In this document: one piece after another, positions 1-64,000 of the stretch
How positions within the stretch are numbered: position 1 is the stretch's first letter
Layout: every line of letters starts with the position of its first letter
Assembly (NCBI RefSeq): GCF_019656055.1
Contig: NZ_BPKY01000001.1
Location: forward strand, 186,001-250,000
Source: Leuconostoc miyukkimchii
GTDB lineage: Bacteria > Bacillota > Bacilli > Lactobacillales > Lactobacillaceae
Direction: 5' to 3'
DNA length: 64,000 nucleotides
Translations under genes and position numbers: made by a program
Notes under the pieces: generated by a model
Told to the model about the DNA's origin: nothing
What the model saw: only the letters and a program-made list of their open reading frames with translations
Databases searched by the model: none

Positions 1-639
1 CAAACAAGTGATGCAGATCAAGCCTTGACAACTGGACAAGCTGCAATTGATACAGCTAAAAATGTCGATGAAGTCAATAGTGCTTATGACCAAGGCAAGA
101 CAAGCATTGATGCTAGTCATGTACCCGGCACGAGTCTTGAAGATCAAAAGTCAGTACAAAAGCAAAACTTGCAAGCCGAACACGACAAAATCGTAAACGA
201 TATCGCTAATGACCCAACGTTGACAACAGCAGAAAAGCAAAAGCAGATTAGCGATGCCAATCAAGCATTAACAACTGGACAAACTGCGATTGATGCCGCT
301 AAAAACGCAGATGAAGTGAATAGTGCTTATGATCAGGGTAAGATAAACATCGATGCCACTCATGTACCTGGAATAAGTGTTCACAATTCAAAGTCAAAAC
401 ATGACAAAACTATTAGTGATATTCAAAATAACCCAACGCTGATAATTGAAAAGAAGCAAAAGTCGAATGTTAATGCCAATCAAACTTTGAGAAAAAGCAA
501 ATCAAATAGTGATGATACAGTTTTACCTAATACTGGCACTACTAATCAAGTAGCAAATAATGTCATTTTAGAATTAGTCATCGGTTTGACAATTGGTTTG
601 ACTTCACTCATAAAATTAAGGCGTAACAATAAAGAATAA
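1..639 (+). CDS. LPXTG wall-anchored repeat protein (DUF1542-like), 5' truncated by the window
   Basis: The reading frame is open from the first base, so the N-terminus lies outside the window. The visible 212 residues hold one full and one partial copy of a helical repeat of about 81 residues. Both copies share ALTTGQ, then DEVNSAYDQGK, then VPG; the DNA copies are 243 bp apart. This resembles the DUF1542-type repeats of large Gram-positive surface proteins. The C-terminus is a sortase signal: LPNTG, a hydrophobic stretch (VILELVIGLTIGLTSLI) and a basic tail (KLRRNNKE). The protein should be covalently wall-linked and may act in adhesion or as a stalk. The last copy is more diverged than the first. 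Binding target unknown. Confidence 0.85.
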   Translation, partial: QTSDADQALTTGQAAIDTAKNVDEVNSAYDQGKTSIDASHVPGTSLEDQKSVQKQNLQAEHDKIVNDIANDPTLTTAEKQKQISDANQALTTGQTAIDAAKNADEVNSAYDQGKINIDATHVPGISVHNSKSKHDKTISDIQNNPTLIIEKKQKSNVNANQTLRKSKSNSDDTVLPNTGTTNQVANNVILELVIGLTIGLTSLIKLRRNNKE

Positions 640-713
640 TTTATTGACGGATTCAAGGGCAATATAGTGCTTAATATACAGCCAGTCATTTGAATTAAAA
701 TAAATTTTAAAAT

Positions 714-752
714 AAAAACCAATATATGATATTACATCAGTTATTGGTTTTT
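714..752 (+). terminator. Rho-independent terminator after the LPXTG gene
   Basis: A perfect 11-bp inverted repeat (AAAAACCAATA / TATTGGTTTTT) with a 17-nt loop ends in a T run, 75 nt after the stop codon. Between here and the next gene (954) only a second, converging terminator is seen. Confidence 0.75.
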
Positions 753-872
753 GTCTTTAGTTGAATAATTTTGACATGTATATCAGATAAAAATATACGA
801 AAGAAATGATCAATATTGTGTTAGGTATCAAAAGCTTGATGCATATTGTCACTCAAAAAATAAAATAGTTTA

Positions 873-928
873 AAAAATAAATAGCTAGTCATCGGTATTA
901 TACCGATGACTAGCCATTTATTTTTTAC
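873..928 (-). terminator. Terminator of the LacI-family gene
   Basis: A long, nearly perfect inverted repeat around GCTAGTCATCGGTAT lies just downstream of the minus-strand stop at 954 and is followed by a T-rich run on the minus strand. The A/T-rich ends make it potentially bidirectional. Confidence 0.8.
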
Positions 929-953
929 CTTGAATTTTTCAGAAGAAATCATG

Positions 954-1940
954 CTACAGGGAATCACGCATTTGAATAGTTGAGGGAATACGCGTATTTT
1001 TTGTGAGAATAACATCGTCTTTAATGCTATGTGCTAATTTATCGGCAGCTGTTCGGCCAATTTCTTGTGGGTTTTGTGCAACAGATGCAATAGCTGGTGA
1101 AAGCATATCTGCAAATTGATCATCATCATATCCAATTAAACCAACGTCTTCGGGTACATTTATCTGCTGTTGTTTCAAAAAACGAACTGCTGACCATAAA
1201 ACCTGGCCATTCAGTGCAAAAATGCCTATACGATTCGTGGTATGTAATTTATCTTTGAGAACCGCTTGCCAATTCGAATCATCAATTTCAATGAGATCTA
1301 CTGTGATAGGGCTATCATTTAAACCAGCCTTTAATCCATTGAGTCGATTCATACGGCTTGATATACCTTGAATGTGATTAGCTAAAACAATGATCGTGTC
1401 ATAATGTTTGTCTTTAAATATTTGAGCAAGTTCAACAGATTTTTGGAAATTATCAGATACCACAGCAGGCCAAGTGAAGGGTTCAATATAGCGGTCAACC
1501 TGAACAACAGGAATTTTTTGGTCGATTAAAAATTGATAGTGATCGGGCTGGTGGACGAGTGGTTGTAAAATAATACCATCGACTTGCTCTGATATCATTT
1601 TTTCGAGATTGTTTAACTCACGATCAACAGTATTATCAGCATCCATAATGAGAACTTGATAAGTCGTTTTTTGAAAATAGGCACCAATACCTTTTAACAG
1701 ACGTGAAGTATACATATTAGAAATATCAGCAACAGAAACACCAATTAAAAACGAGTTCCGGGCTTTTAATGCCTGAGCTTGACGACTGGGGCGATAATCG
1801 AGTTCAGCAATGGTTTGTTCAATGCGAATCTTTGTGGCAGCTGACATATTATCGAATTTACCATTCAAATAGCGCGATACTGTTGTTTTTGAAACGCTTG
1901 CTTGAGCAGCAATATCATTAATTGTGAGTTTTTTATCCAT
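954..1940 (-). CDS. LacI/GalR-family repressor of the sugar-acid operon (PtxS-like)
   Basis: Transcription factor of 328 residues. An N-terminal LacI helix-turn-helix (LTINDIAAQASVSKTTVSRYLNG, about residues 4-25) is followed by a periplasmic-binding-protein-like sugar domain (for example VGLIGYDDDQFADMLSPAIASV). It is divergent from the sugar-acid operon starting at 2051, with operator-like palindromes between. That makes it the likely repressor, released by a pathway sugar acid or its phosphate. I chose ATG 1940 because the HTH begins right after it; an upstream TTG at 1979 would put promoter DNA in the protein. There is no Shine-Dalgarno, but TATAAT ends 6 nt before the ATG, so the mRNA may be leaderless. 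Assignment to PtxS is by context and operator core, not by search. Confidence 0.85.
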   Translation of the reverse strand: MDKKLTINDIAAQASVSKTTVSRYLNGKFDNMSAATKIRIEQTIAELDYRPSRQAQALKARNSFLIGVSVADISNMYTSRLLKGIGAYFQKTTYQVLIMDADNTVDRELNNLEKMISEQVDGIILQPLVHQPDHYQFLIDQKIPVVQVDRYIEPFTWPAVVSDNFQKSVELAQIFKDKHYDTIIVLANHIQGISSRMNRLNGLKAGLNDSPITVDLIEIDDSNWQAVLKDKLHTTNRIGIFALNGQVLWSAVRFLKQQQINVPEDVGLIGYDDDQFADMLSPAIASVAQNPQEIGRTAADKLAHSIKDDVILTKNTRIPSTIQMRDSL

Positions 1941-1946
1941 GTAGAT

Positions 1947-1952
1947 ATTATA
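1947..1952 (-). promoter_or_regulatory. -10 hexamer TATAAT placed for a leaderless lacI mRNA
   Basis: On the minus strand TATAAT is followed by six bases (ATCTAC) and then the ATG at 1940. Initiation 6-7 nt downstream of a -10 would fall on or next to the A of ATG. The nearest -35-like hexamer, TTGTCA, is 21 nt away, too far for an ideal promoter, so strength and position are uncertain. Confidence 0.45.
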
Positions 1953-1972
1953 CGACAAAATAAAAATAGGGG

Positions 1973-2000
1973 TTGACAAATCTTTGTAACCGTTTACAAT
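1973..2000 (+). promoter_or_regulatory. Promoter of the sugar-acid operon with an overlapping cre-like site
   Basis: TTGACA (1973-1978), a 16-nt spacer and TACAAT (1995-2000) form a good sigma-A promoter. TTGTAACCGTTTACA at 1984-1998 matches the CcpA cre consensus WTGNAANCGNWNNCA at every fixed position and overlaps the spacer and -10, a repressing position. LacI-family operators look similar, so it could instead bind the local LacI protein. Confidence 0.75.
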
Positions 2001-2005
2001 ATATC

Positions 2006-2031
2006 TTGTAAACCGGTTTCCGAAAACGGTA
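2006..2031 (+). promoter_or_regulatory. Operator palindromes between lacI and the sugar-acid operon
   Basis: Just downstream of the -10 lies AAACCGGTTT (2010-2019), a perfect CG-centred palindrome within TTGTAAACCGGTTTCCG. It overlaps a longer imperfect palindrome, ACCGGTTTCCGAAAACGGT (2012-2030). The core is identical to that of the reported Pseudomonas PtxS operator (TGAAACCGGTTTCA). A repressor bound here would block the start of transcription. Confidence 0.7.
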
Positions 2032-2050
2032 AACTAAAAAGGACAGGAAC

Positions 2051-2308
2051 ATGGAAAAAGAGAAAATTTATATTGATCCAGAAAAATTTGCCTTACGTTT
2101 TATTTCATCATTTAATTTTGAGTTCAATCCAAAAGAACTTGAGGTGATGGCCAAAAAAGAGTTAGCTGCGTACTTATCGGCATATTTCCTTGTTGAGAAG
2201 TTCAATAAAATAGAAGGTGAAAACTTTGATCGCACACAACCAAATAATTTATCAGATTTAGGATTTGATGATTTGTTGGCACACGTGACTGATTTAAATA
2301 AATATTAA
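2051..2308 (+). CDS. Small protein of unknown function, first gene of the sugar-acid operon
   Basis: 85 residues beginning MEKEKIYIDPEKFALRFISS, rich in charged and aromatic residues and lacking signal peptide or membrane segment. I do not recognise the family. An AGGA-type Shine-Dalgarno precedes the ATG. The gene sits between the operator region and the isomerase/epimerase gene, 10 nt upstream of the latter, so it is co-transcribed with the pathway. A soluble accessory role is possible but nothing in the sequence shows it. Confidence 0.75.
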   Translation: MEKEKIYIDPEKFALRFISSFNFEFNPKELEVMAKKELAAYLSAYFLVEKFNKIEGENFDRTQPNNLSDLGFDDLLAHVTDLNKY

Positions 2309-2318
2309 GGAGCGCATC

Positions 2319-3062
2319 ATGAATAAATCGCAAATTGTATTAAACCACTTAGTATTCTCGGATGATCGTGATAGAGGGGAACAACAATTAGAGATGTTAA
2401 AAAAGGTTGTTGCGTTGGACATACATTCAGCAGAATTACGACGAGAATACTTTGATGACATTGCATCAGAATCACCAGCAATTGCAAGCTATGCTGAATC
2501 AGAGGGGTTAAAACTATTTTATTCAGTACCAGATGAACTATTTGTGAATCATCGTGTCAATCCAAAGCTGAGTCAATATTATGAGGAAGCCAAACAGCTA
2601 GGTGTCACAGTCATTAAATTCAACATTGGAGATTTTGAGTCATTAGTACCTGAAGATATTACAATGCTTGAAAGTGTACTTGTTTCCGGTATACAGACAA
2701 ATATTGAAAATGATCAAACACAAACTTCTGGTAAAATTGCTGCAATTGAAAAATTCATGGTAGCCGCGCATGCTGAAAAATTAGACATAGGTTATGTGTA
2801 TGATATGGGTAATTGGCGTTATGTAGGCGAAGATGAAGAAATCGCAGCCCAAGAATTAGCATCTTATGTGCGTTATATTCATGTGAAAGATGATAAAGGA
2901 ACAGGGAGTAATTTAGTAACTGTTCCACTAAATGACGGCGAAATTCGCTGGCAAGAAATTCTGAAAATTTTGCCACAAAATGTGCCAGTGGCAGTTGAAT
3001 ATCCGACAGCAAATGAACAGACAATTCGTGATGGCGTGCAGGCGCTGATCCCATTGGGTTGA
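2319..3062 (+). CDS. Sugar-phosphate isomerase/epimerase, TIM-barrel (KguE-like)
   Basis: 247 residues of the AP-endonuclease-2/xylose-isomerase-like TIM-barrel superfamily. Typical strand-end acidic and His residues are visible: SAELRREYFDD, a NIENDQ segment, YDMGNW, YIHVKDDKG and AVEYPT near the C-terminus. Such proteins isomerise or epimerise sugars using a divalent metal. In the Pseudomonas 2-ketogluconate operon the equivalent KguE belongs to this superfamily; its exact reaction there is not settled. A strong AAGGAG precedes the ATG. The stop lies 8 nt before the permease ATG, so the genes are tightly coupled. Confidence 0.75.
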   Translation: MNKSQIVLNHLVFSDDRDRGEQQLEMLKKVVALDIHSAELRREYFDDIASESPAIASYAESEGLKLFYSVPDELFVNHRVNPKLSQYYEEAKQLGVTVIKFNIGDFESLVPEDITMLESVLVSGIQTNIENDQTQTSGKIAAIEKFMVAAHAEKLDIGYVYDMGNWRYVGEDEEIAAQELASYVRYIHVKDDKGTGSNLVTVPLNDGEIRWQEILKILPQNVPVAVEYPTANEQTIRDGVQALIPLG

Positions 3063-3070
3063 GGTTGATC

Positions 3071-4348
3071 ATGATTAATATTATTATCAGCATTTTGTTA
3101 CTACTAACATTTATTGGCTTTATCTTTTATATTATCAAAGGTGGTAACTTAGTCATTGGGTTCTTTGTGATGGCGTTACTATGGTCAATAATTGGCCTTG
3201 TACCTTTTGATCAAGTCGTTCAAGAGGTTATTGCAAAGCCAGCATTGAATTATGGGCCGACAATCATATATATTGTTTTTGGATCATGGTTTGGTCGGGT
3301 ATTGGTTGATTCTGGTATTGCAGGTTCAATCTCCGCACAGACTCAAAAGGTTGGTCGTAAGGCACCTATATTGGCGGCTATTTTAGTTGTTTTGGTTACT
3401 GCACTGATATTCTCATCAGCCTACGGTGTTGGCTCAGTCATTGCGATTGGTGTGATCTTGATTCCAATTTTGTTGTCAATTGGCGTTCCTAAAAAAATAG
3501 CCATTCCAGCGTTTACGATGGCAATTGGCGCACCGATGTATATTAACGTCGTGTTGTTTAATCAAATTAAGGCATTTTTTCCATCGGTCAGTTTTTCCGG
3601 CAAATATTTAGCCTTTGGTCTAACTGCCATGAGTGTCCAATTACTTGGTGTAATTATATTTATTTTAATAAATAGTAAACAAATCAAAAATGGCAAAATT
3701 GAAACGATTGCAGCCAACAGTCAAGTTGACTTTAAACAGACACATCCAATTACTTTCGTTGTACCCGTGTTACCAGTTGCATTAAATATGTTTTTTCACT
3801 GGGATGCGATTCCAGCACTATTGTTAGCAACAATCATTGCCTTACTTTTAACTGGTCAAATGAAATCTTACAAGGAATTAGTTGAATTTATTAACAAAAC
3901 AGTGTCTCAAGCAATTAATGATATTTCAGGATTAATTATATTTTTGATGGCATTAGTAATGTTTGCTGGTGCGGCAACGATGAATGTACCGCATTTCAAA
4001 GACATTATTGCAGTTGTTTTGCCAAGTAGTCCGTTGGTATTAGCAATAGCAGTTGGTATTTTGGCACCGTTGGCATTATTCCGTGGACCATTGCATGTCT
4101 GGGGTGCTGGTGCTGCTACGGCAGCGGTGCTTGCTGCAACTGGTACATTCCAGCCGATTTTCTTGCTACCATTACTTTACACGGCAAGCATCATGGCAGT
4201 TTCAATTGATCTGACGCAGTCGTGGAATTCATGGGCGCTAACATATTCTAAACTGGAAACAAAAGAATTTTTGAAAATGGGAATTCCGGTTATGTGGATC
4301 ATATCAATTGTCAATGAGCTGATTGTCTATGCATTTTTTGGACATTAA
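3071..4348 (+). CDS. GntP-family sugar-acid:H+ symporter
   Basis: 425-residue, very hydrophobic membrane protein with about 12 predicted segments and a GntP/gluconate-permease flavour (GPTIIYIVFGSWFGRVLVDSGIAGSI near residue 60, FRGPLHVWGAGAA near 340). GntP proteins import gluconate and related aldonic or keto acids with protons. ATG 3071 is preceded at the right distance by GAGG (3061-3064), which overlaps the stop region of the previous gene; an upstream TTG in frame lacks this. It sits between the epimerase and the kinase, where Pseudomonas has the MFS transporter KguT. The likely substrate is therefore 2-ketogluconate or a related acid, by inference. Confidence 0.8.
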   Translation: MINIIISILLLLTFIGFIFYIIKGGNLVIGFFVMALLWSIIGLVPFDQVVQEVIAKPALNYGPTIIYIVFGSWFGRVLVDSGIAGSISAQTQKVGRKAPILAAILVVLVTALIFSSAYGVGSVIAIGVILIPILLSIGVPKKIAIPAFTMAIGAPMYINVVLFNQIKAFFPSVSFSGKYLAFGLTAMSVQLLGVIIFILINSKQIKNGKIETIAANSQVDFKQTHPITFVVPVLPVALNMFFHWDAIPALLLATIIALLLTGQMKSYKELVEFINKTVSQAINDISGLIIFLMALVMFAGAATMNVPHFKDIIAVVLPSSPLVLAIAVGILAPLALFRGPLHVWGAGAATAAVLAATGTFQPIFLLPLLYTASIMAVSIDLTQSWNSWALTYSKLETKEFLKMGIPVMWIISIVNELIVYAFFGH

Positions 4349-4371
4349 CTTGAAATATTGAAGGAGAGAAA

Positions 4372-5331
4372 ATGAGTGAAATTTTGACATTAGGTGAACC
4401 AATTGTCACCTTTACATCAACAGATTTAAATGCTGGATTAGTTGATAGTATCAATTATTATAAATTTTTGGGCGGAGCCGAATTAAACGTTATGATTGGG
4501 GCTAGTCGTTTAGGTCACAGTACGGAATACATTTCTCAAGTTGGGGCTGATCCATTAGGACAATTTGCAGTGAATGAAATAGCCAAACATCATGTCGGTA
4601 ATCATTATATTTCTACAGATGAAAATAATTGGACAGCATTTCAACTAAAAGAATTAGTTGACAAAGGCGATCCAGCGACCTATAATTTTCGTCGTGGATC
4701 AGCCGCAGCACATTTTGATAAGTCAAATATTGATCATATTAATTTTGATGGTGTTAAAATCGCTCATTTATCGGGTATATTTCCAGCCATTTCAGCACAG
4801 GCACGCGAAGCATTTCGATATTTCGCCGAACAACTCATTTCGCGTGGGATTCGTACAACATTTGACCCTAATTTACGGCCGGCACTATGGGAATCAAAAG
4901 ATGTGATGATTAAAACAATTAACGATTTAGCTAGATATGGCGAAATTGTTTTGCCTGGCATTAATGAAGGTGAGATATTGATGGGATCACGTGATCCTGA
5001 AAAAATAGCTGATTTTTACTTAGAAAACAGTGACCGGACACAGACCGTGGTAGTAAAGCTTGGTCCAGCCGGTGCTTATGTCAAAAATAAGTCAGGTGAT
5101 AGTTATACTGTCCCAGGATTTAAAGTGCAACAGGTGGTGGATACAGTTGGTGCTGGGGATGGTTTTGCTTTAGGGTTAATTACTGGATTAATTGAAGGGT
5201 TACCAACACTTTCAGCAGTTGAACGTGCCAATGCAGTTGGTGCGTTGCAGGTGCAAACAACTGGCGACAACGATGGTTATCCGACACCTGAACAGTTAGA
5301 AAAATACTTAACAGAACAGAAAGCGAGATAA
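4372..5331 (+). CDS. PfkB-family sugar-acid kinase (KguK/KdgK-like)
   Basis: 319-residue ribokinase-fold kinase. The N-terminal substrate region has GGAELNVMIGASRLG (about residues 34-48). The C-terminal PfkB signature DTVGAGDGFALGL (about 258-270) carries the catalytic Asp and anion-hole glycines. The family includes 2-keto-3-deoxygluconate kinase and 2-ketogluconate kinase. With a 2-hydroxyacid dehydrogenase next door, 2-ketogluconate kinase is the better fit, giving 2-keto-6-phosphogluconate. No KDPG aldolase is nearby, which argues against the KDG route. AAGGAG lies 6 nt before the ATG. Confidence 0.82.
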   Translation: MSEILTLGEPIVTFTSTDLNAGLVDSINYYKFLGGAELNVMIGASRLGHSTEYISQVGADPLGQFAVNEIAKHHVGNHYISTDENNWTAFQLKELVDKGDPATYNFRRGSAAAHFDKSNIDHINFDGVKIAHLSGIFPAISAQAREAFRYFAEQLISRGIRTTFDPNLRPALWESKDVMIKTINDLARYGEIVLPGINEGEILMGSRDPEKIADFYLENSDRTQTVVVKLGPAGAYVKNKSGDSYTVPGFKVQQVVDTVGAGDGFALGLITGLIEGLPTLSAVERANAVGALQVQTTGDNDGYPTPEQLEKYLTEQKAR

Positions 5332-5335
5332 AATT

Positions 5336-6280
5336 ATGACACAACAAGTATATTTACCAGATGATATTCCAGCAGTTGGGAAGAAAATTTTAACAGATGC
5401 AGGTTTTGATGTGATTGTTGGGTCGGGGCGTGATCGTGATGTGATGAAAAAAGAAGGTAGCAATGCAAATGCCGTTTTAATTGGCACACAGCCATTTGAT
5501 GCCGACATTATGGACGCTATGCCTAATTTAAAAGTTATTGCTCGAAACGGTGTAGGCTATGATGCAGTCGATGTTGAAGCAGCGACAGAACGCGGTATTT
5601 ACGTGGTTAACACACCTAAAGCTTTATCTGATTCAGTTGCTGAAACAGCTGTATTAGAATTACTTGCAATTAGTAAGAACTTATATCAAGATTCTAAGGC
5701 GATTTATGACGACAACTGGAAATATCGTAAAACACATCCTGGTCGTGATGTCGCTGGTAAAACCGTCGGAATCCTTGGATTTGGTCGCATTGGTCAACAA
5801 GTTGCTAAAAAGTTAAGTGGTTTTGATGTCAAGGTAATTGCATATGATCCATTCGCCAAATCAACCGATACAGTTGAAATTGTTGATCGTGATACGATTT
5901 TCAAAACATCAGATTATGTCATGGTTCATCTACCTGCACTACCTGAAACAGAACATTCAATCGGTACTGCGGAGTTTAAAATGATGAAAAATGACGCCTA
6001 CTTGATTAATATGGCACGTGGAATCATTATTGTGACATCAGAATTAGTTGATGCTTTAAAAAATGGTGACATTGCTGGTGCCGCGCTGGATGTTTTTGAA
6101 GAAGAACCTTTGCCAGTAACTGATGAATTGGTTAGTTTAGAAAATGTTTTGCTAACACCCCATATTGCTTCAAATACTATTGAGACAAAAGCCAGAATGG
6201 CAGTTGATGCAACACAAGATATCGTACGTGTGTTACATGGTGACCAACCAAAATCTGCTGTCAACCGGTTAGATGACTAA
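5336..6280 (+). CDS. D-isomer 2-hydroxyacid dehydrogenase (KguD-like 2-keto-6-phosphogluconate reductase)
   Basis: 314-residue NAD(P)-dependent D-2-hydroxyacid dehydrogenase. It has the Rossmann motif VGILGFGRIGQQ (about residues 143-154) and the Arg-Glu-His catalytic set: Arg in NMARG, Glu in FEEEPLP, His in LLTPHIAS. The family reduces a 2-keto acid to the D-2-hydroxy acid; serine biosynthesis enzymes are relatives. It lies 4 nt after the kinase gene and before a terminator. The natural reading is reduction of 2-keto-6-phosphogluconate to 6-phosphogluconate for the phosphoketolase pathway. Phosphoglycerate dehydrogenase is an alternative label but fits the operon poorly. Confidence 0.82.
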   Translation: MTQQVYLPDDIPAVGKKILTDAGFDVIVGSGRDRDVMKKEGSNANAVLIGTQPFDADIMDAMPNLKVIARNGVGYDAVDVEAATERGIYVVNTPKALSDSVAETAVLELLAISKNLYQDSKAIYDDNWKYRKTHPGRDVAGKTVGILGFGRIGQQVAKKLSGFDVKVIAYDPFAKSTDTVEIVDRDTIFKTSDYVMVHLPALPETEHSIGTAEFKMMKNDAYLINMARGIIIVTSELVDALKNGDIAGAALDVFEEEPLPVTDELVSLENVLLTPHIASNTIETKARMAVDATQDIVRVLHGDQPKSAVNRLDD

Positions 6281-6285
6281 CGTAT

Positions 6286-6336
6286 TAAAAACAATGTTAA
6301 TTACTTGCTAAACGAGTGATTAATATTGTTTTTTTG
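6286..6336 (+). terminator. Terminator of the sugar-acid operon
   Basis: An imperfect 18-bp inverted repeat (AAAACAATGTTAATTACT against AGTGATTAATATTGTTTT) ends in seven T residues, right after the dehydrogenase stop codon. Confidence 0.7.
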
Positions 6337-6460
6337 ATTTCTCAGAAAGATAACGTGTCTATTTTTTCTCTTGTGACAAGTCACTAATCATGGTTTAATA
6401 GATTATAGATGTAATGAGCATTAAGGTTATAATGAGTCACTTTATTGGGAGAATTAAGAA

Positions 6461-6775
6461 ATGGGAACTGATATTGATTCAGATAGTTATGCAACCATTA
6501 GTTTTTCAAATGATACTGGTATTCCAGTAGATAGTCACACTACAAGCGAATACTATATACTTGGTCCTCAAAATAATGCATCGACGAGTGACATATTTAT
6601 TGGTGTAAATAATTATCAAGAAAAAAGAAATGCGTTGCCTAATACAGGAATTTCATTAGAAGTAGATATCTTGTTTTTAATTACTCTTTACATTACAATT
6701 GTACTGGTATTATTGCACACATTTCGTCAGTCAACGTATGGGATAGATGGAAAAGAAATAGGGAGAGAACCATGA
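6461..6775 (+). CDS. Small LPXTG protein of the WxL locus (CscD-like) lacking a signal peptide
   Basis: 104 residues with a C-terminal LPNTG (about residues 61-65), a membrane segment (VDILFLITLYITIVLVLLHTF) and a short polar tail. It opens a WxL/DUF916 cluster, the position and size of the small LPXTG protein CscD of lactobacillar cell-surface complexes. It is odd in two ways. The N-terminus (MGTDIDSDSYATISFSND) is not a signal peptide, and an in-frame TAA two codons before the ATG rules out an upstream extension. The tail after the membrane segment is acidic-basic mixed rather than purely basic. GGGAG lies at good distance from the ATG. It may be a decayed gene. Its stop overlaps the next ATG. 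Confidence 0.7.
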   Translation: MGTDIDSDSYATISFSNDTGIPVDSHTTSEYYILGPQNNASTSDIFIGVNNYQEKRNALPNTGISLEVDILFLITLYITIVLVLLHTFRQSTYGIDGKEIGREP

Positions 6776-7557
6776 TTAATAAAAAATATACAACACTGCT
6801 ATTAGGATCTGTAGCAGCAACAGCGTTAGTATCTGTAGGCCAAGTGTCCGCAGATAGTGTTTCAAATGGAACTGTTACTTTTGAACAAAGTACAGACGGT
6901 ATTAAAATTTTAGATCCAAATGATAATACAAAGGAGTTTACACCGGGTCCAACTGATGGAAAAGCCGATCTGACTAACTCTATTGATAATGGGCTTTATT
7001 TAGCTTACGTCCCTAATTTTAATTTTAATACGCACAAAGTGAACCAGATTCGTGATAAGGTATTTTTTGCTAATACGCAAGCTGAAGGTCGTCCTAATTT
7101 TGTTCAAGTATCCGATCTACGCTCAAAGAACAGTAGTAACTGGAAACTGGATGTTAGTGTGGGTGCATTTACAAATCAAGCTGATTCAACTGGTAAAGAT
7201 AAGTTAGATGGTGCTGCGCTTATTTTTCGAAATGTCAATGATCAAAATGTGACTGCCGGTACAAATTCAACACTTACTGGTGCTACAACACTTGGAGATA
7301 ACTTTGCTAGTTTGATCAATGCACAAAATGCAGCAGCAAATGCTACTGCAAATGAAAGTGCGTTTAGTATGCAAGCTGATGGATCATCAAATTCTTTGGT
7401 AAAGGGAGCTAACGGCACACATTTGTTCACTGCCGGTGACCAAGGTACGGCTGCTGTCAGTGTCGGTTTGTATGTTCCTAGAAATACCCAATCCGCTGCA
7501 AAGTATGATTCAAATATTACATGGAAATTATCTCTTGATCCTACTTCAGGAAATTAA
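6772..7557 (+). CDS. WxL-domain cell-surface protein (CscB-like)
   Basis: 261 residues. A signal peptide (MINKKYTTLLLGSVAATALV, cleavage probably after VSA near residue 27) is followed by a WxL domain. The two W-x-L motifs are visible: NWKLDV around residue 124 and TWKLSLDP near the C-terminus. WxL domains bind peptidoglycan non-covalently and work with DUF916 proteins. The ATG overlaps the previous stop (ATGA), with GGGAG upstream. It is followed 8 nt later by its likely DUF916 partner. Exported, wall-bound; ligand unknown. Confidence 0.88.
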   Translation: MINKKYTTLLLGSVAATALVSVGQVSADSVSNGTVTFEQSTDGIKILDPNDNTKEFTPGPTDGKADLTNSIDNGLYLAYVPNFNFNTHKVNQIRDKVFFANTQAEGRPNFVQVSDLRSKNSSNWKLDVSVGAFTNQADSTGKDKLDGAALIFRNVNDQNVTAGTNSTLTGATTLGDNFASLINAQNAAANATANESAFSMQADGSSNSLVKGANGTHLFTAGDQGTAAVSVGLYVPRNTQSAAKYDSNITWKLSLDPTSGN

Positions 7558-7565
7558 ATATCACA

Positions 7566-8636
7566 ATGAATAGTACATGGATCAAAAAACATCGGTTTAT
7601 GACTTCTATGTTGATTATGTTGTTTGCCTGCTCATTTTTTCCAATTTTAGCGCATGCTGATGAATCAACAACAGGATCGGGTTTATCTTTCACTGTTAAG
7701 ACAAATGTGCCAATTAATCAAATTGATAAAAATAATGACTTTTATCAGTTGAAAATGGTACCTGGTCAAAAGCAAACTGTCACAGCAACGGTATATAACA
7801 CCACGGATAAGCCGACAACGGTTAATATTAATGTGCAGAGTGCATCAACATCGATTAATGGAACAATTGATTATTCTAAAACACTGACTAGTTGGGACAA
7901 ATCGTTGAAATACAAACTAAATGAAATTGTGTCTTATCCAGAGAGTATTACGGTACCAGCAGGTAAAGCACAAGATGTTGCATTTACCATTTCAATGCCA
8001 AAAGATAGCTACAAAGGAATTTTACTAGGTGGTATTACATTCAATCAAGTAGATGATAATGAATCAAAATCGTCTAGTAATGCTGCCAGCATTCGAAACA
8101 AATATGCTTATGCGGTAGCTATGATCTTGAAAGAGTCAGATGATCAGGTGACCCCTAATATTAATTTGCAGTCGATAAAAGCTGGGCAAAACAACGGGCA
8201 TAATGTGATTAATGTTAATTTACAAAATGATCAATCTTTGTTAATGTCAAATGTTAAGGTTGTCGCGAAGATATACTCTGAAAAAGGTAAAAAACCAGTA
8301 TATACGGCTATCAAGTCTGATATGCAGATTACACCAAACAGTCAGTTTAAGTATCCTGTATCATTGCAGGGTACACCAATGCAAGCAGGAAAGTATCGAT
8401 TAGAGTTAGCAGTGACTGGCACCGCTTATAAAGAACCCAAAACTTGGCATTTTAGTAAAAATTTTACGATCAAGCGTCAGGAAGCATTTGGTCTTAATCA
8501 GTCAGATGTTGATGTTTCTGCTAATACCAACAACCATACGAATATTTTAATTATTATTGGTATTATATTTTTAATTGTTATTGGTATTTTACTTATTCTT
8601 TTTATTTTAAGAAAAAAAGCGAATAGGTCTAAATAA
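7566..8636 (+). CDS. DUF916/DUF3324 WxL-interacting surface protein (CscA-like), copy 1
   Basis: 356 residues: signal peptide ending near AHA (residue 31), an Ig-like DUF916 domain (starts about FTVKTNVPINQID), a DUF3324 domain (from about LKESDDQVTPN), a C-terminal membrane helix and a basic tail (LRKKANRSK). These WxL-interacting proteins tether WxL partners to the envelope and bind peptidoglycan; some bind host ligands. It lies directly after the WxL gene and before a terminator, completing a three-gene unit. It is a clear paralogue of the gene at 10352. Confidence 0.88.
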   Translation: MNSTWIKKHRFMTSMLIMLFACSFFPILAHADESTTGSGLSFTVKTNVPINQIDKNNDFYQLKMVPGQKQTVTATVYNTTDKPTTVNINVQSASTSINGTIDYSKTLTSWDKSLKYKLNEIVSYPESITVPAGKAQDVAFTISMPKDSYKGILLGGITFNQVDDNESKSSSNAASIRNKYAYAVAMILKESDDQVTPNINLQSIKAGQNNGHNVINVNLQNDQSLLMSNVKVVAKIYSEKGKKPVYTAIKSDMQITPNSQFKYPVSLQGTPMQAGKYRLELAVTGTAYKEPKTWHFSKNFTIKRQEAFGLNQSDVDVSANTNNHTNILIIIGIIFLIVIGILLILFILRKKANRSK

Positions 8637-8696
8637 TTTAGTAAACCGTTTTTATTTGTCACCAATGGATCAGGTTATTTAGTAGATTAAGAGGTA

Positions 8697-8727
8697 AAGG
8701 CAAAAGAGATTTTGCTTTTTATTTTTT
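8697..8727 (+). terminator. Terminator between the two WxL units
   Basis: AAGGCAAAA and TTTTGCTTTTT pair around a 4-nt loop and run into ATTTTTT. It separates the first WxL unit from the gene at 8827, implying a second promoter in about 8730-8810. I see no convincing hexamer pair there. Confidence 0.6.
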
Positions 8728-8826
8728 CACAAATAATTTACAAAGATGGAAAATATTTGTGAAATCTTCTTAATGGTGTGCCCATTTATATATGATTCAT
8801 GATTTTATATGGGAAGGAAGTATGTT

Positions 8827-10365
8827 ATGATCCATAATAAAAAAATTGTTTTTTTGATTACTTCTCTGATAGTATTTTCGGGTATATTTGTTGTTTATTA
8901 TAGGGTTAACAAACCTACAATAGCTATGAACGAGTTACAAGCAAAAGCATTGCGACAAAACAAAATAAAACAGTTGGCTAATGAATCTGGTACCACTGTT
9001 AATTCCGGATTAACTGACGCTGGGAACTGGGTTACTAGTTTTCCAGTCGATCAAACAGGTATATTAGGTATTGCTGCCAATTTCAATATCTTTGCTAATC
9101 GTATTTCAAGTACAAATTATCAGCCATTGACTGGTAATTTTGCCACAAAAAGTTTATTAAGTGATAGCAGTATAGGGACAAAGAATACGACATCTTATAT
9201 TCAATCTGAAATCAAAACTTCATGGGGAACTGTTAATAATAATTCAGGTAAGTTAGTATTGGGGAATATATTTAGTTATGTCAAAAACTCAGCCATGCTA
9301 ACCGATGGTAATAATAATGTTAATATATCTAACAATGGATTGTATCGTGAAAATAGTAATCAAATAAATTTTGATAATGAATTCAATCGTTTAAAAGAAA
9401 ACTCAAAGAAAATTGCGGAATTTGCTCAAAATAACAATCCTATAATTACTGATCCAGGTGTTTGGGGAAAACAAAATGTTGATTTAAAAAATTTGAATCC
9501 TGTTAATGGTGTATTATATATCAATTTTAAAAATTTAACTGAATTGCAGACTTTTTATAATTCAACATCTTCGAATATGCCAGCTGATGTAAAAAATATT
9601 ATAGTGAATATGAATGCTACAACTGACTTAATGCTTAGTTTAGGCTCTCAAAACCAATCATTAATTGGCAAAAAAGTGATGTTCAATTTTTATAACATGG
9701 ATCAAAATCAGCAGTTTGATAGAACTATTAGTTTAGAAAGTCAGAGTGATGTTAATTTAGGATTAATATTAGCTCCTTCAGCTACTGTTAATACATCTTT
9801 TGGATATACAGGTAGTGTGGTTGCCAATCAAGTTAATCACTCGACTCAAATGCCATTGACACCATTTTCTGATATTGATATGCCAACGGATGACAATAAA
9901 CCAAAGTCTAGTTTGGATGTTCCTGAAAATATTGATTTTGGCAAAATATCAATTAACTCGGCTAATTCGCTTACTAAAGAATGGTCATCATCTGAACAAC
10001 GACAATTGATAGTCGGAGGGGAAAAGGATAGTAACTTAAAAATTAATTTGTCTGTGTCTAACCAAAAGTTTAATGGCAATAACCTTACTGAACAACAAGC
10101 ATTAATTTGGAATTTAATTTATACAGATCCGAAAGTACCTTCAAACAGCCATACACAAAATATTAATCAGGGTTCGGGTATTATTAACTATTGGCGTTGG
10201 AGTGGGAACCAAGAAAGTATGTGGTATCCACTCCAAGATTGGACTTGGAATAAAGCACATCAAGATAATCCGTACTATGAATTTCAAATCACAGATCTCA
10301 AAAATATTCAACAGGCTGGGCAGTATACAGCAGATTTAACATGGACTATTAATGATGCGCCCTAA
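8827..10365 (+). CDS. Choice-of-anchor-A type adhesin with a C-terminal WxL-like domain
   Basis: 512 residues with an N-terminal hydrophobic segment (KIVFLITSLIVFSGIFVVYY) acting as signal or anchor. The central region (GILGIAANFNIFANRIS to LILAPSATVNTSFGYTGSVVANQVNHS and PLTPF) resembles choice-of-anchor A/adhesive beta-helix domains, in which a LAP-N-x-V segment is typical. A C-terminal WxL-like domain ends in YTADLTWTINDAP, where the last motif reads W-T-I instead of W-x-L. ATG 8827 is preferred over ATG 8809 because GGAAGGAAG (8812-8820) lies between them at Shine-Dalgarno distance. The stop overlaps the next DUF916 gene by 14 nt. It probably occupies the large-WxL (CscC) slot. Confidence 0.72.
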   Translation: MIHNKKIVFLITSLIVFSGIFVVYYRVNKPTIAMNELQAKALRQNKIKQLANESGTTVNSGLTDAGNWVTSFPVDQTGILGIAANFNIFANRISSTNYQPLTGNFATKSLLSDSSIGTKNTTSYIQSEIKTSWGTVNNNSGKLVLGNIFSYVKNSAMLTDGNNNVNISNNGLYRENSNQINFDNEFNRLKENSKKIAEFAQNNNPIITDPGVWGKQNVDLKNLNPVNGVLYINFKNLTELQTFYNSTSSNMPADVKNIIVNMNATTDLMLSLGSQNQSLIGKKVMFNFYNMDQNQQFDRTISLESQSDVNLGLILAPSATVNTSFGYTGSVVANQVNHSTQMPLTPFSDIDMPTDDNKPKSSLDVPENIDFGKISINSANSLTKEWSSSEQRQLIVGGEKDSNLKINLSVSNQKFNGNNLTEQQALIWNLIYTDPKVPSNSHTQNINQGSGIINYWRWSGNQESMWYPLQDWTWNKAHQDNPYYEFQITDLKNIQQAGQYTADLTWTINDAP

Positions 10366-11428
10366 CAGAAAAAAGATTAGACCAAAAAGTTTTTTTCAAC
10401 ATTTTATAGTTGTAGCTACTTTTTTTTCTTTGTTGATTATTTCATCGTATGCATCCGAAATATCATTTTCAGTTAATACGGTTATTCCTGATAATCAAAT
10501 TGATAAATCAAAAACTTACTTCAATCTGAAACTGGTTCCTGACCAGCAGCAAGATATCATTGTTACATTGAAAAATGATACAAAAAAGAACATTACTGTT
10601 GAAATAGGTGTTAATCCTGCTAAAACTAACTCGAATGGTGTAGTCGAATATGGAAAAACAAATATTAAAAATGATAATTCTTTAACATATCCAATTAGTG
10701 ATGTTGTTAAGGGGCCATCCAGTCTAGTTCTTCCTGCTGGTTCTTCTAAAAATGTTACTTTTCATATTACAATGCCAAAGGAATCATTTGATGGTATTCT
10801 ACTTGGTGGCTTGACATTCCAACAAAAATCTAGTGAAGTTAATCAGAGCGATAGTAAAAAAAATACAACTATTCAAAATGAGTTTGCCTATGCAGTCGCC
10901 ATTTTATTGAGAGAAAATGATAAAGTGGTGAAACCAAACTTATCACTTATATCTGTTAAACCAGGACAAGAAAATTATCGTAATGTTATTAATGCAGAAA
11001 TAAAAAATAATCAAGCGGTATTATTATCTGAGGTTAAGGTAGATGCCAAAGTTTATGCTAAAAACAGTAAAAAACCAGTATACACGTCGATTAAACATGA
11101 TATGCAAATAGCACCGAACAGCCTTTTTCGATATCCAATATCATTGAATGGCACTGAAATGAAGCCTGGTGAGTACACTTACCATATGAAGGTGACAGGA
11201 AAGTCTAATAATCAAAGTAAAACTTGGCAATTTACAAAGCAATTCAAAATTGAAGCCAAAAAGGCAAAAGCACTTAATCAATCTGATGTTGATGTTAACG
11301 CTAATACAAATAACACTAATTGGGTATATCCTTTAATTGCACTTGTGTTATTGGTTATTGTCATTATATTGCTTATTATTGTTATTTTATTACAGCGTAA
11401 GAAAAAGACTGATTCTGGTAAAAAATAA
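10352..11428 (+). CDS. DUF916/DUF3324 WxL-interacting surface protein, copy 2
   Basis: 358 residues with the same layout as the gene at 7566: basic N-terminus and signal peptide to about SYAS (residue 35), DUF916 (FSVNTVIPDNQID), DUF3324, membrane helix near the end and a basic tail (QRKKKTDSGKK). Shared blocks with copy 1 include MPKES(F/Y)xGILLGG and LNQSDVDV, so the two arose by duplication. It overlaps the adhesin gene out of frame, so translation is likely coupled. Each copy probably serves its own WxL partner. Confidence 0.88.
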   Translation: MMRPNRKKIRPKSFFQHFIVVATFFSLLIISSYASEISFSVNTVIPDNQIDKSKTYFNLKLVPDQQQDIIVTLKNDTKKNITVEIGVNPAKTNSNGVVEYGKTNIKNDNSLTYPISDVVKGPSSLVLPAGSSKNVTFHITMPKESFDGILLGGLTFQQKSSEVNQSDSKKNTTIQNEFAYAVAILLRENDKVVKPNLSLISVKPGQENYRNVINAEIKNNQAVLLSEVKVDAKVYAKNSKKPVYTSIKHDMQIAPNSLFRYPISLNGTEMKPGEYTYHMKVTGKSNNQSKTWQFTKQFKIEAKKAKALNQSDVDVNANTNNTNWVYPLIALVLLVIVIILLIIVILLQRKKKTDSGKK

Positions 11429-11456
11429 TCATAGTATGTTTGAATAAATAGACCAT

Positions 11457-11489
11457 AAAAAACTCAACAATTAATTGTTGAGTTTTTTT
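11457..11489. terminator. Bidirectional terminator between the WxL unit and mleR
   Basis: A perfect palindrome (AAAAAACTCAACAATTAATTGTTGAGTTTTTT) lies between the converging stop codons at 11428 and 11500 and can terminate both strands. Confidence 0.85.
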
Positions 11490-11499
11490 GTGAACTAAA

Positions 11500-12387
11500 T
11501 TAAGCGTGTTGTGCTAACGTTTGTACCAACAGATTTTCTTCTTGAGTGAGTACGTGGTTTTTTCTAAAGGCAACACTACCAGTAAATGAAGGCTGTGTGT
11601 CATCTTTGAGTGGCAAAACAACAATATCAGGCGATGTTGGTTTAACAATATTCGTAAGTATCGCAACACCGAGGTTTGCGCCAACCATATTCATTAGAAA
11701 ATTAATATCGTTTGTTCTCATAAAATATTTTGGTCGAAATCCAGCTTGTGAACTCATTTCTTTAATGGCTTGGTTATGAATAAAGCTTGAATCCAACGAG
11801 ACAAATTGCTGTGGTTGCAAATCTGAGAAAAACACAGCTTTTTGTTGTGCTAGAGTGTTTTTCTTTGAAACATAGACACAAAAGTGCGACTGAACGAAGG
11901 GCATAATTAATAAATCTTTTTCATGAGGCTGACTGAGTGAACCGAGTAAAGCAATATCAATGTCACCAGCAATGAGCGCTTTTTTTAAAATATTTGATCC
12001 GGCTTCGTAAATATTCATGTTAGTAATATTAAACTGACGATCAAATTGTTTTGTAGCAATAGCAATTTTGGCGAAATAAGCACTTTTTAAAATCGGTGGT
12101 AAACCTATTGTTGTAATATGAGATTTTAAGTGATTTAACTCGTGTTGTGCACTTGAAACTTCTGAAAGAATAGACAATGTATGTTGAAAAAGTTGTTCAC
12201 CAGCAGGTGTAAACTTTAATTCAGCTTGTGTATTGCCACGAATAACTAGTTTGACATCGAAAAATTTTTCTAAGCGTTTGATGGCCGTACTAATGGATGG
12301 TTGACTCACACCATAATTTTTGGCAACTTTTGTAAAACTTTTTTGATTATATAATTCGTTAAAATATTTAAAATCTTCTAGTTGCAT
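11500..12387 (-). CDS. mleR: LysR-family regulator of malolactic fermentation
   Basis: 295 residues. The N-terminal LysR helix-turn-helix (FTKVAKNYGVSQPSISTAIKRLEKFF, about residues 18-43) is followed by a type 2 periplasmic-binding-like effector domain. It diverges from mleA with a 141-bp shared intergenic region carrying a perfect inverted repeat. MleR homologues activate malolactic genes in response to L-malate; the role here rests on gene order. AAGGGGA precedes the ATG. Confidence 0.85.
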   Translation of the reverse strand: MQLEDFKYFNELYNQKSFTKVAKNYGVSQPSISTAIKRLEKFFDVKLVIRGNTQAELKFTPAGEQLFQHTLSILSEVSSAQHELNHLKSHITTIGLPPILKSAYFAKIAIATKQFDRQFNITNMNIYEAGSNILKKALIAGDIDIALLGSLSQPHEKDLLIMPFVQSHFCVYVSKKNTLAQQKAVFFSDLQPQQFVSLDSSFIHNQAIKEMSSQAGFRPKYFMRTNDINFLMNMVGANLGVAILTNIVKPTSPDIVVLPLKDDTQPSFTGSVAFRKNHVLTQEENLLVQTLAQHA

Positions 12388-12452
12388 TATAAATCCCCTT
12401 AAATCAACGTTTAAAAATGTGTTATAAAAATATTTTATAGGAAACGACTAGT

Positions 12453-12485
12453 TTGACTATAAATCAAACACACGTGTATAGTCAA
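12453..12485 (+). promoter_or_regulatory. mleA promoter embedded in a 9-bp inverted repeat (likely MleR site)
   Basis: TTGACTATA (12453-12461) and TATAGTCAA (12477-12485) are perfect inverted repeats 15 nt apart. The same bases contain a -35 (TTGACT) and a -10 (TATAGT) separated by 18 nt. The palindrome therefore coincides with the promoter of mleA, with transcription expected to start near 12489. Confidence 0.65.
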
Positions 12486-12528
12486 GACTGTTGTTAAATA
12501 TGTTACAAATTTCTTGGAGGAAATAAAG

Positions 12529-14157
12529 ATGACTACAGCAGGCTATGCAATTTTAAGAAACCCTTTTTTAAATAAAGGAACAGCATTTACATTGCAAGAA
12601 CGTGAAAATTTAGGTTTAATTGGTACGCTACCAAGCAAAGTACAAACAATTGACGAGCAAAGTGAGCAAGCATATCAACAATTCCTATCAAAAGACAAGT
12701 TACTAGAGAAACGTATATTTTTGATGAATCTTTTTAATGAGAATGTAACACTCTTTTATCACTTAATGGATCAACATGTGTCAGAATTTATGCCAATTGT
12801 TTATGATCCGGTTGTTGCTGATTCAATTGAACAATATAATGAAATTTTTACTAACCCACAAAATGCTGCATTCTTATCAATTGATCGACCAGAAGATATC
12901 ACAGATACTTTGCGAAATGCATCTGATGGTAGAGATATAAAATTAGTAGTTGTAACAGATGCCGAAGGCATATTAGGTATGGGTGATTGGGGTGTCAACG
13001 GTGTTGACATCGCAGTTGGTAAGTTGATGGTCTACACAGCTGCGGCTGGTATTGATCCGTCTACTGTACTTGCAGTTAGCATAGATGCCGGTACGAATAA
13101 TCAAAGTTTGTTAAATGATTCGCTATATTTGGGTAACAAGCATGCGCGTATTGCCGGAAATGAATATCTTAAATTCATCGATCAATTTGTTTCAGCTGAA
13201 CAACAATTGTTCCCAGAATCTTTGTTGCATTGGGAAGATTTTGGTCGTGCTAATGCACAAGTTATTCTTGATAAGTACAAAGATAGTATTGCAACGTTCA
13301 ACGACGATATTCAAGGCACGGGGATGATTGTGTTGGCTGGTATATTTGGCGCTTTAAATATTTCAAAAGAAAAGCTTGTTGATCAAAAATTTGTAACATT
13401 TGGTGCGGGTACTGCTGGTATGGGTATCGTCAATCAAATTTTTGCAGAGTTGAAACAAGCTGGACTATCAGATCAAGAAGCACGTAGTCATTTTTACCTT
13501 GTTGACAAGCAAGGTTTGCTGTTTGACGACACTGCTGGATTGACTGACGCACAAAAATCATTCACACGTTCACACGAAGAATTTGAAAACGCAACTGAAT
13601 TAACTGATTTAGAATCAGTAATCAAGGCAGTAAAACCGACTGTGTTGATTGGTACTTCAACACAGCCAGGAACATTCACAGAAGAAATTGTTAAAGAAAT
13701 GGCTGCACATACAAAACGTCCAATTATTTTCCCGTTGTCTAATCCAACAAAGTTGGCAGAAGCAACAGCTGAAAACTTGATTAAATGGACTGATGGGAAT
13801 GCTTTAATTGCAACAGGCATCCCAGCTGCTAACGTAGAATATAAAGGCATAACTTATAAAATTGGGCAAGGAAACAATGCATTAATTTATCCGGGATTAG
13901 GTTTTGGTTTAGTCGCTTCAACTGCTAAGTTATTGACACAAGAAACAATTTCGGCAGCAATTCATGCCTTGGGTGGCTTGGTAGATGCTGATGAAGCAGG
14001 TGCTGCTGTATTACCACCGGTGTCAAATTTGACTGAATTTTCACAAAAAATTGCCGAAATAACTGCACAAAGCGTTCTCGATCAAAAGTTAAATCGTGAA
14101 CCAATTGTTGATTCAAAACAGGCAGTGAAAGATGCTAAATGGTCAGCAGAATATTAA
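12529..14157 (+). CDS. mleA: Malolactic enzyme
   Basis: 542 residues, the usual length for NAD/Mn-dependent malolactic enzyme, which decarboxylates L-malate directly to L-lactate and CO2 in the cytoplasm. It has the malic-enzyme fold: [20 protein letters not shown] at the N-terminus, the substrate/metal segment [25 protein letters not shown] and a nucleotide-binding [10 protein letters not shown]. Malic and malolactic enzymes are close relatives; the adjacent MleR and 2HCT permease decide for malolactic. I chose ATG 12529, which has GGAGG at 12516-12520; an in-frame TTG at 12514 overlaps that site. mleP follows 15 nt later. Confidence 0.93.
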
Positions 14158-14172
14158 TGAGGCTTAGGGAAA

Positions 14173-15435
14173 ATGACAAAAATTAAGATTAGTGGCGTCA
14201 GTTTACCGCTGTACATTCTAATGATTGTAATATTAGCGATAACAATTGCACTAAATAAATTGCCACTCAACATGCTTGGACTAACTTTATTGTTGGTATT
14301 ACTTGGTCACCTATTTTATTATATTGGCAACATTTTACCTATTTTCAAATCATATCTTGGCGGTGGCTCGGTTTTTACAATATTTGCTTCAGCTGCTCTA
14401 GCATCAACTGGTGTAATTCCCTCAAATATCGTGGGTGCTACTAAAACATTTTTAAATGAGCAAGGATTATTAGATTTCTATATTGCTGCATTAATTGTTG
14501 GTGCAATTTTAGGTATGAATCGTAATTTATTGTTAAAAGCTGCTGTTCGATTTATTCCAGTTTCATTGGCATCTATGGTTATTGGCTTTTTTTCCGTTGG
14601 ATTAGTCGGCATGGCTTTAGGGCTTGGGTTTGGTCATTCAGTCATGTTTGTTTCTATGCCAATGATGGCAGGTGGTATTGGTGCCGGAGCAGTACCATTA
14701 TCACATATTTATTCACAAGGTTTAGGAGTTAGTTCGGGAACCATGTTCTCACAATTAATACCAGCAGTGACGCTGGGAAATGTAATGGCTGTTATTGGTG
14801 CGGCGTTAATTGCGAAAATTGGTGCAAATACAAAGTATGATGGACATGGTGTATTGTTACCAATTACTGAAAACGAAAAAACGCAACCTATAAAAAATTT
14901 GGATGCCACGCGGATAGGAATTGGCATGATGATTGCCTTTTCTTTTTTCTTGGTTGGCACAATTTTAAATAGTTTTATACCAAAAGTGCACACATATGCT
15001 TTTATTATTATTTTAGTCATTCTTGTAAAAGGATTTAACTTGATACCAAAGCATTTGGAAGAATCAGTTGTGATGTTTAACCAAGTTATTATGAATAATT
15101 TGACCCATGCTGTGTTAGCAGGTATTGGTTTGGCACTGATAGATTTGGGCGTATTACAACAATCATTGACCTGGAAATTTGTGGTTCTAACATTAACAAG
15201 CGTTCTTGTGATGGGTATTTCAAGTGCGTTGATAGGCAAGTTATTTGGCCTGTATCCAGTTGAATCTGCAATTGCTGCTGGTATGTGTGACAACAGTATG
15301 GGTGGTACAGGAAATGTTGCTGTACTATCAGCTTCGAATCGCATGAGCATGATTGCGTTCGCCCAAATGGGTAATAGGATGGGTGGTGCTATTGTGTTAG
15401 TTCTTGGCGGTATATTAATTCATTATTTGCATTAA
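14173..15435 (+). CDS. mleP: L-malate/2-hydroxycarboxylate transporter
   Basis: 420-residue membrane protein of the 2-hydroxycarboxylate transporter family (CitP/MleP/CimH). Two conserved re-entrant loop motifs are visible: MAGGIGAGAVPLS (about residues 163-175) and MGGTGNVAVLSASNRM (about 376-391), the latter with the substrate-binding Arg. MleP-type proteins import malate or exchange it for lactate, which together with decarboxylation builds a proton-motive force. It is downstream of mleA in the same transcript. Citrate transport is the alternative, but no citrate lyase is nearby. Confidence 0.9.
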   Translation: MTKIKISGVSLPLYILMIVILAITIALNKLPLNMLGLTLLLVLLGHLFYYIGNILPIFKSYLGGGSVFTIFASAALASTGVIPSNIVGATKTFLNEQGLLDFYIAALIVGAILGMNRNLLLKAAVRFIPVSLASMVIGFFSVGLVGMALGLGFGHSVMFVSMPMMAGGIGAGAVPLSHIYSQGLGVSSGTMFSQLIPAVTLGNVMAVIGAALIAKIGANTKYDGHGVLLPITENEKTQPIKNLDATRIGIGMMIAFSFFLVGTILNSFIPKVHTYAFIIILVILVKGFNLIPKHLEESVVMFNQVIMNNLTHAVLAGIGLALIDLGVLQQSLTWKFVVLTLTSVLVMGISSALIGKLFGLYPVESAIAAGMCDNSMGGTGNVAVLSASNRMSMIAFAQMGNRMGGAIVLVLGGILIHYLH

Positions 15436-15545
15436 GGGGTAATCTCGTCAAGGTAGTTAATACATTTTACTCTTAACGTGATCTGTGGTAATATTACTTA
15501 TAAATAATAAGTATATTATAATCTTTAGTTAAAAGAGGTATAGCC

Positions 15546-16001
15546 ATGAGTAAAGTTTTGAGTTTGGTCAGTCAACAATTAGATGCATTATTGACAGGCG
15601 AAACAAATGTGGTTTCAAATTTGTCAAATGCTGCCGCCTTAATATTCCAAAATTATGAAGATATCAATTGGGCCGGATTTTACATTTACAATTCTAATTC
15701 CGATACATTGGACTTGGGTCCGTTTCAGGGCAAAGTAGCATGTATGCATATCCAACCTGGATCTGGTGTGGTTGGTACAGCTTTTTCAGAAAATGAAAGT
15801 CTCGTGGTGCCAAATGTTCATGACTTTGCAGGACATATAGCATGTGATGCAGATAGTAATTCTGAACTTGTGGTGCCAGTGTACAAGAATGACAGAATAT
15901 ATGGCATTATTGATATTGATTCACCACGTTTGAACCGTTTTGGTGAAATTGAAAAAAATGAAGTTGAAGAGTTATCTGAAATTTTATCAAAGTATATTTA
16001 A
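15546..16001 (+). CDS. msrC: Free methionine-(R)-sulfoxide reductase (GAF domain)
   Basis: 151-residue single GAF-domain enzyme reducing free Met-R-sulfoxide with thioredoxin. Key segments are INWAGFYIY, GPFQGKVACMHI, GVVGTAF and HIACDADSNSELVVP. By alignment from memory with E. coli MsrC, Cys66 and Cys100 correspond to Cys84 and Cys118, with the same 34-residue spacing. The middle Cys94 is Val76 here, so the enzyme would work with two cysteines. AGAGG precedes the ATG. It is flanked by a promoter-like TATAAT region and a terminator, so it is probably monocistronic. Confidence 0.88.
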   Translation: MSKVLSLVSQQLDALLTGETNVVSNLSNAAALIFQNYEDINWAGFYIYNSNSDTLDLGPFQGKVACMHIQPGSGVVGTAFSENESLVVPNVHDFAGHIACDADSNSELVVPVYKNDRIYGIIDIDSPRLNRFGEIEKNEVEELSEILSKYI

Positions 16002-16048
16002 TTGTTAGATTTTTTTTGTGTCAAGTGATAAGTCAAGTTGAATAAATT

Positions 16049-16107
16049 AAAAAGACTCAGGGTGTTGTAGCCGTTATTTAATTGGCATCAATACCTTGAG
16101 TCTTTTA
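16049..16107 (+). terminator. Terminator after the methionine sulfoxide reductase gene
   Basis: AAAAGACTCA pairs with TGAGTCTTTT. The stem continues inward through GGTGTTG/CAATACC and a small GCC/GGC tip, giving a long stem that ends in T residues. Confidence 0.75.
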
Positions 16108-16189
16108 TTATTAAAATAATTTTTTCAAAGCTGGCTTTTAATTCATCTTAAATATGTAATATGTTATACTTGGAAAAGTCAAATTAATT

Positions 16190-17320
16190 ATGAATAAAAG
16201 TATTAGGGTGGTGTTTATGCTGGGAATAATTATTAATATAATAACTCTTTCAGCGATGTGTATTGGACTATGTTTTTCTTTGTTACCAATTTTGCGTTTT
16301 CATCAAAAAAGTAACATAGCAGAAAGCTATCTCATTGTGATTGTGATTTTTTTACCACTCTTATATAGTTTTCTTTCTGTTTCTAATATTGTTTTGGGAA
16401 ACATTTATTTATATTATATGCTGGCAATACTTGTTTACACATACATCGATTCACGAGTAGGGAACATTTATTTTTTGTTGAGTAGCCTCGTGATAGTGGG
16501 TTATTTATCCATTTTACAGCAGCAGTTTTCTCTTTCATTTGCTATGTTGGTTATAGCCAATGGCGTATTGACATGGTTGTTAACAATGTTGATAAATTTA
16601 TTAAAAATTAATCAATCAATCAAGGTAGTGCTCTGTGTTATATTTATGCTGATATTTGAAACGTTGTTTTGTGGATATGTATCACAAAATGGTGCACATG
16701 ATTTTAACGGTAACGTTGTGTCAGTCATTTCTGCAATTTTAGTGTTAACAGCTGTTCATTACTTTAATAAGTATTTAACGCAGAGGCAAATGGATATTGA
16801 TGAGTTAATTCGTCAAGCAAATAATGACGAATTAACAGGATTTTTTAATCTACATCATTTACAACAAAATTTTAGTTCTAAAATATTCAAAGAAGAAACA
16901 TTGGCCATAATCATGGTGGACTTAGATTATTTTAAATCAATAAACGATAAGTATGGACATACAGTTGGAAATAATGTTTTAGTGTTTTTCTCTGAAAAAT
17001 TGAACTATTTTTTGGAAGGAAAAATAGGAATTGAAAATTTTGAGTTGTATCGTTATGGTGGGGAAGAATTTGTTGTTACAATCAAAAAAACAGTACTAGT
17101 GGATAATTTAGTAGATCTTTTTGAAGAATTACAAGAGTTTATTGCAAAATTAGAAATTGAAAATTCGGATGAAAAATTAAGTTTTTCTGCTGGGATTGCT
17201 TATTTGGAAAATCATGCATATGATGCTTTAAGAACATTTGAATCGGCCGATCATTTATTATATTTAGCAAAAGAAACAGGAAAAAAGCAAACGCGTTTTG
17301 AAAGTAGAGAAGGATACTAG
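16190..17320 (+). CDS. Membrane-bound diguanylate cyclase (GGDEF)
   Basis: 376 residues. The first 190 or so are hydrophobic with about six membrane segments; the rest is a GGDEF domain (from DELTGFFNLHHLQQNF). It makes c-di-GMP from two GTP. The active site is intact: metal Asp in MVDLDYFKSINDKYGH and the signature RYGGEEF (about residues 287-293). No RxxD inhibitory site precedes the signature, so product feedback may be absent. The start is uncertain: ATG 16190 has only weak upstream complementarity, while ATG 16217 has AGGGTGG at good spacing. An EAL gene follows after a 386-bp gap. Confidence 0.85.
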   Translation: MNKSIRVVFMLGIIINIITLSAMCIGLCFSLLPILRFHQKSNIAESYLIVIVIFLPLLYSFLSVSNIVLGNIYLYYMLAILVYTYIDSRVGNIYFLLSSLVIVGYLSILQQQFSLSFAMLVIANGVLTWLLTMLINLLKINQSIKVVLCVIFMLIFETLFCGYVSQNGAHDFNGNVVSVISAILVLTAVHYFNKYLTQRQMDIDELIRQANNDELTGFFNLHHLQQNFSSKIFKEETLAIIMVDLDYFKSINDKYGHTVGNNVLVFFSEKLNYFLEGKIGIENFELYRYGGEEFVVTIKKTVLVDNLVDLFEELQEFIAKLEIENSDEKLSFSAGIAYLENHAYDALRTFESADHLLYLAKETGKKQTRFESREGY

Positions 17321-17706
17321 CTGTTTTAATAAATTGAGGATAATAATTTTGAACAGTTCCCTATTTTAGTTTGGCTTACTTTAAAATATACATATTAATA
17401 ATTTTTGATTGTGTTATAATTTCAAGGGCAGCATATTTATTTAATAAGTAGACGATTACTATGTCAGTCAGTGTAATTTGAATATATAAAAATTTTTTTG
17501 TGATGAATCCTAATAATTTAGTTATTGTATTAGTAGAAGCATGTTTAAAGGGTCAAACAATACAGAAAATGAAAAACAATTAAGTTGAGCTTGTTATTTC
17601 ATTGCATCATTTTGGATAAATAAATTAAAAATCATAATATTGATTAACAGAAAGAAACCAAATCGATCAATCCTATCTAAAAATTTGATGAAAAGGCAAT
17701 TTAATT
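17321..17706 (+). other. 386-bp AT-rich gap between the GGDEF and EAL genes
   Basis: No recognisable gene, terminator or known riboswitch. It contains a promoter-like TATAAT near 17415 and an unsupported 26-codon ORF (17503-17583) without a Shine-Dalgarno. The length suggests that the EAL gene has its own promoter or a long 5' leader; I cannot recognise a c-di-GMP riboswitch in it. Confidence 0.4.
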
Positions 17707-18396
17707 ATGAAAGACAAGTTCTATTTTATAAAGCAACCTGTTGTTGATGTTGATGATAAGGGATGTCCAACTGTATTATTTTATGAATTGTTATTGCGAG
17801 AAACTAGCACAAAACGATTTCCTGGTACAAACTTTTTTGATTTTATTGCCACTGAGTTAGGAAATTATGTATTTTTAAATTTTCTAGCAAGAAAAATACA
17901 ACAATTACTTAAAAATGGTCAACAGTATAAATATTCTGTTAATATAGAGACTGTACAAATAGATTTCAATGATACGTATCTGTTTTTAGATAATATGAAA
18001 GCACAGGCAGCAAATATTATATTAGAAATAACAGAGCGTCAATATAGTTCATCGAATTCAATAGGAATAATAAAGTTTGTAAGTTATGCCAGAAAACTTG
18101 GTTATACTGTGCTTATAGATGATATAGATAATTATAATAATTCAAATGATTGTAACATGCTACTCAATGAAGTTGATGGTATAAAATTTTCGCATCAATT
18201 AATTAAACAAAATCCTTTGAACAAAGCTTTAGAAATGATTTCAAAATTTCAAGATGATTATGGAAAATATGATTTATTGATAATCGTAGAAGGTGTCGAT
18301 GATCAAAGTCATTTGCACAAATTACGTGATATTGGTATTAATAATCAACAGGGTTATTATTTTATAGAAAAAAATAGTAATTACTTGGTTGAATGA
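17707..18396 (+). CDS. EAL-domain c-di-GMP phosphodiesterase
   Basis: 229 residues, a stand-alone EAL domain that would linearise c-di-GMP to pGpG. The signature reads YELLLR (Glu27, Leu in place of Ala). The other catalytic and metal residues appear conserved: Asn79 (VNIE), Glu107 (LEITE), Asp138-Asp139 (IDDI), Lys160, Glu195 (VEGVD) and Gln215 (QQGYYF). It is thus plausibly active despite the ELL variant. AAAGG lies about 10 nt upstream of the ATG. Paired by position with the GGDEF gene, it could form a small synthesis/degradation module. Confidence 0.82.
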   Translation: MKDKFYFIKQPVVDVDDKGCPTVLFYELLLRETSTKRFPGTNFFDFIATELGNYVFLNFLARKIQQLLKNGQQYKYSVNIETVQIDFNDTYLFLDNMKAQAANIILEITERQYSSSNSIGIIKFVSYARKLGYTVLIDDIDNYNNSNDCNMLLNEVDGIKFSHQLIKQNPLNKALEMISKFQDDYGKYDLLIIVEGVDDQSHLHKLRDIGINNQQGYYFIEKNSNYLVE

Positions 18397-18402
18397 TAAC
18401 GT

Positions 18403-18447
18403 AGCCAATAATGAGACAGTTTCATGATGTCTTATTATTGGCTTTTT
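18403..18447 (+). terminator. Terminator after the EAL gene
   Basis: AGCCAATAATGAGACA pairs with TGTCTTATTATTGGCT (one G-U) and is followed by five T residues. Confidence 0.85.
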
Positions 18448-18551
18448 CTATGAGTGTTATCCCAAACATCCATGTTAAAGTATGGTAAGCTAGATATATC
18501 GAAAATATTATCTTATAATTTAATTATATAATCAAACGGAACAAAGTATTT

Positions 18552-18584
18552 GGAGGAAACGCACATCGAAGTGCGATACAAATG
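18552..18584 (+). promoter_or_regulatory. Shine-Dalgarno separated from the start by a GC-rich hairpin
   Basis: GGAGG (18552-18556) lies 25 nt before ATG 18582, much too far for direct use. Between them CGCAC-ATCGAA-GTGCG (18560-18575) can fold into a 5-bp GC-rich stem. Folding would leave about nine unpaired bases between Shine-Dalgarno and ATG, a near-ideal distance. Alternatively the site serves a tiny ORF ending in the ATGA at the start. Confidence 0.5.
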
Positions 18585-19541
18585 AGTATGAAAATAGCAA
18601 TTGCAGGTTTTGGTGCGCTTGGTTCACGCTTGGGGGTTAAGCTACAACATGCTGGTCATGAGGTCACAGGTATTGATGGTTGGCCTGCGCATATCGCTGC
18701 GATCAATACAGATGGTTTAACAGTTATCCACGAAGATCAAGCGCCTAAAAAGTATTTCGTGCCAATTGTGACACCCACAGAAGTAACTGGCGAATATGAT
18801 TTAATTATCTTACTAACAAAAACACCACAATTAGATCGCATGCTTTCTGATATAGCCAATATTATTACACAAAAAACAAAATTATTAGTTCTGTCCAATG
18901 GTTTGGGTAACATTGAAGTAATCGAGAAACATGTTGGTCGTGATCAAATTTTAGCTGGAGTCACACTTTGGACATCTTCGTTGGTTAAACCGGGTGAAAT
19001 TCACACGACAGGTACAGGGTCAATTAAATTACAGGCAGTTGGGAATGCAGATGTAAATCCAATTGTTGAAGCATTGAACCAAGCTAATTTAAATGTTGAA
19101 GTGACTGATGACGTTTTGAAGGCAATTTGGCATAAGGCTGGAATTAACTCAGTTTTGAATCCCTTATCAGTGTTACTTGATGCCAATATATTGGAATTTG
19201 GCACAGCAGGTAATGCGATGGATTTGGCGTTACATATTCTTAATGAAATTCAAAAAGTCGGTGCTTCACAGGGAATTAAAGTTGATATTCCTGGTATTAT
19301 GAGTGACCTGACAAATTTGTTGGCACCTGAAAATGCTGGTAATCATTATCCATCAATGTATCAAGATATTCAAAATGGTAAGTACACGGAGATTGATTTT
19401 TTGAATGGCTATTTTGCGAAAATAGGACGACAAGAAAACATTGATACGCCCTTCAATGCGTTGATTACTAATCTCATTCATGCTAAAGAAGATATTGAAC
19501 GTGTCAAACTTGCCAAGCAAAAGGAAACTTTTGAAATTTAA
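18582..19541 (+). CDS. Ketopantoate reductase family protein (2-dehydropantoate 2-reductase)
   Basis: 319 residues. An N-terminal Rossmann domain (MKIAIAGFGALGSRLGVKL) is followed by the ApbA/PanE C-terminal helical domain, including the conserved Lys region (ILLTKT), NGLGN and KAGINSVLNPLSVLL. The family reduces ketopantoate to pantoate with NADPH, or acts on other 2-keto acids; several PanE-like proteins of lactic acid bacteria are D-hydroxyisocaproate dehydrogenases. No other pantothenate gene is nearby, so the substrate is open. Start is ATG 18582 or the in-frame ATG 18588. Confidence 0.8.
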   Translation: MSMKIAIAGFGALGSRLGVKLQHAGHEVTGIDGWPAHIAAINTDGLTVIHEDQAPKKYFVPIVTPTEVTGEYDLIILLTKTPQLDRMLSDIANIITQKTKLLVLSNGLGNIEVIEKHVGRDQILAGVTLWTSSLVKPGEIHTTGTGSIKLQAVGNADVNPIVEALNQANLNVEVTDDVLKAIWHKAGINSVLNPLSVLLDANILEFGTAGNAMDLALHILNEIQKVGASQGIKVDIPGIMSDLTNLLAPENAGNHYPSMYQDIQNGKYTEIDFLNGYFAKIGRQENIDTPFNALITNLIHAKEDIERVKLAKQKETFEI

Positions 19542-19618
19542 ATCTCATTAGCGTAATATAAAAAGAATAAATGCTGCGCTCTTTTCGTTAGAAGCGCGTG
19601 ATGCCGTGGAGGATCCAA

Positions 19619-20146
19619 ATGACAAAAAATATTGAAACAGCAATTTTTGCAGGTGGTTGTTTTTGGTGTATGGTACAACCATTTGACTCATTACCAGGTA
19701 TTGAAAAAGTACGTTCAGGTTATACGGGTGGAAATACTGTTAATCCAACATACGAAGAAGTGTGCTCGCATACAACAGGTCATACCGAGGCCGTTAAAAT
19801 TTGGTTTGATTCTGAAAAGATGACTTACGACGAATTAGTCAGTATTTATTGGGAACAAACTGATCCGACTGATGCGATGGGACAATTTCAAGATCGTGGT
19901 GACAGTTATCGGCCGGTTATTTTTGTGGCAGATGATCAGCAACGTGCTGTTGCTGAAAAATCAAAAGCAGCATTAATTGCTTCAAAACGATTTGACAAAC
20001 CAATTGTAACAGCAATTGAAGAGGCTAAACCATTTTACGAGGCTGAGGAATATCATCAGGATTTTTATAAAAAAGATCCCGCACGAGAAGCCTTAGAAAT
20101 AGCGCAACGTCAATCATTTCAACAAAAAAACTGGCGTAAAAATTAA
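19619..20146 (+). CDS. msrA: Peptide methionine-(S)-sulfoxide reductase
   Basis: 175 residues. It contains the MsrA active site FAGGCFWCM (catalytic Cys near residue 15), the SGYTGG loop and the Tyr/Glu-containing GHTEAVKI segment. It repairs Met-S-sulfoxide in proteins. ATG 19619 has GGAGG (19608-19612) at ideal spacing; a more upstream ATG at 19598 has none. Together with the GAF-type enzyme at 15546 it gives the cell both stereospecific repair activities. No MsrB domain is fused. Confidence 0.93.
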
Positions 20147-20166
20147 GCAGCGAAAGCTGTTTTTTA
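20147..20166 (+). terminator. Terminator after msrA
   Basis: A short CAGC-GAAA-GCTG tetraloop hairpin followed by six T residues directly after the stop codon. Confidence 0.75.
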
Positions 20167-20310
20167 TTTTGTATTCGGATTGTGACTTCATCACCGTGTG
20201 TTATATGGTAAAATAGTTAAGTTATAGATGATATACGAACATCTAATTGATTTAGGAGAATGCGTTAAGTTCGATCATGATTATGGTCTAATGAAAACGA
20301 TCAAAGTAAA

Positions 20311-21249
20311 ATGCAACTTGAATTCTTAGGCACTGGTTCTGGTCAGCCATCAAAATTTAGAAACGTTACAAGTATTGCGTTACGCTTACTTGATGAGCGT
20401 AACGCGGTATGGCTATTTGATGTTGGAGAAGCAACCCAACATCAAATATTAAAAACAACTTTACGACCACGTAAAGTTGAAAAAATATTTATATCGCATT
20501 TACATGGCGATCATATTTTTGGTTTACCTGGATTCTTGAGTTCAAGATCTTTCCAAGGTGCTGATAAAAATGAACCCTTAACGATTTATGGTCCAAAAGG
20601 GGTAAAAGAGTTTGTTCAAACTGCTCTACGTGTCTCTGAGACACGATTATCTTATCCCTTAGTGTACGTTGAAGTGACTGAAGGTGTTATTTTTGACGAC
20701 AAAACATTTCGTGTCGTTGCAGCAAAGATGCGACACCGTATTGAAACGTGGGGTTATCGTGTCGAAGAAAAAGATCATGAAGGTGAGCTGTTAGTTGATA
20801 AATTGCGTCAAGAATCTATTCCTTCAGGACCAATATTTGGTCAACTTAAAGCAGGTAAAAAAGTCACGTTACCAGATGGTCGTATTTTAGATGGTCGCGA
20901 CTATATCGGAGCCGCCAAAAAAGGTCGCATTGTCACATTTATTCTAGATACAAGACCGAATGATAATATTGCAATTCTTGCACATAACGCAGATGTACTT
21001 GTTCATGAGAGTACATACGGCGCAGGTGAAGAAGAAGCTAAGCTAGCAAAGTCTCATGCACATTCCACAAGTGTCAATGCAGCTAATGTTGCTAAACGAG
21101 CGAATGTGGAAAAATTGGTACTGACACACTTGTCAGCGCGCTATATTGGGCCGATGTTTAAATCACTTATTACTGATGTCCGGTATATTTTTCCAAATAC
21201 AATCATCGCTAGGGATTTTGATGTGATTGACATTCCATTTAAGAAATAA
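20311..21249 (+). CDS. rnz: Ribonuclease Z (tRNA 3' processing)
   Basis: 312 residues, a metallo-beta-lactamase-fold endonuclease that removes tRNA 3' trailers. It starts [15 protein letters not shown] as family members do. It has the metal motif [12 protein letters not shown] (about residues 63-74), a later [12 protein letters not shown] exosite-like region, ILDTRPND and LTHLSARY. The start is fixed by homology, but there is no Shine-Dalgarno near it. The closest, AGGAG at 20254-20258, is 52 nt upstream, with a possible GATCAT/ATGGTC hairpin (20273-20288) between, so translation may depend on leader structure. Confidence 0.92.
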
Positions 21250-21286
21250 TTGTGAGTCGTATTTTACACGTTAAAAGAAGGTTATA

Positions 21287-23251
21287 ATGAGTCAAAATAA
21301 TTGGCATGTCTTGCCACAACCACCTGAAAAGACGATACATCAATTGACAACACAACTAAATATTGATCAATTAACAGCTACGATTGTGGCACAAAAGGGC
21401 TATACAACACCAGAAACAGCGTTTCAATACTTGCAGCCTAGTGTTGATCAATTACATGATCCAATGCAATTACACGATATGGATAAGGTCTTCACACGCT
21501 TAACAGAGGCTGCATTTGGCGGTGAAAAAATTGTCGTTTATGGTGATTATGATTTAGATGGTGTGACAAGTACAGCCGTTATGGTCGAAGCCTTGGAAGT
21601 TTTGGGAGCAGACGTGACGGCGTATATACCCAACCGCTTCAAAGATGGCTATGGACCAAACATTGATGTCTATAAGCGCTTAATTGATGAAAACGTGCAG
21701 CTCATTATTACGGTTGATAATGGCGTTAGTGGTAATGAGGCTGTTGCATATGCAATGACACACGGCGTTGATGTGATTATTACGGATCATCATGAAATGC
21801 CAGACGTGTTACCTGATGCATACGCTATCGTACACCCAAGACATCCGAACGGTGGTTATCCATTTGGTGATTTGTCGGGTGTTGGTGTGGCGTTTAAAGT
21901 TGCACAAGCATTGTTAACAGACGGTCAAGCGATTACAAACCGCAGCGAATTGCCAACTGAAATGTTAGATTTGGTAGCTTTAGGCGAAATCGCCGATATG
22001 GTGTCTTTAACAGATGAAAATCGCACGTTAGTTTCATGGGGACTTGAGCAAATAAACGTTAGTCCACGTCCAGGGTTATTAGCATTGTTGAAAAATGCAG
22101 GGCAATTAGCCAATCAACCAATTATTTCAGAAACTGTCTCATTCAAAATTGCACCACGTTTGAATGCTGTTGGCCGTTTAGGTGATGCCCAACTTGCACT
22201 TGATTTGTTGTTAAGCCAAGATTCAAATGAAGCAACTGATATGGCATCACAAATCGAAGCGATAAATGCGCAACGTCAAGAAATTGTTGAAGAAGTTTTT
22301 GGTGCAGCTAAGCAGATTGCATTGTCTGATGAACACGCTAACGACCAAGTGTTGGTTGTTGCTGGAAAAGATTGGCATCAGGGCATTTTAGGTATTGTTG
22401 CCAGTCGATTAGTTGAGTTACTTCACAAACCAGTGATCGTCTTAAGTTTAGTGGCGGGTAGTTACAAAGGATCTGGGCGTACATATAATGATATTGATTT
22501 GTACGAATTAATGAGCCAATATCGTGAGTTATACGAGACATTTGGTGGTCATGCTAGTGCGCTGGGGCTGGCCATATCTGAGTCTAATTTGAAGTTACTC
22601 CATGAAAAGCTGACTAGATTACCGGCATTTGAAACACCTAAAAAAACAATTGATGTCAACATGATGTTGCCTTTAAAGCAAATGACTACTTCGGTATATG
22701 ATGCACTCACTTTGTTAGAACCTTTTGGTACTGGCAATAGCCAACCAATATTTGGTGTTCAAAAACCAACAATTGAAAAAGCGATAACAATGGGATCAAC
22801 TGGACAGCACCTGAAGTTAACATTAGCAAACCATATTGAAGCAGTAGGGTTTAATCATCCAGATTGGACAACAATTGCTGCTAATCCAGTGAACATATCA
22901 TTTGTTGCAACGATTGGTTTGAATTATTTCCGAGGTCAAAAACGGCTGCAATTACTTTTGAATGATGTATCAATACCAGAAATTGTTGAAAATGACAGCC
23001 ATAAACAATTTTTTGCTCAGGTTTATAAATTCATTTATGGGCACCAAGACCTCAACTTTGGACAAAATTTGGATAGCATAGCAAAACAACTCCATCTAAC
23101 TAAAGATGATTTAAATATTATGATTCAAGTTTTTATTGAACTAGGCTTTGTTCAAGTTGTAAATGGTGGTTTTGTACGGATTATCCCCAACGCACCACAA
23201 AAGCCATTAACAACGTCAGTAACTTATCATAAATTCTTAGCAAATCGTTAA
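21287..23251 (+). CDS. recJ: Single-stranded-DNA-specific exonuclease RecJ
   Basis: 654 residues. The DHH phosphoesterase core is clear: VVYGDYDLDGVTSTA (about residues 80-94), ITVDNGVSG and ITDHHEMP, and later GRTYNDIDLYELM and GGHASALGLAI of the DHHA1 domain. It has an extra C-terminal domain, as in Gram-positive RecJ. RecJ degrades 5' single strands in recombination and repair. It follows rnz by 37 nt and lies upstream of apt, the Bacillus order recJ-apt. Confidence 0.92.
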   Translation: MSQNNWHVLPQPPEKTIHQLTTQLNIDQLTATIVAQKGYTTPETAFQYLQPSVDQLHDPMQLHDMDKVFTRLTEAAFGGEKIVVYGDYDLDGVTSTAVMVEALEVLGADVTAYIPNRFKDGYGPNIDVYKRLIDENVQLIITVDNGVSGNEAVAYAMTHGVDVIITDHHEMPDVLPDAYAIVHPRHPNGGYPFGDLSGVGVAFKVAQALLTDGQAITNRSELPTEMLDLVALGEIADMVSLTDENRTLVSWGLEQINVSPRPGLLALLKNAGQLANQPIISETVSFKIAPRLNAVGRLGDAQLALDLLLSQDSNEATDMASQIEAINAQRQEIVEEVFGAAKQIALSDEHANDQVLVVAGKDWHQGILGIVASRLVELLHKPVIVLSLVAGSYKGSGRTYNDIDLYELMSQYRELYETFGGHASALGLAISESNLKLLHEKLTRLPAFETPKKTIDVNMMLPLKQMTTSVYDALTLLEPFGTGNSQPIFGVQKPTIEKAITMGSTGQHLKLTLANHIEAVGFNHPDWTTIAANPVNISFVATIGLNYFRGQKRLQLLLNDVSIPEIVENDSHKQFFAQVYKFIYGHQDLNFGQNLDSIAKQLHLTKDDLNIMIQVFIELGFVQVVNGGFVRIIPNAPQKPLTTSVTYHKFLANR

Positions 23252-23419
23252 CGTGAATTAATATTAAATAGAAAGCATGAGTGCTGAATGTAGAAACACA
23301 TCAGTTGATGTCAAAATATAACTGACTACTAATATATTGCCAGCTGGATTTTATGTTGGTAAGTTATATTATGTTATTGACAACTTTAAGCTGATTTATG
23401 TTCATACTCTGAGAAAAAA

Positions 23420-23950
23420 ATGACAGTAGATTTACATGAATATGTAGCAACAGTAGAAAATTTTCCTGAAAAGGGTGTGAGTTTTCGTGATTTATCACCC
23501 TTAATGGGTAATGGTGTTGCTTATAGGCAAACTATTGACGCCATTGCTGATTTTGCAAAGGACTTATCAATAGACCTCATTGCAGGTCCTGAATCACGTG
23601 GCTTTATAGTGGGTTCACCACTCGCTTATGCGCTTAATGTTGGATTTATCCCCGCACGAAAAGGTGGTAAGTTACCGCGTGCAGCTGTTAGTGCGGCATA
23701 TTCGTTAGAATATGGTGATGAAAATGTTCTTGAAATCCACAAAGATGCTATTAAACCAGGTCAGCGTGTCTTGATTGTTGATGATCTTTTAGCAACTGGG
23801 GGCACAATCAATGCGACACGCGAGATCATTGAAGAACTTGGTGGCGTTGTAGCTGGTGTTGCGTTTATTATTGAATTAAAAGATTTACATGGTCGTGAGA
23901 AAATTATGCAAGCAGGGGATGTGCCATTTCTTGCGTTAATGACCTATTAA
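23420..23950 (+). CDS. apt: Adenine phosphoribosyltransferase
   Basis: 176 residues, converting adenine and PRPP to AMP. The PRPP-binding motif [13 protein letters not shown] (about residues 117-129) is intact. The substrate-hood segment [15 protein letters not shown] and the RKGGKLPR segment are typical of Apt rather than Xpt. The upstream 168-bp gap has only weak signals (a TTGACA at about 23376 and GAG 8 nt before the ATG). A perfect terminator follows. Confidence 0.92.
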
Positions 23951-23987
23951 AAAATGAGGTGAGAACTTTTGTTCTCACCTCATTTTA
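23951..23987. terminator. Bidirectional terminator after apt
   Basis: AAAATGAGGTGAGAAC and GTTCTCACCTCATTTT form a perfect 16-bp stem with a 4-nt loop between the converging genes apt and the minus-strand gene ending at 23980. Confidence 0.88.
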
Positions 23988-24690
23988 CGCTATAAACTTG
24001 ATCTTGAATGAAGTCAAAGGGGATATGGTGTCGATTGAGTAGTATTGGTGTGGACAAGTCAGCATTTTGCCAAAAGCCTTTGGAGTTTGTTGCCTTGTTT
24101 TTTTCACCAATGACAATAAAATCGCCAGTAAAATTCTGCTGGCGTAAGGCATGTAAAATTTCAAGGTCACTTTGATCGGTGTCAGGTGCCCAACTCATGA
24201 TAATAACGTCAAAAGAAAAAGCGTGAATCGCTTCTATAGCAGACATTTTATGTACTTGTGTCCAAGGTGCGGGTAATCTAATGCCTTGTTCTTGCCAAGA
24301 AAAATTATCAGTTGCTACAATATCATCCCCAAGTTGACGTAGGTTGGATGTAATGATAGCATTGCCTGCCATGACTTCAAGTACACGTCGACCATGAATG
24401 AACTGATGAAGATCAGCAATCCAAGCTTGATTGGGTAAATGCCAAATACAAAAAGAACTGATTAATTCTTGTCTAAAATCAAATAGTAAATCATCTAGTG
24501 GCATGAGGCTTGGTTCATTTAAAATTTGATTTTCAGTGAAAAATAGCTGTGGTAAAGGTTGGTTAGGTATTTGATGCGCTTCTAACGCACGTAATGTATT
24601 GATTGCAGTGTTTACTTTGTGTTGTATCCAAGGTTTAGTATCAAATAACTGCGCATAATACGCTAATTGATCAATCATCATCTGTGACAT
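23980..24690 (-). CDS. Putative SAM-dependent methyltransferase
   Basis: About 236 residues. A Rossmann-like motif I is suggested by RRVLEVMAGNAIIT followed by an acidic IVATDN, and a later FDVIIMSWAP resembles motif IV. An N-terminal helical region precedes it. I cannot name substrate or family. It is the last gene of a minus-strand operon with a small membrane protein and the SpxH-like gene, and its start overlaps the upstream gene. ATG 24690 or 24702 are both possible; neither has a clear Shine-Dalgarno, so translational coupling is likely. Confidence 0.65.
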   Translation of the reverse strand: MSQMMIDQLAYYAQLFDTKPWIQHKVNTAINTLRALEAHQIPNQPLPQLFFTENQILNEPSLMPLDDLLFDFRQELISSFCIWHLPNQAWIADLHQFIHGRRVLEVMAGNAIITSNLRQLGDDIVATDNFSWQEQGIRLPAPWTQVHKMSAIEAIHAFSFDVIIMSWAPDTDQSDLEILHALRQQNFTGDFIVIGEKNKATNSKGFWQNADLSTPILLNRHHIPFDFIQDQVYSVK

Positions 24691-24985
24691 CGCGTCGCCC
24701 ATTTTTTTCAGTAGAACGTGACATGTAAATATTATAATTTTTGCCTTTGTGTACGAATTCAACACCATTTGATTTTTTGATATGACGTTTTATGCGCCAT
24801 ATTGTAATCAAAGTAGCAACACCACCGATAGCAAATATCACTAAAAGAACCAAGAGTACGACTGCAATAATTGACAAGATAACAGGTACAGCAACGCCAA
24901 TGATAGTTAAGAGGATCGGTATGAGGATAAGCAAACCAATAATTGCTGTGAAAATGGCACCAATGAATTCAAATATTTTCTTCAT
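24671..24985 (-). CDS. Small membrane protein of unknown function
   Basis: 104 residues. Two long hydrophobic segments (FIGAIFTAIIGLLILIPILLTIIG and VPVILSIIAVVLLVLLVIFAIGGVATLITI) are followed by a basic, then acidic, cytoplasmic tail ending RRDVTDDD. The family is not recognised. The ATG overlaps the stop of the SpxH-like gene and its own stop overlaps the methyltransferase-like gene, so all three are translationally coupled. Confidence 0.7.
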   Translation of the reverse strand: MKKIFEFIGAIFTAIIGLLILIPILLTIIGVAVPVILSIIAVVLLVLLVIFAIGGVATLITIWRIKRHIKKSNGVEFVHKGKNYNIYMSRSTEKNGRRDVTDDD

Positions 24986-25611
24986 GAGATGGCCTCAGTT
25001 TTAATATTCATCTGCTTAATATTTTCTAGCAAGATTTCTGCATTAATATTTGGGGTGAAGTGTGGTGCAAAGGAGAGCACTAAATCGTTAACAGAAAAAT
25101 CAGTTAAGACATTAATCTCTTGTTCTTCAGAAAATTCAACGGCAATACCAGTTGCACTATTTTGGATTGTTTTTTGTGCAAATTTTTGGTCCTTAATAAT
25201 AGCAGAAATAGCCTCATCTGTTACACGATTAGTCAAAAAGTCAGGGTAGTTGATACCATTACCAGTGATCAGTTTTTTAACAAGTTGACGTGTATAAGGT
25301 TGTTTATTAACAATAAGTTCATGCTGCAATTGTATTAAAAAGTGGCGTGCTTTTTTATTGCCTTCGAGCTGAGCGGCCTTAAAATCAAGGATAACATTGA
25401 AAACAGTTACTATATTATCGATACTACCAGAATCTTGCTCTGTTAAATCTATGGCTTTATTTTCTAATTTTGTGATGAAATTAATATCAATCAGTGGCAC
25501 AAAGTATAGTTGAATACTTTCAGTAATATCCAACGCTATACTTTGTAAGCATTGTGCCGTTGTCAAACAATCGGCTGAAAGTGGGTTTGAAAAATGATAA
25601 ATATCGATCAT
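24982..25611 (-). CDS. spxH: DsbA-family adaptor, SpxH/YjbH-like
   Basis: 209 residues of thioredoxin/DsbA fold resembling Bacillus YjbH (SpxH), the adaptor that presents Spx to ClpXP. The N-terminus IYHFSNPLSADCLT aligns with the Bacillus region that holds a CxxC; here the first Cys is Ser, leaving S-A-D-C. This would not form the redox disulfide. Synteny supports the call: as in Bacillus it diverges from the relQ-nadK-rluD (yjbM-N-O) genes. GGAG precedes the ATG. The Spx-adaptor role is inferred. Confidence 0.72.
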   Translation of the reverse strand: MIDIYHFSNPLSADCLTTAQCLQSIALDITESIQLYFVPLIDINFITKLENKAIDLTEQDSGSIDNIVTVFNVILDFKAAQLEGNKKARHFLIQLQHELIVNKQPYTRQLVKKLITGNGINYPDFLTNRVTDEAISAIIKDQKFAQKTIQNSATGIAVEFSEEQEINVLTDFSVNDLVLSFAPHFTPNINAEILLENIKQMNIKTEAIS

Positions 25612-25900
25612 GGTTCTTTCTCCGTCAAGTAGTTGTTGTTTTTTAGCATATTTTAATATCCAAATTGTAATTGTACGCGTAAAATTATGTCTTGTCGACT
25701 GATATGCCTAAAACAATTGGTTAAATTCAAAACAAAATAAAATATGTGTTAAAATGAAGAGTATGAGTTAAACATCACACACACATTTCAACAATAACCA
25801 GCTGTAATTTAGCTAATATGTTCTAGATTGAACGCGTTTGTTGCATATTGTCGTGACATGCTTAACACAATATGATAATGATTTAGAAAGAGGTGTCGGC

Positions 25901-26479
25901 ATGGATTGGAATCGATTTTTCGTTCCGTACCAGCAGACGGTAACAGAATTAAAAATTAAATTACGTGGTTTACGCGATCAGTTCGAAAAAGATGGTAAAA
26001 ATTCACCTATCGAATTCGTTACAGGTCGTGTGAAATCACAAGAATCAATTGAAGAAAAAATTGTACGTCGCCATTTAGACGAATCACGATTGTCATTAGA
26101 TTTACAAGATATTGCTGGTGTACGTATCATGACAAAATATGTCGAAGATGTTTACAAAGTCGTCGAGTTATTACGTGATAGAACAGATTTTCAAATATTA
26201 GAAGAACGTGACTATGTTACCAATGCAAAGCCTTCAGGCTATCGTTCATATCATATAGTCATTGAATATCCAGTACAAATGTATAGTGGAGAACGTAAGG
26301 TACTTGCTGAAATACAAGTACGAACAATTGCTATGAATGTTTGGGCAACAATAGAGCACGATTTACGTTATAAACATGGTGATGATTTACCAATTGAAAT
26401 TGCCGAACAACTCACATTATTAGCAGAAGAGAATTTCGAATGGGATCAGAAAGTAAGTGAAATTCGGGCGGCAGAATGA
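25901..26479 (+). CDS. relQ: Small alarmone synthetase RelQ (GTP pyrophosphokinase)
   Basis: 192 residues, a stand-alone (p)ppGpp synthetase domain without hydrolase, TGS or ACT domains (Bacillus SAS1/YjbM type). Conserved segments include QDIAGVRIMTKYVEDVYKVV, the nucleotide-binding AKPSGYRSYHIVI and the EIQVRTIAMNVWATIEHDLRYK block. It makes pppGpp/ppGpp/pGpp during stress. I chose ATG 25901, which is preceded by AGAGG; an upstream ATG at 25838 would add residues without family support. Its stop overlaps nadK by 4 nt. Confidence 0.92.
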   Translation: MDWNRFFVPYQQTVTELKIKLRGLRDQFEKDGKNSPIEFVTGRVKSQESIEEKIVRRHLDESRLSLDLQDIAGVRIMTKYVEDVYKVVELLRDRTDFQILEERDYVTNAKPSGYRSYHIVIEYPVQMYSGERKVLAEIQVRTIAMNVWATIEHDLRYKHGDDLPIEIAEQLTLLAEENFEWDQKVSEIRAAE

Positions 26480-27270
26480 AAATTGCAATTTTTAATAACA
26501 ATGTTATAAGTTCACAGGCAATTACAAAAGACTTAACATTAGCCTTACAAAAAAATAATATTGAAATCGATAACGATGAACCTGATATAGTTATTTCAGT
26601 TGGCGGAGACGGGACGCTTTTGGGCGCTTTCCAACATTATGTTGACCAAATTGATCATATCAGGTTTGTTGGTTTACATACTGGTCATTTAGGTTTTTAT
26701 ACAGATTGGTTAGCTTCTGGTTTGAATGAATTGGTTAATAGTTTAGTACATGATAATAGCCAAAAGGTGAGTTATCCATTACTAGATATGACTGTTGTTT
26801 ATGAAAGTGGCGAACAGTATCATTTTTTGGCACTAAATGAAGCTGCAATTAAACAGCCAACAGGAACATTAGTTGCTGATATCTATTTAGGTGACCAACT
26901 TTTTGAGCGCTTTCGTGGTGATGGTATTGCTGTTGCAACACCAACTGGTTCGACAGCTTATAATAAGGCAAATGGTGGGGCTGTGCTACATCCTAGTTTA
27001 CCAGCGATACAAATGTCTGAAATTGCCTCAATAAACAATCGCGTGTTTCGAACTTTAGGATCACCCTTAGTAGTACCACAAGGACAAGAAATTGTGATGA
27101 AACCAAAAAGTAATCATTTCTTGGTCATGTATGATCAATGTGATATAAAAGTGAAAAATATTACAGAATTACGATTTCGCGTTGCAGATCAACAGGTACA
27201 TTTTGCAGCGTATCGACACGTAAACTTTTGGCAGCGCGTTCATCGTGCGTTCATTAGTGATGTTGAGTAA
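26476..27270 (+). CDS. nadK: NAD kinase
   Basis: 264 residues, phosphorylating NAD to NADP. It has the GGDGTLLGAF motif (about residues 44-53), the NEAAIK segment and TPTGSTAYNKANGGA (about 156-170), which define the family. The length is that of Gram-positive PpnK. The ATG overlaps the relQ stop, with GGCGG just upstream. The relQ-nadK-rluD order is conserved with Bacillus yjbM-yjbN-yjbO. It is a natural partner of the NAD-salvage genes at 38904 and 41874. Confidence 0.93.
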   Translation: MKIAIFNNNVISSQAITKDLTLALQKNNIEIDNDEPDIVISVGGDGTLLGAFQHYVDQIDHIRFVGLHTGHLGFYTDWLASGLNELVNSLVHDNSQKVSYPLLDMTVVYESGEQYHFLALNEAAIKQPTGTLVADIYLGDQLFERFRGDGIAVATPTGSTAYNKANGGAVLHPSLPAIQMSEIASINNRVFRTLGSPLVVPQGQEIVMKPKSNHFLVMYDQCDIKVKNITELRFRVADQQVHFAAYRHVNFWQRVHRAFISDVE

Positions 27271-27322
27271 GATTCTGATTCTCCATAACAAATCTTTAAA
27301 TCAATCAATTAATTAATTAATG

Positions 27323-27357
27323 AAGGGAAGCATACAACATGTGCGACTTGTTGTATG
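27323..27357 (+). promoter_or_regulatory. Shine-Dalgarno and hairpin ahead of the pseudouridine synthase gene
   Basis: AAGGG (27323-27327) is followed by CATACAAC (27331-27338) and GTTGTATG (27350-27357), a perfect 8-bp stem with an 11-nt loop. The accepted start (27370) lies 42 nt from the Shine-Dalgarno, or about 15 nt if the hairpin folds. The loop also carries ATG 27339, which opens a 20-codon ORF running past the real start. Confidence 0.45.
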
Positions 27358-27369
27358 TACGACAAATCA

Positions 27370-28272
27370 ATGCAATTTACATGGACCTATTCGGGAAGTG
27401 AACAACGTAAAGTACGAACATTTTTACAGGCACATGGTGTATCACACCGCATGTTTAGTCAAATGAAGCATAATGGTGGGGCAATTTTAAAAAATGATAA
27501 GCAAGTATACACGTCAGATTATTTAGATGATGGTGATCAAGTGACTATTATTATGCCCACAGAGGAAAGCAATGACCTCGTGGTGGCAGATTATAAGCCA
27601 TTAGATATTATTTTTGAAAATGAACATTGGTTAGTCGTTGATAAGCCATATGGTATCACAACTGTTCCCGGACATGCAGACAGATTACACACACTTGTTA
27701 ATCAAGTAAAAGGACATTTGGAAGAGACAAATGCAGAAGATTTGGTACCACATGTTGTGACCAGACTAGATCGTGATACTTCTGGTATTGTTTTACTAGC
27801 CAAACATCGCTTTGCGCATGCGGTTATGGATCAACAATTGCAAGAGCATACTGTTGAAAAATTTTACTTGGCATATACGAGTGGTATTTTACCTGAGGAT
27901 CATGATGATATTAACGCACCAATTGGACGAGTAGATGGTGATTTCATTAAGCGCGAAGTTCGTGATGATGGCAAACCATCACGAACAGAATATTGGGTAG
28001 AACGTCGATACGATGAAGATGGTAAGCAGCCCATGACACGTGTTAAGGTACAACTTCATACCGGCAGAACACATCAAATTCGTGTACATTTCAAAAATAT
28101 TGGACATCCCCTAGTTGGGGATGATTTATATGGTGGACCCCTATGGTATGGTCTAAAACGTCAGGCGTTGCATGCCTACCACATGAAATTCTATGATCCC
28201 TTTATTGAAGAATATCGAGAATTTAATACAAAATTACCAGAAGATTTGAAAGGGTTACGTGATTTGGTATAA
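27370..28272 (+). CDS. RluD-family 23S rRNA/tRNA pseudouridine synthase
   Basis: 300 residues. An S4-like N-terminal segment (RKVRTFLQAHGVSHRMFSQMKHNG) is followed by the RluA/RluD catalytic domain with HVVTRLDRDTSGIVLLAKH (catalytic Asp in RLDRDTSG) and the GRTHQIRVHF motif. It isomerises uridines in structured RNA, probably in 23S rRNA. It corresponds to Bacillus yjbO by gene order. ATG 27370 (MQFTWTY) is the family-like start; ATG 27355 lies within a hairpin arm and adds five residues. Confidence 0.9.
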   Translation: MQFTWTYSGSEQRKVRTFLQAHGVSHRMFSQMKHNGGAILKNDKQVYTSDYLDDGDQVTIIMPTEESNDLVVADYKPLDIIFENEHWLVVDKPYGITTVPGHADRLHTLVNQVKGHLEETNAEDLVPHVVTRLDRDTSGIVLLAKHRFAHAVMDQQLQEHTVEKFYLAYTSGILPEDHDDINAPIGRVDGDFIKREVRDDGKPSRTEYWVERRYDEDGKQPMTRVKVQLHTGRTHQIRVHFKNIGHPLVGDDLYGGPLWYGLKRQALHAYHMKFYDPFIEEYREFNTKLPEDLKGLRDLV

Positions 28273-28343
28273 ATAGTGTGGCGGGCTGATACCATATACA
28301 TATAAGAACTAGACAGTAACTAAATGTCAAATAGTGAGGGAAT

Positions 28344-29708
28344 ATGGCTGATCAAACCGAACAATTACATCAAACAATTCAATTTTTAGCTGATTTACTG
28401 CAATCGGGCCAAGATAGTGAATTCATAGAAAGTTTTGAATCTCTACATGATTTTGAAATGGCACAAGTCTATGCTGAACTACCAGAGCAGCTTCGTGCAG
28501 TGGCATGGCGTTTATTGTCTATTGATATATTGGCCAGTGTTTTTGATAATTTAGATGTTGATGAAGTTGATATTGTCACATTGTTAAAAGAGATGCCACC
28601 GCAGCGTGGTGCGCTTGTATTGCAAAGAATGTATGCAGATAATGCAGCTGATTTGCTCCAAGAGATGCCTGACCGTCTGGTGGCAACGTACTTGAGTTTA
28701 ATGCCGAAATCTGAGGCTGATGATGTACGTAAGTTAATAAATTATGATGATCAAACTGCTGGATCGTTGATGTCTACTGAATATTTGGCAGTGGAAGAAG
28801 ATCTTCACGTTGACGAGGTTATGCGCCTGGTCAAAAAACAAGCCCTAGAGGCTGAAGCAATCAGTTACGTGTATGTGTTAGATTTTCAAGATCAATTGTC
28901 CGGTGTTATTTCATTGCGTGATTTGCTGACACATCCTGATGATCTTGCTGTTTCTGAGATTACCAACGATCGCATTATTAGTGTGAAAGCTGGTGATGAT
29001 CAAGAAGATGTTGCCCAAATTGTTGCGGATTATAATTTTCTATCGATTCCAGTTACAGATGATAATAACCGTTTGCTGGGTGTTATTACTGTCGATGATA
29101 TTGTCGATGTTATTGGAGAAGAGGCGGTAGAAGATTATTCTGGTTTGGCTGCCGTTAACGTTAGTCAGATTAATGATACACCTTGGCATTCAGCGATTAA
29201 GCGTATTCCATGGCTGATTGCCTTATTACTGTTAGGTATGGCAACAGCCACTCTAATTAGTTCATATGATGATTTAGTACGGCAAGCTTCAATTTTAGCT
29301 GCATTTATTTCACTCATCACTGGGACGGCTGGAAATGCTGGTACGCAAGCACTGGCATTGGCGGTGCGTCGTATTGCAGTGGGTAGTGAAAATAGTGGCT
29401 TTAAAACCTTTTTTAGTGAAATTATTGCTGGCATTATTGTTGGTGTAGCAACAGGTTTAGCTGTTTTTCTCATTGTAGCAGTTTGGAAGCAAAATAGTAT
29501 ACTTGGGTTGGCAGTTGGCATTGCAATGACTGTGGCTATCATAGTGGCTAATTTAGCTGGTTATTTAATTCCAGTTTTGATTGACAAAATGGGATTTGAT
29601 CCAGCTGTAGCTAGTGGACCATTTATCACAACGCTGTCTGATTTAACATCGGTGTTAATTTATTTCAATGTTGCACAATTATTCATTTCCCATTTCATCG
29701 GAAGTTGA
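28344..29708 (+). CDS. mgtE: Magnesium transporter MgtE
   Basis: 454 residues: an N-terminal MgtE helical domain (EMPPQRGALVLQRM, LLQEMPDR), two CBS domains (about residues 130-255) and five C-terminal membrane helices with GTAGNAGTQALALAVR and the pore-lining FDPAVASGPFITTLSDL. The cytosolic domains gate the channel by Mg2+. GAGGG precedes the ATG. It follows the RluD-type gene with only 71 nt between, and I see no Mg2+ riboswitch there, so control is probably at the protein level. Confidence 0.93.
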   Translation: MADQTEQLHQTIQFLADLLQSGQDSEFIESFESLHDFEMAQVYAELPEQLRAVAWRLLSIDILASVFDNLDVDEVDIVTLLKEMPPQRGALVLQRMYADNAADLLQEMPDRLVATYLSLMPKSEADDVRKLINYDDQTAGSLMSTEYLAVEEDLHVDEVMRLVKKQALEAEAISYVYVLDFQDQLSGVISLRDLLTHPDDLAVSEITNDRIISVKAGDDQEDVAQIVADYNFLSIPVTDDNNRLLGVITVDDIVDVIGEEAVEDYSGLAAVNVSQINDTPWHSAIKRIPWLIALLLLGMATATLISSYDDLVRQASILAAFISLITGTAGNAGTQALALAVRRIAVGSENSGFKTFFSEIIAGIIVGVATGLAVFLIVAVWKQNSILGLAVGIAMTVAIIVANLAGYLIPVLIDKMGFDPAVASGPFITTLSDLTSVLIYFNVAQLFISHFIGS

Positions 29709-29776
29709 GTATTTAATCAGAAATTAACTTTTGTCATGCTATAATGTATGATGAAACTATTGTAGGAGTAGTAGAC

Positions 29777-30766
29777 ATGCCAACACGAGAAGAAATTAGA
29801 TTAGGTAATAATGGGAAACAAAATCGACCTAAAAAAAGGCACCGAATTCGCAATACCATTCTGCTAATTCTAGCATTGGTTGTTTTAACTGGCGTCGGAA
29901 CGGGTGCCTATGCTTATTATAAGATGAATAAAACAATTACCAAAATCCAAAATCCGTCACAGATGACAAAAAAGGCGGATAAAGTCACGTCAGCTAAAAA
30001 GCCGGTATCTTATCTGTTATTGGGAACAGATACAGGTGAGTTGGGTAGAGATTACAAAGGCCGAACAGATACAATGATGATCATGACCGTTAATCCGAAA
30101 ACAAACGTGACAACAATGACATCGATTGCGCGTGATACATTAGTTACTGTTAATGGACAACAAATGAAAATTAACGCTGCATTTGCATATGGAACAGCTG
30201 ATTCAGCCTTGGAAGCTGTTGAAAATTTGTTGAACATCAAGATTAATGGTGGCTATATTTTGATTAATATGGGTGGCTTAGTTAGAATGGTTGATGCTGT
30301 TGGTGGTGTTGATGTGACTTCACCACTAACCTTTACCACTGAAGGGGATGATACACAGGCTGACTCTAAGAATCAATATTCATTTACAGCTGGTCAAACG
30401 TATCATATGGATGGTAATGAAGCTTTGGCATTCTCAAGGATGCGTCATTCTGACCCTAACGGGGACTATGGTCGTCAGATGAGACAACAATTGATTATCA
30501 GAGGTATATTAAAAAATTCAGCAAGTGTTGGTACACTGTTTAATGATTCATTATTGAACACACTATCAAACAATGTTCAAACTGATGTCTCAACAACATC
30601 TATGAAGAATCTAGCATTGAGCTATCGTTCAGCATTTGGAAATATAAAACAGGATCAACTACGCGGCACAACACAAAGCATGGGTGGTTTGGGATCTGTT
30701 GAAGTCATGAGTCAAACAGAAATTGATCGCGTTCACTCAAGCATTTTGGAACAAATGGCAGAATAA
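29777..30766 (+). CDS. LytR-CpsA-Psr (LCP) family wall-polymer ligase
   Basis: 329 residues: cytoplasmic basic N-terminus (KQNRPKKRHRIRN), one membrane helix (TILLILALVVLTGVGTGAYAYY) and an extracytoplasmic LCP domain. Hallmarks are YLLLGTDTGELGRDYKGRTDTMMIMTVNP, ARDT and FSRMRHSDPNGDYGRQMRQQ with the arginines that bind polyprenyl pyrophosphate. LCP enzymes transfer teichoic acids or capsular glycans to peptidoglycan. ATG 29777 has GGAG at good distance. The product may act on polymers from the cluster at 60886 onward, though the genes are not linked. Confidence 0.92.
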   Translation: MPTREEIRLGNNGKQNRPKKRHRIRNTILLILALVVLTGVGTGAYAYYKMNKTITKIQNPSQMTKKADKVTSAKKPVSYLLLGTDTGELGRDYKGRTDTMMIMTVNPKTNVTTMTSIARDTLVTVNGQQMKINAAFAYGTADSALEAVENLLNIKINGGYILINMGGLVRMVDAVGGVDVTSPLTFTTEGDDTQADSKNQYSFTAGQTYHMDGNEALAFSRMRHSDPNGDYGRQMRQQLIIRGILKNSASVGTLFNDSLLNTLSNNVQTDVSTTSMKNLALSYRSAFGNIKQDQLRGTTQSMGGLGSVEVMSQTEIDRVHSSILEQMAE

Positions 30767-30773
30767 GTAAGGT

Positions 30774-30801
30774 AAAACAAGTCGCGATACTTGTTTTTTT
30801 T
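30774..30801 (+). terminator. Terminator after the LCP gene
   Basis: AAAACAAGT and ACTTGTTTT pair around a 6-nt loop and run into a T tract. The rest of the gap up to argG (30802-30923) is AT-rich, with TATAAT at 30839-30844 and no clear operator; ArgR half-site-like TGAATAAATA occurs but is weak. Confidence 0.8.
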
Positions 30802-30923
30802 TGCAAAAATATACATATAAATAACCAATATACAATATTATAATGTATATAGTCAGTATACTATTGAATAAATAAACAATTTGCGGTAATATAAATTCAT
30901 AGATAAATACGGAGGACAAAAAC

Positions 30924-32150
30924 ATGACAGAAAAATTAGTATTGGCATATTCAGGTGGCTTGGACACATCAGTAGCAATTCCTTGGTTGAAGGAAAAGGG
31001 TTATGACATTATTGCTGTTGTTTTGAATGTTGGACAACACGGTAAAGATATGAACATGATTCAAGAGAAAGCATTAAAAGTCGGCGCTGTTCAATCAATT
31101 GTAATTGATGCACAAGCTGAATTTGCTAATGAATATGTCGCACCCGTAATCAAAGCTAACATGCTATATGAAGGTGAATATCCAATGGTGTCCGCCTTAT
31201 CACGGCCATTGATCATTAAAAAACTTGTTGACATTGCGCATGAAAATGATGCAGTTGCTATTGCCCACGGATCAACAGGTCATGGAAATGATCAAGTACG
31301 TTTTGAAGCAGCAATTCATGCTTTGGATCCTGACATGAAAATCGAAGCACCAATTCGTGAGTTCCAGTGGTCACGTGAAGAAGAGATTGCATATGCAGCC
31401 GAACATAATGTACCAGTACCAGTTGGTTTGGAATCACCTTATTCTATTGATGAGAACCTTTGGGGACGTGCGAATGAAGCTGGTATTTTAGAAAATCCTT
31501 GGAACCAAGCACCAGAAGGTGCATATGCATTAACAGCACCAATTGAAAAAACGCCTGATGAAGCTGAGTTTATTGATGTCACATTTGCTGAAGGTGTGCC
31601 AGTTGCACTAGATGGTGTAGCAATGCCATTAGCTGATTTAATTATTAAATTAAACGTACTGGCTGGCGCGCACGGTATTGGCAGAATTGACCATATCGAA
31701 AATCGTTTAGTTGGTATCAAGTCACGTGAGATTTATGAAGCGCCTGCTGCAGCGGTATTGATGACAGCACATAAAGATTTGGAAGATTTAACATTAGAAC
31801 GTGATGTTGCACATTTCAAGCCAATAGTTGAACAACAATTAGCTAACTTAGTTTATGAAGCAAAATGGGTGTCACCTTTGTTTGATGCACTAATGTCATT
31901 TATTGATGAAACACAAAAAAATGTGAATGGTGTTGTTAAAATGAAGATGTTTAAAGGTAATGCGATTGCGGTTGCACGTCAATCAGAACATAACTCACTA
32001 TACGATGAGGATTTGGCAACATATACAAGTGCTTCGTCATTTGATCAGGAAGCAGCAGTTGGATTTATCAAATTATGGACTTTGAGTAACACAGTTTACG
32101 AACAAGTTAACCATGTCCATTCAACTGATAAGAAGAATAAAATTAAGTAG
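30924..32150 (+). CDS. argG: Argininosuccinate synthase
   Basis: 408 residues, joining citrulline and aspartate with ATP. The P-loop-like ATP site [15 protein letters not shown] (about residues 8-22) and the [13 protein letters not shown] segment are present. The first Cys often found in that segment (GCTGKGND) is Ser, as in many family members. GGAGG precedes the ATG. It is the first of three arginine genes (argG-argH-argF); the short gaps imply one transcript. Without the glutamate-to-ornithine genes the operon would make arginine from citrulline or ornithine. Confidence 0.94.
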
Positions 32151-32188
32151 TTTAAAGGCGTTTACGCCGTACATAAGGGAGAAGGTTT

Positions 32189-33577
32189 ATGGCAACAACA
32201 AAACTATGGGGTGGTCGTTTTACTGCTAAAGCAGCGGAGTGGGTAGATGAATTTGGTGCATCAATTCATTTTGATCAACAAATGGCTGCTGAAGACCTTG
32301 AGGGTTCAATTGCGCATGCAACAATGCTTGGCAAGCAGGGTATTATTACTGTTGATGAGTCAACACAAATTGTTGAGGGCTTAAAAGTATTGCAAAAAGA
32401 CTTGGCAGATGGCACGTTGGTTTTTGATGTTAAAAATGAAGATATCCATATGAACATGGAATCACTGCTGACTCAAAAAATTGGTGCTGTTGCAGGAAAG
32501 CTGCATACGGCACGCTCACGTAATGATCAGGTAGCAACTGATTTTCATTTATGGGTTAAACATCGATTACCACATGTTTTAGAAGCTATTACTGAGCTAC
32601 AACAAGAATTACTAAAGCTAGCCACAACGCATGCTGGGACTATCATGTCAGGTTACACACATTTACAACACGCTCAGCCAATTACTTACGGTCACTATTT
32701 ATTAGCTTATTTTGATATGTTCCAACGCGATTATGAGCGTTTTGAATTTAATCAGTTGCACACAGATATTTTACCATTAGGTGCAGCGGCATTAGCCGGA
32801 ACAACATTTCCAATTGATCGAGAATTTGTAGCAAATCAACTGGGTTTTAATGACATTTATCATAATTCACTTGATGCCGTATCCGACCGGGATTTTGCAC
32901 TTGAATTTTTGTCAAATTCAGCTATGATGATGATGCACTTGTCACGTATGGCGGAAGAACTCATTTTATGGTCAACATATGAATTCAACTATATTGAACT
33001 ATCAGACGATTTTTCAACTGGATCATCAATCATGCCACAAAAAAAGAATGCTGATTTTGCTGAGCTTGTTCGTGGTAAAACAGGGCGGACATATGGTGCG
33101 CTGATGGCATTGTTAACAACTATGAAATCTTTACCACTAGCCTATAATAAAGATATGCAAGAGGATAAGGAACAAGTATTTGATGTCATGGATACTGTTA
33201 TTGCCTCAGTAAAAATCTTTACTGGTATGTTGAGTGGCTTGAAAGTTCACGAGGAACGTATGTTGGCTAGCACACAAGATGATTTCTCTAACGCGACAGA
33301 ACTAGCCGATTATTTAGCAACAAAAGGTGTCCCATTCCGTGAGGCTCATGCTATTGTTGGACAACTTGTATTGCAAGGATTACAAACACATACACCATTA
33401 CAAAAAATGTCTCTAGCGATATTGCAGTCTGCGGCACCACAAATCGAAGATGACATTTTTAATGTGTTAAAATCTGAAACAGCAGTGAATCGTCGTACCT
33501 CAATTGGTGGTACAGCAGTGGCTAATGTAAAAAAAGAGATTGCTCGGCATCAAATAAAATTGGAGGCACGTCAATGA
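32189..33577 (+). CDS. argH: Argininosuccinate lyase
   Basis: 462 residues of the fumarase/aspartase superfamily, splitting argininosuccinate into arginine and fumarate. It begins [23 protein letters not shown] and has [17 protein letters not shown], the [12 protein letters not shown] region and the signature [21 protein letters not shown]. The last signature residue is Ala instead of the common Pro. GGGAG lies upstream. A small GGCG/CGCC hairpin (about 32157-32168) separates it from argG but lacks a T tract. Its stop overlaps the argF start. Confidence 0.94.
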
Positions 33578-34587
33578 GTTCACATTTTCAAGGAAAATCT
33601 TTTTTAAAAGAAATCGATTTTAGTAAAAAAGAATTAGAAACATTAATTGATTTAGCAGCCCATTTCAAATATTTAAAGCAGAAAAATATACCGCACCAAT
33701 ATTTGCAAGGGAAAAATATTGCCTTACTTTTTGAAAAAACATCTACTCGTACACGATCAAGTTTCACTGTGGCTGCTAACGACTTAGGTGCACATGCAGA
33801 GTTTCTAGGTAAAAACGATATTCAGTTTGGAAAAAAAGAATCATTGGAAGATACGGCTAAGGTGTTTGGTCGTATGTATGATGGCATTGAGTATCGTGGC
33901 TTTTCACAAGAAACAGTGGAAGGACTAGCAAAATATTCAGGTGTACCTGTATGGAATGGGTTAACCGATGACTGGCATCCGACTCAAATGTTAGCAGATT
34001 TTCTGACTATTAAGGAACAGTTTAATCATCTAGAAGGCATCACACTAGCCTATCTGGGGGATGGTCGTAACAACGTTGCCAACTCTTTATTGGTTACTGG
34101 CGCTATTTTGGGTGTTAATATCCATATTGTAGCGCCTAAAAGTTTACAACCGACTTCAGAAATTCAAGCTTTAGCTCAGAAAAAAGCAGACGAGTCTGGC
34201 GCTGAGTTGCTCATTACCGATAATGTTGCTCAGGGTGTTGCAGGTGTTGATGTCTTATATACTGACGTTTGGGCCTCCATGGGTGAGGAAGAAACATTTG
34301 AAGAACGAATTAAATTATTAACACCATATCAAATTAATGCGGCGCTTGTTGCTTCAACACATAACGACCAAGTCATTGTTTTGCATGATTTACCAGCTTT
34401 TCATGATCTAAAAACGACAATGGCACAAGAAATATATCAGCAATTTGGCATTCAAGAAATGGAAATTACTGATGATGTGTTTCATGCGCCCTATGCTCAC
34501 CAGTTTGAACAAGCAGAAAATCGGTTACATACGATTAAAGCAGTGATGGCCGCAACTTTAGGTCATATGTTTATTCCTGAAATCTAA
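33574..34587 (+). CDS. argF: Ornithine carbamoyltransferase with an altered ornithine-site motif
   Basis: 337 residues, the expected length. The carbamoyl-phosphate sites are intact: STRTRSSF (about residues 56-63) and [10 protein letters not shown]. The DVWASMGE loop and [12 protein letters not shown] are as in ornithine transcarbamylases. The usual HCLP motif reads HDLP ([10 protein letters not shown], about residue 270), so the ornithine-contacting Cys is Asp, and the following [14 protein letters not shown] is also unusual. It may still be an OTC or may prefer another amine. Linkage to argGH and the SMG loop favour OTC. GGAGG precedes the ATG, which overlaps the argH stop. Confidence 0.87.
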
Positions 34588-34618
34588 AAAAGTTGACTAC
34601 TCAGTAGTCAACTTTTTT
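34586..34618. terminator. Bidirectional terminator between argF and the MFS gene
   Basis: AAAAAAGTTGACTACT / AGTAGTCAACTTTTTT with a one-base loop offset is a near-perfect palindrome spanning the end of the MFS gene. It can terminate both converging transcripts. Confidence 0.88.
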
Positions 34619-35949
34619 GGTCTGTGGTTTAATATCACAAATATGATGAGAGAAATAAAAATAGCAAAAGCGATGCCACCAATACCATGTTGTGAGCCAG
34701 TAATTATGCCGTTATTTGGATTTTTATTCATAGCTGTGGTGATAACTTGGGCAACAATAGCAGTAGATGTTGCGCCAATAAATTGTTGCGCAGTATTTAA
34801 AATACCATTGCCATCTGTCGTTTCACCAACCGGAAGCGCTGCTAACGTTATAGTCATGAAGTTAGCATATGAAAAGCCAATACCCACCATAAGTAACATA
34901 TGAGTTAACATGAGTGTCCAAAAATTTAGTGACTGAAAGTAAAAAAACATCACACTAAGCGCAAGAGTCGATACAATCAGTCCAAATAAAATAGGTCGAT
35001 ATTGCCCAAATTTATCCAGTAAAGAACCTGATAAAGGTGCTAGAGAAGCACTAATAAGGGCACCTGGGAACATAAATGCGCCTGCTGCAGCTGCGCTAAC
35101 ATTCAAGTGTAATTGTAAATAATTAGGTAGAATAAAGGATAGACCTAATAGCGTAGCCTGGTAAGCTAAAAAACCATACATATACAAATCAAACCGCGCG
35201 TTTTTAAAAAGACTCAAACGTAATAATTTTTGCTTTTTGTTCATGAAATAAAAAATAACAAGTGATAGAGTACCAATACTTGCCATACTGAATGAAACTT
35301 TTTCAATGGCTAATAAAAGAAGGCCTAAGCCAATTGCTAAAAAGACAAATGTACTCGCGGGGAACTTTTCTGTTCGACGGACTTGCTCAGTTGGTATACT
35401 GACAAGCCCCATGATTAGGGAAACAAGAATTAAAATAATTAAGAACCAAAATATTGCTCGCCAGCCCATGGTATTTAGTAAAACGCCGCCATAAGTGGGT
35501 CCGATGGCTGGCGCAAGAGATGTAATCATACTACCAATTCCCATCATCATACCACGACGATTTATTGGTGATTTGGTGAGTATAATGTGAAACATCAAAG
35601 GTAACGCAATACCAGTACCAACACCTTGTAAGACTCTACCGGCCAGTAGCAATGGTAATGTAGGAGACACACAATCCAAAAGAATACCAAGTAGAAAAAC
35701 GCTATTTGACAGGATGAATAGTGTTCGTGTTGAAAAATTTCGAATTAAAAATGCTGATATTGGTACGATGATGGCAATTGCTAAAAGATAGCCTGTAGTT
35801 ACCCATTGTACACCGTTTGTATCTGTATTAAATTCAGTCATTAGTTTAGGAAATGTGACATTCATTGATGTTTCTATCAAAACACCACTAAAACTTAAAA
35901 TACCAGTTGCAATGACAGCAGGAATAACTTTCCAATTATTTTTTTGCAT
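34597..35949 (-). CDS. MFS drug efflux transporter, DHA2 (EmrB/QacA) family
   Basis: 450 residues, very hydrophobic, probably 12-14 membrane segments. Typical drug:H+ antiporter features are WVTTGYLLAIAIIVPISAFL near residue 50, LLAGRVLQGVGTGIALPL (motif with conserved Arg, about residue 100) and GSMITSLAPAIGPTYGGVLL (antiporter motif C, about residue 138). It would export cationic or amphiphilic compounds; the substrate is unknown. AAGGAG precedes the ATG. The gene starts directly behind a strong terminator hairpin, so its expression seems to require antitermination. Confidence 0.88.
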   Translation of the reverse strand: MQKNNWKVIPAVIATGILSFSGVLIETSMNVTFPKLMTEFNTDTNGVQWVTTGYLLAIAIIVPISAFLIRNFSTRTLFILSNSVFLLGILLDCVSPTLPLLLAGRVLQGVGTGIALPLMFHIILTKSPINRRGMMMGIGSMITSLAPAIGPTYGGVLLNTMGWRAIFWFLIILILVSLIMGLVSIPTEQVRRTEKFPASTFVFLAIGLGLLLLAIEKVSFSMASIGTLSLVIFYFMNKKQKLLRLSLFKNARFDLYMYGFLAYQATLLGLSFILPNYLQLHLNVSAAAAGAFMFPGALISASLAPLSGSLLDKFGQYRPILFGLIVSTLALSVMFFYFQSLNFWTLMLTHMLLMVGIGFSYANFMTITLAALPVGETTDGNGILNTAQQFIGATSTAIVAQVITTAMNKNPNNGIITGSQHGIGGIAFAIFISLIIFVILNHRPKKLTTE

Positions 35950-35960
35950 GATTTCTCCTT

Positions 35961-36016
35961 AAAAAATAAAAAGAGGTGTGACATTATCAAAAAATGATAA
36001 TGTCACGCCTCTTTTT
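35961..36016 (-). terminator. Intrinsic terminator/attenuator immediately upstream of the MFS gene
   Basis: A 22-bp stem with a single G-U pair (35968-35989 with 35995-36016) and a 5-nt loop is followed on the minus strand by TTTTTATTTTTT. This T tract abuts the AAGGAG Shine-Dalgarno of the MFS gene, leaving no room for a promoter between. Any transcript reaching the MFS gene must pass this terminator. Confidence 0.85.
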
Positions 36017-36056
36017 TCGGCACATATAAATCTGTGCTATCTGTACGAAACAACAT
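36003..36056 (-). CDS. Candidate 17-residue leader peptide of the MFS gene
   Basis: ATG at 36056 opens 17 codons, MLFRTDSTDLYVPKKEA, ending in TGA at 36005-36003. The last three codons and the stop lie within the 5' arm of the terminator stem (36016-35995). A ribosome on these codons would keep the stem open. There is no Shine-Dalgarno; the ATG is 6 nt after the -10, so the mRNA would be leaderless. Short ORFs occur by chance, so expression is unproven, but promoter, start and terminator spacing are all coherent. Confidence 0.5.
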   Translation of the reverse strand: MLFRTDSTDLYVPKKEA

Positions 36057-36062
36057 AGACTA

Positions 36063-36091
36063 ATTTAACAGAAATCGGCCTTGTTTGTCAA
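36063..36091 (-). promoter_or_regulatory. Consensus promoter for the MFS leader transcript
   Basis: On the minus strand TTGACA (36091-36086), a 17-nt spacer and TTAAAT (36068-36063) form a near-consensus sigma-A promoter. It sits between the rqcH stop and the attenuator hairpin. The leader ORF ATG follows 6 nt after the -10. Confidence 0.7.
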
Positions 36092-36115
36092 ATGCAATAT
36101 TTAATTGCAAGATAA

Positions 36116-37810
36116 TTATTTGATTTTTAGTTGAGAGACAAGACTTGCTTCTGGTGTCACAAACAGTGTTTGGTGCCCTTCAAAAATAACAAATCCCGGT
36201 TTTGAACCATTTGGTTTACGTAGTTTTCCTGCTGGTAGGTAATCAACAGGAACATTTGCAGAATTACGTGCCTTACTGTAGTAGGCAGCAAGCTTTGCTG
36301 CTTCGATTAATGTTACATCGGATGGATTAGGTGAATGAATAATAACATGAGAACCAGGAATTTTTTGGACGTGTAACCAGATGTCTCGTCGATCAGCTTG
36401 TTTAAGTGATAACCGTTCATTTTGTAAGTTGTTTTTACCAACTTCAATTAAGGTGCCATCTGAACTTTTAAATTTATCCGGTTTGGAAACTTTAGGTTTT
36501 TGTTTGTTTTTCTTATTTGCTCGAATATATCCGCCATTCGTGAGTTCTAAACGAATATCTTCAACATCTTTAGGCGATGCCACTTCGAGTTGTGCAACAA
36601 TATTATTAAAATATTCAATTTCGGCATCAGTTAATGTCATTTGTTCGTTAACATAGGCGATAGCTGTCCGCAACTTGCGATATTTTGTGAAATATCGTTC
36701 GGCATTTTTTAAGCCATCACGTTTAGGATCTAGTGGGATATTAAGTAAATTATTGTCGTCATAATAGTTTTCAATTGCAACTGATGTCATGCCCTTTTTA
36801 ACAAGGTGGGGATATGTAATTAGTAAATCACCCTTAACTTTGAGGTCATCTGCATTTTCCGCATCATCTAATGTGGCTAGTAATTTTTTTCGTTTTGAAT
36901 TATTTTTTTTGAGTTCATTTTTAACAACACGAATCAATGAACCAGCCTGTTGATTAACACGCTCACGTTCTGCTTTTCCGATGTAATAGGCGTCTAACAT
37001 ATCACCTAATGTTTGGAAATTCTCACTTGTTACGGAATCTTGCAACCAATTAAAGGCCGAATAGCTCAAAGCACCATTATTAGAAGTAAACAGGGTGGGT
37101 TCTAAGTCATTAAAACGTGCTAACCAGTTGTTTGCATGTGCTAAATGATCGCCATCCTGATTAATTGTGCGGGCCAATACTGTCGCTGAATCACGACCAA
37201 AACCTTGGTAGGTTGACTGAATAAAAGTGGCCCAATCATCAAACGGCGTGTCTAAAATCATAGGTGCTAAACCATCTAGTCCAGCTGTGAATGGATTGGT
37301 AAGGTTCTGAGCAGGCGGGAGAATATATGTTGCGCCGGGCATTAATGAACGCACACGATTTTGATCTGCTGGTACATGTTTGATAAGCTCTAAAATACGT
37401 GAGTCGTTTTCACGTACTAAAAATAAATTGGAATGGCGACCCATCATTTCAAGTGTTAAACGGATTTCTTGAATATCACCTAATTCATTGCGCGCATTGA
37501 CATAAAAATTAATAATACGATCATTTTCAACTTGTTCAATTTTTTGAAGTTTTGCGCCTTCTAAATAACGGCGTAAGAACATCACGAAATTAGGTGCAGT
37601 CTGTGGGTTTTCGTAAGGAATATGTGTAATTTGTGCACGGGCATAAGTCGGGTGAGCACTTAGAAGCAGGGGATAGTTTACACTGTTATTTCGAACGACT
37701 AATACAATTTCGTTAGGATACGGTTGGTGGACTTTGGTAATTCTACCACCAACAATTAATTCATTAAATTCATGCACCAAAGCATGCGTAAATAGGCCAT
37801 CTAAGGGCAT
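36116..37810 (-). CDS. rqcH: NFACT-family RqcH (FbpA-like) ribosome quality-control factor
   Basis: 564 residues. N-terminal NFACT-N/FbpA domain from MPLDGLFTHALVHEFN, a helix-hairpin-helix/coiled-coil middle (KKNNSKRKKLLATLDDAENAD) and a C-terminal NFACT-R domain (DIWLHVQKIPGSHVIIHSP, AAYYSKARNSANVPVDY). Bacillus RqcH binds stalled 50S subunits and adds alanine tails; older annotation calls it fibronectin-binding. GAGG precedes the ATG. Its transcript probably ends at the hairpin at 35961-36016, which would also cap the MFS leader. Confidence 0.9.
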   Translation of the reverse strand: MPLDGLFTHALVHEFNELIVGGRITKVHQPYPNEIVLVVRNNSVNYPLLLSAHPTYARAQITHIPYENPQTAPNFVMFLRRYLEGAKLQKIEQVENDRIINFYVNARNELGDIQEIRLTLEMMGRHSNLFLVRENDSRILELIKHVPADQNRVRSLMPGATYILPPAQNLTNPFTAGLDGLAPMILDTPFDDWATFIQSTYQGFGRDSATVLARTINQDGDHLAHANNWLARFNDLEPTLFTSNNGALSYSAFNWLQDSVTSENFQTLGDMLDAYYIGKAERERVNQQAGSLIRVVKNELKKNNSKRKKLLATLDDAENADDLKVKGDLLITYPHLVKKGMTSVAIENYYDDNNLLNIPLDPKRDGLKNAERYFTKYRKLRTAIAYVNEQMTLTDAEIEYFNNIVAQLEVASPKDVEDIRLELTNGGYIRANKKNKQKPKVSKPDKFKSSDGTLIEVGKNNLQNERLSLKQADRRDIWLHVQKIPGSHVIIHSPNPSDVTLIEAAKLAAYYSKARNSANVPVDYLPAGKLRKPNGSKPGFVIFEGHQTLFVTPEASLVSQLKIK

Positions 37811-37883
37811 AAGTAATCTACCTCGTTTGTTATTTTATTGTATAGACAATATCAGTGTAACAACTGACAAGCAATCATTTTTA

Positions 37884-37918
37884 TAAAAAAAGTCCCTTAA
37901 CTGTTTTGTTAAAGTGAC
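37884..37918 (-). terminator. Terminator after cutC
   Basis: On the minus strand GTCACTTTAAC pairs imperfectly with GTTAAGGGAC and is followed by TTTTTTT. Confidence 0.6.
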
Positions 37919-37928
37919 CAATTTGTAA

Positions 37929-38564
37929 CTAAATAATGTGAGATCCATGCACTTCACTGACACCAAGTGTATCAGCGATAATCTGTGAATTTTCAGCAGT
38001 AATGCCACCACCGGGTAAAATTGTTAAATCAGCAGGTGCTATATTCACGAGTCTTTGTAAGTGGGGCAATAATGTCATAATGGGTGTGGAAAGTTTTCCG
38101 CCATGTGTCAAAATACGTGTGACGCCATGATCGGATAACCAGTACATCGCATTTTCTTGCTGATCAACGTCAATATCATCAAACGCCATATGCATCACGA
38201 CTTTTAAATCTAATTCATCTGCAAGTGTCAGCAACATCAACATCGCGTCTTTATCCAGTAGATGATTCCGTACAACGCCAAATGTGACAAACTGTCCGCC
38301 AAGATCAGCAATTTGTTGTAAAGTATCTTGCATTTGTTGCAGTTCAATGTCAGTATAGGCAAAATCACCACCACGAGGACGTACCATGATGACAACAGGA
38401 ATATCATCAATATTGATTAACGTATCAATAATGGTGCGTGAGTCAGGTGTTAAGCCACCTAAATCTAAACGACTATTTAGTTCAATCCGATTAGCGCCTT
38501 TGCGGCGCATTTGTTTGGCAGCTTCTACAGAATCAACCGCTGCTTCTTTAATTGTAATTGTCAT
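37929..38564 (-). CDS. cutC: CutC family TIM-barrel protein
   Basis: 211 residues of the CutC family: KGANRIELNSRLDLGGLTPD (about residues 23-42), MVRPRGGDFAYTD, FGVVRN and a C-terminal EVHGSHI. CutC was linked to copper homeostasis in E. coli, but its biochemical role is unsettled. The ATG has no Shine-Dalgarno. TAAAAT ends 6 nt before it, with TGG in front giving an extended -10, and the rpmF terminator ends about 26 nt upstream. A leaderless mRNA or read-through from rpmF are the two explanations. Confidence 0.85.
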   Translation of the reverse strand: MTITIKEAAVDSVEAAKQMRRKGANRIELNSRLDLGGLTPDSRTIIDTLINIDDIPVVIMVRPRGGDFAYTDIELQQMQDTLQQIADLGGQFVTFGVVRNHLLDKDAMLMLLTLADELDLKVVMHMAFDDIDVDQQENAMYWLSDHGVTRILTHGGKLSTPIMTLLPHLQRLVNIAPADLTILPGGGITAENSQIIADTLGVSEVHGSHII

Positions 38565-38570
38565 GTTACC

Positions 38571-38579
38571 ATTTTACCA
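38571..38579 (-). promoter_or_regulatory. Extended -10 (TGG-TAAAAT) 6 nt before the cutC ATG
   Basis: TGGTAAAAT on the minus strand matches an extended -10 (TGn-TAnnnT), spaced six bases (GGTAAC) from ATG 38564. No good -35 is seen, as expected for an extended -10 promoter. It lies in the short gap after the rpmF terminator. Confidence 0.45.
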
Positions 38580-38590
38580 TAAAATTGCAA

Positions 38591-38621
38591 ACAAAAAACC
38601 TGTGCCGTAATGGTACAGGTT
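38591..38621 (-). terminator. Terminator of rpmF
   Basis: AACCTGTACC-ATTAC-GGCACAGGTT on the minus strand (one G-U pair) followed by TTTTTTG, 12 nt after the rpmF stop codon. Confidence 0.85.
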
Positions 38622-38632
38622 ATAATGTGTAA

Positions 38633-38806
38633 TTACTTCTTTTCTGTAACTTGCTTGCCGTTGTAAACACCAGAAGGTGAGACACGGTGAGCTACGCGGT
38701 ATTCACCAGTTGTTTGATCCAACACGATGTTAGGAACATTCAAACCAATGTGTCCGCGGCGGTTACGCTTGTGAGACTTTGAATTCTTGTTTGATGGGGT
38801 AGCCAT
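38633..38806 (-). CDS. rpmF: 50S ribosomal protein L32, zinc-free (C-) form
   Basis: 57 residues starting [19 protein letters not shown] and ending [10 protein letters not shown], clearly L32. The four cysteines of the zinc-ribbon form are absent: TTGEY and SPSGVY occur where CxxC pairs would be. It is thus the zinc-independent version. A very strong AAAGGAGG lies upstream of the ATG and a consensus promoter precedes it, as expected for a ribosomal protein. Confidence 0.93.
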
Positions 38807-38844
38807 AATGGCACCTCCTTTCGTTTCAATTTATCAACTAGTCA

Positions 38845-38873
38845 AGTTTACCGAAATTTAAGGCTTTTGTCAA
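38845..38873 (-). promoter_or_regulatory. Promoter of rpmF
   Basis: On the minus strand TTGACA (38873-38868), a 17-nt spacer and TAAACT (38850-38845) lie 39 nt before the rpmF ATG. Confidence 0.75.
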
Positions 38874-38884
38874 TAGGTTTTTGA

Positions 38885-38920
38885 AAAACAATGTCAAGGC
38901 ATTTTACTTGACATTGTTTT
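38885..38920 (-). terminator. Terminator of pnuC
   Basis: AAAACAATGTCAAG and CTTGACATTGTTTT form a perfect 14-bp stem that includes the end of pnuC, with the stop codon in the loop. A T run follows on the minus strand. Confidence 0.8.
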
Positions 38921-39719
38921 GTGCCAGTTGTGCCGTGATTTCTTTGTGATGAAACCATGATGATTGTGCAATGGCTAAGACATCATTTGCGAAATACATC
39001 AGGTAAGTGACTAAAATTACGAGAGCCGAAGCACCAAGTGCGCCACCAGCAGCGACAGTTAAGCCCCATAGCGCAATTTGCATAAGACCTTGTAATAGCC
39101 AAGCAAACCAGCTTTCTGAAAATCGAAAAGTTGTTAAGACGGCACCAACTAATCCCGTACCTAGAACCAATGAATCAGAAATAGGTCGTGGTGTGTGTAA
39201 TACTTGTGTCTCAAATAGGTAGGCAGCTACAAAGGCTACAATAGCAACTAATGCGACAACACTATACCAGAATACTTTGCCATGCTTTTCGCCTCTGATA
39301 TCAGTTTCATGAATAAAGCGCACGTGTTTATCGGTGTCTTTAACCCACGATGGCATAATTAAAACTGGAATGTCTAGTAAAATGACGTATGTTAACTGTA
39401 AAACAGCATCGGCGGGATTTTTGTGTAACCAAGCGACATAAATATAGATAGCTGCTGATAGTAATCCGAATAAACCGTTCATCGGTTTTGCTTCTTTTAA
39501 ACCAAGGACAGTAGTCCAACCAAACGCTGCTGCAAAAAATGTTGCAAAGGTCATACTGTTAATAGGTGCTCCCATGCCAAAACTAGTGTAAGCAATGATT
39601 AATAGACCAACAGACAGTAGGGTATAAGACAGGCGTGTCCAACCCTTGAATTGTTCAGCATACCAAAGTGGATTTAATAGTTGCCAATGGGAAATTTGTG
39701 TGGATGAAGAATTTGTCAT
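38904..39719 (-). CDS. pnuC: Nicotinamide riboside/mononucleotide transporter PnuC
   Basis: 271 residues with about seven or eight membrane segments. PnuC features include WTTVLGLKEAKPMNGLFGLLSAAIYIYVAW and the substrate-site SESWFAWLLQG Trp pair (about residue 210). It takes up nicotinamide riboside by facilitated diffusion for NAD salvage. With nadV at 41874 it implies dependence on imported pyridines. The ATG has no clear Shine-Dalgarno; TGG-TAAAAT ends 7 nt before it. The upstream 106-bp leader is structured. Confidence 0.9.
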   Translation of the reverse strand: MTNSSSTQISHWQLLNPLWYAEQFKGWTRLSYTLLSVGLLIIAYTSFGMGAPINSMTFATFFAAAFGWTTVLGLKEAKPMNGLFGLLSAAIYIYVAWLHKNPADAVLQLTYVILLDIPVLIMPSWVKDTDKHVRFIHETDIRGEKHGKVFWYSVVALVAIVAFVAAYLFETQVLHTPRPISDSLVLGTGLVGAVLTTFRFSESWFAWLLQGLMQIALWGLTVAAGGALGASALVILVTYLMYFANDVLAIAQSSWFHHKEITAQLAQNNVK

Positions 39720-39825
39720 GTGTATTATTTTACCAAGATTAAGGCACTCTGTGTGGTTTCTGCTTTAAAAGCAGTGCTTTGAGAGAGCGGCTTGGCACCT
39801 TTCGTATTTTAGATTATTGTTGACA
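39720..39825 (-). promoter_or_regulatory. Structured 106-nt leader between the deoxyribosyltransferase gene and pnuC
   Basis: On the minus strand the leader holds CTGCT-TTTAA-AGCAG, a flanking GCACT/AGTGC pair and a GGTGCC segment that could also pair with GGCAC elsewhere. No T-tract terminator is seen. Known NAD+-II riboswitches precede pnuC in related bacteria, but I cannot confirm the consensus from memory. It may simply be the end of the upstream transcript. Confidence 0.3.
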
Positions 39826-40362
39826 TTAAATCAGTTTACCTAGATATTTATTGGGTGTGATATCGAAGAAGTCATAGTCTGCTAATTCGGCAGTTGACGT
39901 TACATGTGCATCCGTACCAAATGATAGCATCAAATTAACTGGGTGCTTGTCTAAATTACCAGCAAACACGGAAACAACTGGTGTGTTTGATGCAACGGAA
40001 TATCCCAATTCCATAGCTGTGCCACTATCTGCATCTTCAGCTTCAAAAACAGCCACAGTAATATCAGAGTTGTCTATTGCTTTAATATCTGCTTTGTAGG
40101 TCATAGCACCCCATTCAAAGTCTGGTTCATTATTTGAATCACCTAATGCTATACCACCATATTGATGTAACAAAGGCACATGAATATGTGCAATGCTAGG
40201 ATTGGCGCTTAGTTGGATAAACGCGTCCTTTAATAATGATTCTTGTGTATCTGAAAACCAACCGGCTGCTAGATAGACGTTTTTCGCACCAGGCAACTTT
40301 TTAGTTTGATCAACAGAACGGTTGATATCTTCAAGATCGGCAATAAGCTTTGTTTCATTCAT
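39826..40362 (-). CDS. Nucleoside 2-deoxyribosyltransferase
   Basis: 178 residues. The NDT fold is indicated by VYLAAGWFSDTQ (about residues 28-39), the substrate segment NEPDFEWGAMTYKADIKAID, VAVFEAEDADSGTAMELGYSVA with the catalytic Glu, and the C-terminal NLMLSF. It transfers deoxyribose between bases in nucleoside salvage, typical of lactobacilli. AAGGAG precedes the ATG. It may be co-transcribed with pnuC, 106 nt downstream. Confidence 0.9.
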   Translation of the reverse strand: MNETKLIADLEDINRSVDQTKKLPGAKNVYLAAGWFSDTQESLLKDAFIQLSANPSIAHIHVPLLHQYGGIALGDSNNEPDFEWGAMTYKADIKAIDNSDITVAVFEAEDADSGTAMELGYSVASNTPVVSVFAGNLDKHPVNLMLSFGTDAHVTSTAELADYDFFDITPNKYLGKLI

Positions 40363-40556
40363 GTGTTATCTCCTTATGATTTTTAACATAATATTACTTT
40401 ACAACAGATTATTTTGGATATGTTGTAAAGTTTGTTAATGGACAAATTTTGTCCAAAATTAATTTTATCACGTACTTCAAAAATATGTGATGTGAGTTTT
40501 TATTATGTGCGATATAAAATATGTGTTACACTATTCATATTCGAAAAATTTAAGTT

Positions 40557-40596
40557 AGGGGAACGTGTGTCACGCAAACCTTTATTATCGGTTTGA
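40557..40596 (+). promoter_or_regulatory. Mini-ORF and hairpins at the dedA translation start
   Basis: AGGGG (40557-40561) is followed 5 nt later by GTG 40567, opening a 9-codon ORF whose TGA (40594-40596) overlaps the dedA ATG as TGATG. The same segment can fold as CGTG-TGT-CACG and CAAACC-N9-GGTTTG (40575-40595), the latter ending exactly at the ATG. Either coupled reinitiation or hairpin bypass could let this Shine-Dalgarno serve dedA. Confidence 0.5.
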
Positions 40597-41291
40597 TGAT
40601 ACATACTATTCACATGTTTTTAATAGATTTCATCCTCCATATTGACGTACACATTGCCACCCTAGTGACACAGTTTGGATCATGGACATATTTGATTTTA
40701 TTTGCCATCATTTTTATAGAGACAGGTATAGTCGTTATGCCTTTTCTACCTGGTGATTCATTATTATTTGCAGCTGGCGCTGTTGCCGCAACCCCAGCAG
40801 GAATTGCAGCTGGTTTAAATCATTGGGTGTTTATGATTTTGTTTTTTATTGCTGCAGTGGCAGGTGATTCACTCAATTTTTGGATTGGTCGCACAGGTGG
40901 TTATAAGCTCATAAGACATCCACTAATCGGGCGTTTTATTAAAGAGGAACATATTCGTGAAGCAGAAGGCTTTTTCGAAAAACGTGGTGCAGCAGCAATT
41001 ATTATAGGGCGTTATATGCCAATTGTTCGTACGTTCATTCCTTTTGTTGCAGGAATTAGTCAATTTTCTTATGGTGTCTTTCTCAGAAACAATGTCATAG
41101 CTGCCTTTTCGTGGAGTTTAATTGCCACCGGAGCAGGCTATATGTTTGGTAATATTCCTTTTGTCAGCGCACATTTTTCTGTTATTATTTTGGGTATTGC
41201 CTTAGTCACATTATTACCAACTATTAGTGGTATTATCCGGTCTATCGTTGTTAGCCGTCGCGCCAAAAAAATAACAAAGTCAAAAAATTAA
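40596..41291 (+). CDS. DedA-family membrane protein (VTT domain)
   Basis: 231 residues. DedA/VTT motifs are visible: FIETGIVVMPFLPGDSLLFAAG (about residues 43-64), GDSLNFWIGRTGGYK and the GRYMPIVRTFIPFVAGISQFSY block with conserved Arg and Pro. DedA proteins flip lipids, including undecaprenyl phosphate or phosphatidylethanolamine, and keep the proton-motive force. The start may be ATG 40596 (overlapping a mini-ORF stop) or ATG 40614, which lacks a Shine-Dalgarno. A terminator overlaps its end. Confidence 0.9.
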   Translation: MIHTIHMFLIDFILHIDVHIATLVTQFGSWTYLILFAIIFIETGIVVMPFLPGDSLLFAAGAVAATPAGIAAGLNHWVFMILFFIAAVAGDSLNFWIGRTGGYKLIRHPLIGRFIKEEHIREAEGFFEKRGAAAIIIGRYMPIVRTFIPFVAGISQFSYGVFLRNNVIAAFSWSLIATGAGYMFGNIPFVSAHFSVIILGIALVTLLPTISGIIRSIVVSRRAKKITKSKN

Positions 41292-41315
41292 AACTGCCTT
41301 AGGGTGGTTTTTTTA
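41290..41315 (+). terminator. Terminator between dedA and the HTH gene
   Basis: AACTGCC pairs with GGTGGTT (two G-U pairs) around TTAG, followed by seven T residues. It ends only 14 nt before the next ATG. Confidence 0.65.
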
Positions 41316-41316
41316 G

Positions 41317-41322
41317 TATAAT
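41317..41322 (+). promoter_or_regulatory. -10 hexamer TATAAT, 6 nt before the HTH gene start
   Basis: TATAAT is followed by GAACTT and the ATG at 41329, with no Shine-Dalgarno and a terminator just upstream. Transcription would begin at or beside the ATG. No good -35 is visible. Confidence 0.45.
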
Positions 41323-41328
41323 GAACTT

Positions 41329-41877
41329 ATGAATAATTTAGAAAAATTACAACAATTAACAGGAATTACAGCTGAGGAAATCAGTGATGCATTAGATGTT
41401 GACTTATCTTTGGTGTTATCTTGGCAAAATGATGAAGAAATGCCCACTGTCGCTGAGTTTGAAGCACTGGTTGGCATCTTTTCTAGTCAGCTTGATGCAC
41501 AAGGCATCGAACAACAGTCAAAACAACATCCAATACATATTCGTTTATCGTTAGATTATTTGATGAATATTGGTTTGACAACGTCTGACTGGATAACGTT
41601 GAAATGGGCATTTGAAGGGCAATGGCATGGTGATAAGTTAGCCGTTGGATTCTTTGATCAAGGAAAATTAGTCAGAACAGTTGAATCCAATAATGCCTTC
41701 GTAGAAGCATTTGCAGGTTACTTGATTTTGCAAACTGAGGGTGAATTTGAACCTTATATTGATGAATTTGATGATGATAAAGAATATGACTGGCGACTAT
41801 TGCGTGTATCTGGTGATCAATTTAAGGATGTTACTCAAAGCCTAATCACAACTCACTTGCCGGAGATTATGTTATGA
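41329..41877 (+). CDS. HTH-containing protein upstream of nadV
   Basis: 182 residues. The N-terminal 55 resemble an XRE-like helix-turn-helix (LTGITAEEISDALDVDLSLVLSWQNDEEMPTVAEFEALVGIF). The remaining acidic domain (LKWAFEGQWHGDKLAVGFFDQGKLVRTVESNNAF) is not recognised. Its stop overlaps the nadV start, so the two are coupled. A link to pyridine salvage control is conceivable but not shown. Start is ATG 41329; without Shine-Dalgarno, probably leaderless. Confidence 0.7.
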   Translation: MNNLEKLQQLTGITAEEISDALDVDLSLVLSWQNDEEMPTVAEFEALVGIFSSQLDAQGIEQQSKQHPIHIRLSLDYLMNIGLTTSDWITLKWAFEGQWHGDKLAVGFFDQGKLVRTVESNNAFVEAFAGYLILQTEGEFEPYIDEFDDDKEYDWRLLRVSGDQFKDVTQSLITTHLPEIML

Positions 41878-43256
41878 CAGACAATTTAATTCTAGCAACA
41901 GATGCCTATAAACTAACACACCACTTACAATACCCAACAAACATTACGAAACTATACTCTTATGGTGAAGCACGCGTAGGTGGTCGTTTTGATACGGTAA
42001 GTTGGTTTGGTTTTGGTATGATTTTGCATGATTATTTTCGTCAATCGATTACAACTGAAATGATTGATGAGGCTGAAAAAATTTCTGAATTAACATTTGG
42101 AACAAAAGCCTATTTTAATCGTTTGGTTTGGGAAAAAGTACGTGAATTAGGTTACTTTCCAGTCAAAATTAAAGCGTTACCTGAAGGACTTGAGGTACCT
42201 ACTGGTAATGCTTTATTTACTATTGAATCTACTGCTGATTGGTTTGCAACGAGTTTGAATGCACTCGAGGTTACTTTGATGCATGTCTGGTATCCGACGA
42301 CAATTGCTACGAACTCTTTGTATATTAAAAAACAGTTGGTGCCTCTATTTAAAAAAACTGGAACATTAGCGGGCCTTAGCTTGGCTGTCAATGATTTTGG
42401 CTTGCGTGGCGCAACATCACTTGAATCTGGTAAGCGTGGCGGATCAGCACATTTATTGCATTTTAGAGGGTCTGATAATATGGCAGCATCTAAATATTTT
42501 GAAGATGTTTACGGTGTTGCTGGGCGTGCATTATCTGTTTGGGCGACAGAACATTCAGTTGCGACGGCTTATGGTTCAGGTCAAGGTGAGTTTGATTATG
42601 TGAATGCACAGCTTGATCGTGCACCAGATGATGCCATTCTTTCAATTGTTATTGATTCATATGATGCCTTAAACTTCATTAAGCACGTCATTGGTTCTCC
42701 AGAAATCAGTACCCGTATTATTAAGCGTTCAGGACGCATCGTTTTGAGACCAGACTCAGGTAATCCGCAAGCAATTGATTTACAGGTACTTGATTTATTG
42801 GCAGAAATTTTTGGCACGATAGTTAATGACAAAGGGTATAAACTGTTGAAACATAATGTTGTTGTGATTCAAGGTGATGGTATGCGAGCTGATACAATTG
42901 TTGCGCTATACGAAGCACTGATTCATGCTGGCTGGTCTGCAGATAATTTAGTAGTTGGATCGGGTGGTGGTTTGTTGCAAGAAGGATTTACACGTGACAC
43001 AGAGCGTTTTGCTATCAAGGCTTCGTATGCTGAAACTGCTGATGGAAAAACAATAAATATCCAAAAAAAGCCTAAAACTGATACGACAAAAACATCAAAA
43101 CCTGGATTGCTGAAAGTTATTTTGAAAGACAATCGACTTGTGACCGTTTCTCAAAGTGAACCTGGACAAGATTTGTTAGAGACTGTTTATGAGAATGGGG
43201 CAATGGCATTTGCTAGTGGCAAGACCATTATTGAGCGCGCATTTGGTGAGGTGTAA
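41874..43256 (+). CDS. nadV: Nicotinamide/nicotinate phosphoribosyltransferase family (NadV-type)
   Basis: 460 residues. It has TDAYKLTHHLQYP at the N-terminus, the LRGATSLESGKRGGSAHLLHFRGSDN region (about residues 176-201) and RIVLRPDSGNPQ and VVIQGDGM, typical of nicotinamide phosphoribosyltransferases. It makes NMN from nicotinamide and PRPP, the first step of salvage. Nicotinate phosphoribosyltransferases are close relatives, but the LRPDSGNP and GDGM segments favour the nicotinamide enzyme. It sits between an HTH gene and a small gene, all overlapping or nearly so. Confidence 0.88.
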   Translation: MTDNLILATDAYKLTHHLQYPTNITKLYSYGEARVGGRFDTVSWFGFGMILHDYFRQSITTEMIDEAEKISELTFGTKAYFNRLVWEKVRELGYFPVKIKALPEGLEVPTGNALFTIESTADWFATSLNALEVTLMHVWYPTTIATNSLYIKKQLVPLFKKTGTLAGLSLAVNDFGLRGATSLESGKRGGSAHLLHFRGSDNMAASKYFEDVYGVAGRALSVWATEHSVATAYGSGQGEFDYVNAQLDRAPDDAILSIVIDSYDALNFIKHVIGSPEISTRIIKRSGRIVLRPDSGNPQAIDLQVLDLLAEIFGTIVNDKGYKLLKHNVVVIQGDGMRADTIVALYEALIHAGWSADNLVVGSGGGLLQEGFTRDTERFAIKASYAETADGKTINIQKKPKTDTTKTSKPGLLKVILKDNRLVTVSQSEPGQDLLETVYENGAMAFASGKTIIERAFGEV

Positions 43257-43257
43257 T

Positions 43258-43593
43258 ATGAACTACCAATTTAAAAAGCAATCTGAATCAACGGATGAGG
43301 TTAAAGTAAGCATGCTTGACGAAAAGCTAGCCGCCCAAGCATACCGAGAACGTGAAAAACGGGATAAAAAAATAACGAGTGAACCCGAAAATATTTTGAT
43401 TGGTCATGGTGTGCAGGCACTTGGGACAGAATCGGCAATTGGTAAAGACGAGCGTAAGGCCCAGGTTGCGGCATTATTTAATCAAGGTATGACGAGTTAT
43501 ATCGATTTGGCTTTTGAAATGAATTTAGCTGAATCAACGATCCAACAATATGGCCGAGAACTCGGATTAAAATTCATTGATACAGCATATTAA
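43258..43593 (+). CDS. Small hypothetical protein of the nadV operon
   Basis: 111 residues, highly charged (MNYQFKKQSESTDEVKVSML). A C-terminal segment (RKAQVAALFNQGMTSYIDLAFEMNLAESTIQQYGRELG) looks like a helix-turn-helix of the kind that reads short DNA sites. I do not recognise the family. GAGG lies just upstream of ATG 43258, which follows the nadV stop by one base. It could be a regulator or accessory factor. Confidence 0.7.
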   Translation: MNYQFKKQSESTDEVKVSMLDEKLAAQAYREREKRDKKITSEPENILIGHGVQALGTESAIGKDERKAQVAALFNQGMTSYIDLAFEMNLAESTIQQYGRELGLKFIDTAY

Positions 43594-43602
43594 ATTATAA
43601 GA

Positions 43603-43631
43603 TTGACATTTTTTAAGCATTAAGTTATGAT
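43603..43631 (+). promoter_or_regulatory. Promoter of the lysine riboswitch/dap operon
   Basis: TTGACA (43603-43608), 17 nt, TATGAT (43626-43631). The riboswitch begins about 30 nt downstream. Confidence 0.75.
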
Positions 43632-43660
43632 TATGACAACATAAAAATTTAATTTCACAT

Positions 43661-43894
43661 AGAGGTCGCGATTGACAAAAGTCACTTATTTGAACTGCTG
43701 TAGCAGTTTTGAAAATAAGTAAAAGGGGATATCGCCGAAACGATTAATCATTACAGAGATAGGATTGTTGGGCCAATAGTTAATAGCTATTGGACTGTCG
43801 TCAGAAATGACGGTGAGCTATGGGATCAGTCAAAACTGCTAAACATAAAGCCTTTTGTCCGTGACCTAGTCTCGAGCAAAGGGCTTTTTATGTG
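43661..43894 (+). ncRNA. Lysine riboswitch (L box) with terminator
   Basis: The leader has the L-box core AGAGGTCGCG (43661), AAAGGGGAT-ATCGCCGAAAC (about 43722-43742), TTGGGC, the GACTGTCGTCAGAAATGACGG stem and a closing helix. A terminator follows: ACATAAAGCCTTTTG (43843-43857) pairs with CAAAGGGCTTTTTATGT (43878 onward), ending in T residues. Lysine would stabilise the aptamer and favour termination, turning off the diaminopimelate/lysine genes that follow. A 13-codon ORF at 43901 lies between the terminator and lysA but is probably meaningless. Confidence 0.9.
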
Positions 43895-43962
43895 AATTTG
43901 ATGGGAAAATGGGCTATTTTATGTACAGGCGAGGGTACCTAAATGCCATATTAGGAGAGCAA

Positions 43963-45258
43963 ATGAAATATTCAACAAACACGTCACAACATTTAACTAT
44001 TGGTCATGTTGACGCTATTGATTTGGCCCAGTCTTATGGTACACCGTTATATGTTTATGATGTTAGTAAAATACGTCACACAATGCGGGCATTCAAAGCA
44101 ATTTTTGAAAAAGAAAATGTACCATACGTTGTTAGCTATGCTTCTAAGGCATTTGCCACAAAAGCCATATATCAAGTTGCGCAACAAGAAGGTATTCACG
44201 CTGATATTGTTTCGGGTGGTGAATTATATACTGCACTAAAAGCAGGATTTGACCCTAAGCACTTAAGTTTTAATGGTAATAATAAAAGTTGGGATGAGCT
44301 AACTGTTGCAGTCGAAAAAGGTGTTGGAACAATTATTGTTGATAATTTCTTAGAATTACAGATATTATCAGAAATAGCTGCGCAACAAAATGTCAAGCAA
44401 GATATTTTATTGCGCATATCACCAGGCATATCAGCACATACACATGAATTTATTAGTACAGGGCAACAAGATTCAAAATTTGGATTTGATTTGTTAACTG
44501 GACAAGCTAAAAAAGCCTATGATATTGCTCAAAAGGATGAAAATTTCAATTTACGAGGACTTCATGCGCATATTGGATCGCAAATTTTTGATGTAACTGG
44601 TTTTGAAAAAAATGCTGCTCTGTTAGCTGAAACAGCACAGAGTTGGGGTTGGCAACCGGCTGTAATCAATGTTGGTGGTGGTTTTGGTATCCAATACACT
44701 TCAGAAGATGAACCTTTGCCTGAAAGTGAATATGCGAACGCTATTATTCGTACTTTGAAAGGGAAGGCTGCTGAATTTGATTGGAAAATGCCAGAAATTT
44801 GGATTGAACCTGGTCGCTCTATCGTTGGACCAGCAGGTCAAACACTTTATACAATTGGTTCAAGAAAAGACATTCCGGATTTGCGTCACTATTTAGCAGT
44901 TGATGGTGGCATGGGAGACAATATTCGACCTGCACTTTACGAGGCGAATTATTCAGCAGTTTTGGCAAATAATCCCAATGCACCAACTGAAGAGGTTGTG
45001 CGCGTGGCTGGTAAGTATTGCGAATCGGGGGATGTTTTGGTGTGGCAACAAGCATTACCGAAAACACAACCAGGAGATATTTTGTCTGTTTTAGCTACAG
45101 GTGCTTATGGTTATGCGATGGCTTCAAATTATAATCGTAACCCCAGACCAGCAGTCGTCTTTGTTGAAGAAGGCAAGCATCAACTTGTAGTTGCGCGTGA
45201 AACGTATGCGAATTTAACAGCACTTGACAAAGACTATACGCTTGAAACAACGTCATAA
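43963..45258 (+). CDS. lysA: Diaminopimelate decarboxylase
   Basis: 431 residues, a PLP-dependent alanine-racemase-fold enzyme that makes lysine from meso-diaminopimelate. The PLP Lys is in VVSYASKAFATKAI (about residue 55). HAHIGSQIFDVTGFE, NVGGGFGIQYTSEDEPLP, EPGRSIVGPAG and the catalytic-Cys segment KYCESGDVLVW follow. The start is ATG 43963 with TAGGAG upstream; an in-frame ATG at 43909 would include non-family sequence. It is the first gene under the lysine riboswitch, with the other dap genes downstream. Confidence 0.93.
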   Translation: MKYSTNTSQHLTIGHVDAIDLAQSYGTPLYVYDVSKIRHTMRAFKAIFEKENVPYVVSYASKAFATKAIYQVAQQEGIHADIVSGGELYTALKAGFDPKHLSFNGNNKSWDELTVAVEKGVGTIIVDNFLELQILSEIAAQQNVKQDILLRISPGISAHTHEFISTGQQDSKFGFDLLTGQAKKAYDIAQKDENFNLRGLHAHIGSQIFDVTGFEKNAALLAETAQSWGWQPAVINVGGGFGIQYTSEDEPLPESEYANAIIRTLKGKAAEFDWKMPEIWIEPGRSIVGPAGQTLYTIGSRKDIPDLRHYLAVDGGMGDNIRPALYEANYSAVLANNPNAPTEEVVRVAGKYCESGDVLVWQQALPKTQPGDILSVLATGAYGYAMASNYNRNPRPAVVFVEEGKHQLVVARETYANLTALDKDYTLETTS

Positions 45259-45325
45259 AAAATACGTTAATTATAGTGTTTTAGTTACAAAGAAAAAATA
45301 TAATATTAAAGGAAATTAAACCATC

Positions 45326-46033
45326 ATGACAGAAACACAAAATGAGGCACAACATCTGATTGATTTTATCGCTAATGCTAAAAAGGTAACACCAGTAAAA
45401 GTAACTTATAAAGGCGTTTTAAACGGTGAAATTCCAGATACAGTTCAACAGTTTGGTGGTGTATCATTTGGTCAGTTGATCGGTGACTGGTCTGAAATTC
45501 AACCACTTATTGTTAATTTACCTACTGAAAGTGTCTATATTGAAAATGATGCTCGCAATTCTGCTGTACCATTACTTGATAAAAAAGCAATTAACGCGCG
45601 TATTGAACCAGGTGCAATTATTCGTGAGCAAGTAGAGATTGGTGATAATGCTGTCATCATGCTTGGTGCAGTAATTAATATTGGTGCAGAAATTGGTGCT
45701 GGAACAATGATTGACATGGGTGCCGTTCTTGGTGGCCGAGCAATTGTTGGTGATAATTCACACATTGGCGCAGGGGCTGTTTTGGCTGGTGTCATTGAAC
45801 CGGCATCTGCACAACCAGTTCGTATTGGCAATAATGTTTTGGTTGGCGCTAATGCAGTTGTGATAGAAGGTGTTCAAGTTGGAGACGGGGCTGTTGTTGC
45901 TGCTGGTGCAATTGTCACAAAAGATGTGCCTGAAAATACAGTTGTAGCAGGTGTACCAGCCAAAATAATTAAGAAAATCGATTCACAAACACAACAAAAG
46001 ACAGCTTTAATTGATGCCTTACGGGAGCTATAA
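45326..46033 (+). CDS. dapH: Tetrahydrodipicolinate N-acetyltransferase
   Basis: 235 residues: an N-terminal domain and a left-handed beta-helix of hexapeptide repeats ([33 protein letters not shown]). The C-terminal [12 protein letters not shown] is typical of such acetyltransferases. It acetylates L-2,3,4,5-tetrahydrodipicolinate in the acetylated branch of diaminopimelate synthesis (DapH in Bacillus, DapD in some naming schemes). The following deacetylase confirms the branch. AAAGGA precedes the ATG. The deacetylase ATG overlaps its stop codon. Confidence 0.93.
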
Positions 46034-47184
46034 TGACTGAAATAACTTTTGAAAACTTACAACAATATCGTCGGGATTTACATTTGATTCCTGAGTTAGC
46101 GTTAGCAGAATTTAAGACGCATGCGTATTTACTGCAAAAAATAAAAAGTTGGCAAAATGAGACAATGACTGTTCGAACAGTTGATGCCTTACCAACCGCT
46201 ATTCTAGTTCGTTTTCAAGGGCGTAATCCGAAACGTACGATTGGGTATCGTTCAGATATTGATGCGCTCCCAATTGTAGAACAAACAGGTTTATCTTTTC
46301 AGTCAACACATGCTGGCGTCATGCATGCCTGTGGACATGATGTGCACATGACGTTGGCGTTGGGATTAATTCAATATTATAGTCAACATCAACCAATGGA
46401 TAACTTGGTTATCTTTTTTCAACCTGCTGAAGAGTCAAAAAGTGGGGGTAAATTAGCCTATGATTTAGGACTATTTGAAGGTGAATGGCGACCAGATGAG
46501 TTTTACGGCATCCATGATCAACCAGATTTGCCGGCAGGTACATTAAGTACACTGGCAGGCACATTATTTGCTGGCACTGCTGAGTTAGTTGTTGACGTGC
46601 ATGGTCAAGGTGGACATGCTGCTTATCCACATTTGGTAAAAGATCCAATCGTAGCTGCTTCTGAATTAATTGTGCAATTGCAAACGGTCGTGTCACGATC
46701 AGTTGATCCTATTGCCGGTGGTGTTGTTAGTATCGGCGTTATTAATGGTGGCCAAGCAAATAATGTGATTCCAGACAATGTGCATTTTGAAGGTACAGTT
46801 CGTAGCATGACGCGTATCGGTTTAGAAAATATGATTAAGCGTATTCGCCAAATTGCGGCTGGTATCGCATTAGCTAACGACATAGTGATCGATGTTTCGT
46901 TGGAAACTGGCAGCTATCTACCCGTTGAAAACAATCCAGAATTAGCAAATCAGGTTATTGATTTCATGCAGTCTCGCGATGATATTTCATTTCAAATTGC
47001 AAGACCAGCAATGACAGGAGAAGACTTTGGTTACTTATTACAACAGATTCCAGGTGTCATGTTGTGGTTGGGTGTTAATGATGATCACGCGTTACACAGT
47101 CCAAAGTTGAGTATAGATGAAAGTGCGTTGTTGCCAGGATTCACAGCGTTAAAAGATTTTATTGAATGGCGTATGAATAATTAA
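46033..47184 (+). CDS. N-acetyldiaminopimelate deacetylase (M20 family)
   Basis: 383 residues of the M20 peptidase/amidohydrolase family. The metal-binding HACGHDVHMTLAL (about residues 97-109), the PAEES motif with the catalytic Glu and the lid-domain GGHAAYPH are present. It hydrolyses N-acetyl-LL-diaminopimelate in the same branch as the preceding acetyltransferase. Hippurate and amino-acid amidohydrolases are relatives, but context fixes the call. It begins at the last base of the acetyltransferase stop and is followed by dapA. The aminotransferase of the branch is not in the window. Confidence 0.9.
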   Translation: MTEITFENLQQYRRDLHLIPELALAEFKTHAYLLQKIKSWQNETMTVRTVDALPTAILVRFQGRNPKRTIGYRSDIDALPIVEQTGLSFQSTHAGVMHACGHDVHMTLALGLIQYYSQHQPMDNLVIFFQPAEESKSGGKLAYDLGLFEGEWRPDEFYGIHDQPDLPAGTLSTLAGTLFAGTAELVVDVHGQGGHAAYPHLVKDPIVAASELIVQLQTVVSRSVDPIAGGVVSIGVINGGQANNVIPDNVHFEGTVRSMTRIGLENMIKRIRQIAAGIALANDIVIDVSLETGSYLPVENNPELANQVIDFMQSRDDISFQIARPAMTGEDFGYLLQQIPGVMLWLGVNDDHALHSPKLSIDESALLPGFTALKDFIEWRMNN

Positions 47185-47238
47185 GTATGATGAGTTATTA
47201 AATGTAGTGACTACTGTGTGTGGTTCAGGGGAAGAACA

Positions 47239-48117
47239 ATGTATGAAAATATTAATTTAATTACGGCAATTATCACGCCCTTTAATGAGGTAAATGAAAT
47301 TGACTATCCAGCCTTAACAAGGGTTATTGACCATTTATTGGCACATGGCACGCAAGGCCTTGTTATTGCCGGAACGACAGGTGAATCACCGACATTAAGT
47401 CATAAAGAGAAAATAGCATTAACACGTTATATTGCCGATTATGTGGGCGATAAGGCATTACTAATTGCTAATGCTGGGACGAACAATACAGCTGAATCTA
47501 TTGTCAATGCGCGTGAGTTGAGTGCGATTAAACATATTGATGGCATTTTAGCTGTAACACCTTATTATAATAAGCCAAGTCAATCAGGTATGATTGCTCA
47601 TTTTACTGCAATCGCTGAAGCAGCCACAAAACCAGTCATGATATATAATATTCCTGGTCGTTCGGCAGTTGGATTAACAGTTGCTAGTGTTGTTGCGTTA
47701 GCACAACATCCAAATATCAATGCGGTGAAAGAAACGACCTCAGCAGAATTTATTGGTGCCGAAGTTGAACAAACGCAAAATGTGAATTTTCATGTATATA
47801 CTGGTGAGGATGCTCAAACATTGGCAGCATATGCGCAAGGTGGCGCAGGCACGATTTCTGTTGCTGCGCACTTATTTGGTGACGAAATGACAGCGTTATT
47901 TGCAGCAATGAATGCTGATAATTGGCGTGAGGCTGGTCGATTACAACGTTTTCTAACACCGCGTATGAATGCTTTGTTTGCTTTTCCATCACCAGCACCT
48001 GTTAAAGCAAAGTTAAGTCAAATAAATATGGTTGAAAATATTGCGAGATTACCAATATTACCATTGACAGCTAGTGAGCAAAAAGAGCTTGATATCTTAT
48101 TGGGGATTAAATCATGA
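47239..48117 (+). CDS. dapA: 4-hydroxy-tetrahydrodipicolinate synthase
   Basis: 292 residues, a class I aldolase TIM-barrel. AGTTGESPTLSHKEK (about residues 40-54), TPYYNKPSQSGM with the catalytic Tyr and NAVKETT with the Schiff-base Lys (about residue 161) are all present. It condenses pyruvate and aspartate semialdehyde. ATG 47239 has GGGGAAG at good distance; a longer reading from 47218 would be non-coding. Its stop overlaps the dapB start by 4 nt. Confidence 0.94.
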   Translation: MYENINLITAIITPFNEVNEIDYPALTRVIDHLLAHGTQGLVIAGTTGESPTLSHKEKIALTRYIADYVGDKALLIANAGTNNTAESIVNARELSAIKHIDGILAVTPYYNKPSQSGMIAHFTAIAEAATKPVMIYNIPGRSAVGLTVASVVALAQHPNINAVKETTSAEFIGAEVEQTQNVNFHVYTGEDAQTLAAYAQGGAGTISVAAHLFGDEMTALFAAMNADNWREAGRLQRFLTPRMNALFAFPSPAPVKAKLSQINMVENIARLPILPLTASEQKELDILLGIKS

Positions 48118-48839
48118 CAAAAATAATTATTGCTGGTGGTTTTGGTAAATTAGGATTGGCTATTCAGCAAGGCCTAGTAGGGACAAACTTTGAAATTGCT
48201 GGTATTTTAAGTGGACATTCACACGAAAGTGAGTATCTCGTTTGGACAACACTTGACGAAATTGATCAAGAAGCTGATATTTTCTTAGATGTTAGTACAC
48301 CAGCTACTGTTTTTGATAATACGATGTGGGCAATAAAACATGACATGGCAGTTATCATTGGCGCCACTGGATTGACTGATGAACAAATTGCCATTTTGCG
48401 TGATCGAGCGAATCATGGTATCTTAATTGTGCCAAATTTCAGTTTGTCAGCAGTACTGTTAATGCAATTTTCTCAGTTGGCTGCTCGATATTTCCCTGAT
48501 GTTGAAATCATTGAAGCGCACAATCCTAAAAAGGTTGATTCACCATCTGGTACTGCTGTGCAAACTGCCAAATTGGTTGCAGAAGCACGTCTAGATACAG
48601 CACAGAAAACTAATGATGGACCGGCACGAGGACAGCGTGTAGCAGACATACCGGTCCATGCCGTACGTTTACCAGGTTATATTGCACAACAAAGCGTTTA
48701 TTTTGGTGGTGTCGATGAACAACTAACGTTGACACAAAGTACAACGAGCCGTGCAGCTTTTGTACCGGGCGTATTGCGTGCTTTAGAAGGCGTTCAAAAA
48801 ATAAATAAACTTGAAATTGGTCTTGATAGTATTTTGTAA
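48114..48839 (+). CDS. dapB: 4-hydroxy-tetrahydrodipicolinate reductase
   Basis: 241 residues. The Rossmann start IIIAGGFGKLGLAIQ, the GATGLTDEQ loop, EAHNPKKVDSPSGTA with the catalytic Lys region, and VHAVRLPGYIAQQSVYFGG are DapB hallmarks. It is the last gene of the operon before a strong terminator. GGA and a translational overlap with dapA initiate it. Confidence 0.94.
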   Translation: MTKIIIAGGFGKLGLAIQQGLVGTNFEIAGILSGHSHESEYLVWTTLDEIDQEADIFLDVSTPATVFDNTMWAIKHDMAVIIGATGLTDEQIAILRDRANHGILIVPNFSLSAVLLMQFSQLAARYFPDVEIIEAHNPKKVDSPSGTAVQTAKLVAEARLDTAQKTNDGPARGQRVADIPVHAVRLPGYIAQQSVYFGGVDEQLTLTQSTTSRAAFVPGVLRALEGVQKINKLEIGLDSIL

Positions 48840-48868
48840 ACATACAAACTAGATTACATTGATTTTTT

Positions 48869-48907
48869 AAAATAACTAGACATATGTATCATATGTCTAG
48901 TTATTTT
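48869..48907. terminator. Terminator of the dap operon
   Basis: AAAATAACTAGACATATG and CATATGTCTAGTTATTTT form a perfect 18-bp stem with a 3-nt loop, 30 nt after dapB. Ends are A/T-rich on both sides, so it works in both directions. Confidence 0.85.
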
Positions 48908-48946
48908 GATTGTAACAATCATTTAGCACTTTCATATTTTTTTGCG

Positions 48947-48952
48947 TACAAT
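48947..48952 (+). promoter_or_regulatory. -10 hexamer TACAAT, 6 nt before the recX ATG
   Basis: TACAAT is followed by AGAAGT and ATG 48959. A weak -35-like TTAGCA (48923-48928) is 18 nt upstream. There is no good Shine-Dalgarno and the dap terminator ends 39 nt before the hexamer, so recX may be transcribed as a leaderless mRNA. Confidence 0.45.
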
Positions 48953-48958
48953 AGAAGT

Positions 48959-49759
48959 ATGAAAAAAATCACGAAAATTTCAACACAAAAACAAGCTGGA
49001 CGTTACAGCGTTGATTTGGATAATAAATTTGCTTTTGGTGTAGCTGAAAGTGTACTGATTAAATATGGTCTCGCTAAGGGCCGAGAATTAGATGAGACAC
49101 TCATTGATCAGATAAAACGAGATGATCAAGTTGCAAAAGCGTTTAACACGGCGATAAATTACTTGGGTCATGCTTTACGAACAATCAAACAGGTAAAACA
49201 AAAATTAGTTGAAAAAGATATAGCAGAGGATATACAGGAGCAAGCAATTGCACAATTAAAATCTTTAGGCTATTTAGATGACGCTAACTATGCCAGACAT
49301 TATGTGGCAACAAAAAAGCTGATTAACCCAAAAGGCCCTCAGGTTATTCGAATGGATTTAAAACAAGCTGGGGTGCTAGATACAGATATTAATGCGGCTC
49401 TAGAAACTTTTACATACGATGAACAACTTGACATTGCAAAGAAAATGGCTACTAAATTTGCTAATACGTATAAACGAGAATCAACACGTGTTAAGCAACA
49501 AAAGATCATTCAAGCATTGGCAAATAAAGGATTTTCATTTGAGATTGGGCAAACTATTATTACTGAATTAGATCTGAGTAATGATCAGGAAGTTGAGTTA
49601 GAAAACGTCAAGCGTCAAGCGGAAAAACTTTGGCACCGTCATCGTAATATGGCGCTTAGTCAGCGGCAATATAAAACTAAAACGCAATTATATGGAAAAG
49701 GTTTTAGTAGTGAAATGATTGATCGTGTGATGTTGATGATTGCTGATGAGCCTGAGTGA
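48959..49759 (+). CDS. recX: RecX regulatory protein
   Basis: 266 residues, the family's larger Gram-positive form, rich in tandem three-helix repeats (for example ALRTIKQVKQKLVEKDIAEDI and QAIAQLKSLGYLDDANYARHYV). RecX modulates RecA filaments in recombination and SOS. The start MKKITKISTQKQAGRYSVDLDNKFAFGV is the usual one. An in-frame ATG upstream (48884) would extend through the promoter region and is rejected. A hairpin-like GGTTATT/AATAACC near 49793 may close the transcript. Confidence 0.9.
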   Translation: MKKITKISTQKQAGRYSVDLDNKFAFGVAESVLIKYGLAKGRELDETLIDQIKRDDQVAKAFNTAINYLGHALRTIKQVKQKLVEKDIAEDIQEQAIAQLKSLGYLDDANYARHYVATKKLINPKGPQVIRMDLKQAGVLDTDINAALETFTYDEQLDIAKKMATKFANTYKRESTRVKQQKIIQALANKGFSFEIGQTIITELDLSNDQEVELENVKRQAEKLWHRHRNMALSQRQYKTKTQLYGKGFSSEMIDRVMLMIADEPE

Positions 49760-49914
49760 TTTATTTGGCAGATTAGAAGCCTTATTGGAGACGGTTATTT
49801 TTATATAAAATAATAACCATCACTTTTAGAGCGTAATAACGTGAAGTCTATCATTTATTCGTGAAATTTGGTACAATAATATAGAAATTCGGTGTCAGAA
49901 GAGTAGGTGCGATC

Positions 49915-50484
49915 ATGAGTTTTGATAAGTCGAATCGTGGACCACGCGAGGGTGATTTCATCACGATCAAAAGTTACAAGCATGACGGCTCGTTGCATCG
50001 AACTTGGCGTGATACCATGGTTTTGAAAACCAGTGAAAACGCTATTATTGGATTAAATGATCATACTTTAGTCATTGAAGACGATGGACGTCGCTGGGTA
50101 ACCAGAGAACCGGCAATTGTCTATTTTCATAAGAAGTACTGGTTTAATATTATTGCAATGATACGTGATAATGGTGTATCGTATTACTGTAATTTAGCAT
50201 CACCATATGTCTTAGACAAAGAGGCGCTAAAATATATAGATTACGATTTGGATGTTAAAGTTTTTCCAGATGGCGAAAAGCATTTACTTGATGCGGATGA
50301 ATATGCTGCTCACAGTAAGAAGTGGCATTATCCACCAGAAATCGATAAGATTTTGAAAGCACATGTCAAAATTCTAGTGAGTTGGATTAATGAAAACAAA
50401 GGGCCTTTTTCACAGGGGTATATTGATGTTTGGTATCCAAGATACCAATATTTGATGCAACAGCGTCTTAAAGATCGTCGGTGA
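49915..50484 (+). CDS. ntdP: Nucleoside tri-/diphosphatase of the DUF402 family
   Basis: 189 residues, a DUF402/UPF0374 protein of Firmicutes. It contains the family's conserved segments: [78 protein letters not shown] and [15 protein letters not shown]. Homologues hydrolyse nucleoside tri- and diphosphates. AGTAGG precedes the ATG. A terminator follows and no coupling partner is seen. Confidence 0.88.
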
Positions 50485-50489
50485 TAAAG

Positions 50490-50518
50490 AAAGCGCACAA
50501 GTATTTGTGTGCTTTTTT
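50490..50518 (+). terminator. Terminator after ntdP
   Basis: AAAGCGCACAA pairs with TTGTGTGCTTT (G-U pair) around GTAT and runs into six T residues. Confidence 0.8.
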
Positions 50519-50596
50519 GTATGCTAAAATTAAGTAGAGCATGACTGAAAAATTATATTTTTTAGTCAATCAGTAACAAAATATGAAGGAGATCAA

Positions 50597-53500
50597 ATGG
50601 CACTGACAATTTATATGAATCGCGCACACATTGATTTGCGTCATGCTTTATTGCAAGACATTAAACGACAATTACAAAAAGACCGTCAGTTAACAGTTTA
50701 TTATATCGTACCCAACCACGTAAAGTTTGACAGTGAAGTGGATGTTTTAAAGCAATTTGCAATATTAAATGGTCAAAATCCAAAAGAACAACTGTATGCA
50801 CAGAGTCGATTGCAAGTCTATTCATTATCACGTTTAGCTTGGGCTTTGATGAAAGATATGCCAGAAACACAACCAAATGTGATACAAAGTACGGGTTTGT
50901 TTATTATGGTGTCAAATATATTACGTGATTATGCAGCACAATTACCAGTTTTTGCACGTATGCAGTCTAAAAGTGGTTTTGTTTCGGCTTTGGTAACTCA
51001 ACTGGAAGAATTACGTGAAAGTCATATTACACCACAAGATTTATTACAAATATTAAATGATGATACTGATGATGAAACTTTTTTGAAACAAACATTAGCC
51101 AGTAAATTACGTGATTTAGCGATAGTAGCCGATGCGTTAGAACGTAAAATTGGGTATGAGTACATAACATCACGAGAAATATTACCTTTTTTTGCAACAC
51201 AATTGGCGTCATCATCTTTAAATCATGTTTTATTTTATTTTGATGGCTTTAATGGCTTTACGAGTGCTGAAATGCAGGTAATCACGCAATTGATTGCTAA
51301 TTATTCTGTTTCAATAGCATTTTTAGGTGATGCAACGCAATTAGGTAAGCAACAAGACGGTGATGTATTTAATAAACCAATGAATACCGCGCAGCAGCTT
51401 ATTAGTACGGCTAAGCAATATAATCAACAAGTAGAAATTAAATCACCACAAAATGTTAGAAATTTGAGCCAAACAACCAAACAAGTATTATTGGCTTGGG
51501 AAAGTTTAGGCGAGTATCGACAGTTTAATGGAGACAAAAATAACGTTGGGTTACAAGCCTTTACTGCAGAAAATACAATTGTTGAAATGCAAGAGATTGC
51601 ACGTCGTATTCGGCGTTTGTTAGTGGATGATCCAGAGTTGCGTTTACGTGACTTTTTGATTTTAGCACGTGACTTAACGCCATATACGGCTCATATCCCA
51701 GAAGTCATGTCACAATTTGAGTTGCCTTATTTTTTGGATACGGATCAAAAAATGGCGAACCATCCATTGATTGAGTTTATTTTGAATTTGTTAGTACCCA
51801 AAAAAGATAAGTTTCAGTATCAAAATGTGATGACAATTTTGAAGACGAATTTATTACGTCCTTATATTAATGAGCATTTGGTACCAGAAAAAGATTTTTT
51901 TGATATTGTAAGCTATTTTGATAATTATCTATATGCTAATCGGCCTTATGAAACAACTTGGCGTAACTTAGATAAGCCGTTTGAACTATTTACAGTTGTG
52001 AACCAAATTGATGACGATGATGCTACTTTGGGTGTAGATGACGCTGTTGTTAATCAACGTATTGAGACTTTACGTCGATTTGTATTAACAGCATTTGATG
52101 ATTTACAATTACAACTCGATCAAACAAAAACCATGCGAGAAGCGGCAACAAGCTTAGTCACATGGTTGCGTAGATATCATGTTGTCGATGCTATTTTAGA
52201 ACAACGAGATAATTTATTAGCTGCTGGTGAACTAACACGCTCACGCCAAGGAGAAGAAGTTTGGCAATTATTTATTCAAACGTTAGATGATATTGTAGCT
52301 ATTGATGGTGAATCACAATTTGATTTAGCAGTGTTTAAAGAGGTATTGTCTGCCGGATTTTCAGGGGCAAAATTTTCAGGTATTCCCAATAATTTAGATC
52401 AATTAACGATATCTGAAGCCGGAATTGTTCAAAACAATCATTATAAATATCTTTTCTTTATTGGTGGTACACGAACAAACTTACCGGCACAGGCTAAAAC
52501 AACTGCACTCATTAACGATGCTGAGCGACTGATTGTGCAACCAGCGTTACATGAATCTGGCACAACAAAATACCTACAAAATACAGCGCAACAACAGATG
52601 GCAGAAGAAAACTTATTATTTTATGGTGCTTTGGCTACTGCATCAGACGGTATAACATTTTCATATCCAGCGCTGGATGCAAGTGGAAAAATATCTGAAA
52701 TATCACCTTTTTTTAAGCGACTAACAAACGCTTTTACAGTGCCTGTGTTAAAGGTTGCAAACGTACCTCGAAATAGTGTTGATTTATTAAAAAACTATAT
52801 TGGTACGCCAAGAACAACACTTTCCGAATTAGTAAAAATTTTATCCACGCAACACACGACAAGTGCTTTCAAAGCAATTCAAAATGTTATTAGTCAACAA
52901 CAAAAATCACGTCTTGAGCACGTTTTAAACGCGCCAAATTATCGGAACACGACACAAGTATTAAAACCCGAATTTGTACGTGCTTTGTTTGGAGAAAAAT
53001 TAAATGTTTCTATCTCACAATTAGAAAGTTACTATAATAACCCACTGGGATACTTTCTACAATATGGTTTAAAATTGAAAGAACGTGCAACTAATGAATT
53101 AAACGTCGCTCAAACTGGTACATTGTATCATGCCGTATTAGAAGGCGTTTTACAAAATTTAATTCAACAAAACAAAAGTTTTAGAGATGTAACATGGGAT
53201 GAACTATCGGAAATTTTAAATCAAAAAATGGCAGAGCAGTTATTATTACCGGCGTATAATTTGTTACAAGAAACTGGTAAAATGCGTGCCATACGTGATT
53301 ATTTACAGCAGGTGAGCTTAACGCTGTTAGGTAATTTGCAACATGCTGCTAGAGTTAATGTTGCGCAACCCAGAGCAGTTGAGAAACTTTTTGGATTTCC
53401 TGACAAAACAGCCTTACCACCGTTGGAATTTTCACAAGGTAAAATCAACATTCAAGTTCGAGGTAAAATTGACCGATTTGATATTCAAGATAGTGAACAA

Positions 53501-54133
53501 GTGTTTGGAACAATCATTGATTATAAATCAAACGGCAAACAATTTAATTGGGAACAAGCATTTGATGGTCTACAAATGCAGTTGTTAACCTATTGGCAAG
53601 CAGCGCAAATGAGTGCGGAAGTACTGGGAGTTGAATCAATTGGTGGCGCATTCTTTGCACAAATTAGCCCAAAAAAAACAAAGATTGTCGACTTTAAAGG
53701 CAACGTCGCTGATTTATTATCTGGTCAATTGACACCAGACACATTTAAATACCGCGGACTATTCATTTCTGAAGCCGATTATGTGAATAGTTTAGATGAC
53801 TTGGATGATAATAATGCTTCACAATTTTATCAACTAAAAAAGAAAAATAATGGGGATCTTTATGCCAACAGTGATTATATAGATGCACAGGATTTTGAAT
53901 TACTTTTAAATCGTAATATCACTAATATTGAACATGCTGGGGTGAATATTTTAGCGGGCTTGTTTCCTTTAGAGCCTACGATAGGTAGTTTACGCTATAC
54001 ACCATATATCGATATTTTGAGATTTGATCGTTCGCTGGGTGATAATTATCGTCCTGAGGCACCAAAAGGGAAAGCTAATATTTTAAAAATATTAAAAGAA
54101 GGAGACAATGATGGCAACACAATTTACAAGTAA
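50597..54133 (+). CDS. rexB: ATP-dependent nuclease subunit B (RexB, AddB-type)
   Basis: 1178 residues. It matches the lactic-acid-bacterial RexB: a helicase-like N-terminus without a Walker A lysine ([18 protein letters not shown]), an [26 protein letters not shown] segment (about residue 800) and a C-terminal nuclease domain with [11 protein letters not shown]. Cysteine ligands of an iron-sulfur AddB cluster are not seen. RexAB replaces RecBCD in double-strand break resection and Chi recognition. AAGGAG precedes the ATG. The stop overlaps rexA. Confidence 0.93.
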
Positions 54134-57100
54134 TCAACAACGTGCAATCGAAGAAACTGGACATAATATTTTAGTTGCCGCATCAGCTGGTTCTGGTAAA
54201 ACAACTGTTCTAATTGAACGGCTAATTCAAAAAATATTGGCTGGAACAAGTGTTGAAAATTTTCTAATCGTTACTTTTACTAATGCAGCGGCTCAAGAAA
54301 TGAGAGAACGTTTGGAAACTGCCATTGAAAAACGTATGGTATCAGCAGATTCAAAAATGAAACGTTTTTTGCAAGAACAATTATTACTATTGCCTGCTGC
54401 TAATATTTCAACAATTGATGCCTATGCGCTACGTTTGATCGAAAGCTATTATCATATAATTGGTTTAGATCCACAATTTCGTTTGCTTTCCGACACTGCA
54501 GAAAGAGATATGTTACGACAAGATATTTTAAGTGATGTGTTTGCGTCCTTTTACGACGAATCTCATGATATGCATGATAATTTTTTATCCTTGGTTAATA
54601 ATTTTGGCAACCCAAATGATGATTCAGAGTTGCAAAATATTGTTTTGAAATTGGCTGATTTTGCCGAGGCGCGACCAGATGGCGATGAGTGGTTGCAACA
54701 ATTAAGTGATGAGGATATTTCATCTCATACAAATATTGCGCAATCGGTTATGTATCGTACCCAAATCTTTCCAATAGTGTCTGACATGGTTAAACAATTA
54801 ATGGATTCAGCTGGTGTCATTCAATCCTTAGTTGAAGGTGTGCCAGAATTCAAAAAAACACAAGTTGGATTTGCTAGTATAATTGATTATTTACAAGAAG
54901 TAACATCGCTGTTAGTCGCCGAGGATTGGGATTTACTGAGAGAAAAGTTACTTAACATGCCAAAGGTGAGTTTGGAGACTAAGGCTAGTAAAGTTATAAA
55001 AGATGAACCAGAATTGTTGGCAATTTTAACCCAAGCAACTACCGTTAAAAATAAAATTGTGGGTTCGAAATCTGATTTTAAGCAGATCATAGCATCATTT
55101 TTTAGGTTTGACCAAACAGACTGGCAAAAAATACAACATGCTAGTGAAAGCTTAGTTAGCACGCTCATCGAACTCACGCAAACTTTTCGTCAAGCTTTTA
55201 CGCAAGCGAAACGTGATGCAAAATTAGTTGATTTTCCAGATTTAGGGGCATTAGCACTTCAAATTTTGGCTGATGAAGCAACGCAAAAAACAGTGAGTAG
55301 CCAATTTTTTGAAATATTAGTTGATGAATATCAAGATATAAATCAATTACAAGAAACACTGCTCACTCAAGTATCCAACGGACATAACATGTATATGGTC
55401 GGTGACGTAAAACAAAGTATCTATGGTTTCCGACAAGCAGAACCGACATTATTTACCAATAAATATAAACGCTTTGCAACTGCAGAAAACAACGACAGCC
55501 GGATTGAGCTTGCTGATAACTTTCGCTCACAAAACAACGTTACTCGCACAACTAATTTGATATTTACACAAATAATGGATGAAAAATTGGGAGATATTGC
55601 TTACTTAGGTGAGGCAAAATTGGTACCAAAGGCAACTTATCCCGTCGATGTTCCAGCAGTTTTTGACATTGATATTATTACAAAAACGACTGTAGATCAA
55701 ACAGAGGATGCAGATGACAGCGAACAAATTTTTGAAAAAAGACAGGCACAATATGCAAGACTAGCTGATAAAATATTAAAACTACGTGAGACATCAATAT
55801 TCGATCGGAAAATGCAACCAGCAGGCATGCGGCCTGTTGAATATGCTGATATTGCTATTTTAACGCGTTCCAAAGCAGGCTATATTGATCTTGTCACCAT
55901 ATTGCGTCAGGCAGGTATTCCAGTTCAAGTCGACTCTGTTGGTAACTATTTTCAAACAATGGAAATTTACCTCATGTTGGATGTCTTAAGTGTCGTTGAT
56001 AACCCACATCAAGATGTGCCGTTAGTTGCAGTACTACGTTCACCCATGTTTAATTTGACAGAGAATGATTTAGCTGAGGTGCGCTTAGCAGACCAGGTAC
56101 ATGATTATTGGACAGCCTTCCAAAAATTTTCTGAAAATAATGCACGTGGTAAAAAAATCAGGGCATTATTTGAAAAATGGCATCAGTTAGCAACTCAAAA
56201 TGATCTGGTGAGTCTGATTTGGACAATATTTGAAGATACAGATTGGCTGGATTATGTTACTGGTATGCCTGGTGGAATGCAACGGCAGGCTAACTTACAC
56301 GCTTTGTATGAATATGCTAGAACATATCAAAATAATACCAATGCCGGATTATTTCGATTTGTGCGCTATATCAAGCAGCTACAAGAAAATGACGGTCAAC
56401 TAGGTGAGGCACCACAAGAATCAGATGTTCAGGCTGTGCGTGTCATGACAATTCACGCTTCAAAGGGATTAGAATTTCCAATTGTATTTCTACCAGAATT
56501 TGATAAGGCGTTTAACACTAAAGACTTGACTGGTAAGGTTTTAATTCAAAAAGATGTGGGAATCGGTATAGAATATGTACAACCAGATGCTTTAGTTGCA
56601 ATACCAACACTACAGAAATTAACTGTTCAGCAAGCAATTAAACGTCAAAGCTGGTCAGAAGAAATGCGTCTTTTGTATGTCGCATTGACGCGTGCGGAGC
56701 AACAAATTTATATTATAGGATCAGCTAAAGTGGATGAAGCTGGTCAAAATGTGCACTTGTCTGAATTGTGGCAGCGTGCAAAAGATACATCTGGACAATT
56801 TTTAGCAGAAGATTTACGATTATCCGCAAAGTCATACTTAGATTGGTTAATTATTAGCTTAGCACGTGCCAATAATAATTTATTGGAGCAATGGCTTGGT
56901 GATGGCACAATGCCACGTTTAGTTGGCTCAGAAACATTGTTAGATGCCCAGCTAAATGTTCATATAACACCTGAAAATAATATTAATATTATGCAAAAAG
57001 AAGATTTGAAAGCAAGTCATGCAGACACGACACAGGATGTATATGATGAAATAGATTTTCAAAAAATGAAACATATATTAGCATATGATTATCCCAATAA

Positions 57101-57839
57101 GGTGGCTAGTAATACTGCTGCTTATCAGTCCGTTAGCGAAATGAAACGACTTTTTGAAGATCCTGATCGCGGGAGCTTAAAAGCATTAGACATTACTGAA
57201 TCTGGTGAATTCCAACCGGCTAATGAGCTCGTGAGCAAAGAGTTGGTCCTGCCAGAATTTATGACTGATGGATCAAAAAGACCTTCTAGTGCTGCAGTAG
57301 GTACTGCAACGCATTTATTATTACAACTTATTGATTTTCATCAAACACCAACGCGACAAATGTTGGAAACACTACGTGATCAATTGGTGGAAAAAAAGCG
57401 GTTATTACCGGTGGTTGCAGATTTGATTAATATTGATCAATTAATGACTTTCTTGACAACACCATTTGCACAGCGACTGATGCAGCATGCCGATACCTTA
57501 AAAAAAGAAGCCACATTTGCCATGATTATGCCAGCTAGTCATATTTACCAAACAGTGACTGATGATGAACCAGTATTGGTTCATGGTATTATTGATGGCT
57601 ACTTTGTAGATGAAGCTACGCAATCCATTACTATTTTTGATTACAAAACCGATTTTATTAGACATAATCATATGGCAGAGGATCTACAAAAAATAGTTAA
57701 GCGTTATCAAGGACAATTAAGTTTGTATCAACAAGCTTTACAACAGGAATTTCCAACGTATACCTTTTATGATCCACAGATTGTCGCGTTAAGTGTTGGT
57801 CAAGTGATTAGTATCAAAACAACGAATATCAGCCAATAA
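54111..57839 (+). CDS. rexA: ATP-dependent helicase-nuclease subunit A (RexA, AddA-type)
   Basis: 1242 residues, UvrD-like helicase with a C-terminal RecB nuclease. Walker A is [18 protein letters not shown] (about residues 20-37); further helicase motifs are [29 protein letters not shown] and [18 protein letters not shown]. The nuclease part has [25 protein letters not shown]. It overlaps rexB, with AAGGAG upstream. ATG 54108 and 54111 are both possible starts; the second is used here. RexAB resects broken DNA ends. Confidence 0.93.
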
Positions 57840-57900
57840 TCTGAATAAATCTCTCTTGTGTGTTTATCTTTCTTAGTCACAATAGTGTAAAATAGGAACC

Positions 57901-58590
57901 ATGGTAGAAACACTTAAACAACAATTTAAAAAAGCGCCAGTTACGACTAGCATTTTACTCCTAACAATAGCTGCCTTTATTGCTGAATTCCTTATTGGTG
58001 GTGGGCGTACAGATAACGGTAGTTTATTAGTTGCACTTGGTGCTAAATGGGGACCATACATTAAAACACATGATCAATATTGGCGATTACTAACGCCAAT
58101 ATTTTTGCATGCTGGATTTATGCATATTTTAACAAACATGTTGACGTTATGGTTTCTTGGACCCATTGCTGAGAATGCTTTTGGCAGTCGTAAATTCCTA
58201 GGTCTTTACCTGTTTGGTGGTATTGTAGGGAATATCATGTCCTATCTTTTTGCACCTTTAACAGTTTCTGTTGGTGCATCTTCTGCACTTTTTGGTATGT
58301 TTGGTGGCTTAATTCTTTATGGGATACAATTCAAACAAGATCCTCAAATTCGTTCTCAAGGTACTATGATGATTTTGTTTGTAATCTTAAACCTAGTATC
58401 AGGCTTTTCTAGTACAGGAATTGATATGTGGGGGCATATTGGGGGCTTAATTGGTGGTATGATTTTTACGGTTATGTTTGGGTTTTATGGTCGTTCAGGA
58501 AGATATCCATTACCAGTACGGCTAACAATGGTTGTTTTAACTGCGCTTATTATCATTTTGACGTTAAATGCTAGTGGAGGTTTATTGTGA
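57901..58590 (+). CDS. Rhomboid-family intramembrane serine protease
   Basis: 229 residues with about six membrane segments. The catalytic Ser is in VSVGASSALFGMFGG (about residue 127) and the His in MWGHIGGLIGG (about residue 179). HAGFMHILTNMLTLW is a typical early membrane helix. Bacterial rhomboids cut transmembrane substrates; the Bacillus orthologue GluP (YqgP) precedes yqgQ and glcK, as here. TAAAAT lies 7 nt before the ATG, with AGGAA in between that could serve as Shine-Dalgarno. Confidence 0.9.
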   Translation: MVETLKQQFKKAPVTTSILLLTIAAFIAEFLIGGGRTDNGSLLVALGAKWGPYIKTHDQYWRLLTPIFLHAGFMHILTNMLTLWFLGPIAENAFGSRKFLGLYLFGGIVGNIMSYLFAPLTVSVGASSALFGMFGGLILYGIQFKQDPQIRSQGTMMILFVILNLVSGFSSTGIDMWGHIGGLIGGMIFTVMFGFYGRSGRYPLPVRLTMVVLTALIIILTLNASGGLL

Positions 58591-58793
58591 AAAATTTTTA
58601 TGATATATTAACATATTTAAAAGCATTTGGCATTTATATTCATCTTGGAAAACGTTTGTGGGATATTGAAATGGCAGCATTAGAGGTAGATAACTTACAA
58701 AAAGCTGGTATTATTGACAATAAAAAATATGCAACGATGAAAGTAATATTAGCACATGAACATCGTTTGGAAGAAGAAAATCCAAGTGATTGA
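58587..58793 (+). CDS. YqgQ-family small protein
   Basis: 68 residues matching the DUF910/YqgQ family (MKNFYDILTYLKAFGIYIHLGKRLWDIEMAALEVDNLQKAGII). It starts at GTG 58587, overlapping the rhomboid stop by 4 nt. Function unknown; the protein is small and helical. The order rhomboid-yqgQ-glucokinase is conserved with Bacillus. Confidence 0.88.
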   Translation: MKNFYDILTYLKAFGIYIHLGKRLWDIEMAALEVDNLQKAGIIDNKKYATMKVILAHEHRLEEENPSD

Positions 58794-58822
58794 TTCTGTT
58801 ATAAAATTGTTTACTGAAAACT

Positions 58823-58888
58823 ATGAAAACGCTTGCAAATTGCAGGCGTTTTCTGTTAGAATGAGTGAGTAATAAATTACTCAGGAGG
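58823..58888 (+). promoter_or_regulatory. glk control region: cre-like site, promoter, operator palindrome
   Basis: ATGAAAACGCTTGCA (58823-58837) fits the cre consensus WTGNAANCGNWNNCA and overlaps a -35 TTGCAA (58833-58838). The -10 TAGAAT (58857-58862) follows after 18 nt. TGAGTAAT-AA-ATTACTCA (58866-58883) is a perfect 8-bp inverted repeat at the expected transcription start, next to AGGAGG (58883-58888). The same DNA contains a GCTTGCAA/TTGCAGGC hairpin that may terminate yqgQ. Confidence 0.55.
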
Positions 58889-58894
58889 ATACGT

Positions 58895-58954
58895 GTGTTG
58901 CACGGCGTGATTGACTTTAAATTTGTTAATTGCTCTCAATGCTTGACACTTTAA
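58895..58954 (+). CDS. Candidate 19-residue leader ORF upstream of glk
   Basis: GTG 58895 lies 6 nt after AGGAGG, ideal spacing, and opens a 19-codon ORF (MLHGVIDFKFVNCSQCLTL, first codon read as Met). It stops at 58952-58954, four bases before the glk ATG. The glk ATG itself has no Shine-Dalgarno. Translational coupling or reinitiation from the leader is therefore the simplest explanation. The peptide resembles nothing I know; its sequence may not matter. Confidence 0.45.
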   Translation: MLHGVIDFKFVNCSQCLTL

Positions 58955-58958
58955 TATA

Positions 58959-59933
58959 ATGGATAAAGATAAATTAATCGGGGTTGACCTTGGTGGGACA
59001 ACAATTAAGTTTGCTATTTTAACTGAAACAGGTGAAATTCAACAAAAGTGGTCAATTAAAACGAATGTTTTTGATGAAGGAACACATATTGTACCTGATA
59101 TTATTGCCTCAATTAATCATCATCTTGACTTGTATCAATTGGATCCAGCACGTGTGATCGGCATTGGCATGGGTACACCGGGTACCGTAGATCGTACTGC
59201 TGGAACTGTGGCTGGTGCATTTAACTTAAATTGGAAAACAGAACAAAATGTCAAGGCTGATATTGAAGCGGGAACTGGATTCCCTCTGACACTTGATAAT
59301 GATGCTAACGCTGCTGCGTTAGGTGAAGCTTGGAAGGGTGCGGGAAACAACGATGGTGAAGTTTCCTTTATTACACTTGGCACAGGTGTTGGTGGTGGCT
59401 TAGTATCAAATGGTCAGTTGATTCATGGTACAGCTGGTGCTGGTGGCGAAGTTGGACATGTTATTGTCGAACCAAATGGTTACTTATGCACATGTGGTAA
59501 TAGAGGTTGCTTGGAGCAATATACTTCTGCCACAGGTGTTGTACACTTGGCGCAAGATTTTTCTGAAGAATATGTTGGAAGATCTAAGTTAAAGCAAATG
59601 ATATCAAATGGTGACGAAGTGACGTCTAAAATTGTTTTTGATTTAGCAAAAGATGGTGACTTTTTGGCAAACAAGGTGATTGATAAGGTTGCCTACTATT
59701 TGGGTTATGCAACTGCAGCAATGTCAAATATTTTAAATCCGTCAGCCATAGTTATTGGTGGTGGTGTTGCAGCTGCTGGCGAATTTCTCCGCGCACGTGT
59801 AGAAAAGAATTGGCTTACATTTGCATTTCCAACTGTAAGAGAATCAACGCGTGTAAAATTAGCTGAATTAGGTAATGATGCTGGTGTTATTGGCGCAGCA
59901 TCATTGGCTCGCATTGAAACATTAAATAAGTAA
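58959..59933 (+). CDS. glk: ROK-family glucokinase
   Basis: 324 residues, an ATP-dependent glucokinase. Phosphate-1 motif GVDLGGTTIKFAIL (about residues 8-21), LDNDANAAALGEAWKGAG, and the ROK zinc motif CTCGNRGCLEQY (about residues 174-185) are intact. It supplies glucose-6-phosphate to the phosphoketolase pathway. ATG 58959 is the only start matching the family; no Shine-Dalgarno is near, and TATAATG overlaps it. Control is likely through a cre-like site and leader ORF upstream. Confidence 0.92.
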   Translation: MDKDKLIGVDLGGTTIKFAILTETGEIQQKWSIKTNVFDEGTHIVPDIIASINHHLDLYQLDPARVIGIGMGTPGTVDRTAGTVAGAFNLNWKTEQNVKADIEAGTGFPLTLDNDANAAALGEAWKGAGNNDGEVSFITLGTGVGGGLVSNGQLIHGTAGAGGEVGHVIVEPNGYLCTCGNRGCLEQYTSATGVVHLAQDFSEEYVGRSKLKQMISNGDEVTSKIVFDLAKDGDFLANKVIDKVAYYLGYATAAMSNILNPSAIVIGGGVAAAGEFLRARVEKNWLTFAFPTVRESTRVKLAELGNDAGVIGAASLARIETLNK

Positions 59934-59943
59934 AATATATATT

Positions 59944-59970
59944 AAAAACAACCTAGTGGTTGTTTTTTTT
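59944..59970 (+). terminator. Terminator after glk
   Basis: AACAACC-TAGT-GGTTGTT with a T8 tail, ten bases after the stop codon. Confidence 0.85.
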
Positions 59971-60081
59971 ACATACTTTTTAACAAATAACACTTTGTAT
60001 ACCAAAAAAAGGTATAATGTATAGTAATTGCTATTTAAAATATATAATGAAATCCACCTTTTTACGGAAAGAAGAAACAAA

Positions 60082-60870
60082 ATGATTACTTTAAAATCAC
60101 CAAGAGAAATTGAAGCAATGCGCCAGTCTGGTGCAATTATTGCTGGTATGCATCACATGTTACGTGATTTGATTAAGCCAGGGATTGATACCTGGGAAAT
60201 TGAAACAAAGTCACGTGAATATATTGAAAGTCACGGCGGTGTACCTTTACAAGTTGGCTTTGAAGGATTCAAATATGCTACGACTATTAGTGTTAACAGC
60301 GAAGTGGCACATGGTTTGCCACGTAAAGGATTACACTTAAAGAATGGTGATTTGGTTAAAGTGGACACAGTAGTTGGCCTTAAAGGTGCTGTGTCTGATT
60401 CTGCTTGGTCATATGCGGTTGGTGAAGTGACACCGGAAATTCAAAAATTGATGGATGTCACTAAGAAGTCAATGTATTTAGGGATTGATCAAGCAATTAT
60501 CGGAAATCGTATCGGTGATATTGGCCATGCGATCCAAGAATACACAGAAGTCGAACACAATTATGGTGATGTGCGACAATATATCGGTCATGGCGTGGGT
60601 CCAACAATGCATGAAGAACCACAAGTACCTCATTATGGGAAACCAAATCATGGTATTCGCCTACGTGAAGGTATGGTCATTACGATTGAACCGATGATTA
60701 ACATTGGTGGTTGGGAAGTTGACACAGACGACACAGATGAGGACGGTTGGACGGTTCGAACAAGTGACGGATCATGGTCAGCGCAATATGAACATACACT
60801 GGCCATTACAAAAGATGGACCAAAAATATTAACAAGTCAAGATCCAGAATTTGACGCAAAATATTTGTAA
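60082..60870 (+). CDS. map: Type I methionine aminopeptidase
   Basis: 262 residues. The metal-binding set is visible: HGLPRKGLHLKNGDLVKVDTVVG (Asp), SDSAWSYAVGE, GHGVGPTMHEEPQVPHYG (His) and MVITIEPMI (Glu). It removes N-terminal Met from nascent proteins. ATG 60082 has GAAAGAAG in front; a longer reading from ATG 60028 would lack that. A promoter with TATAAT-like hexamer lies in the gap from glk. It is slightly longer than the shortest E. coli-type MetAP (about 250 residues). Confidence 0.93.
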   Translation: MITLKSPREIEAMRQSGAIIAGMHHMLRDLIKPGIDTWEIETKSREYIESHGGVPLQVGFEGFKYATTISVNSEVAHGLPRKGLHLKNGDLVKVDTVVGLKGAVSDSAWSYAVGEVTPEIQKLMDVTKKSMYLGIDQAIIGNRIGDIGHAIQEYTEVEHNYGDVRQYIGHGVGPTMHEEPQVPHYGKPNHGIRLREGMVITIEPMINIGGWEVDTDDTDEDGWTVRTSDGSWSAQYEHTLAITKDGPKILTSQDPEFDAKYL

Positions 60871-60885
60871 AAGTGGGTTAGGAAT

Positions 60886-61521
60886 TTGAAAATTAAGCCA
60901 AAACACAAATCATATTTAATTACTAAACGACTCATTGATGTGGTTTTTGCGTTACTTGGATTAATTGTACTATCACCAATATTTTTGATTGTATTTGTGA
61001 TCTTAAAAATAGATAGTCCAAAATCACCGGCATTTTTTGAGCAACAACGGATTGGTAGAAACGGTGTACCGTTCAATATATATAAATTTCGATCAATGGT
61101 ACCAAATGCTGAAGAAATGCTAAAGTCAAATACGGCATTGTATGAAAAATATGTTGCTAGTGGTTATAAATTACCAACTCAAGAAGATCCGCGTATTACA
61201 AAATTAGGTGTATTTTTACGTCGATCAACAATTGATGAATTACCTCAGTTTTGGAATATGTTAATTGGAGATATGAGTTTAGTAGGGCCACGACCAATTG
61301 TCGCTGAAGAGTTAAAAGAGTATGGTGATCAAAAAGATATTTTCTTGTCAGTACGACCAGGTGCCTTAGGTCTTTGGCAAGCTAGTGGTAGATCACTGAT
61401 TGAATATCCAGAACGTACGCAAATAGAGTTAGAATATGTTGCAAATGCTGGATTTTTTTATGATATTAGTATTGTTTTTAGAAATGTTATCGCCATTTTT
61501 AAATCTAAAGGAGCTTATTAA
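60886..61521 (+). CDS. Undecaprenyl-phosphate sugar phosphotransferase (initiating sugar transferase)
   Basis: 211 residues of the bacterial sugar transferase family (WcaJ/EpsE-type). One membrane segment (LIDVVFALLGLIVLSPIFLIVFVIL, about residues 16-40) is followed by a cytoplasmic catalytic domain with FEQQRIGRNGVPFNIYKFRSM (about 49-69), DELPQFWNMLIGDMSLVGPRP and VRPGALGLWQASGR. It puts the first sugar on undecaprenyl phosphate for exopolysaccharide or capsule. It uses a TTG start (AGGA just upstream) and is the first gene of the glycan cluster at the window's end. Confidence 0.9.
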   Translation: MKIKPKHKSYLITKRLIDVVFALLGLIVLSPIFLIVFVILKIDSPKSPAFFEQQRIGRNGVPFNIYKFRSMVPNAEEMLKSNTALYEKYVASGYKLPTQEDPRITKLGVFLRRSTIDELPQFWNMLIGDMSLVGPRPIVAEELKEYGDQKDIFLSVRPGALGLWQASGRSLIEYPERTQIELEYVANAGFFYDISIVFRNVIAIFKSKGAY

Positions 61522-61523
61522 TT

Positions 61524-61550
61524 ATGGTCTTTGGTATAAGTTATGGTTGA
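61524..61550 (+). CDS. Candidate 8-codon mini-ORF in front of the DUF4422 gene
   Basis: AAAGGAG (61507-61513) lies 10 nt before ATG 61524, which opens MVFGISYG and stops at 61548-61550. The stop overlaps the DUF4422 ATG (61543) in a different frame. The DUF4422 gene has no own Shine-Dalgarno, so it may be read by reinitiation after this mini-ORF. Confidence 0.4.
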   Translation: MVFGISYG

Positions 61551-62319
61551 TAAAATTAAAATTTTAGTTGCTGCTCATAAAGCGGCACCAATGCCAGAAA
61601 TGAGAAATATTTATTTACCTGTACAGGTAGGCGCGACATTGTCAGAAAAAAAAATCGATAATTTTACACCTGATGATACTGGTAAAAATATTTCTGTCAA
61701 AAATCCGTACTTCAATGAATTAACAGCTTTATATTGGGCAAGATATAATCTTAATTCAGATGTTATCGGCTTGGTACATTATCGTCGATTTTTTTCATTT
61801 AATAAGAAGAAAAACTTAGATACAATTTTGACTGAATCTCAAATTCACCAATTGTTAACCAAGGCAGATGTCATTGTACCAAAAAAGAGACGATATTGGA
61901 TTGAAAGTAGTCAATCCCATTATCGACATGCACATCACGGTAAGTCACTTGATGTATTACGAGAAGTGATTGCAACACGGCAGCCAGCGTATTTAGAGAT
62001 TTATGACCAAAATATGGCACGTACTTGGGCACATATGTTTAATATGTTTATCATGAAACGTGCAGAATACGATGCGTATATTGATTGGCTATTTGATATT
62101 TTATTCGCAGTTGAAAAGCAATTGCAAAATGAAGTTGAGCATTGGGACATCTATGAAAAAAGAGTCTATGGTTTTTTGAGTGAACGTCTGCTAGACGTGT
62201 GGTTAGAAAAAAATCATGTGAAATATACTGAAGTACCGATTGTATTTATGGAAAATCAGCATTGGGTACGTAAAGGCACGAAGTTTTTGGCACGTAAAAT
62301 TGGGTTTGGTCGTGTATAG
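61543..62319 (+). CDS. DUF4422 glycosyltransferase
   Basis: 258 residues resembling DUF4422 proteins, which are found in capsule and exopolysaccharide loci: IKILVAAHKAAPMPE, NPYFNELTALYWARYN, IGLVHYRRFF, DVIVPKKRRY and a WAHMFNMFIMKRAEYDAYIDWLF block. A glycosyltransferase role is inferred from the neighbours (initiating transferase before, GT2 after). The substrate is unknown. It would be translated by coupling to the mini-ORF at 61524; ATG 61543 is the only family-like start. Confidence 0.8.
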   Translation: MVDKIKILVAAHKAAPMPEMRNIYLPVQVGATLSEKKIDNFTPDDTGKNISVKNPYFNELTALYWARYNLNSDVIGLVHYRRFFSFNKKKNLDTILTESQIHQLLTKADVIVPKKRRYWIESSQSHYRHAHHGKSLDVLREVIATRQPAYLEIYDQNMARTWAHMFNMFIMKRAEYDAYIDWLFDILFAVEKQLQNEVEHWDIYEKRVYGFLSERLLDVWLEKNHVKYTEVPIVFMENQHWVRKGTKFLARKIGFGRV

Positions 62320-62342
62320 TTTTTTGTTAATGGGGGGAATTG

Positions 62343-63308
62343 ATGAAACGTTTAATAATTATTGTTCCGGCGTATAATGAAGAGGAGACATTATCCAAAT
62401 CTTTGATGACGTTACAAAATGCTTTAAAAAGAATGATTGAACAGCAACGTATTTCAAAAGAAAGCCAAATAGTTGTTGTTAATGATGGGTCAAATGATGC
62501 TACATGGCCTATTGTAGAAAAATTTGCAAGCAACACACCATATATTTCAGGTATTAATTTTAGCCGTAATTTTGGCCACCAAAATGCTATTCTTGGGGGA
62601 TTGACGGCAGCCCAAAATTATGGGGATATTTTTATCACAATTGATGCTGACCTACAAGATGATGTCGATGTTATGGTTAAGATGGTGGACGCCTATGATA
62701 AAGGTTATGATGTTGTATACGGTGCCAGGAATGACAGGGAAACAGATACGCGATTTAAAAGATGGACTGCGGAGACATTTTATCGTGTGATGGAAAAGAT
62801 TGGTGTGGAAATGATACCAAATTCTGCGGATTATCGTTTAACATCACGACGTGTAGTAGATCACCTACTAACGTTTAAGGAACAAAATTTGTTTTTACGT
62901 GGTATTGTTCCAAAGATAGGATTTCCGAGCACCGTTGTCTATTACGCCCGCAAAGAAAGAGAATCAGGAAAGACAAAATACCCTTTTAGAAAGATGATCA
63001 GTTTTGCTTGGGATGGTATTACTTCATTTTCGATCGCGCCAATGCATGCTGTGTTGGCGATGGGTGTTATAACCACATTTATATCATTATGTATACTATT
63101 GTATACAGGATGGCAGTATTTAGCTGGACAAACTATTCAAGGATGGTCTTCATTGATGGTATCCATTTGGTTTCTTGGTGGCGTACAACTAATTGGAATA
63201 TCAGTCATTGGAGAGTATATCGGGAAAATATTTAGTGAAACGAAATCACGACCACGGTTTATTATTCAAGACAATTTGTTGTCAGGTGATCAACATGAAG
63301 CGCAATAG
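62343..63308 (+). CDS. GtrB/DPM1-like family 2 glycosyltransferase
   Basis: 321 residues. The GT-A domain starts RLIIIVPAYNEEETLSKSL and contains VVVNDGSNDATWPIV, FSRNFGHQNAILGG and the metal DXD site ITIDADLQDDVDVM (about residue 100). Two C-terminal membrane segments (MHAVLAMGVITTFISLCILLYTG and SSLMVSIWFLGGVQLIGISVIGEYIG) are typical of GtrB. It forms polyprenyl-phosphate sugars for later transfer by a membrane glycosyltransferase, which the next gene could be. GGGGGG lies before ATG 62343; a TTG at 62340 is less likely. Confidence 0.9.
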   Translation: MKRLIIIVPAYNEEETLSKSLMTLQNALKRMIEQQRISKESQIVVVNDGSNDATWPIVEKFASNTPYISGINFSRNFGHQNAILGGLTAAQNYGDIFITIDADLQDDVDVMVKMVDAYDKGYDVVYGARNDRETDTRFKRWTAETFYRVMEKIGVEMIPNSADYRLTSRRVVDHLLTFKEQNLFLRGIVPKIGFPSTVVYYARKERESGKTKYPFRKMISFAWDGITSFSIAPMHAVLAMGVITTFISLCILLYTGWQYLAGQTIQGWSSLMVSIWFLGGVQLIGISVIGEYIGKIFSETKSRPRFIIQDNLLSGDQHEAQ

Positions 63309-64000
63309 TTTATGGTTAAAAATACCTTCGTTGCCTGTATTAATATTATGCATTGTCTGTGTACTGACAATTAGTTCATCACCCTTGTTTGTAACTAACC
63401 CCTGGGATGATAGTAACGCAATGTTGACAATGGGAAGATCAGTTCTACATGGTATGGTCCCTTATCAAGATATTATTGACCAGAGAGGTCCATTTTTATA
63501 CGCAATATTTACGATTGGGGCGTTCATTAATCAAACAAGTTTCACTGGTGTATTTGTTCTACAGGTCATCAATGTGTTAATTATTTATCATTTATCATAT
63601 AAAATTGTAAAGGATTTAACAGGTATTGTTGCAGTTACACGATGGTTAGCATTATTTGGACCTTTTGCACTGCTGGCTACAAGTTCATTTAGTTTAAGCG
63701 GTTCACCTGAAGAATTTGCTTTTACCTCAGTACTTTACTTACTATATGTTGTTAATCACAATCATCACAATATAGTGATAATTGATTTAAAAACTTTCTT
63801 TTTTTTGGGATTAAATCTTAGTTTGATTTTTTGGAACAAATATTCAATGGTTGGTGCTTTCTGCTTTTTTTTTATTTGGGTAGCGGGCACGTTTATTTAC
63901 CAAAAGAAATTTATTAGGTTGCTAAAAGTCACACTTATTTCTTTAGTTGGCTTTTTCAGTTTTTCATGTTTAGTATTAGGGTATTTTTTCTATCATCATG
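63295..64000 (+). CDS. Membrane glycosyltransferase-like protein, 3' truncated by the window
   Basis: The frame is open from ATG 63295 to the window edge, 235 codons. It overlaps the GT2 stop by 14 nt. AGG (63283-63285) lies upstream. The protein is very hydrophobic with several membrane segments. After the first comes FVTNPWDDSNAMLTMGRSVLHGMVPYQDIIDQRGPFLYAIF, where acidic residues followed by YxDI-QRGP resemble GT39/ArnT-like polyprenyl-phosphate-sugar glycosyltransferases. It could use the product of the previous gene. Ends outside the window. Confidence 0.75.
   Translation, partial: MKRNSLWLKIPSLPVLILCIVCVLTISSSPLFVTNPWDDSNAMLTMGRSVLHGMVPYQDIIDQRGPFLYAIFTIGAFINQTSFTGVFVLQVINVLIIYHLSYKIVKDLTGIVAVTRWLALFGPFALLATSSFSLSGSPEEFAFTSVLYLLYVVNHNHHNIVIIDLKTFFFLGLNLSLIFWNKYSMVGAFCFFFIWVAGTFIYQKKFIRLLKVTLISLVGFFSFSCLVLGYFFYHH

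Follow-up and report, generated by a model that had tools for sequence, protein, structure and literature searches.

In the window, i.e. the whole 64,000-nt stretch of Leuconostoc miyukkimchii DNA that was analyzed, a leader of about 100 nt lies between a promoter-like site and an MFS efflux-type gene, and the question raised by this locus is how such a leader might control the gene behind it. A first-pass annotation had described a ribosome-mediated attenuator composed of a promoter, a 17-codon open reading frame (ORF), a terminator stem, and a T tract at the Shine-Dalgarno sequence. All of these parts were found on the minus strand; the T tract runs straight into AAGGAG, and the TGA of MLFRTDSTDLYVPKKEA falls inside the 5' arm of the terminator, as had been claimed. 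Transcription attenuation of the efflux gene withstood comparison with related genomes, whereas ribosome-mediated control by a leader peptide did not. The features of the locus, with the basis of their assignment, are as follows.

36116-37810, minus strand: upstream gene (rqcH according to the first-pass annotation)
36062-36091, minus strand: predicted leader promoter, TTGACA-17 nt-TTAAAT (or 18 nt, TAAATT); consensus scan and recurrence in relatives
36045-36055, minus strand: 5' strand of the probable helix P2, UGUUGUUUCGU, pairing with GCGUGACA at 36001-36008; moderate support
36038-36044, minus strand: 5' side of the putative internal loop, ACAGAUA; invariant in alignments A3 and A4, the members of which were partly chosen by it
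36020-36037, minus strand: P1 hairpin GCACAGAUUUAUAUGUGC, variable in sequence and length with pairing kept; covariation
36009-36019, minus strand: 3' side of the putative internal loop, CGA-AAAAA-GAG; alignments
36006-36012, minus strand: AGAGGCG, conserved core element and outer 5' arm of the terminator; occurrence in all 16 MFS leaders retrieved with a 13-mer alone
36003-36056, minus strand: ORF MLFRTDSTDLYVPKKEA of the first-pass annotation, 17 codons, judged non-functional as a leader peptide; sequences of relatives
36001-36008, minus strand: 3' strand of the probable helix P2, GCGUGACA, exclusive with the terminator; fold probabilities and duplex energies
35968-36016, minus strand: predicted intrinsic terminator hairpin, 21 pairs, one C.A mismatch, 5-nt loop; fold
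35961-35972, minus strand: terminator T tract; sequence
35955-35960, minus strand: Shine-Dalgarno sequence AAGGAG of the MFS gene, directly after the T tract; sequence
34597-35949, minus strand: DHA2-like MFS efflux-type gene, 450 aa, the regulated gene; profile scores

Promoter, leader, and short open reading frame

In the predicted promoter, TTGACA occupies 36091-36086 on the minus strand and is followed by TTAAAT 17 nt on or, alternatively, by TAAATT 18 nt on. Because the consensus scan yielded 15 promoter-like sites against 13.3 ± 3.8 in shuffled sequences, i.e. no enrichment, the promoter was assigned on its recurrence in relatives. The best-scoring promoter match of the scan, taken with no shuffled control, has a spacer of 17 or 18 nt in 94 of 100 distinct leaders, and its -10 element ends 10-16 nt ahead of the conserved core described below in 82 of the 100 (likewise with no shuffled control); with this placement, the core is probably located right at the 5' terminus of the RNA. 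A second, weaker promoter-like site (9 of 12) at 35990-35963, within the hairpin and the T tract, would place the RNA start at about the Shine-Dalgarno sequence. Folding of the leader, a check that had been proposed in the first-pass annotation, gave -38.8 kcal/mol compared with -18.1 ± 3.0 kcal/mol for 200 shuffles (z -6.9).

Attenuation by a ribosome translating MLFRTDSTDLYVPKKEA would draw on the presence of this ORF and on its end within the terminator 5' arm, and the best point in its favor is genome G009, in which a full 17-codon ORF, MLFRTDSTILFVPKKEA, has 14 of 17 residues in common (three differ) and ends alike. G017 also keeps ATG-MLFRTDS, but within a 23-codon ORF that enters another frame after an indel. 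Against these cases, conservation of the peptide in related Leuconostoc was not borne out, since the ATG or the frame is gone in seven of nine same-genus relatives that possess the gene, while the core and the hairpin are kept; the first-pass annotation had itself named this outcome as one that would refute its reading. AAG stands in place of ATG in G004, G005, G006, and G008, and CTG in G002, the frame stopping at the tenth codon in all five; G015 has an ATG in another frame that encodes MISYR, and G003 has no corresponding ORF. Among the 100 distinct leaders, ATG-MLFRTDS occurs in three and some ATG ORF of at least five codons in 25, none of the 100 having a Shine-Dalgarno match of at least 4 nt ahead of such an ORF; TTG or GTG ORFs with a match of this length occur in four of the 100. 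Two features of the window that are absent from the first-pass annotation are that MLFRTDSTDLYVPKKEA has no Shine-Dalgarno sequence ahead of it and that the A of its ATG, the sixth base downstream of TAAATT, lies close to where transcription would be expected to begin. Furthermore, the stretch covered by the ORF shows the pairing and covariation of an RNA hairpin (P1). A leader-peptide attenuator of the ermK type was thus rejected for want of a conserved, translatable short ORF, and it is extremely improbable that ribosome-mediated attenuation by this peptide operates here; the earlier reading of the leader is corrected in this respect.

Conserved core, hairpin P1, and a probable alternative helix P2

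The leader maintains a conserved order of UCGUACAGAUA, a hairpin P1 that varies in sequence with its pairing kept, and CGA-N3-5-AGAGGCG, the last part of which, AGAGGCG, is the terminator 5' arm. In eight distinct Leuconostoc sequences, TTTCGTACAGATAGC, GCCGA, and AAAAGAGGCGTGACATTATC are identical, G003 lying outside this set and differing outside the core. The 100 distinct leaders were pooled by a pattern requiring GTACAGATA, CGA, and A[AG]AGGCG together with a T run, and conservation of these letters in the pool is therefore by construction. Four real members (L286, L303, L305, and L306) do not fit the pooling pattern and are absent from the set of 100; they include genuine core variants, namely ACAGAGG and ACAGAAG in L303 and L305 and UGA in place of CGA in L306, and these three should be useful for defining the essential core bases. 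The exact 13-mer TTTCGTACAGATA was found in 22 genomes, 16 of the matches being located ahead of the MFS gene and six being chance, and AGAGGCG was present in all 16 MFS leaders retrieved by this 13-mer alone. The C of AGAGGCG is paired in the predicted terminator of 58 of the 100 leaders and unpaired in 42, yet the letter is kept, which suggests a second constraint on the 5' arm. The predicted terminators of the 100 leaders have a median energy of -20.7 kcal/mol, the weakest being -11.8 kcal/mol.

Pairs 1-6 of P1 are canonical in 96-100% of 90 distinct hairpins (86 for pair 6), compared with 47-89% in shuffles and 1-51% when slid by one; pair 7 is canonical in 80% of the distinct hairpin segments. 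In 20 divergent representatives with less than 72% identity (19 for pair 6), pairs 1-6 are 95-100% canonical, a degree of pairing matched by 0-3 of 1000 shuffles, which ignore relatedness. Changes on both sides occur at all seven P1 pairs in alignment A4, and neither the number of paired cells nor the covariation score is reached by any of 500 shuffles. On the other hand, the number of pairs changed on both sides does not exceed the shuffled level, being reached by 176 of 500 shuffles in A3 and 61 of 500 in A4. The P1 hairpin segment ranges from 13 to 40 nt, and its loop varies widely. As in RNAs of the riboswitch kind, sequence and structure in this 5' UTR are conserved, the structure being kept by compensatory change, although not every measure of covariation exceeds that of shuffles.

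A second helix, P2, probably pairs the 5' end of the leader with the terminator 5' arm, as judged from fold probabilities, duplex energies, and partial covariation. When the 100 leaders were folded without the terminator 3' arm, the state that RNA polymerase would expose first, the pairs C3-G, G4-C, and U5.G each averaged a probability of about 0.5, and the two pairs that follow averaged 0.46 and 0.41; once the 3' arm was included, none of these P2 pairs exceeded 0.08. Beyond CGU/GCG, the P2 sequences differ by lineage yet often still pair, as in UGUUUCGU/GCGUGACA with one U.U in Leuconostoc, UAUUUCGU/GCGAAAUA in Weissella, and UAUUCGU/GCGAAUA in both copies of the Lactobacillaceae genome G331. 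In Enterococcus, AAAUCGU/GCGGUUU was assigned by reading, and the folding program prefers another register for L097. Over 80 distinct pairs, native P2 duplexes average -4.86 kcal/mol and duplexes with swapped partners -4.07 ± 0.16 kcal/mol, and the own partner beats three quarters of all partners in 45 of the 80 leaders. The effect is weaker in 20 thinned representatives, where the covariation of pair 5 is reached by 1 of 1000 shuffles and that of pair 6 by 85 of 1000, pairs 4 and 7-9 are not significant, and 48 of 1000 swaps give a duplex energy at least as good. Short rival pairings of the 5' bases also exist. One joins UCG to the CGA adjoining P1; it could form in 98.6% of cells but hardly varies, and for this reason remains an alternative to P2. 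Another, C3-G9, has a probability of 0.2-0.3.

Distribution and associated genes

A set of 19 genomes of the genus, including that of the window, was searched with the MFS protein. Nine of them, own genome included, encode it at 61% identity or more and a tenth (G003) at 43%; the leader core was present in all ten genomes having the gene at 43% or more and in none of the nine others, whose best match was at most 38%. For wider searches, covariance models of the core alone were used, R1 being built from 15 sequences and R2 from 25. With a limit of E 0.01, R1 matched 32 of 397 Lactobacillaceae genomes, and in 29 of these the match reached 4.2e-5 or better; one of its three weaker matches was read and found to be chance. 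R2 produced matches in 77 of 395 genomes of the order, including 67 at E 7e-5 or better, and reading of all 67 strong matches revealed the core, the hairpin, the T run, and the MFS gene in each. Ten genomes had only R2 matches worse than E 1e-4, four of which were read as chance. Second, weak matches (E 0.003-0.01) occurred in G557, G621, and G668, and at most one match at E 7e-5 or better was obtained per genome searched with the models, except for G331 (two). These counts are lower bounds because the searches used strict filters that lose weak matches and because one leader with a very long P1 (L262 in G487, 40-nt hairpin segment) was missed by the model and found by reading.

Matches were obtained in 22 of 299 genomes of the class; six of these genomes belong to the same order, all at E 1.8e-9 or better, and the 16 other matches (E 7e-4 to 8e-3) were read as chance, so that candidate members outside Lactobacillales were rejected. 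A pattern scan of GTDB returned 89 stretches, of which 76 passed the terminator criterion (strict set). One of the remaining 13 (L156) is cut by the locus end, and the other 12 failed the criterion and were taken as chance, three of them (L216, L217, and L222) on this criterion alone. With names available for 80 of the 89 stretches, the carriers comprise at least Leuconostoc, Weissella, Periweissella, Enterococcus, Vagococcus, Tetragenococcus, Lactococcus taiwanensis, and metagenome-assembled genomes (MAGs) of the order. Spread by phages was also considered and rejected, as three pattern matches in viral contigs have no visible terminator.

Ninety-eight of the 100 distinct leaders precede the same MFS gene. 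The two exceptions, L228 (core at 2567, minus strand) and L229 (core at 1517, minus strand), both lie in G331, where the downstream genes encode an LPQTG-bearing protein with collagen-binding and Cna_B domains (an adhesin) and a 568-aa family-2 glycosyltransferase. In the other 25 genomes of the genus of G331, no real copy was detected by the model, a weak match in G390 lying inside a coding frame. The MFS protein of the window scores above the cut-off of Pfam MFS_1 and obtains 213.7 bits with TIGR00711 (cut-off 230.2) and 182.5 bits with the LmrB model (cut-off 800); its best solved relative is EmrB. Fifty-one of 198 genomes of the order contain the MFS protein at E 1e-90 or better, 37 with the RNA ahead of the gene (including G487, found by reading) and 14 without it. 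Among the nine of these 14 RNA-less relatives of the pump whose neighbors were read, seven (L264-L267 and L269-L271; 41-45% identity) adjoin a MarR-family gene on the same strand or in divergent orientation.

Two pump orthologs among the other five of the 14, L237 and L239 (family f4, perhaps Streptococcus-like), have a different leader, which is alike in the two, extends no more than about 150 nt ahead of the MFS start (position 1501), and has no Rfam match. It contains a hairpin ahead of the gene, which is clear and has a T run in L239 and is weaker in L237, and is possibly a second, unrelated attenuator.

Proposed mechanism, rival explanations, and known regulators

Comparison of the leaders demonstrates that conservation lies at the RNA level, that P1 is paired, that the core overlaps the terminator, that the element is associated with the efflux gene, and that no peptide is conserved; the element is very probably a structured, widely conserved transcription attenuator. 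A possible mechanism can be proposed as follows. Transcription is predicted to start a few bases ahead of the core. By default, the terminator 5' arm (AGAGGCG...) would pair with the 3' arm, and transcription would stop short of the efflux gene. When P1 and P2 form, the conserved ACAGAUA would come to lie opposite CGA-N3-5-AGAG in an internal loop resembling a binding site; a signal, most likely a small molecule, could be held in this loop between the two helices. Such a signal may stabilize P2, pairing the leader 5' end with GCG..., so that the terminator would be blocked and the efflux gene transcribed. Since the terminator would be unable to form with P1 and P2 in place, the switch would act in the ON direction. 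AGAGGCG lies within the terminator 5' arm, and P2 competes with the terminator, its covariation being modest. On balance, direct ligand binding by a transcriptional ON riboswitch appears to be the favored, though far from certain, reading, both the binding and the ON direction being inferred. The broader proposal, for which we consider the arguments evenly poised, is that the leaders form a riboswitch class new to the Lactobacillales, some 50 nt of RNA at the very start of the mRNA that would bind a toxic compound or signal directly and turn on its exporter by antitermination, and that would have been recruited in one genome to surface-adhesin and polysaccharide-type genes.

An RNA-binding antitermination protein, and not a small molecule, might instead be what recognizes the same structured attenuator. 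A protein site would be compatible with the conserved single-stranded elements on either side of the hairpin, and the overlap of core and terminator fits antitermination; however, the immediate upstream genes differ even within the genus, so that no single gene among the neighbors is an evident protein partner. ANTAR proteins read a hairpin loop, and the wide variation of the P1 loop and length (13-40 nt) makes a loop-reading protein of this style unlikely. Reading of the attenuator by a protein is therefore regarded as a rather unlikely alternative to a small molecule. It is considerably less plausible that the hairpin merely ends the upstream gene, with the MFS gene being transcribed by read-through or from another promoter. 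In the window, the upstream gene indeed ends about 100 nt ahead of the hairpin on the same strand, and the weak promoter-like site within the hairpin could serve the MFS gene, but the element stays with the efflux gene where the upstream gene is different or on the opposite strand (L009, L012, L013, and L014, all by reading, and L061-L063). In addition, the promoter-like site recurs just ahead of the core, and the T tract touches the Shine-Dalgarno sequence. A plain upstream terminator was rejected on the persistence of the element with changed upstream genes and is very unlikely. A DNA operator for a TetR/MarR-type repressor would account for the near-perfect inverted repeat GTGACATTATCA..TGATAATGTCAC of Leuconostoc, the inner stem of which is nearly identical in eight sequences of this genus. 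This inner stem, however, is not the same in G003, Enterococcus, Vagococcus, and Weissella, all of which retain the RNA core, and P1 varies in length with its pairing kept. The operator was rejected on the former ground, and its probability is judged to be slighter still.

The element was also compared with known RNAs. In the E-value mode of Rfam 15, the element of the window had 29 matches, all of them far short of the gathering scores; ranked by E-value, the first was to an insect RNA that matches the inverted repeat on the other strand. In the gathering mode, 38 loci (23 of which hold the element) gave only a group II intron and two tRNAs, all away from the element, and a T-box was rejected because no Rfam T-box match occurs at the element. 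No published description of the element was found among the matches listed, as judged from titles and the beginnings of abstracts, and earlier RNA surveys may contain it. The available parts of PMC6429828 and PMC8632094 contain none of the terms sought for the element, and that of PMC7724050 remarks on many 5' UTRs longer than 60 nt in E. faecalis.

Several systems resemble the element in part. In the exporter-gene riboswitches ykkC and yjdF, a conserved 5' UTR RNA likewise belongs to exporter-type genes with rare members before other genes; in the available part of PMC7266159, the guanidine/ykkC and the azaaromatic yjdF riboswitches are assigned to exporter genes, and yjdF is described as an ON switch. 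The antibiotic-induced attenuators share with the element a regulated transcription terminator before a resistance-type gene. As far as the available part of PMC5418344 extends, the ermK, vmlR, bmrCD, and lmo0919 attenuators respond to ribosome-targeting drugs, ermK acting via a leader ORF and bmrCD via translation of bmrB, with no dedicated leader peptide found for vmlR and bmrCD. In contrast to these attenuators, the element has no conserved peptide, and the RNA itself is conserved. The fluoride riboswitch is also an exporter-gene riboswitch, and the element differs in bases and in fold from the ykkC, yjdF, and fluoride riboswitches, whose folds are known, and has no Rfam 15 match. The msiK motif occurs in other bacteria and has another sequence; the gene that it precedes is also other than the MFS gene. 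Its likeness to the element is formal only and lies in a hairpin whose bulge is conserved, located in the 5' UTR of a transport gene, as far as the motif is described in the available part of PMC2864571. MFS efflux genes beside MarR-family regulators encode pumps of the same superfamily, the sensor presumably being a DNA-binding protein there and RNA here.

If the proposal of a new class is true, the leader would add to the regulatory RNAs a class so far undescribed, already represented by 100 distinct examples and located before an exporter in enterococci and food lactic acid bacteria, and the RNA would do for this pump what MarR proteins may do for related pumps. Its compact, testable core would offer a handle on the ligand of the RNA and on the natural substrate of the pump. 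Cyclic di-GMP was considered as a general ligand because of the copies before the adhesin and glycosyltransferase genes of G331. A GGDEF domain over the cut-off is absent in nine of 20 carrier genomes, including G331, and present in all four non-carrier genomes searched; given the nine carriers without it, c-di-GMP cannot be the general ligand. As a separate observation, one of the two GGDEF-domain proteins of the genome is encoded within the window at 16160-17320 on the plus strand (G000:C1:202817-203290).
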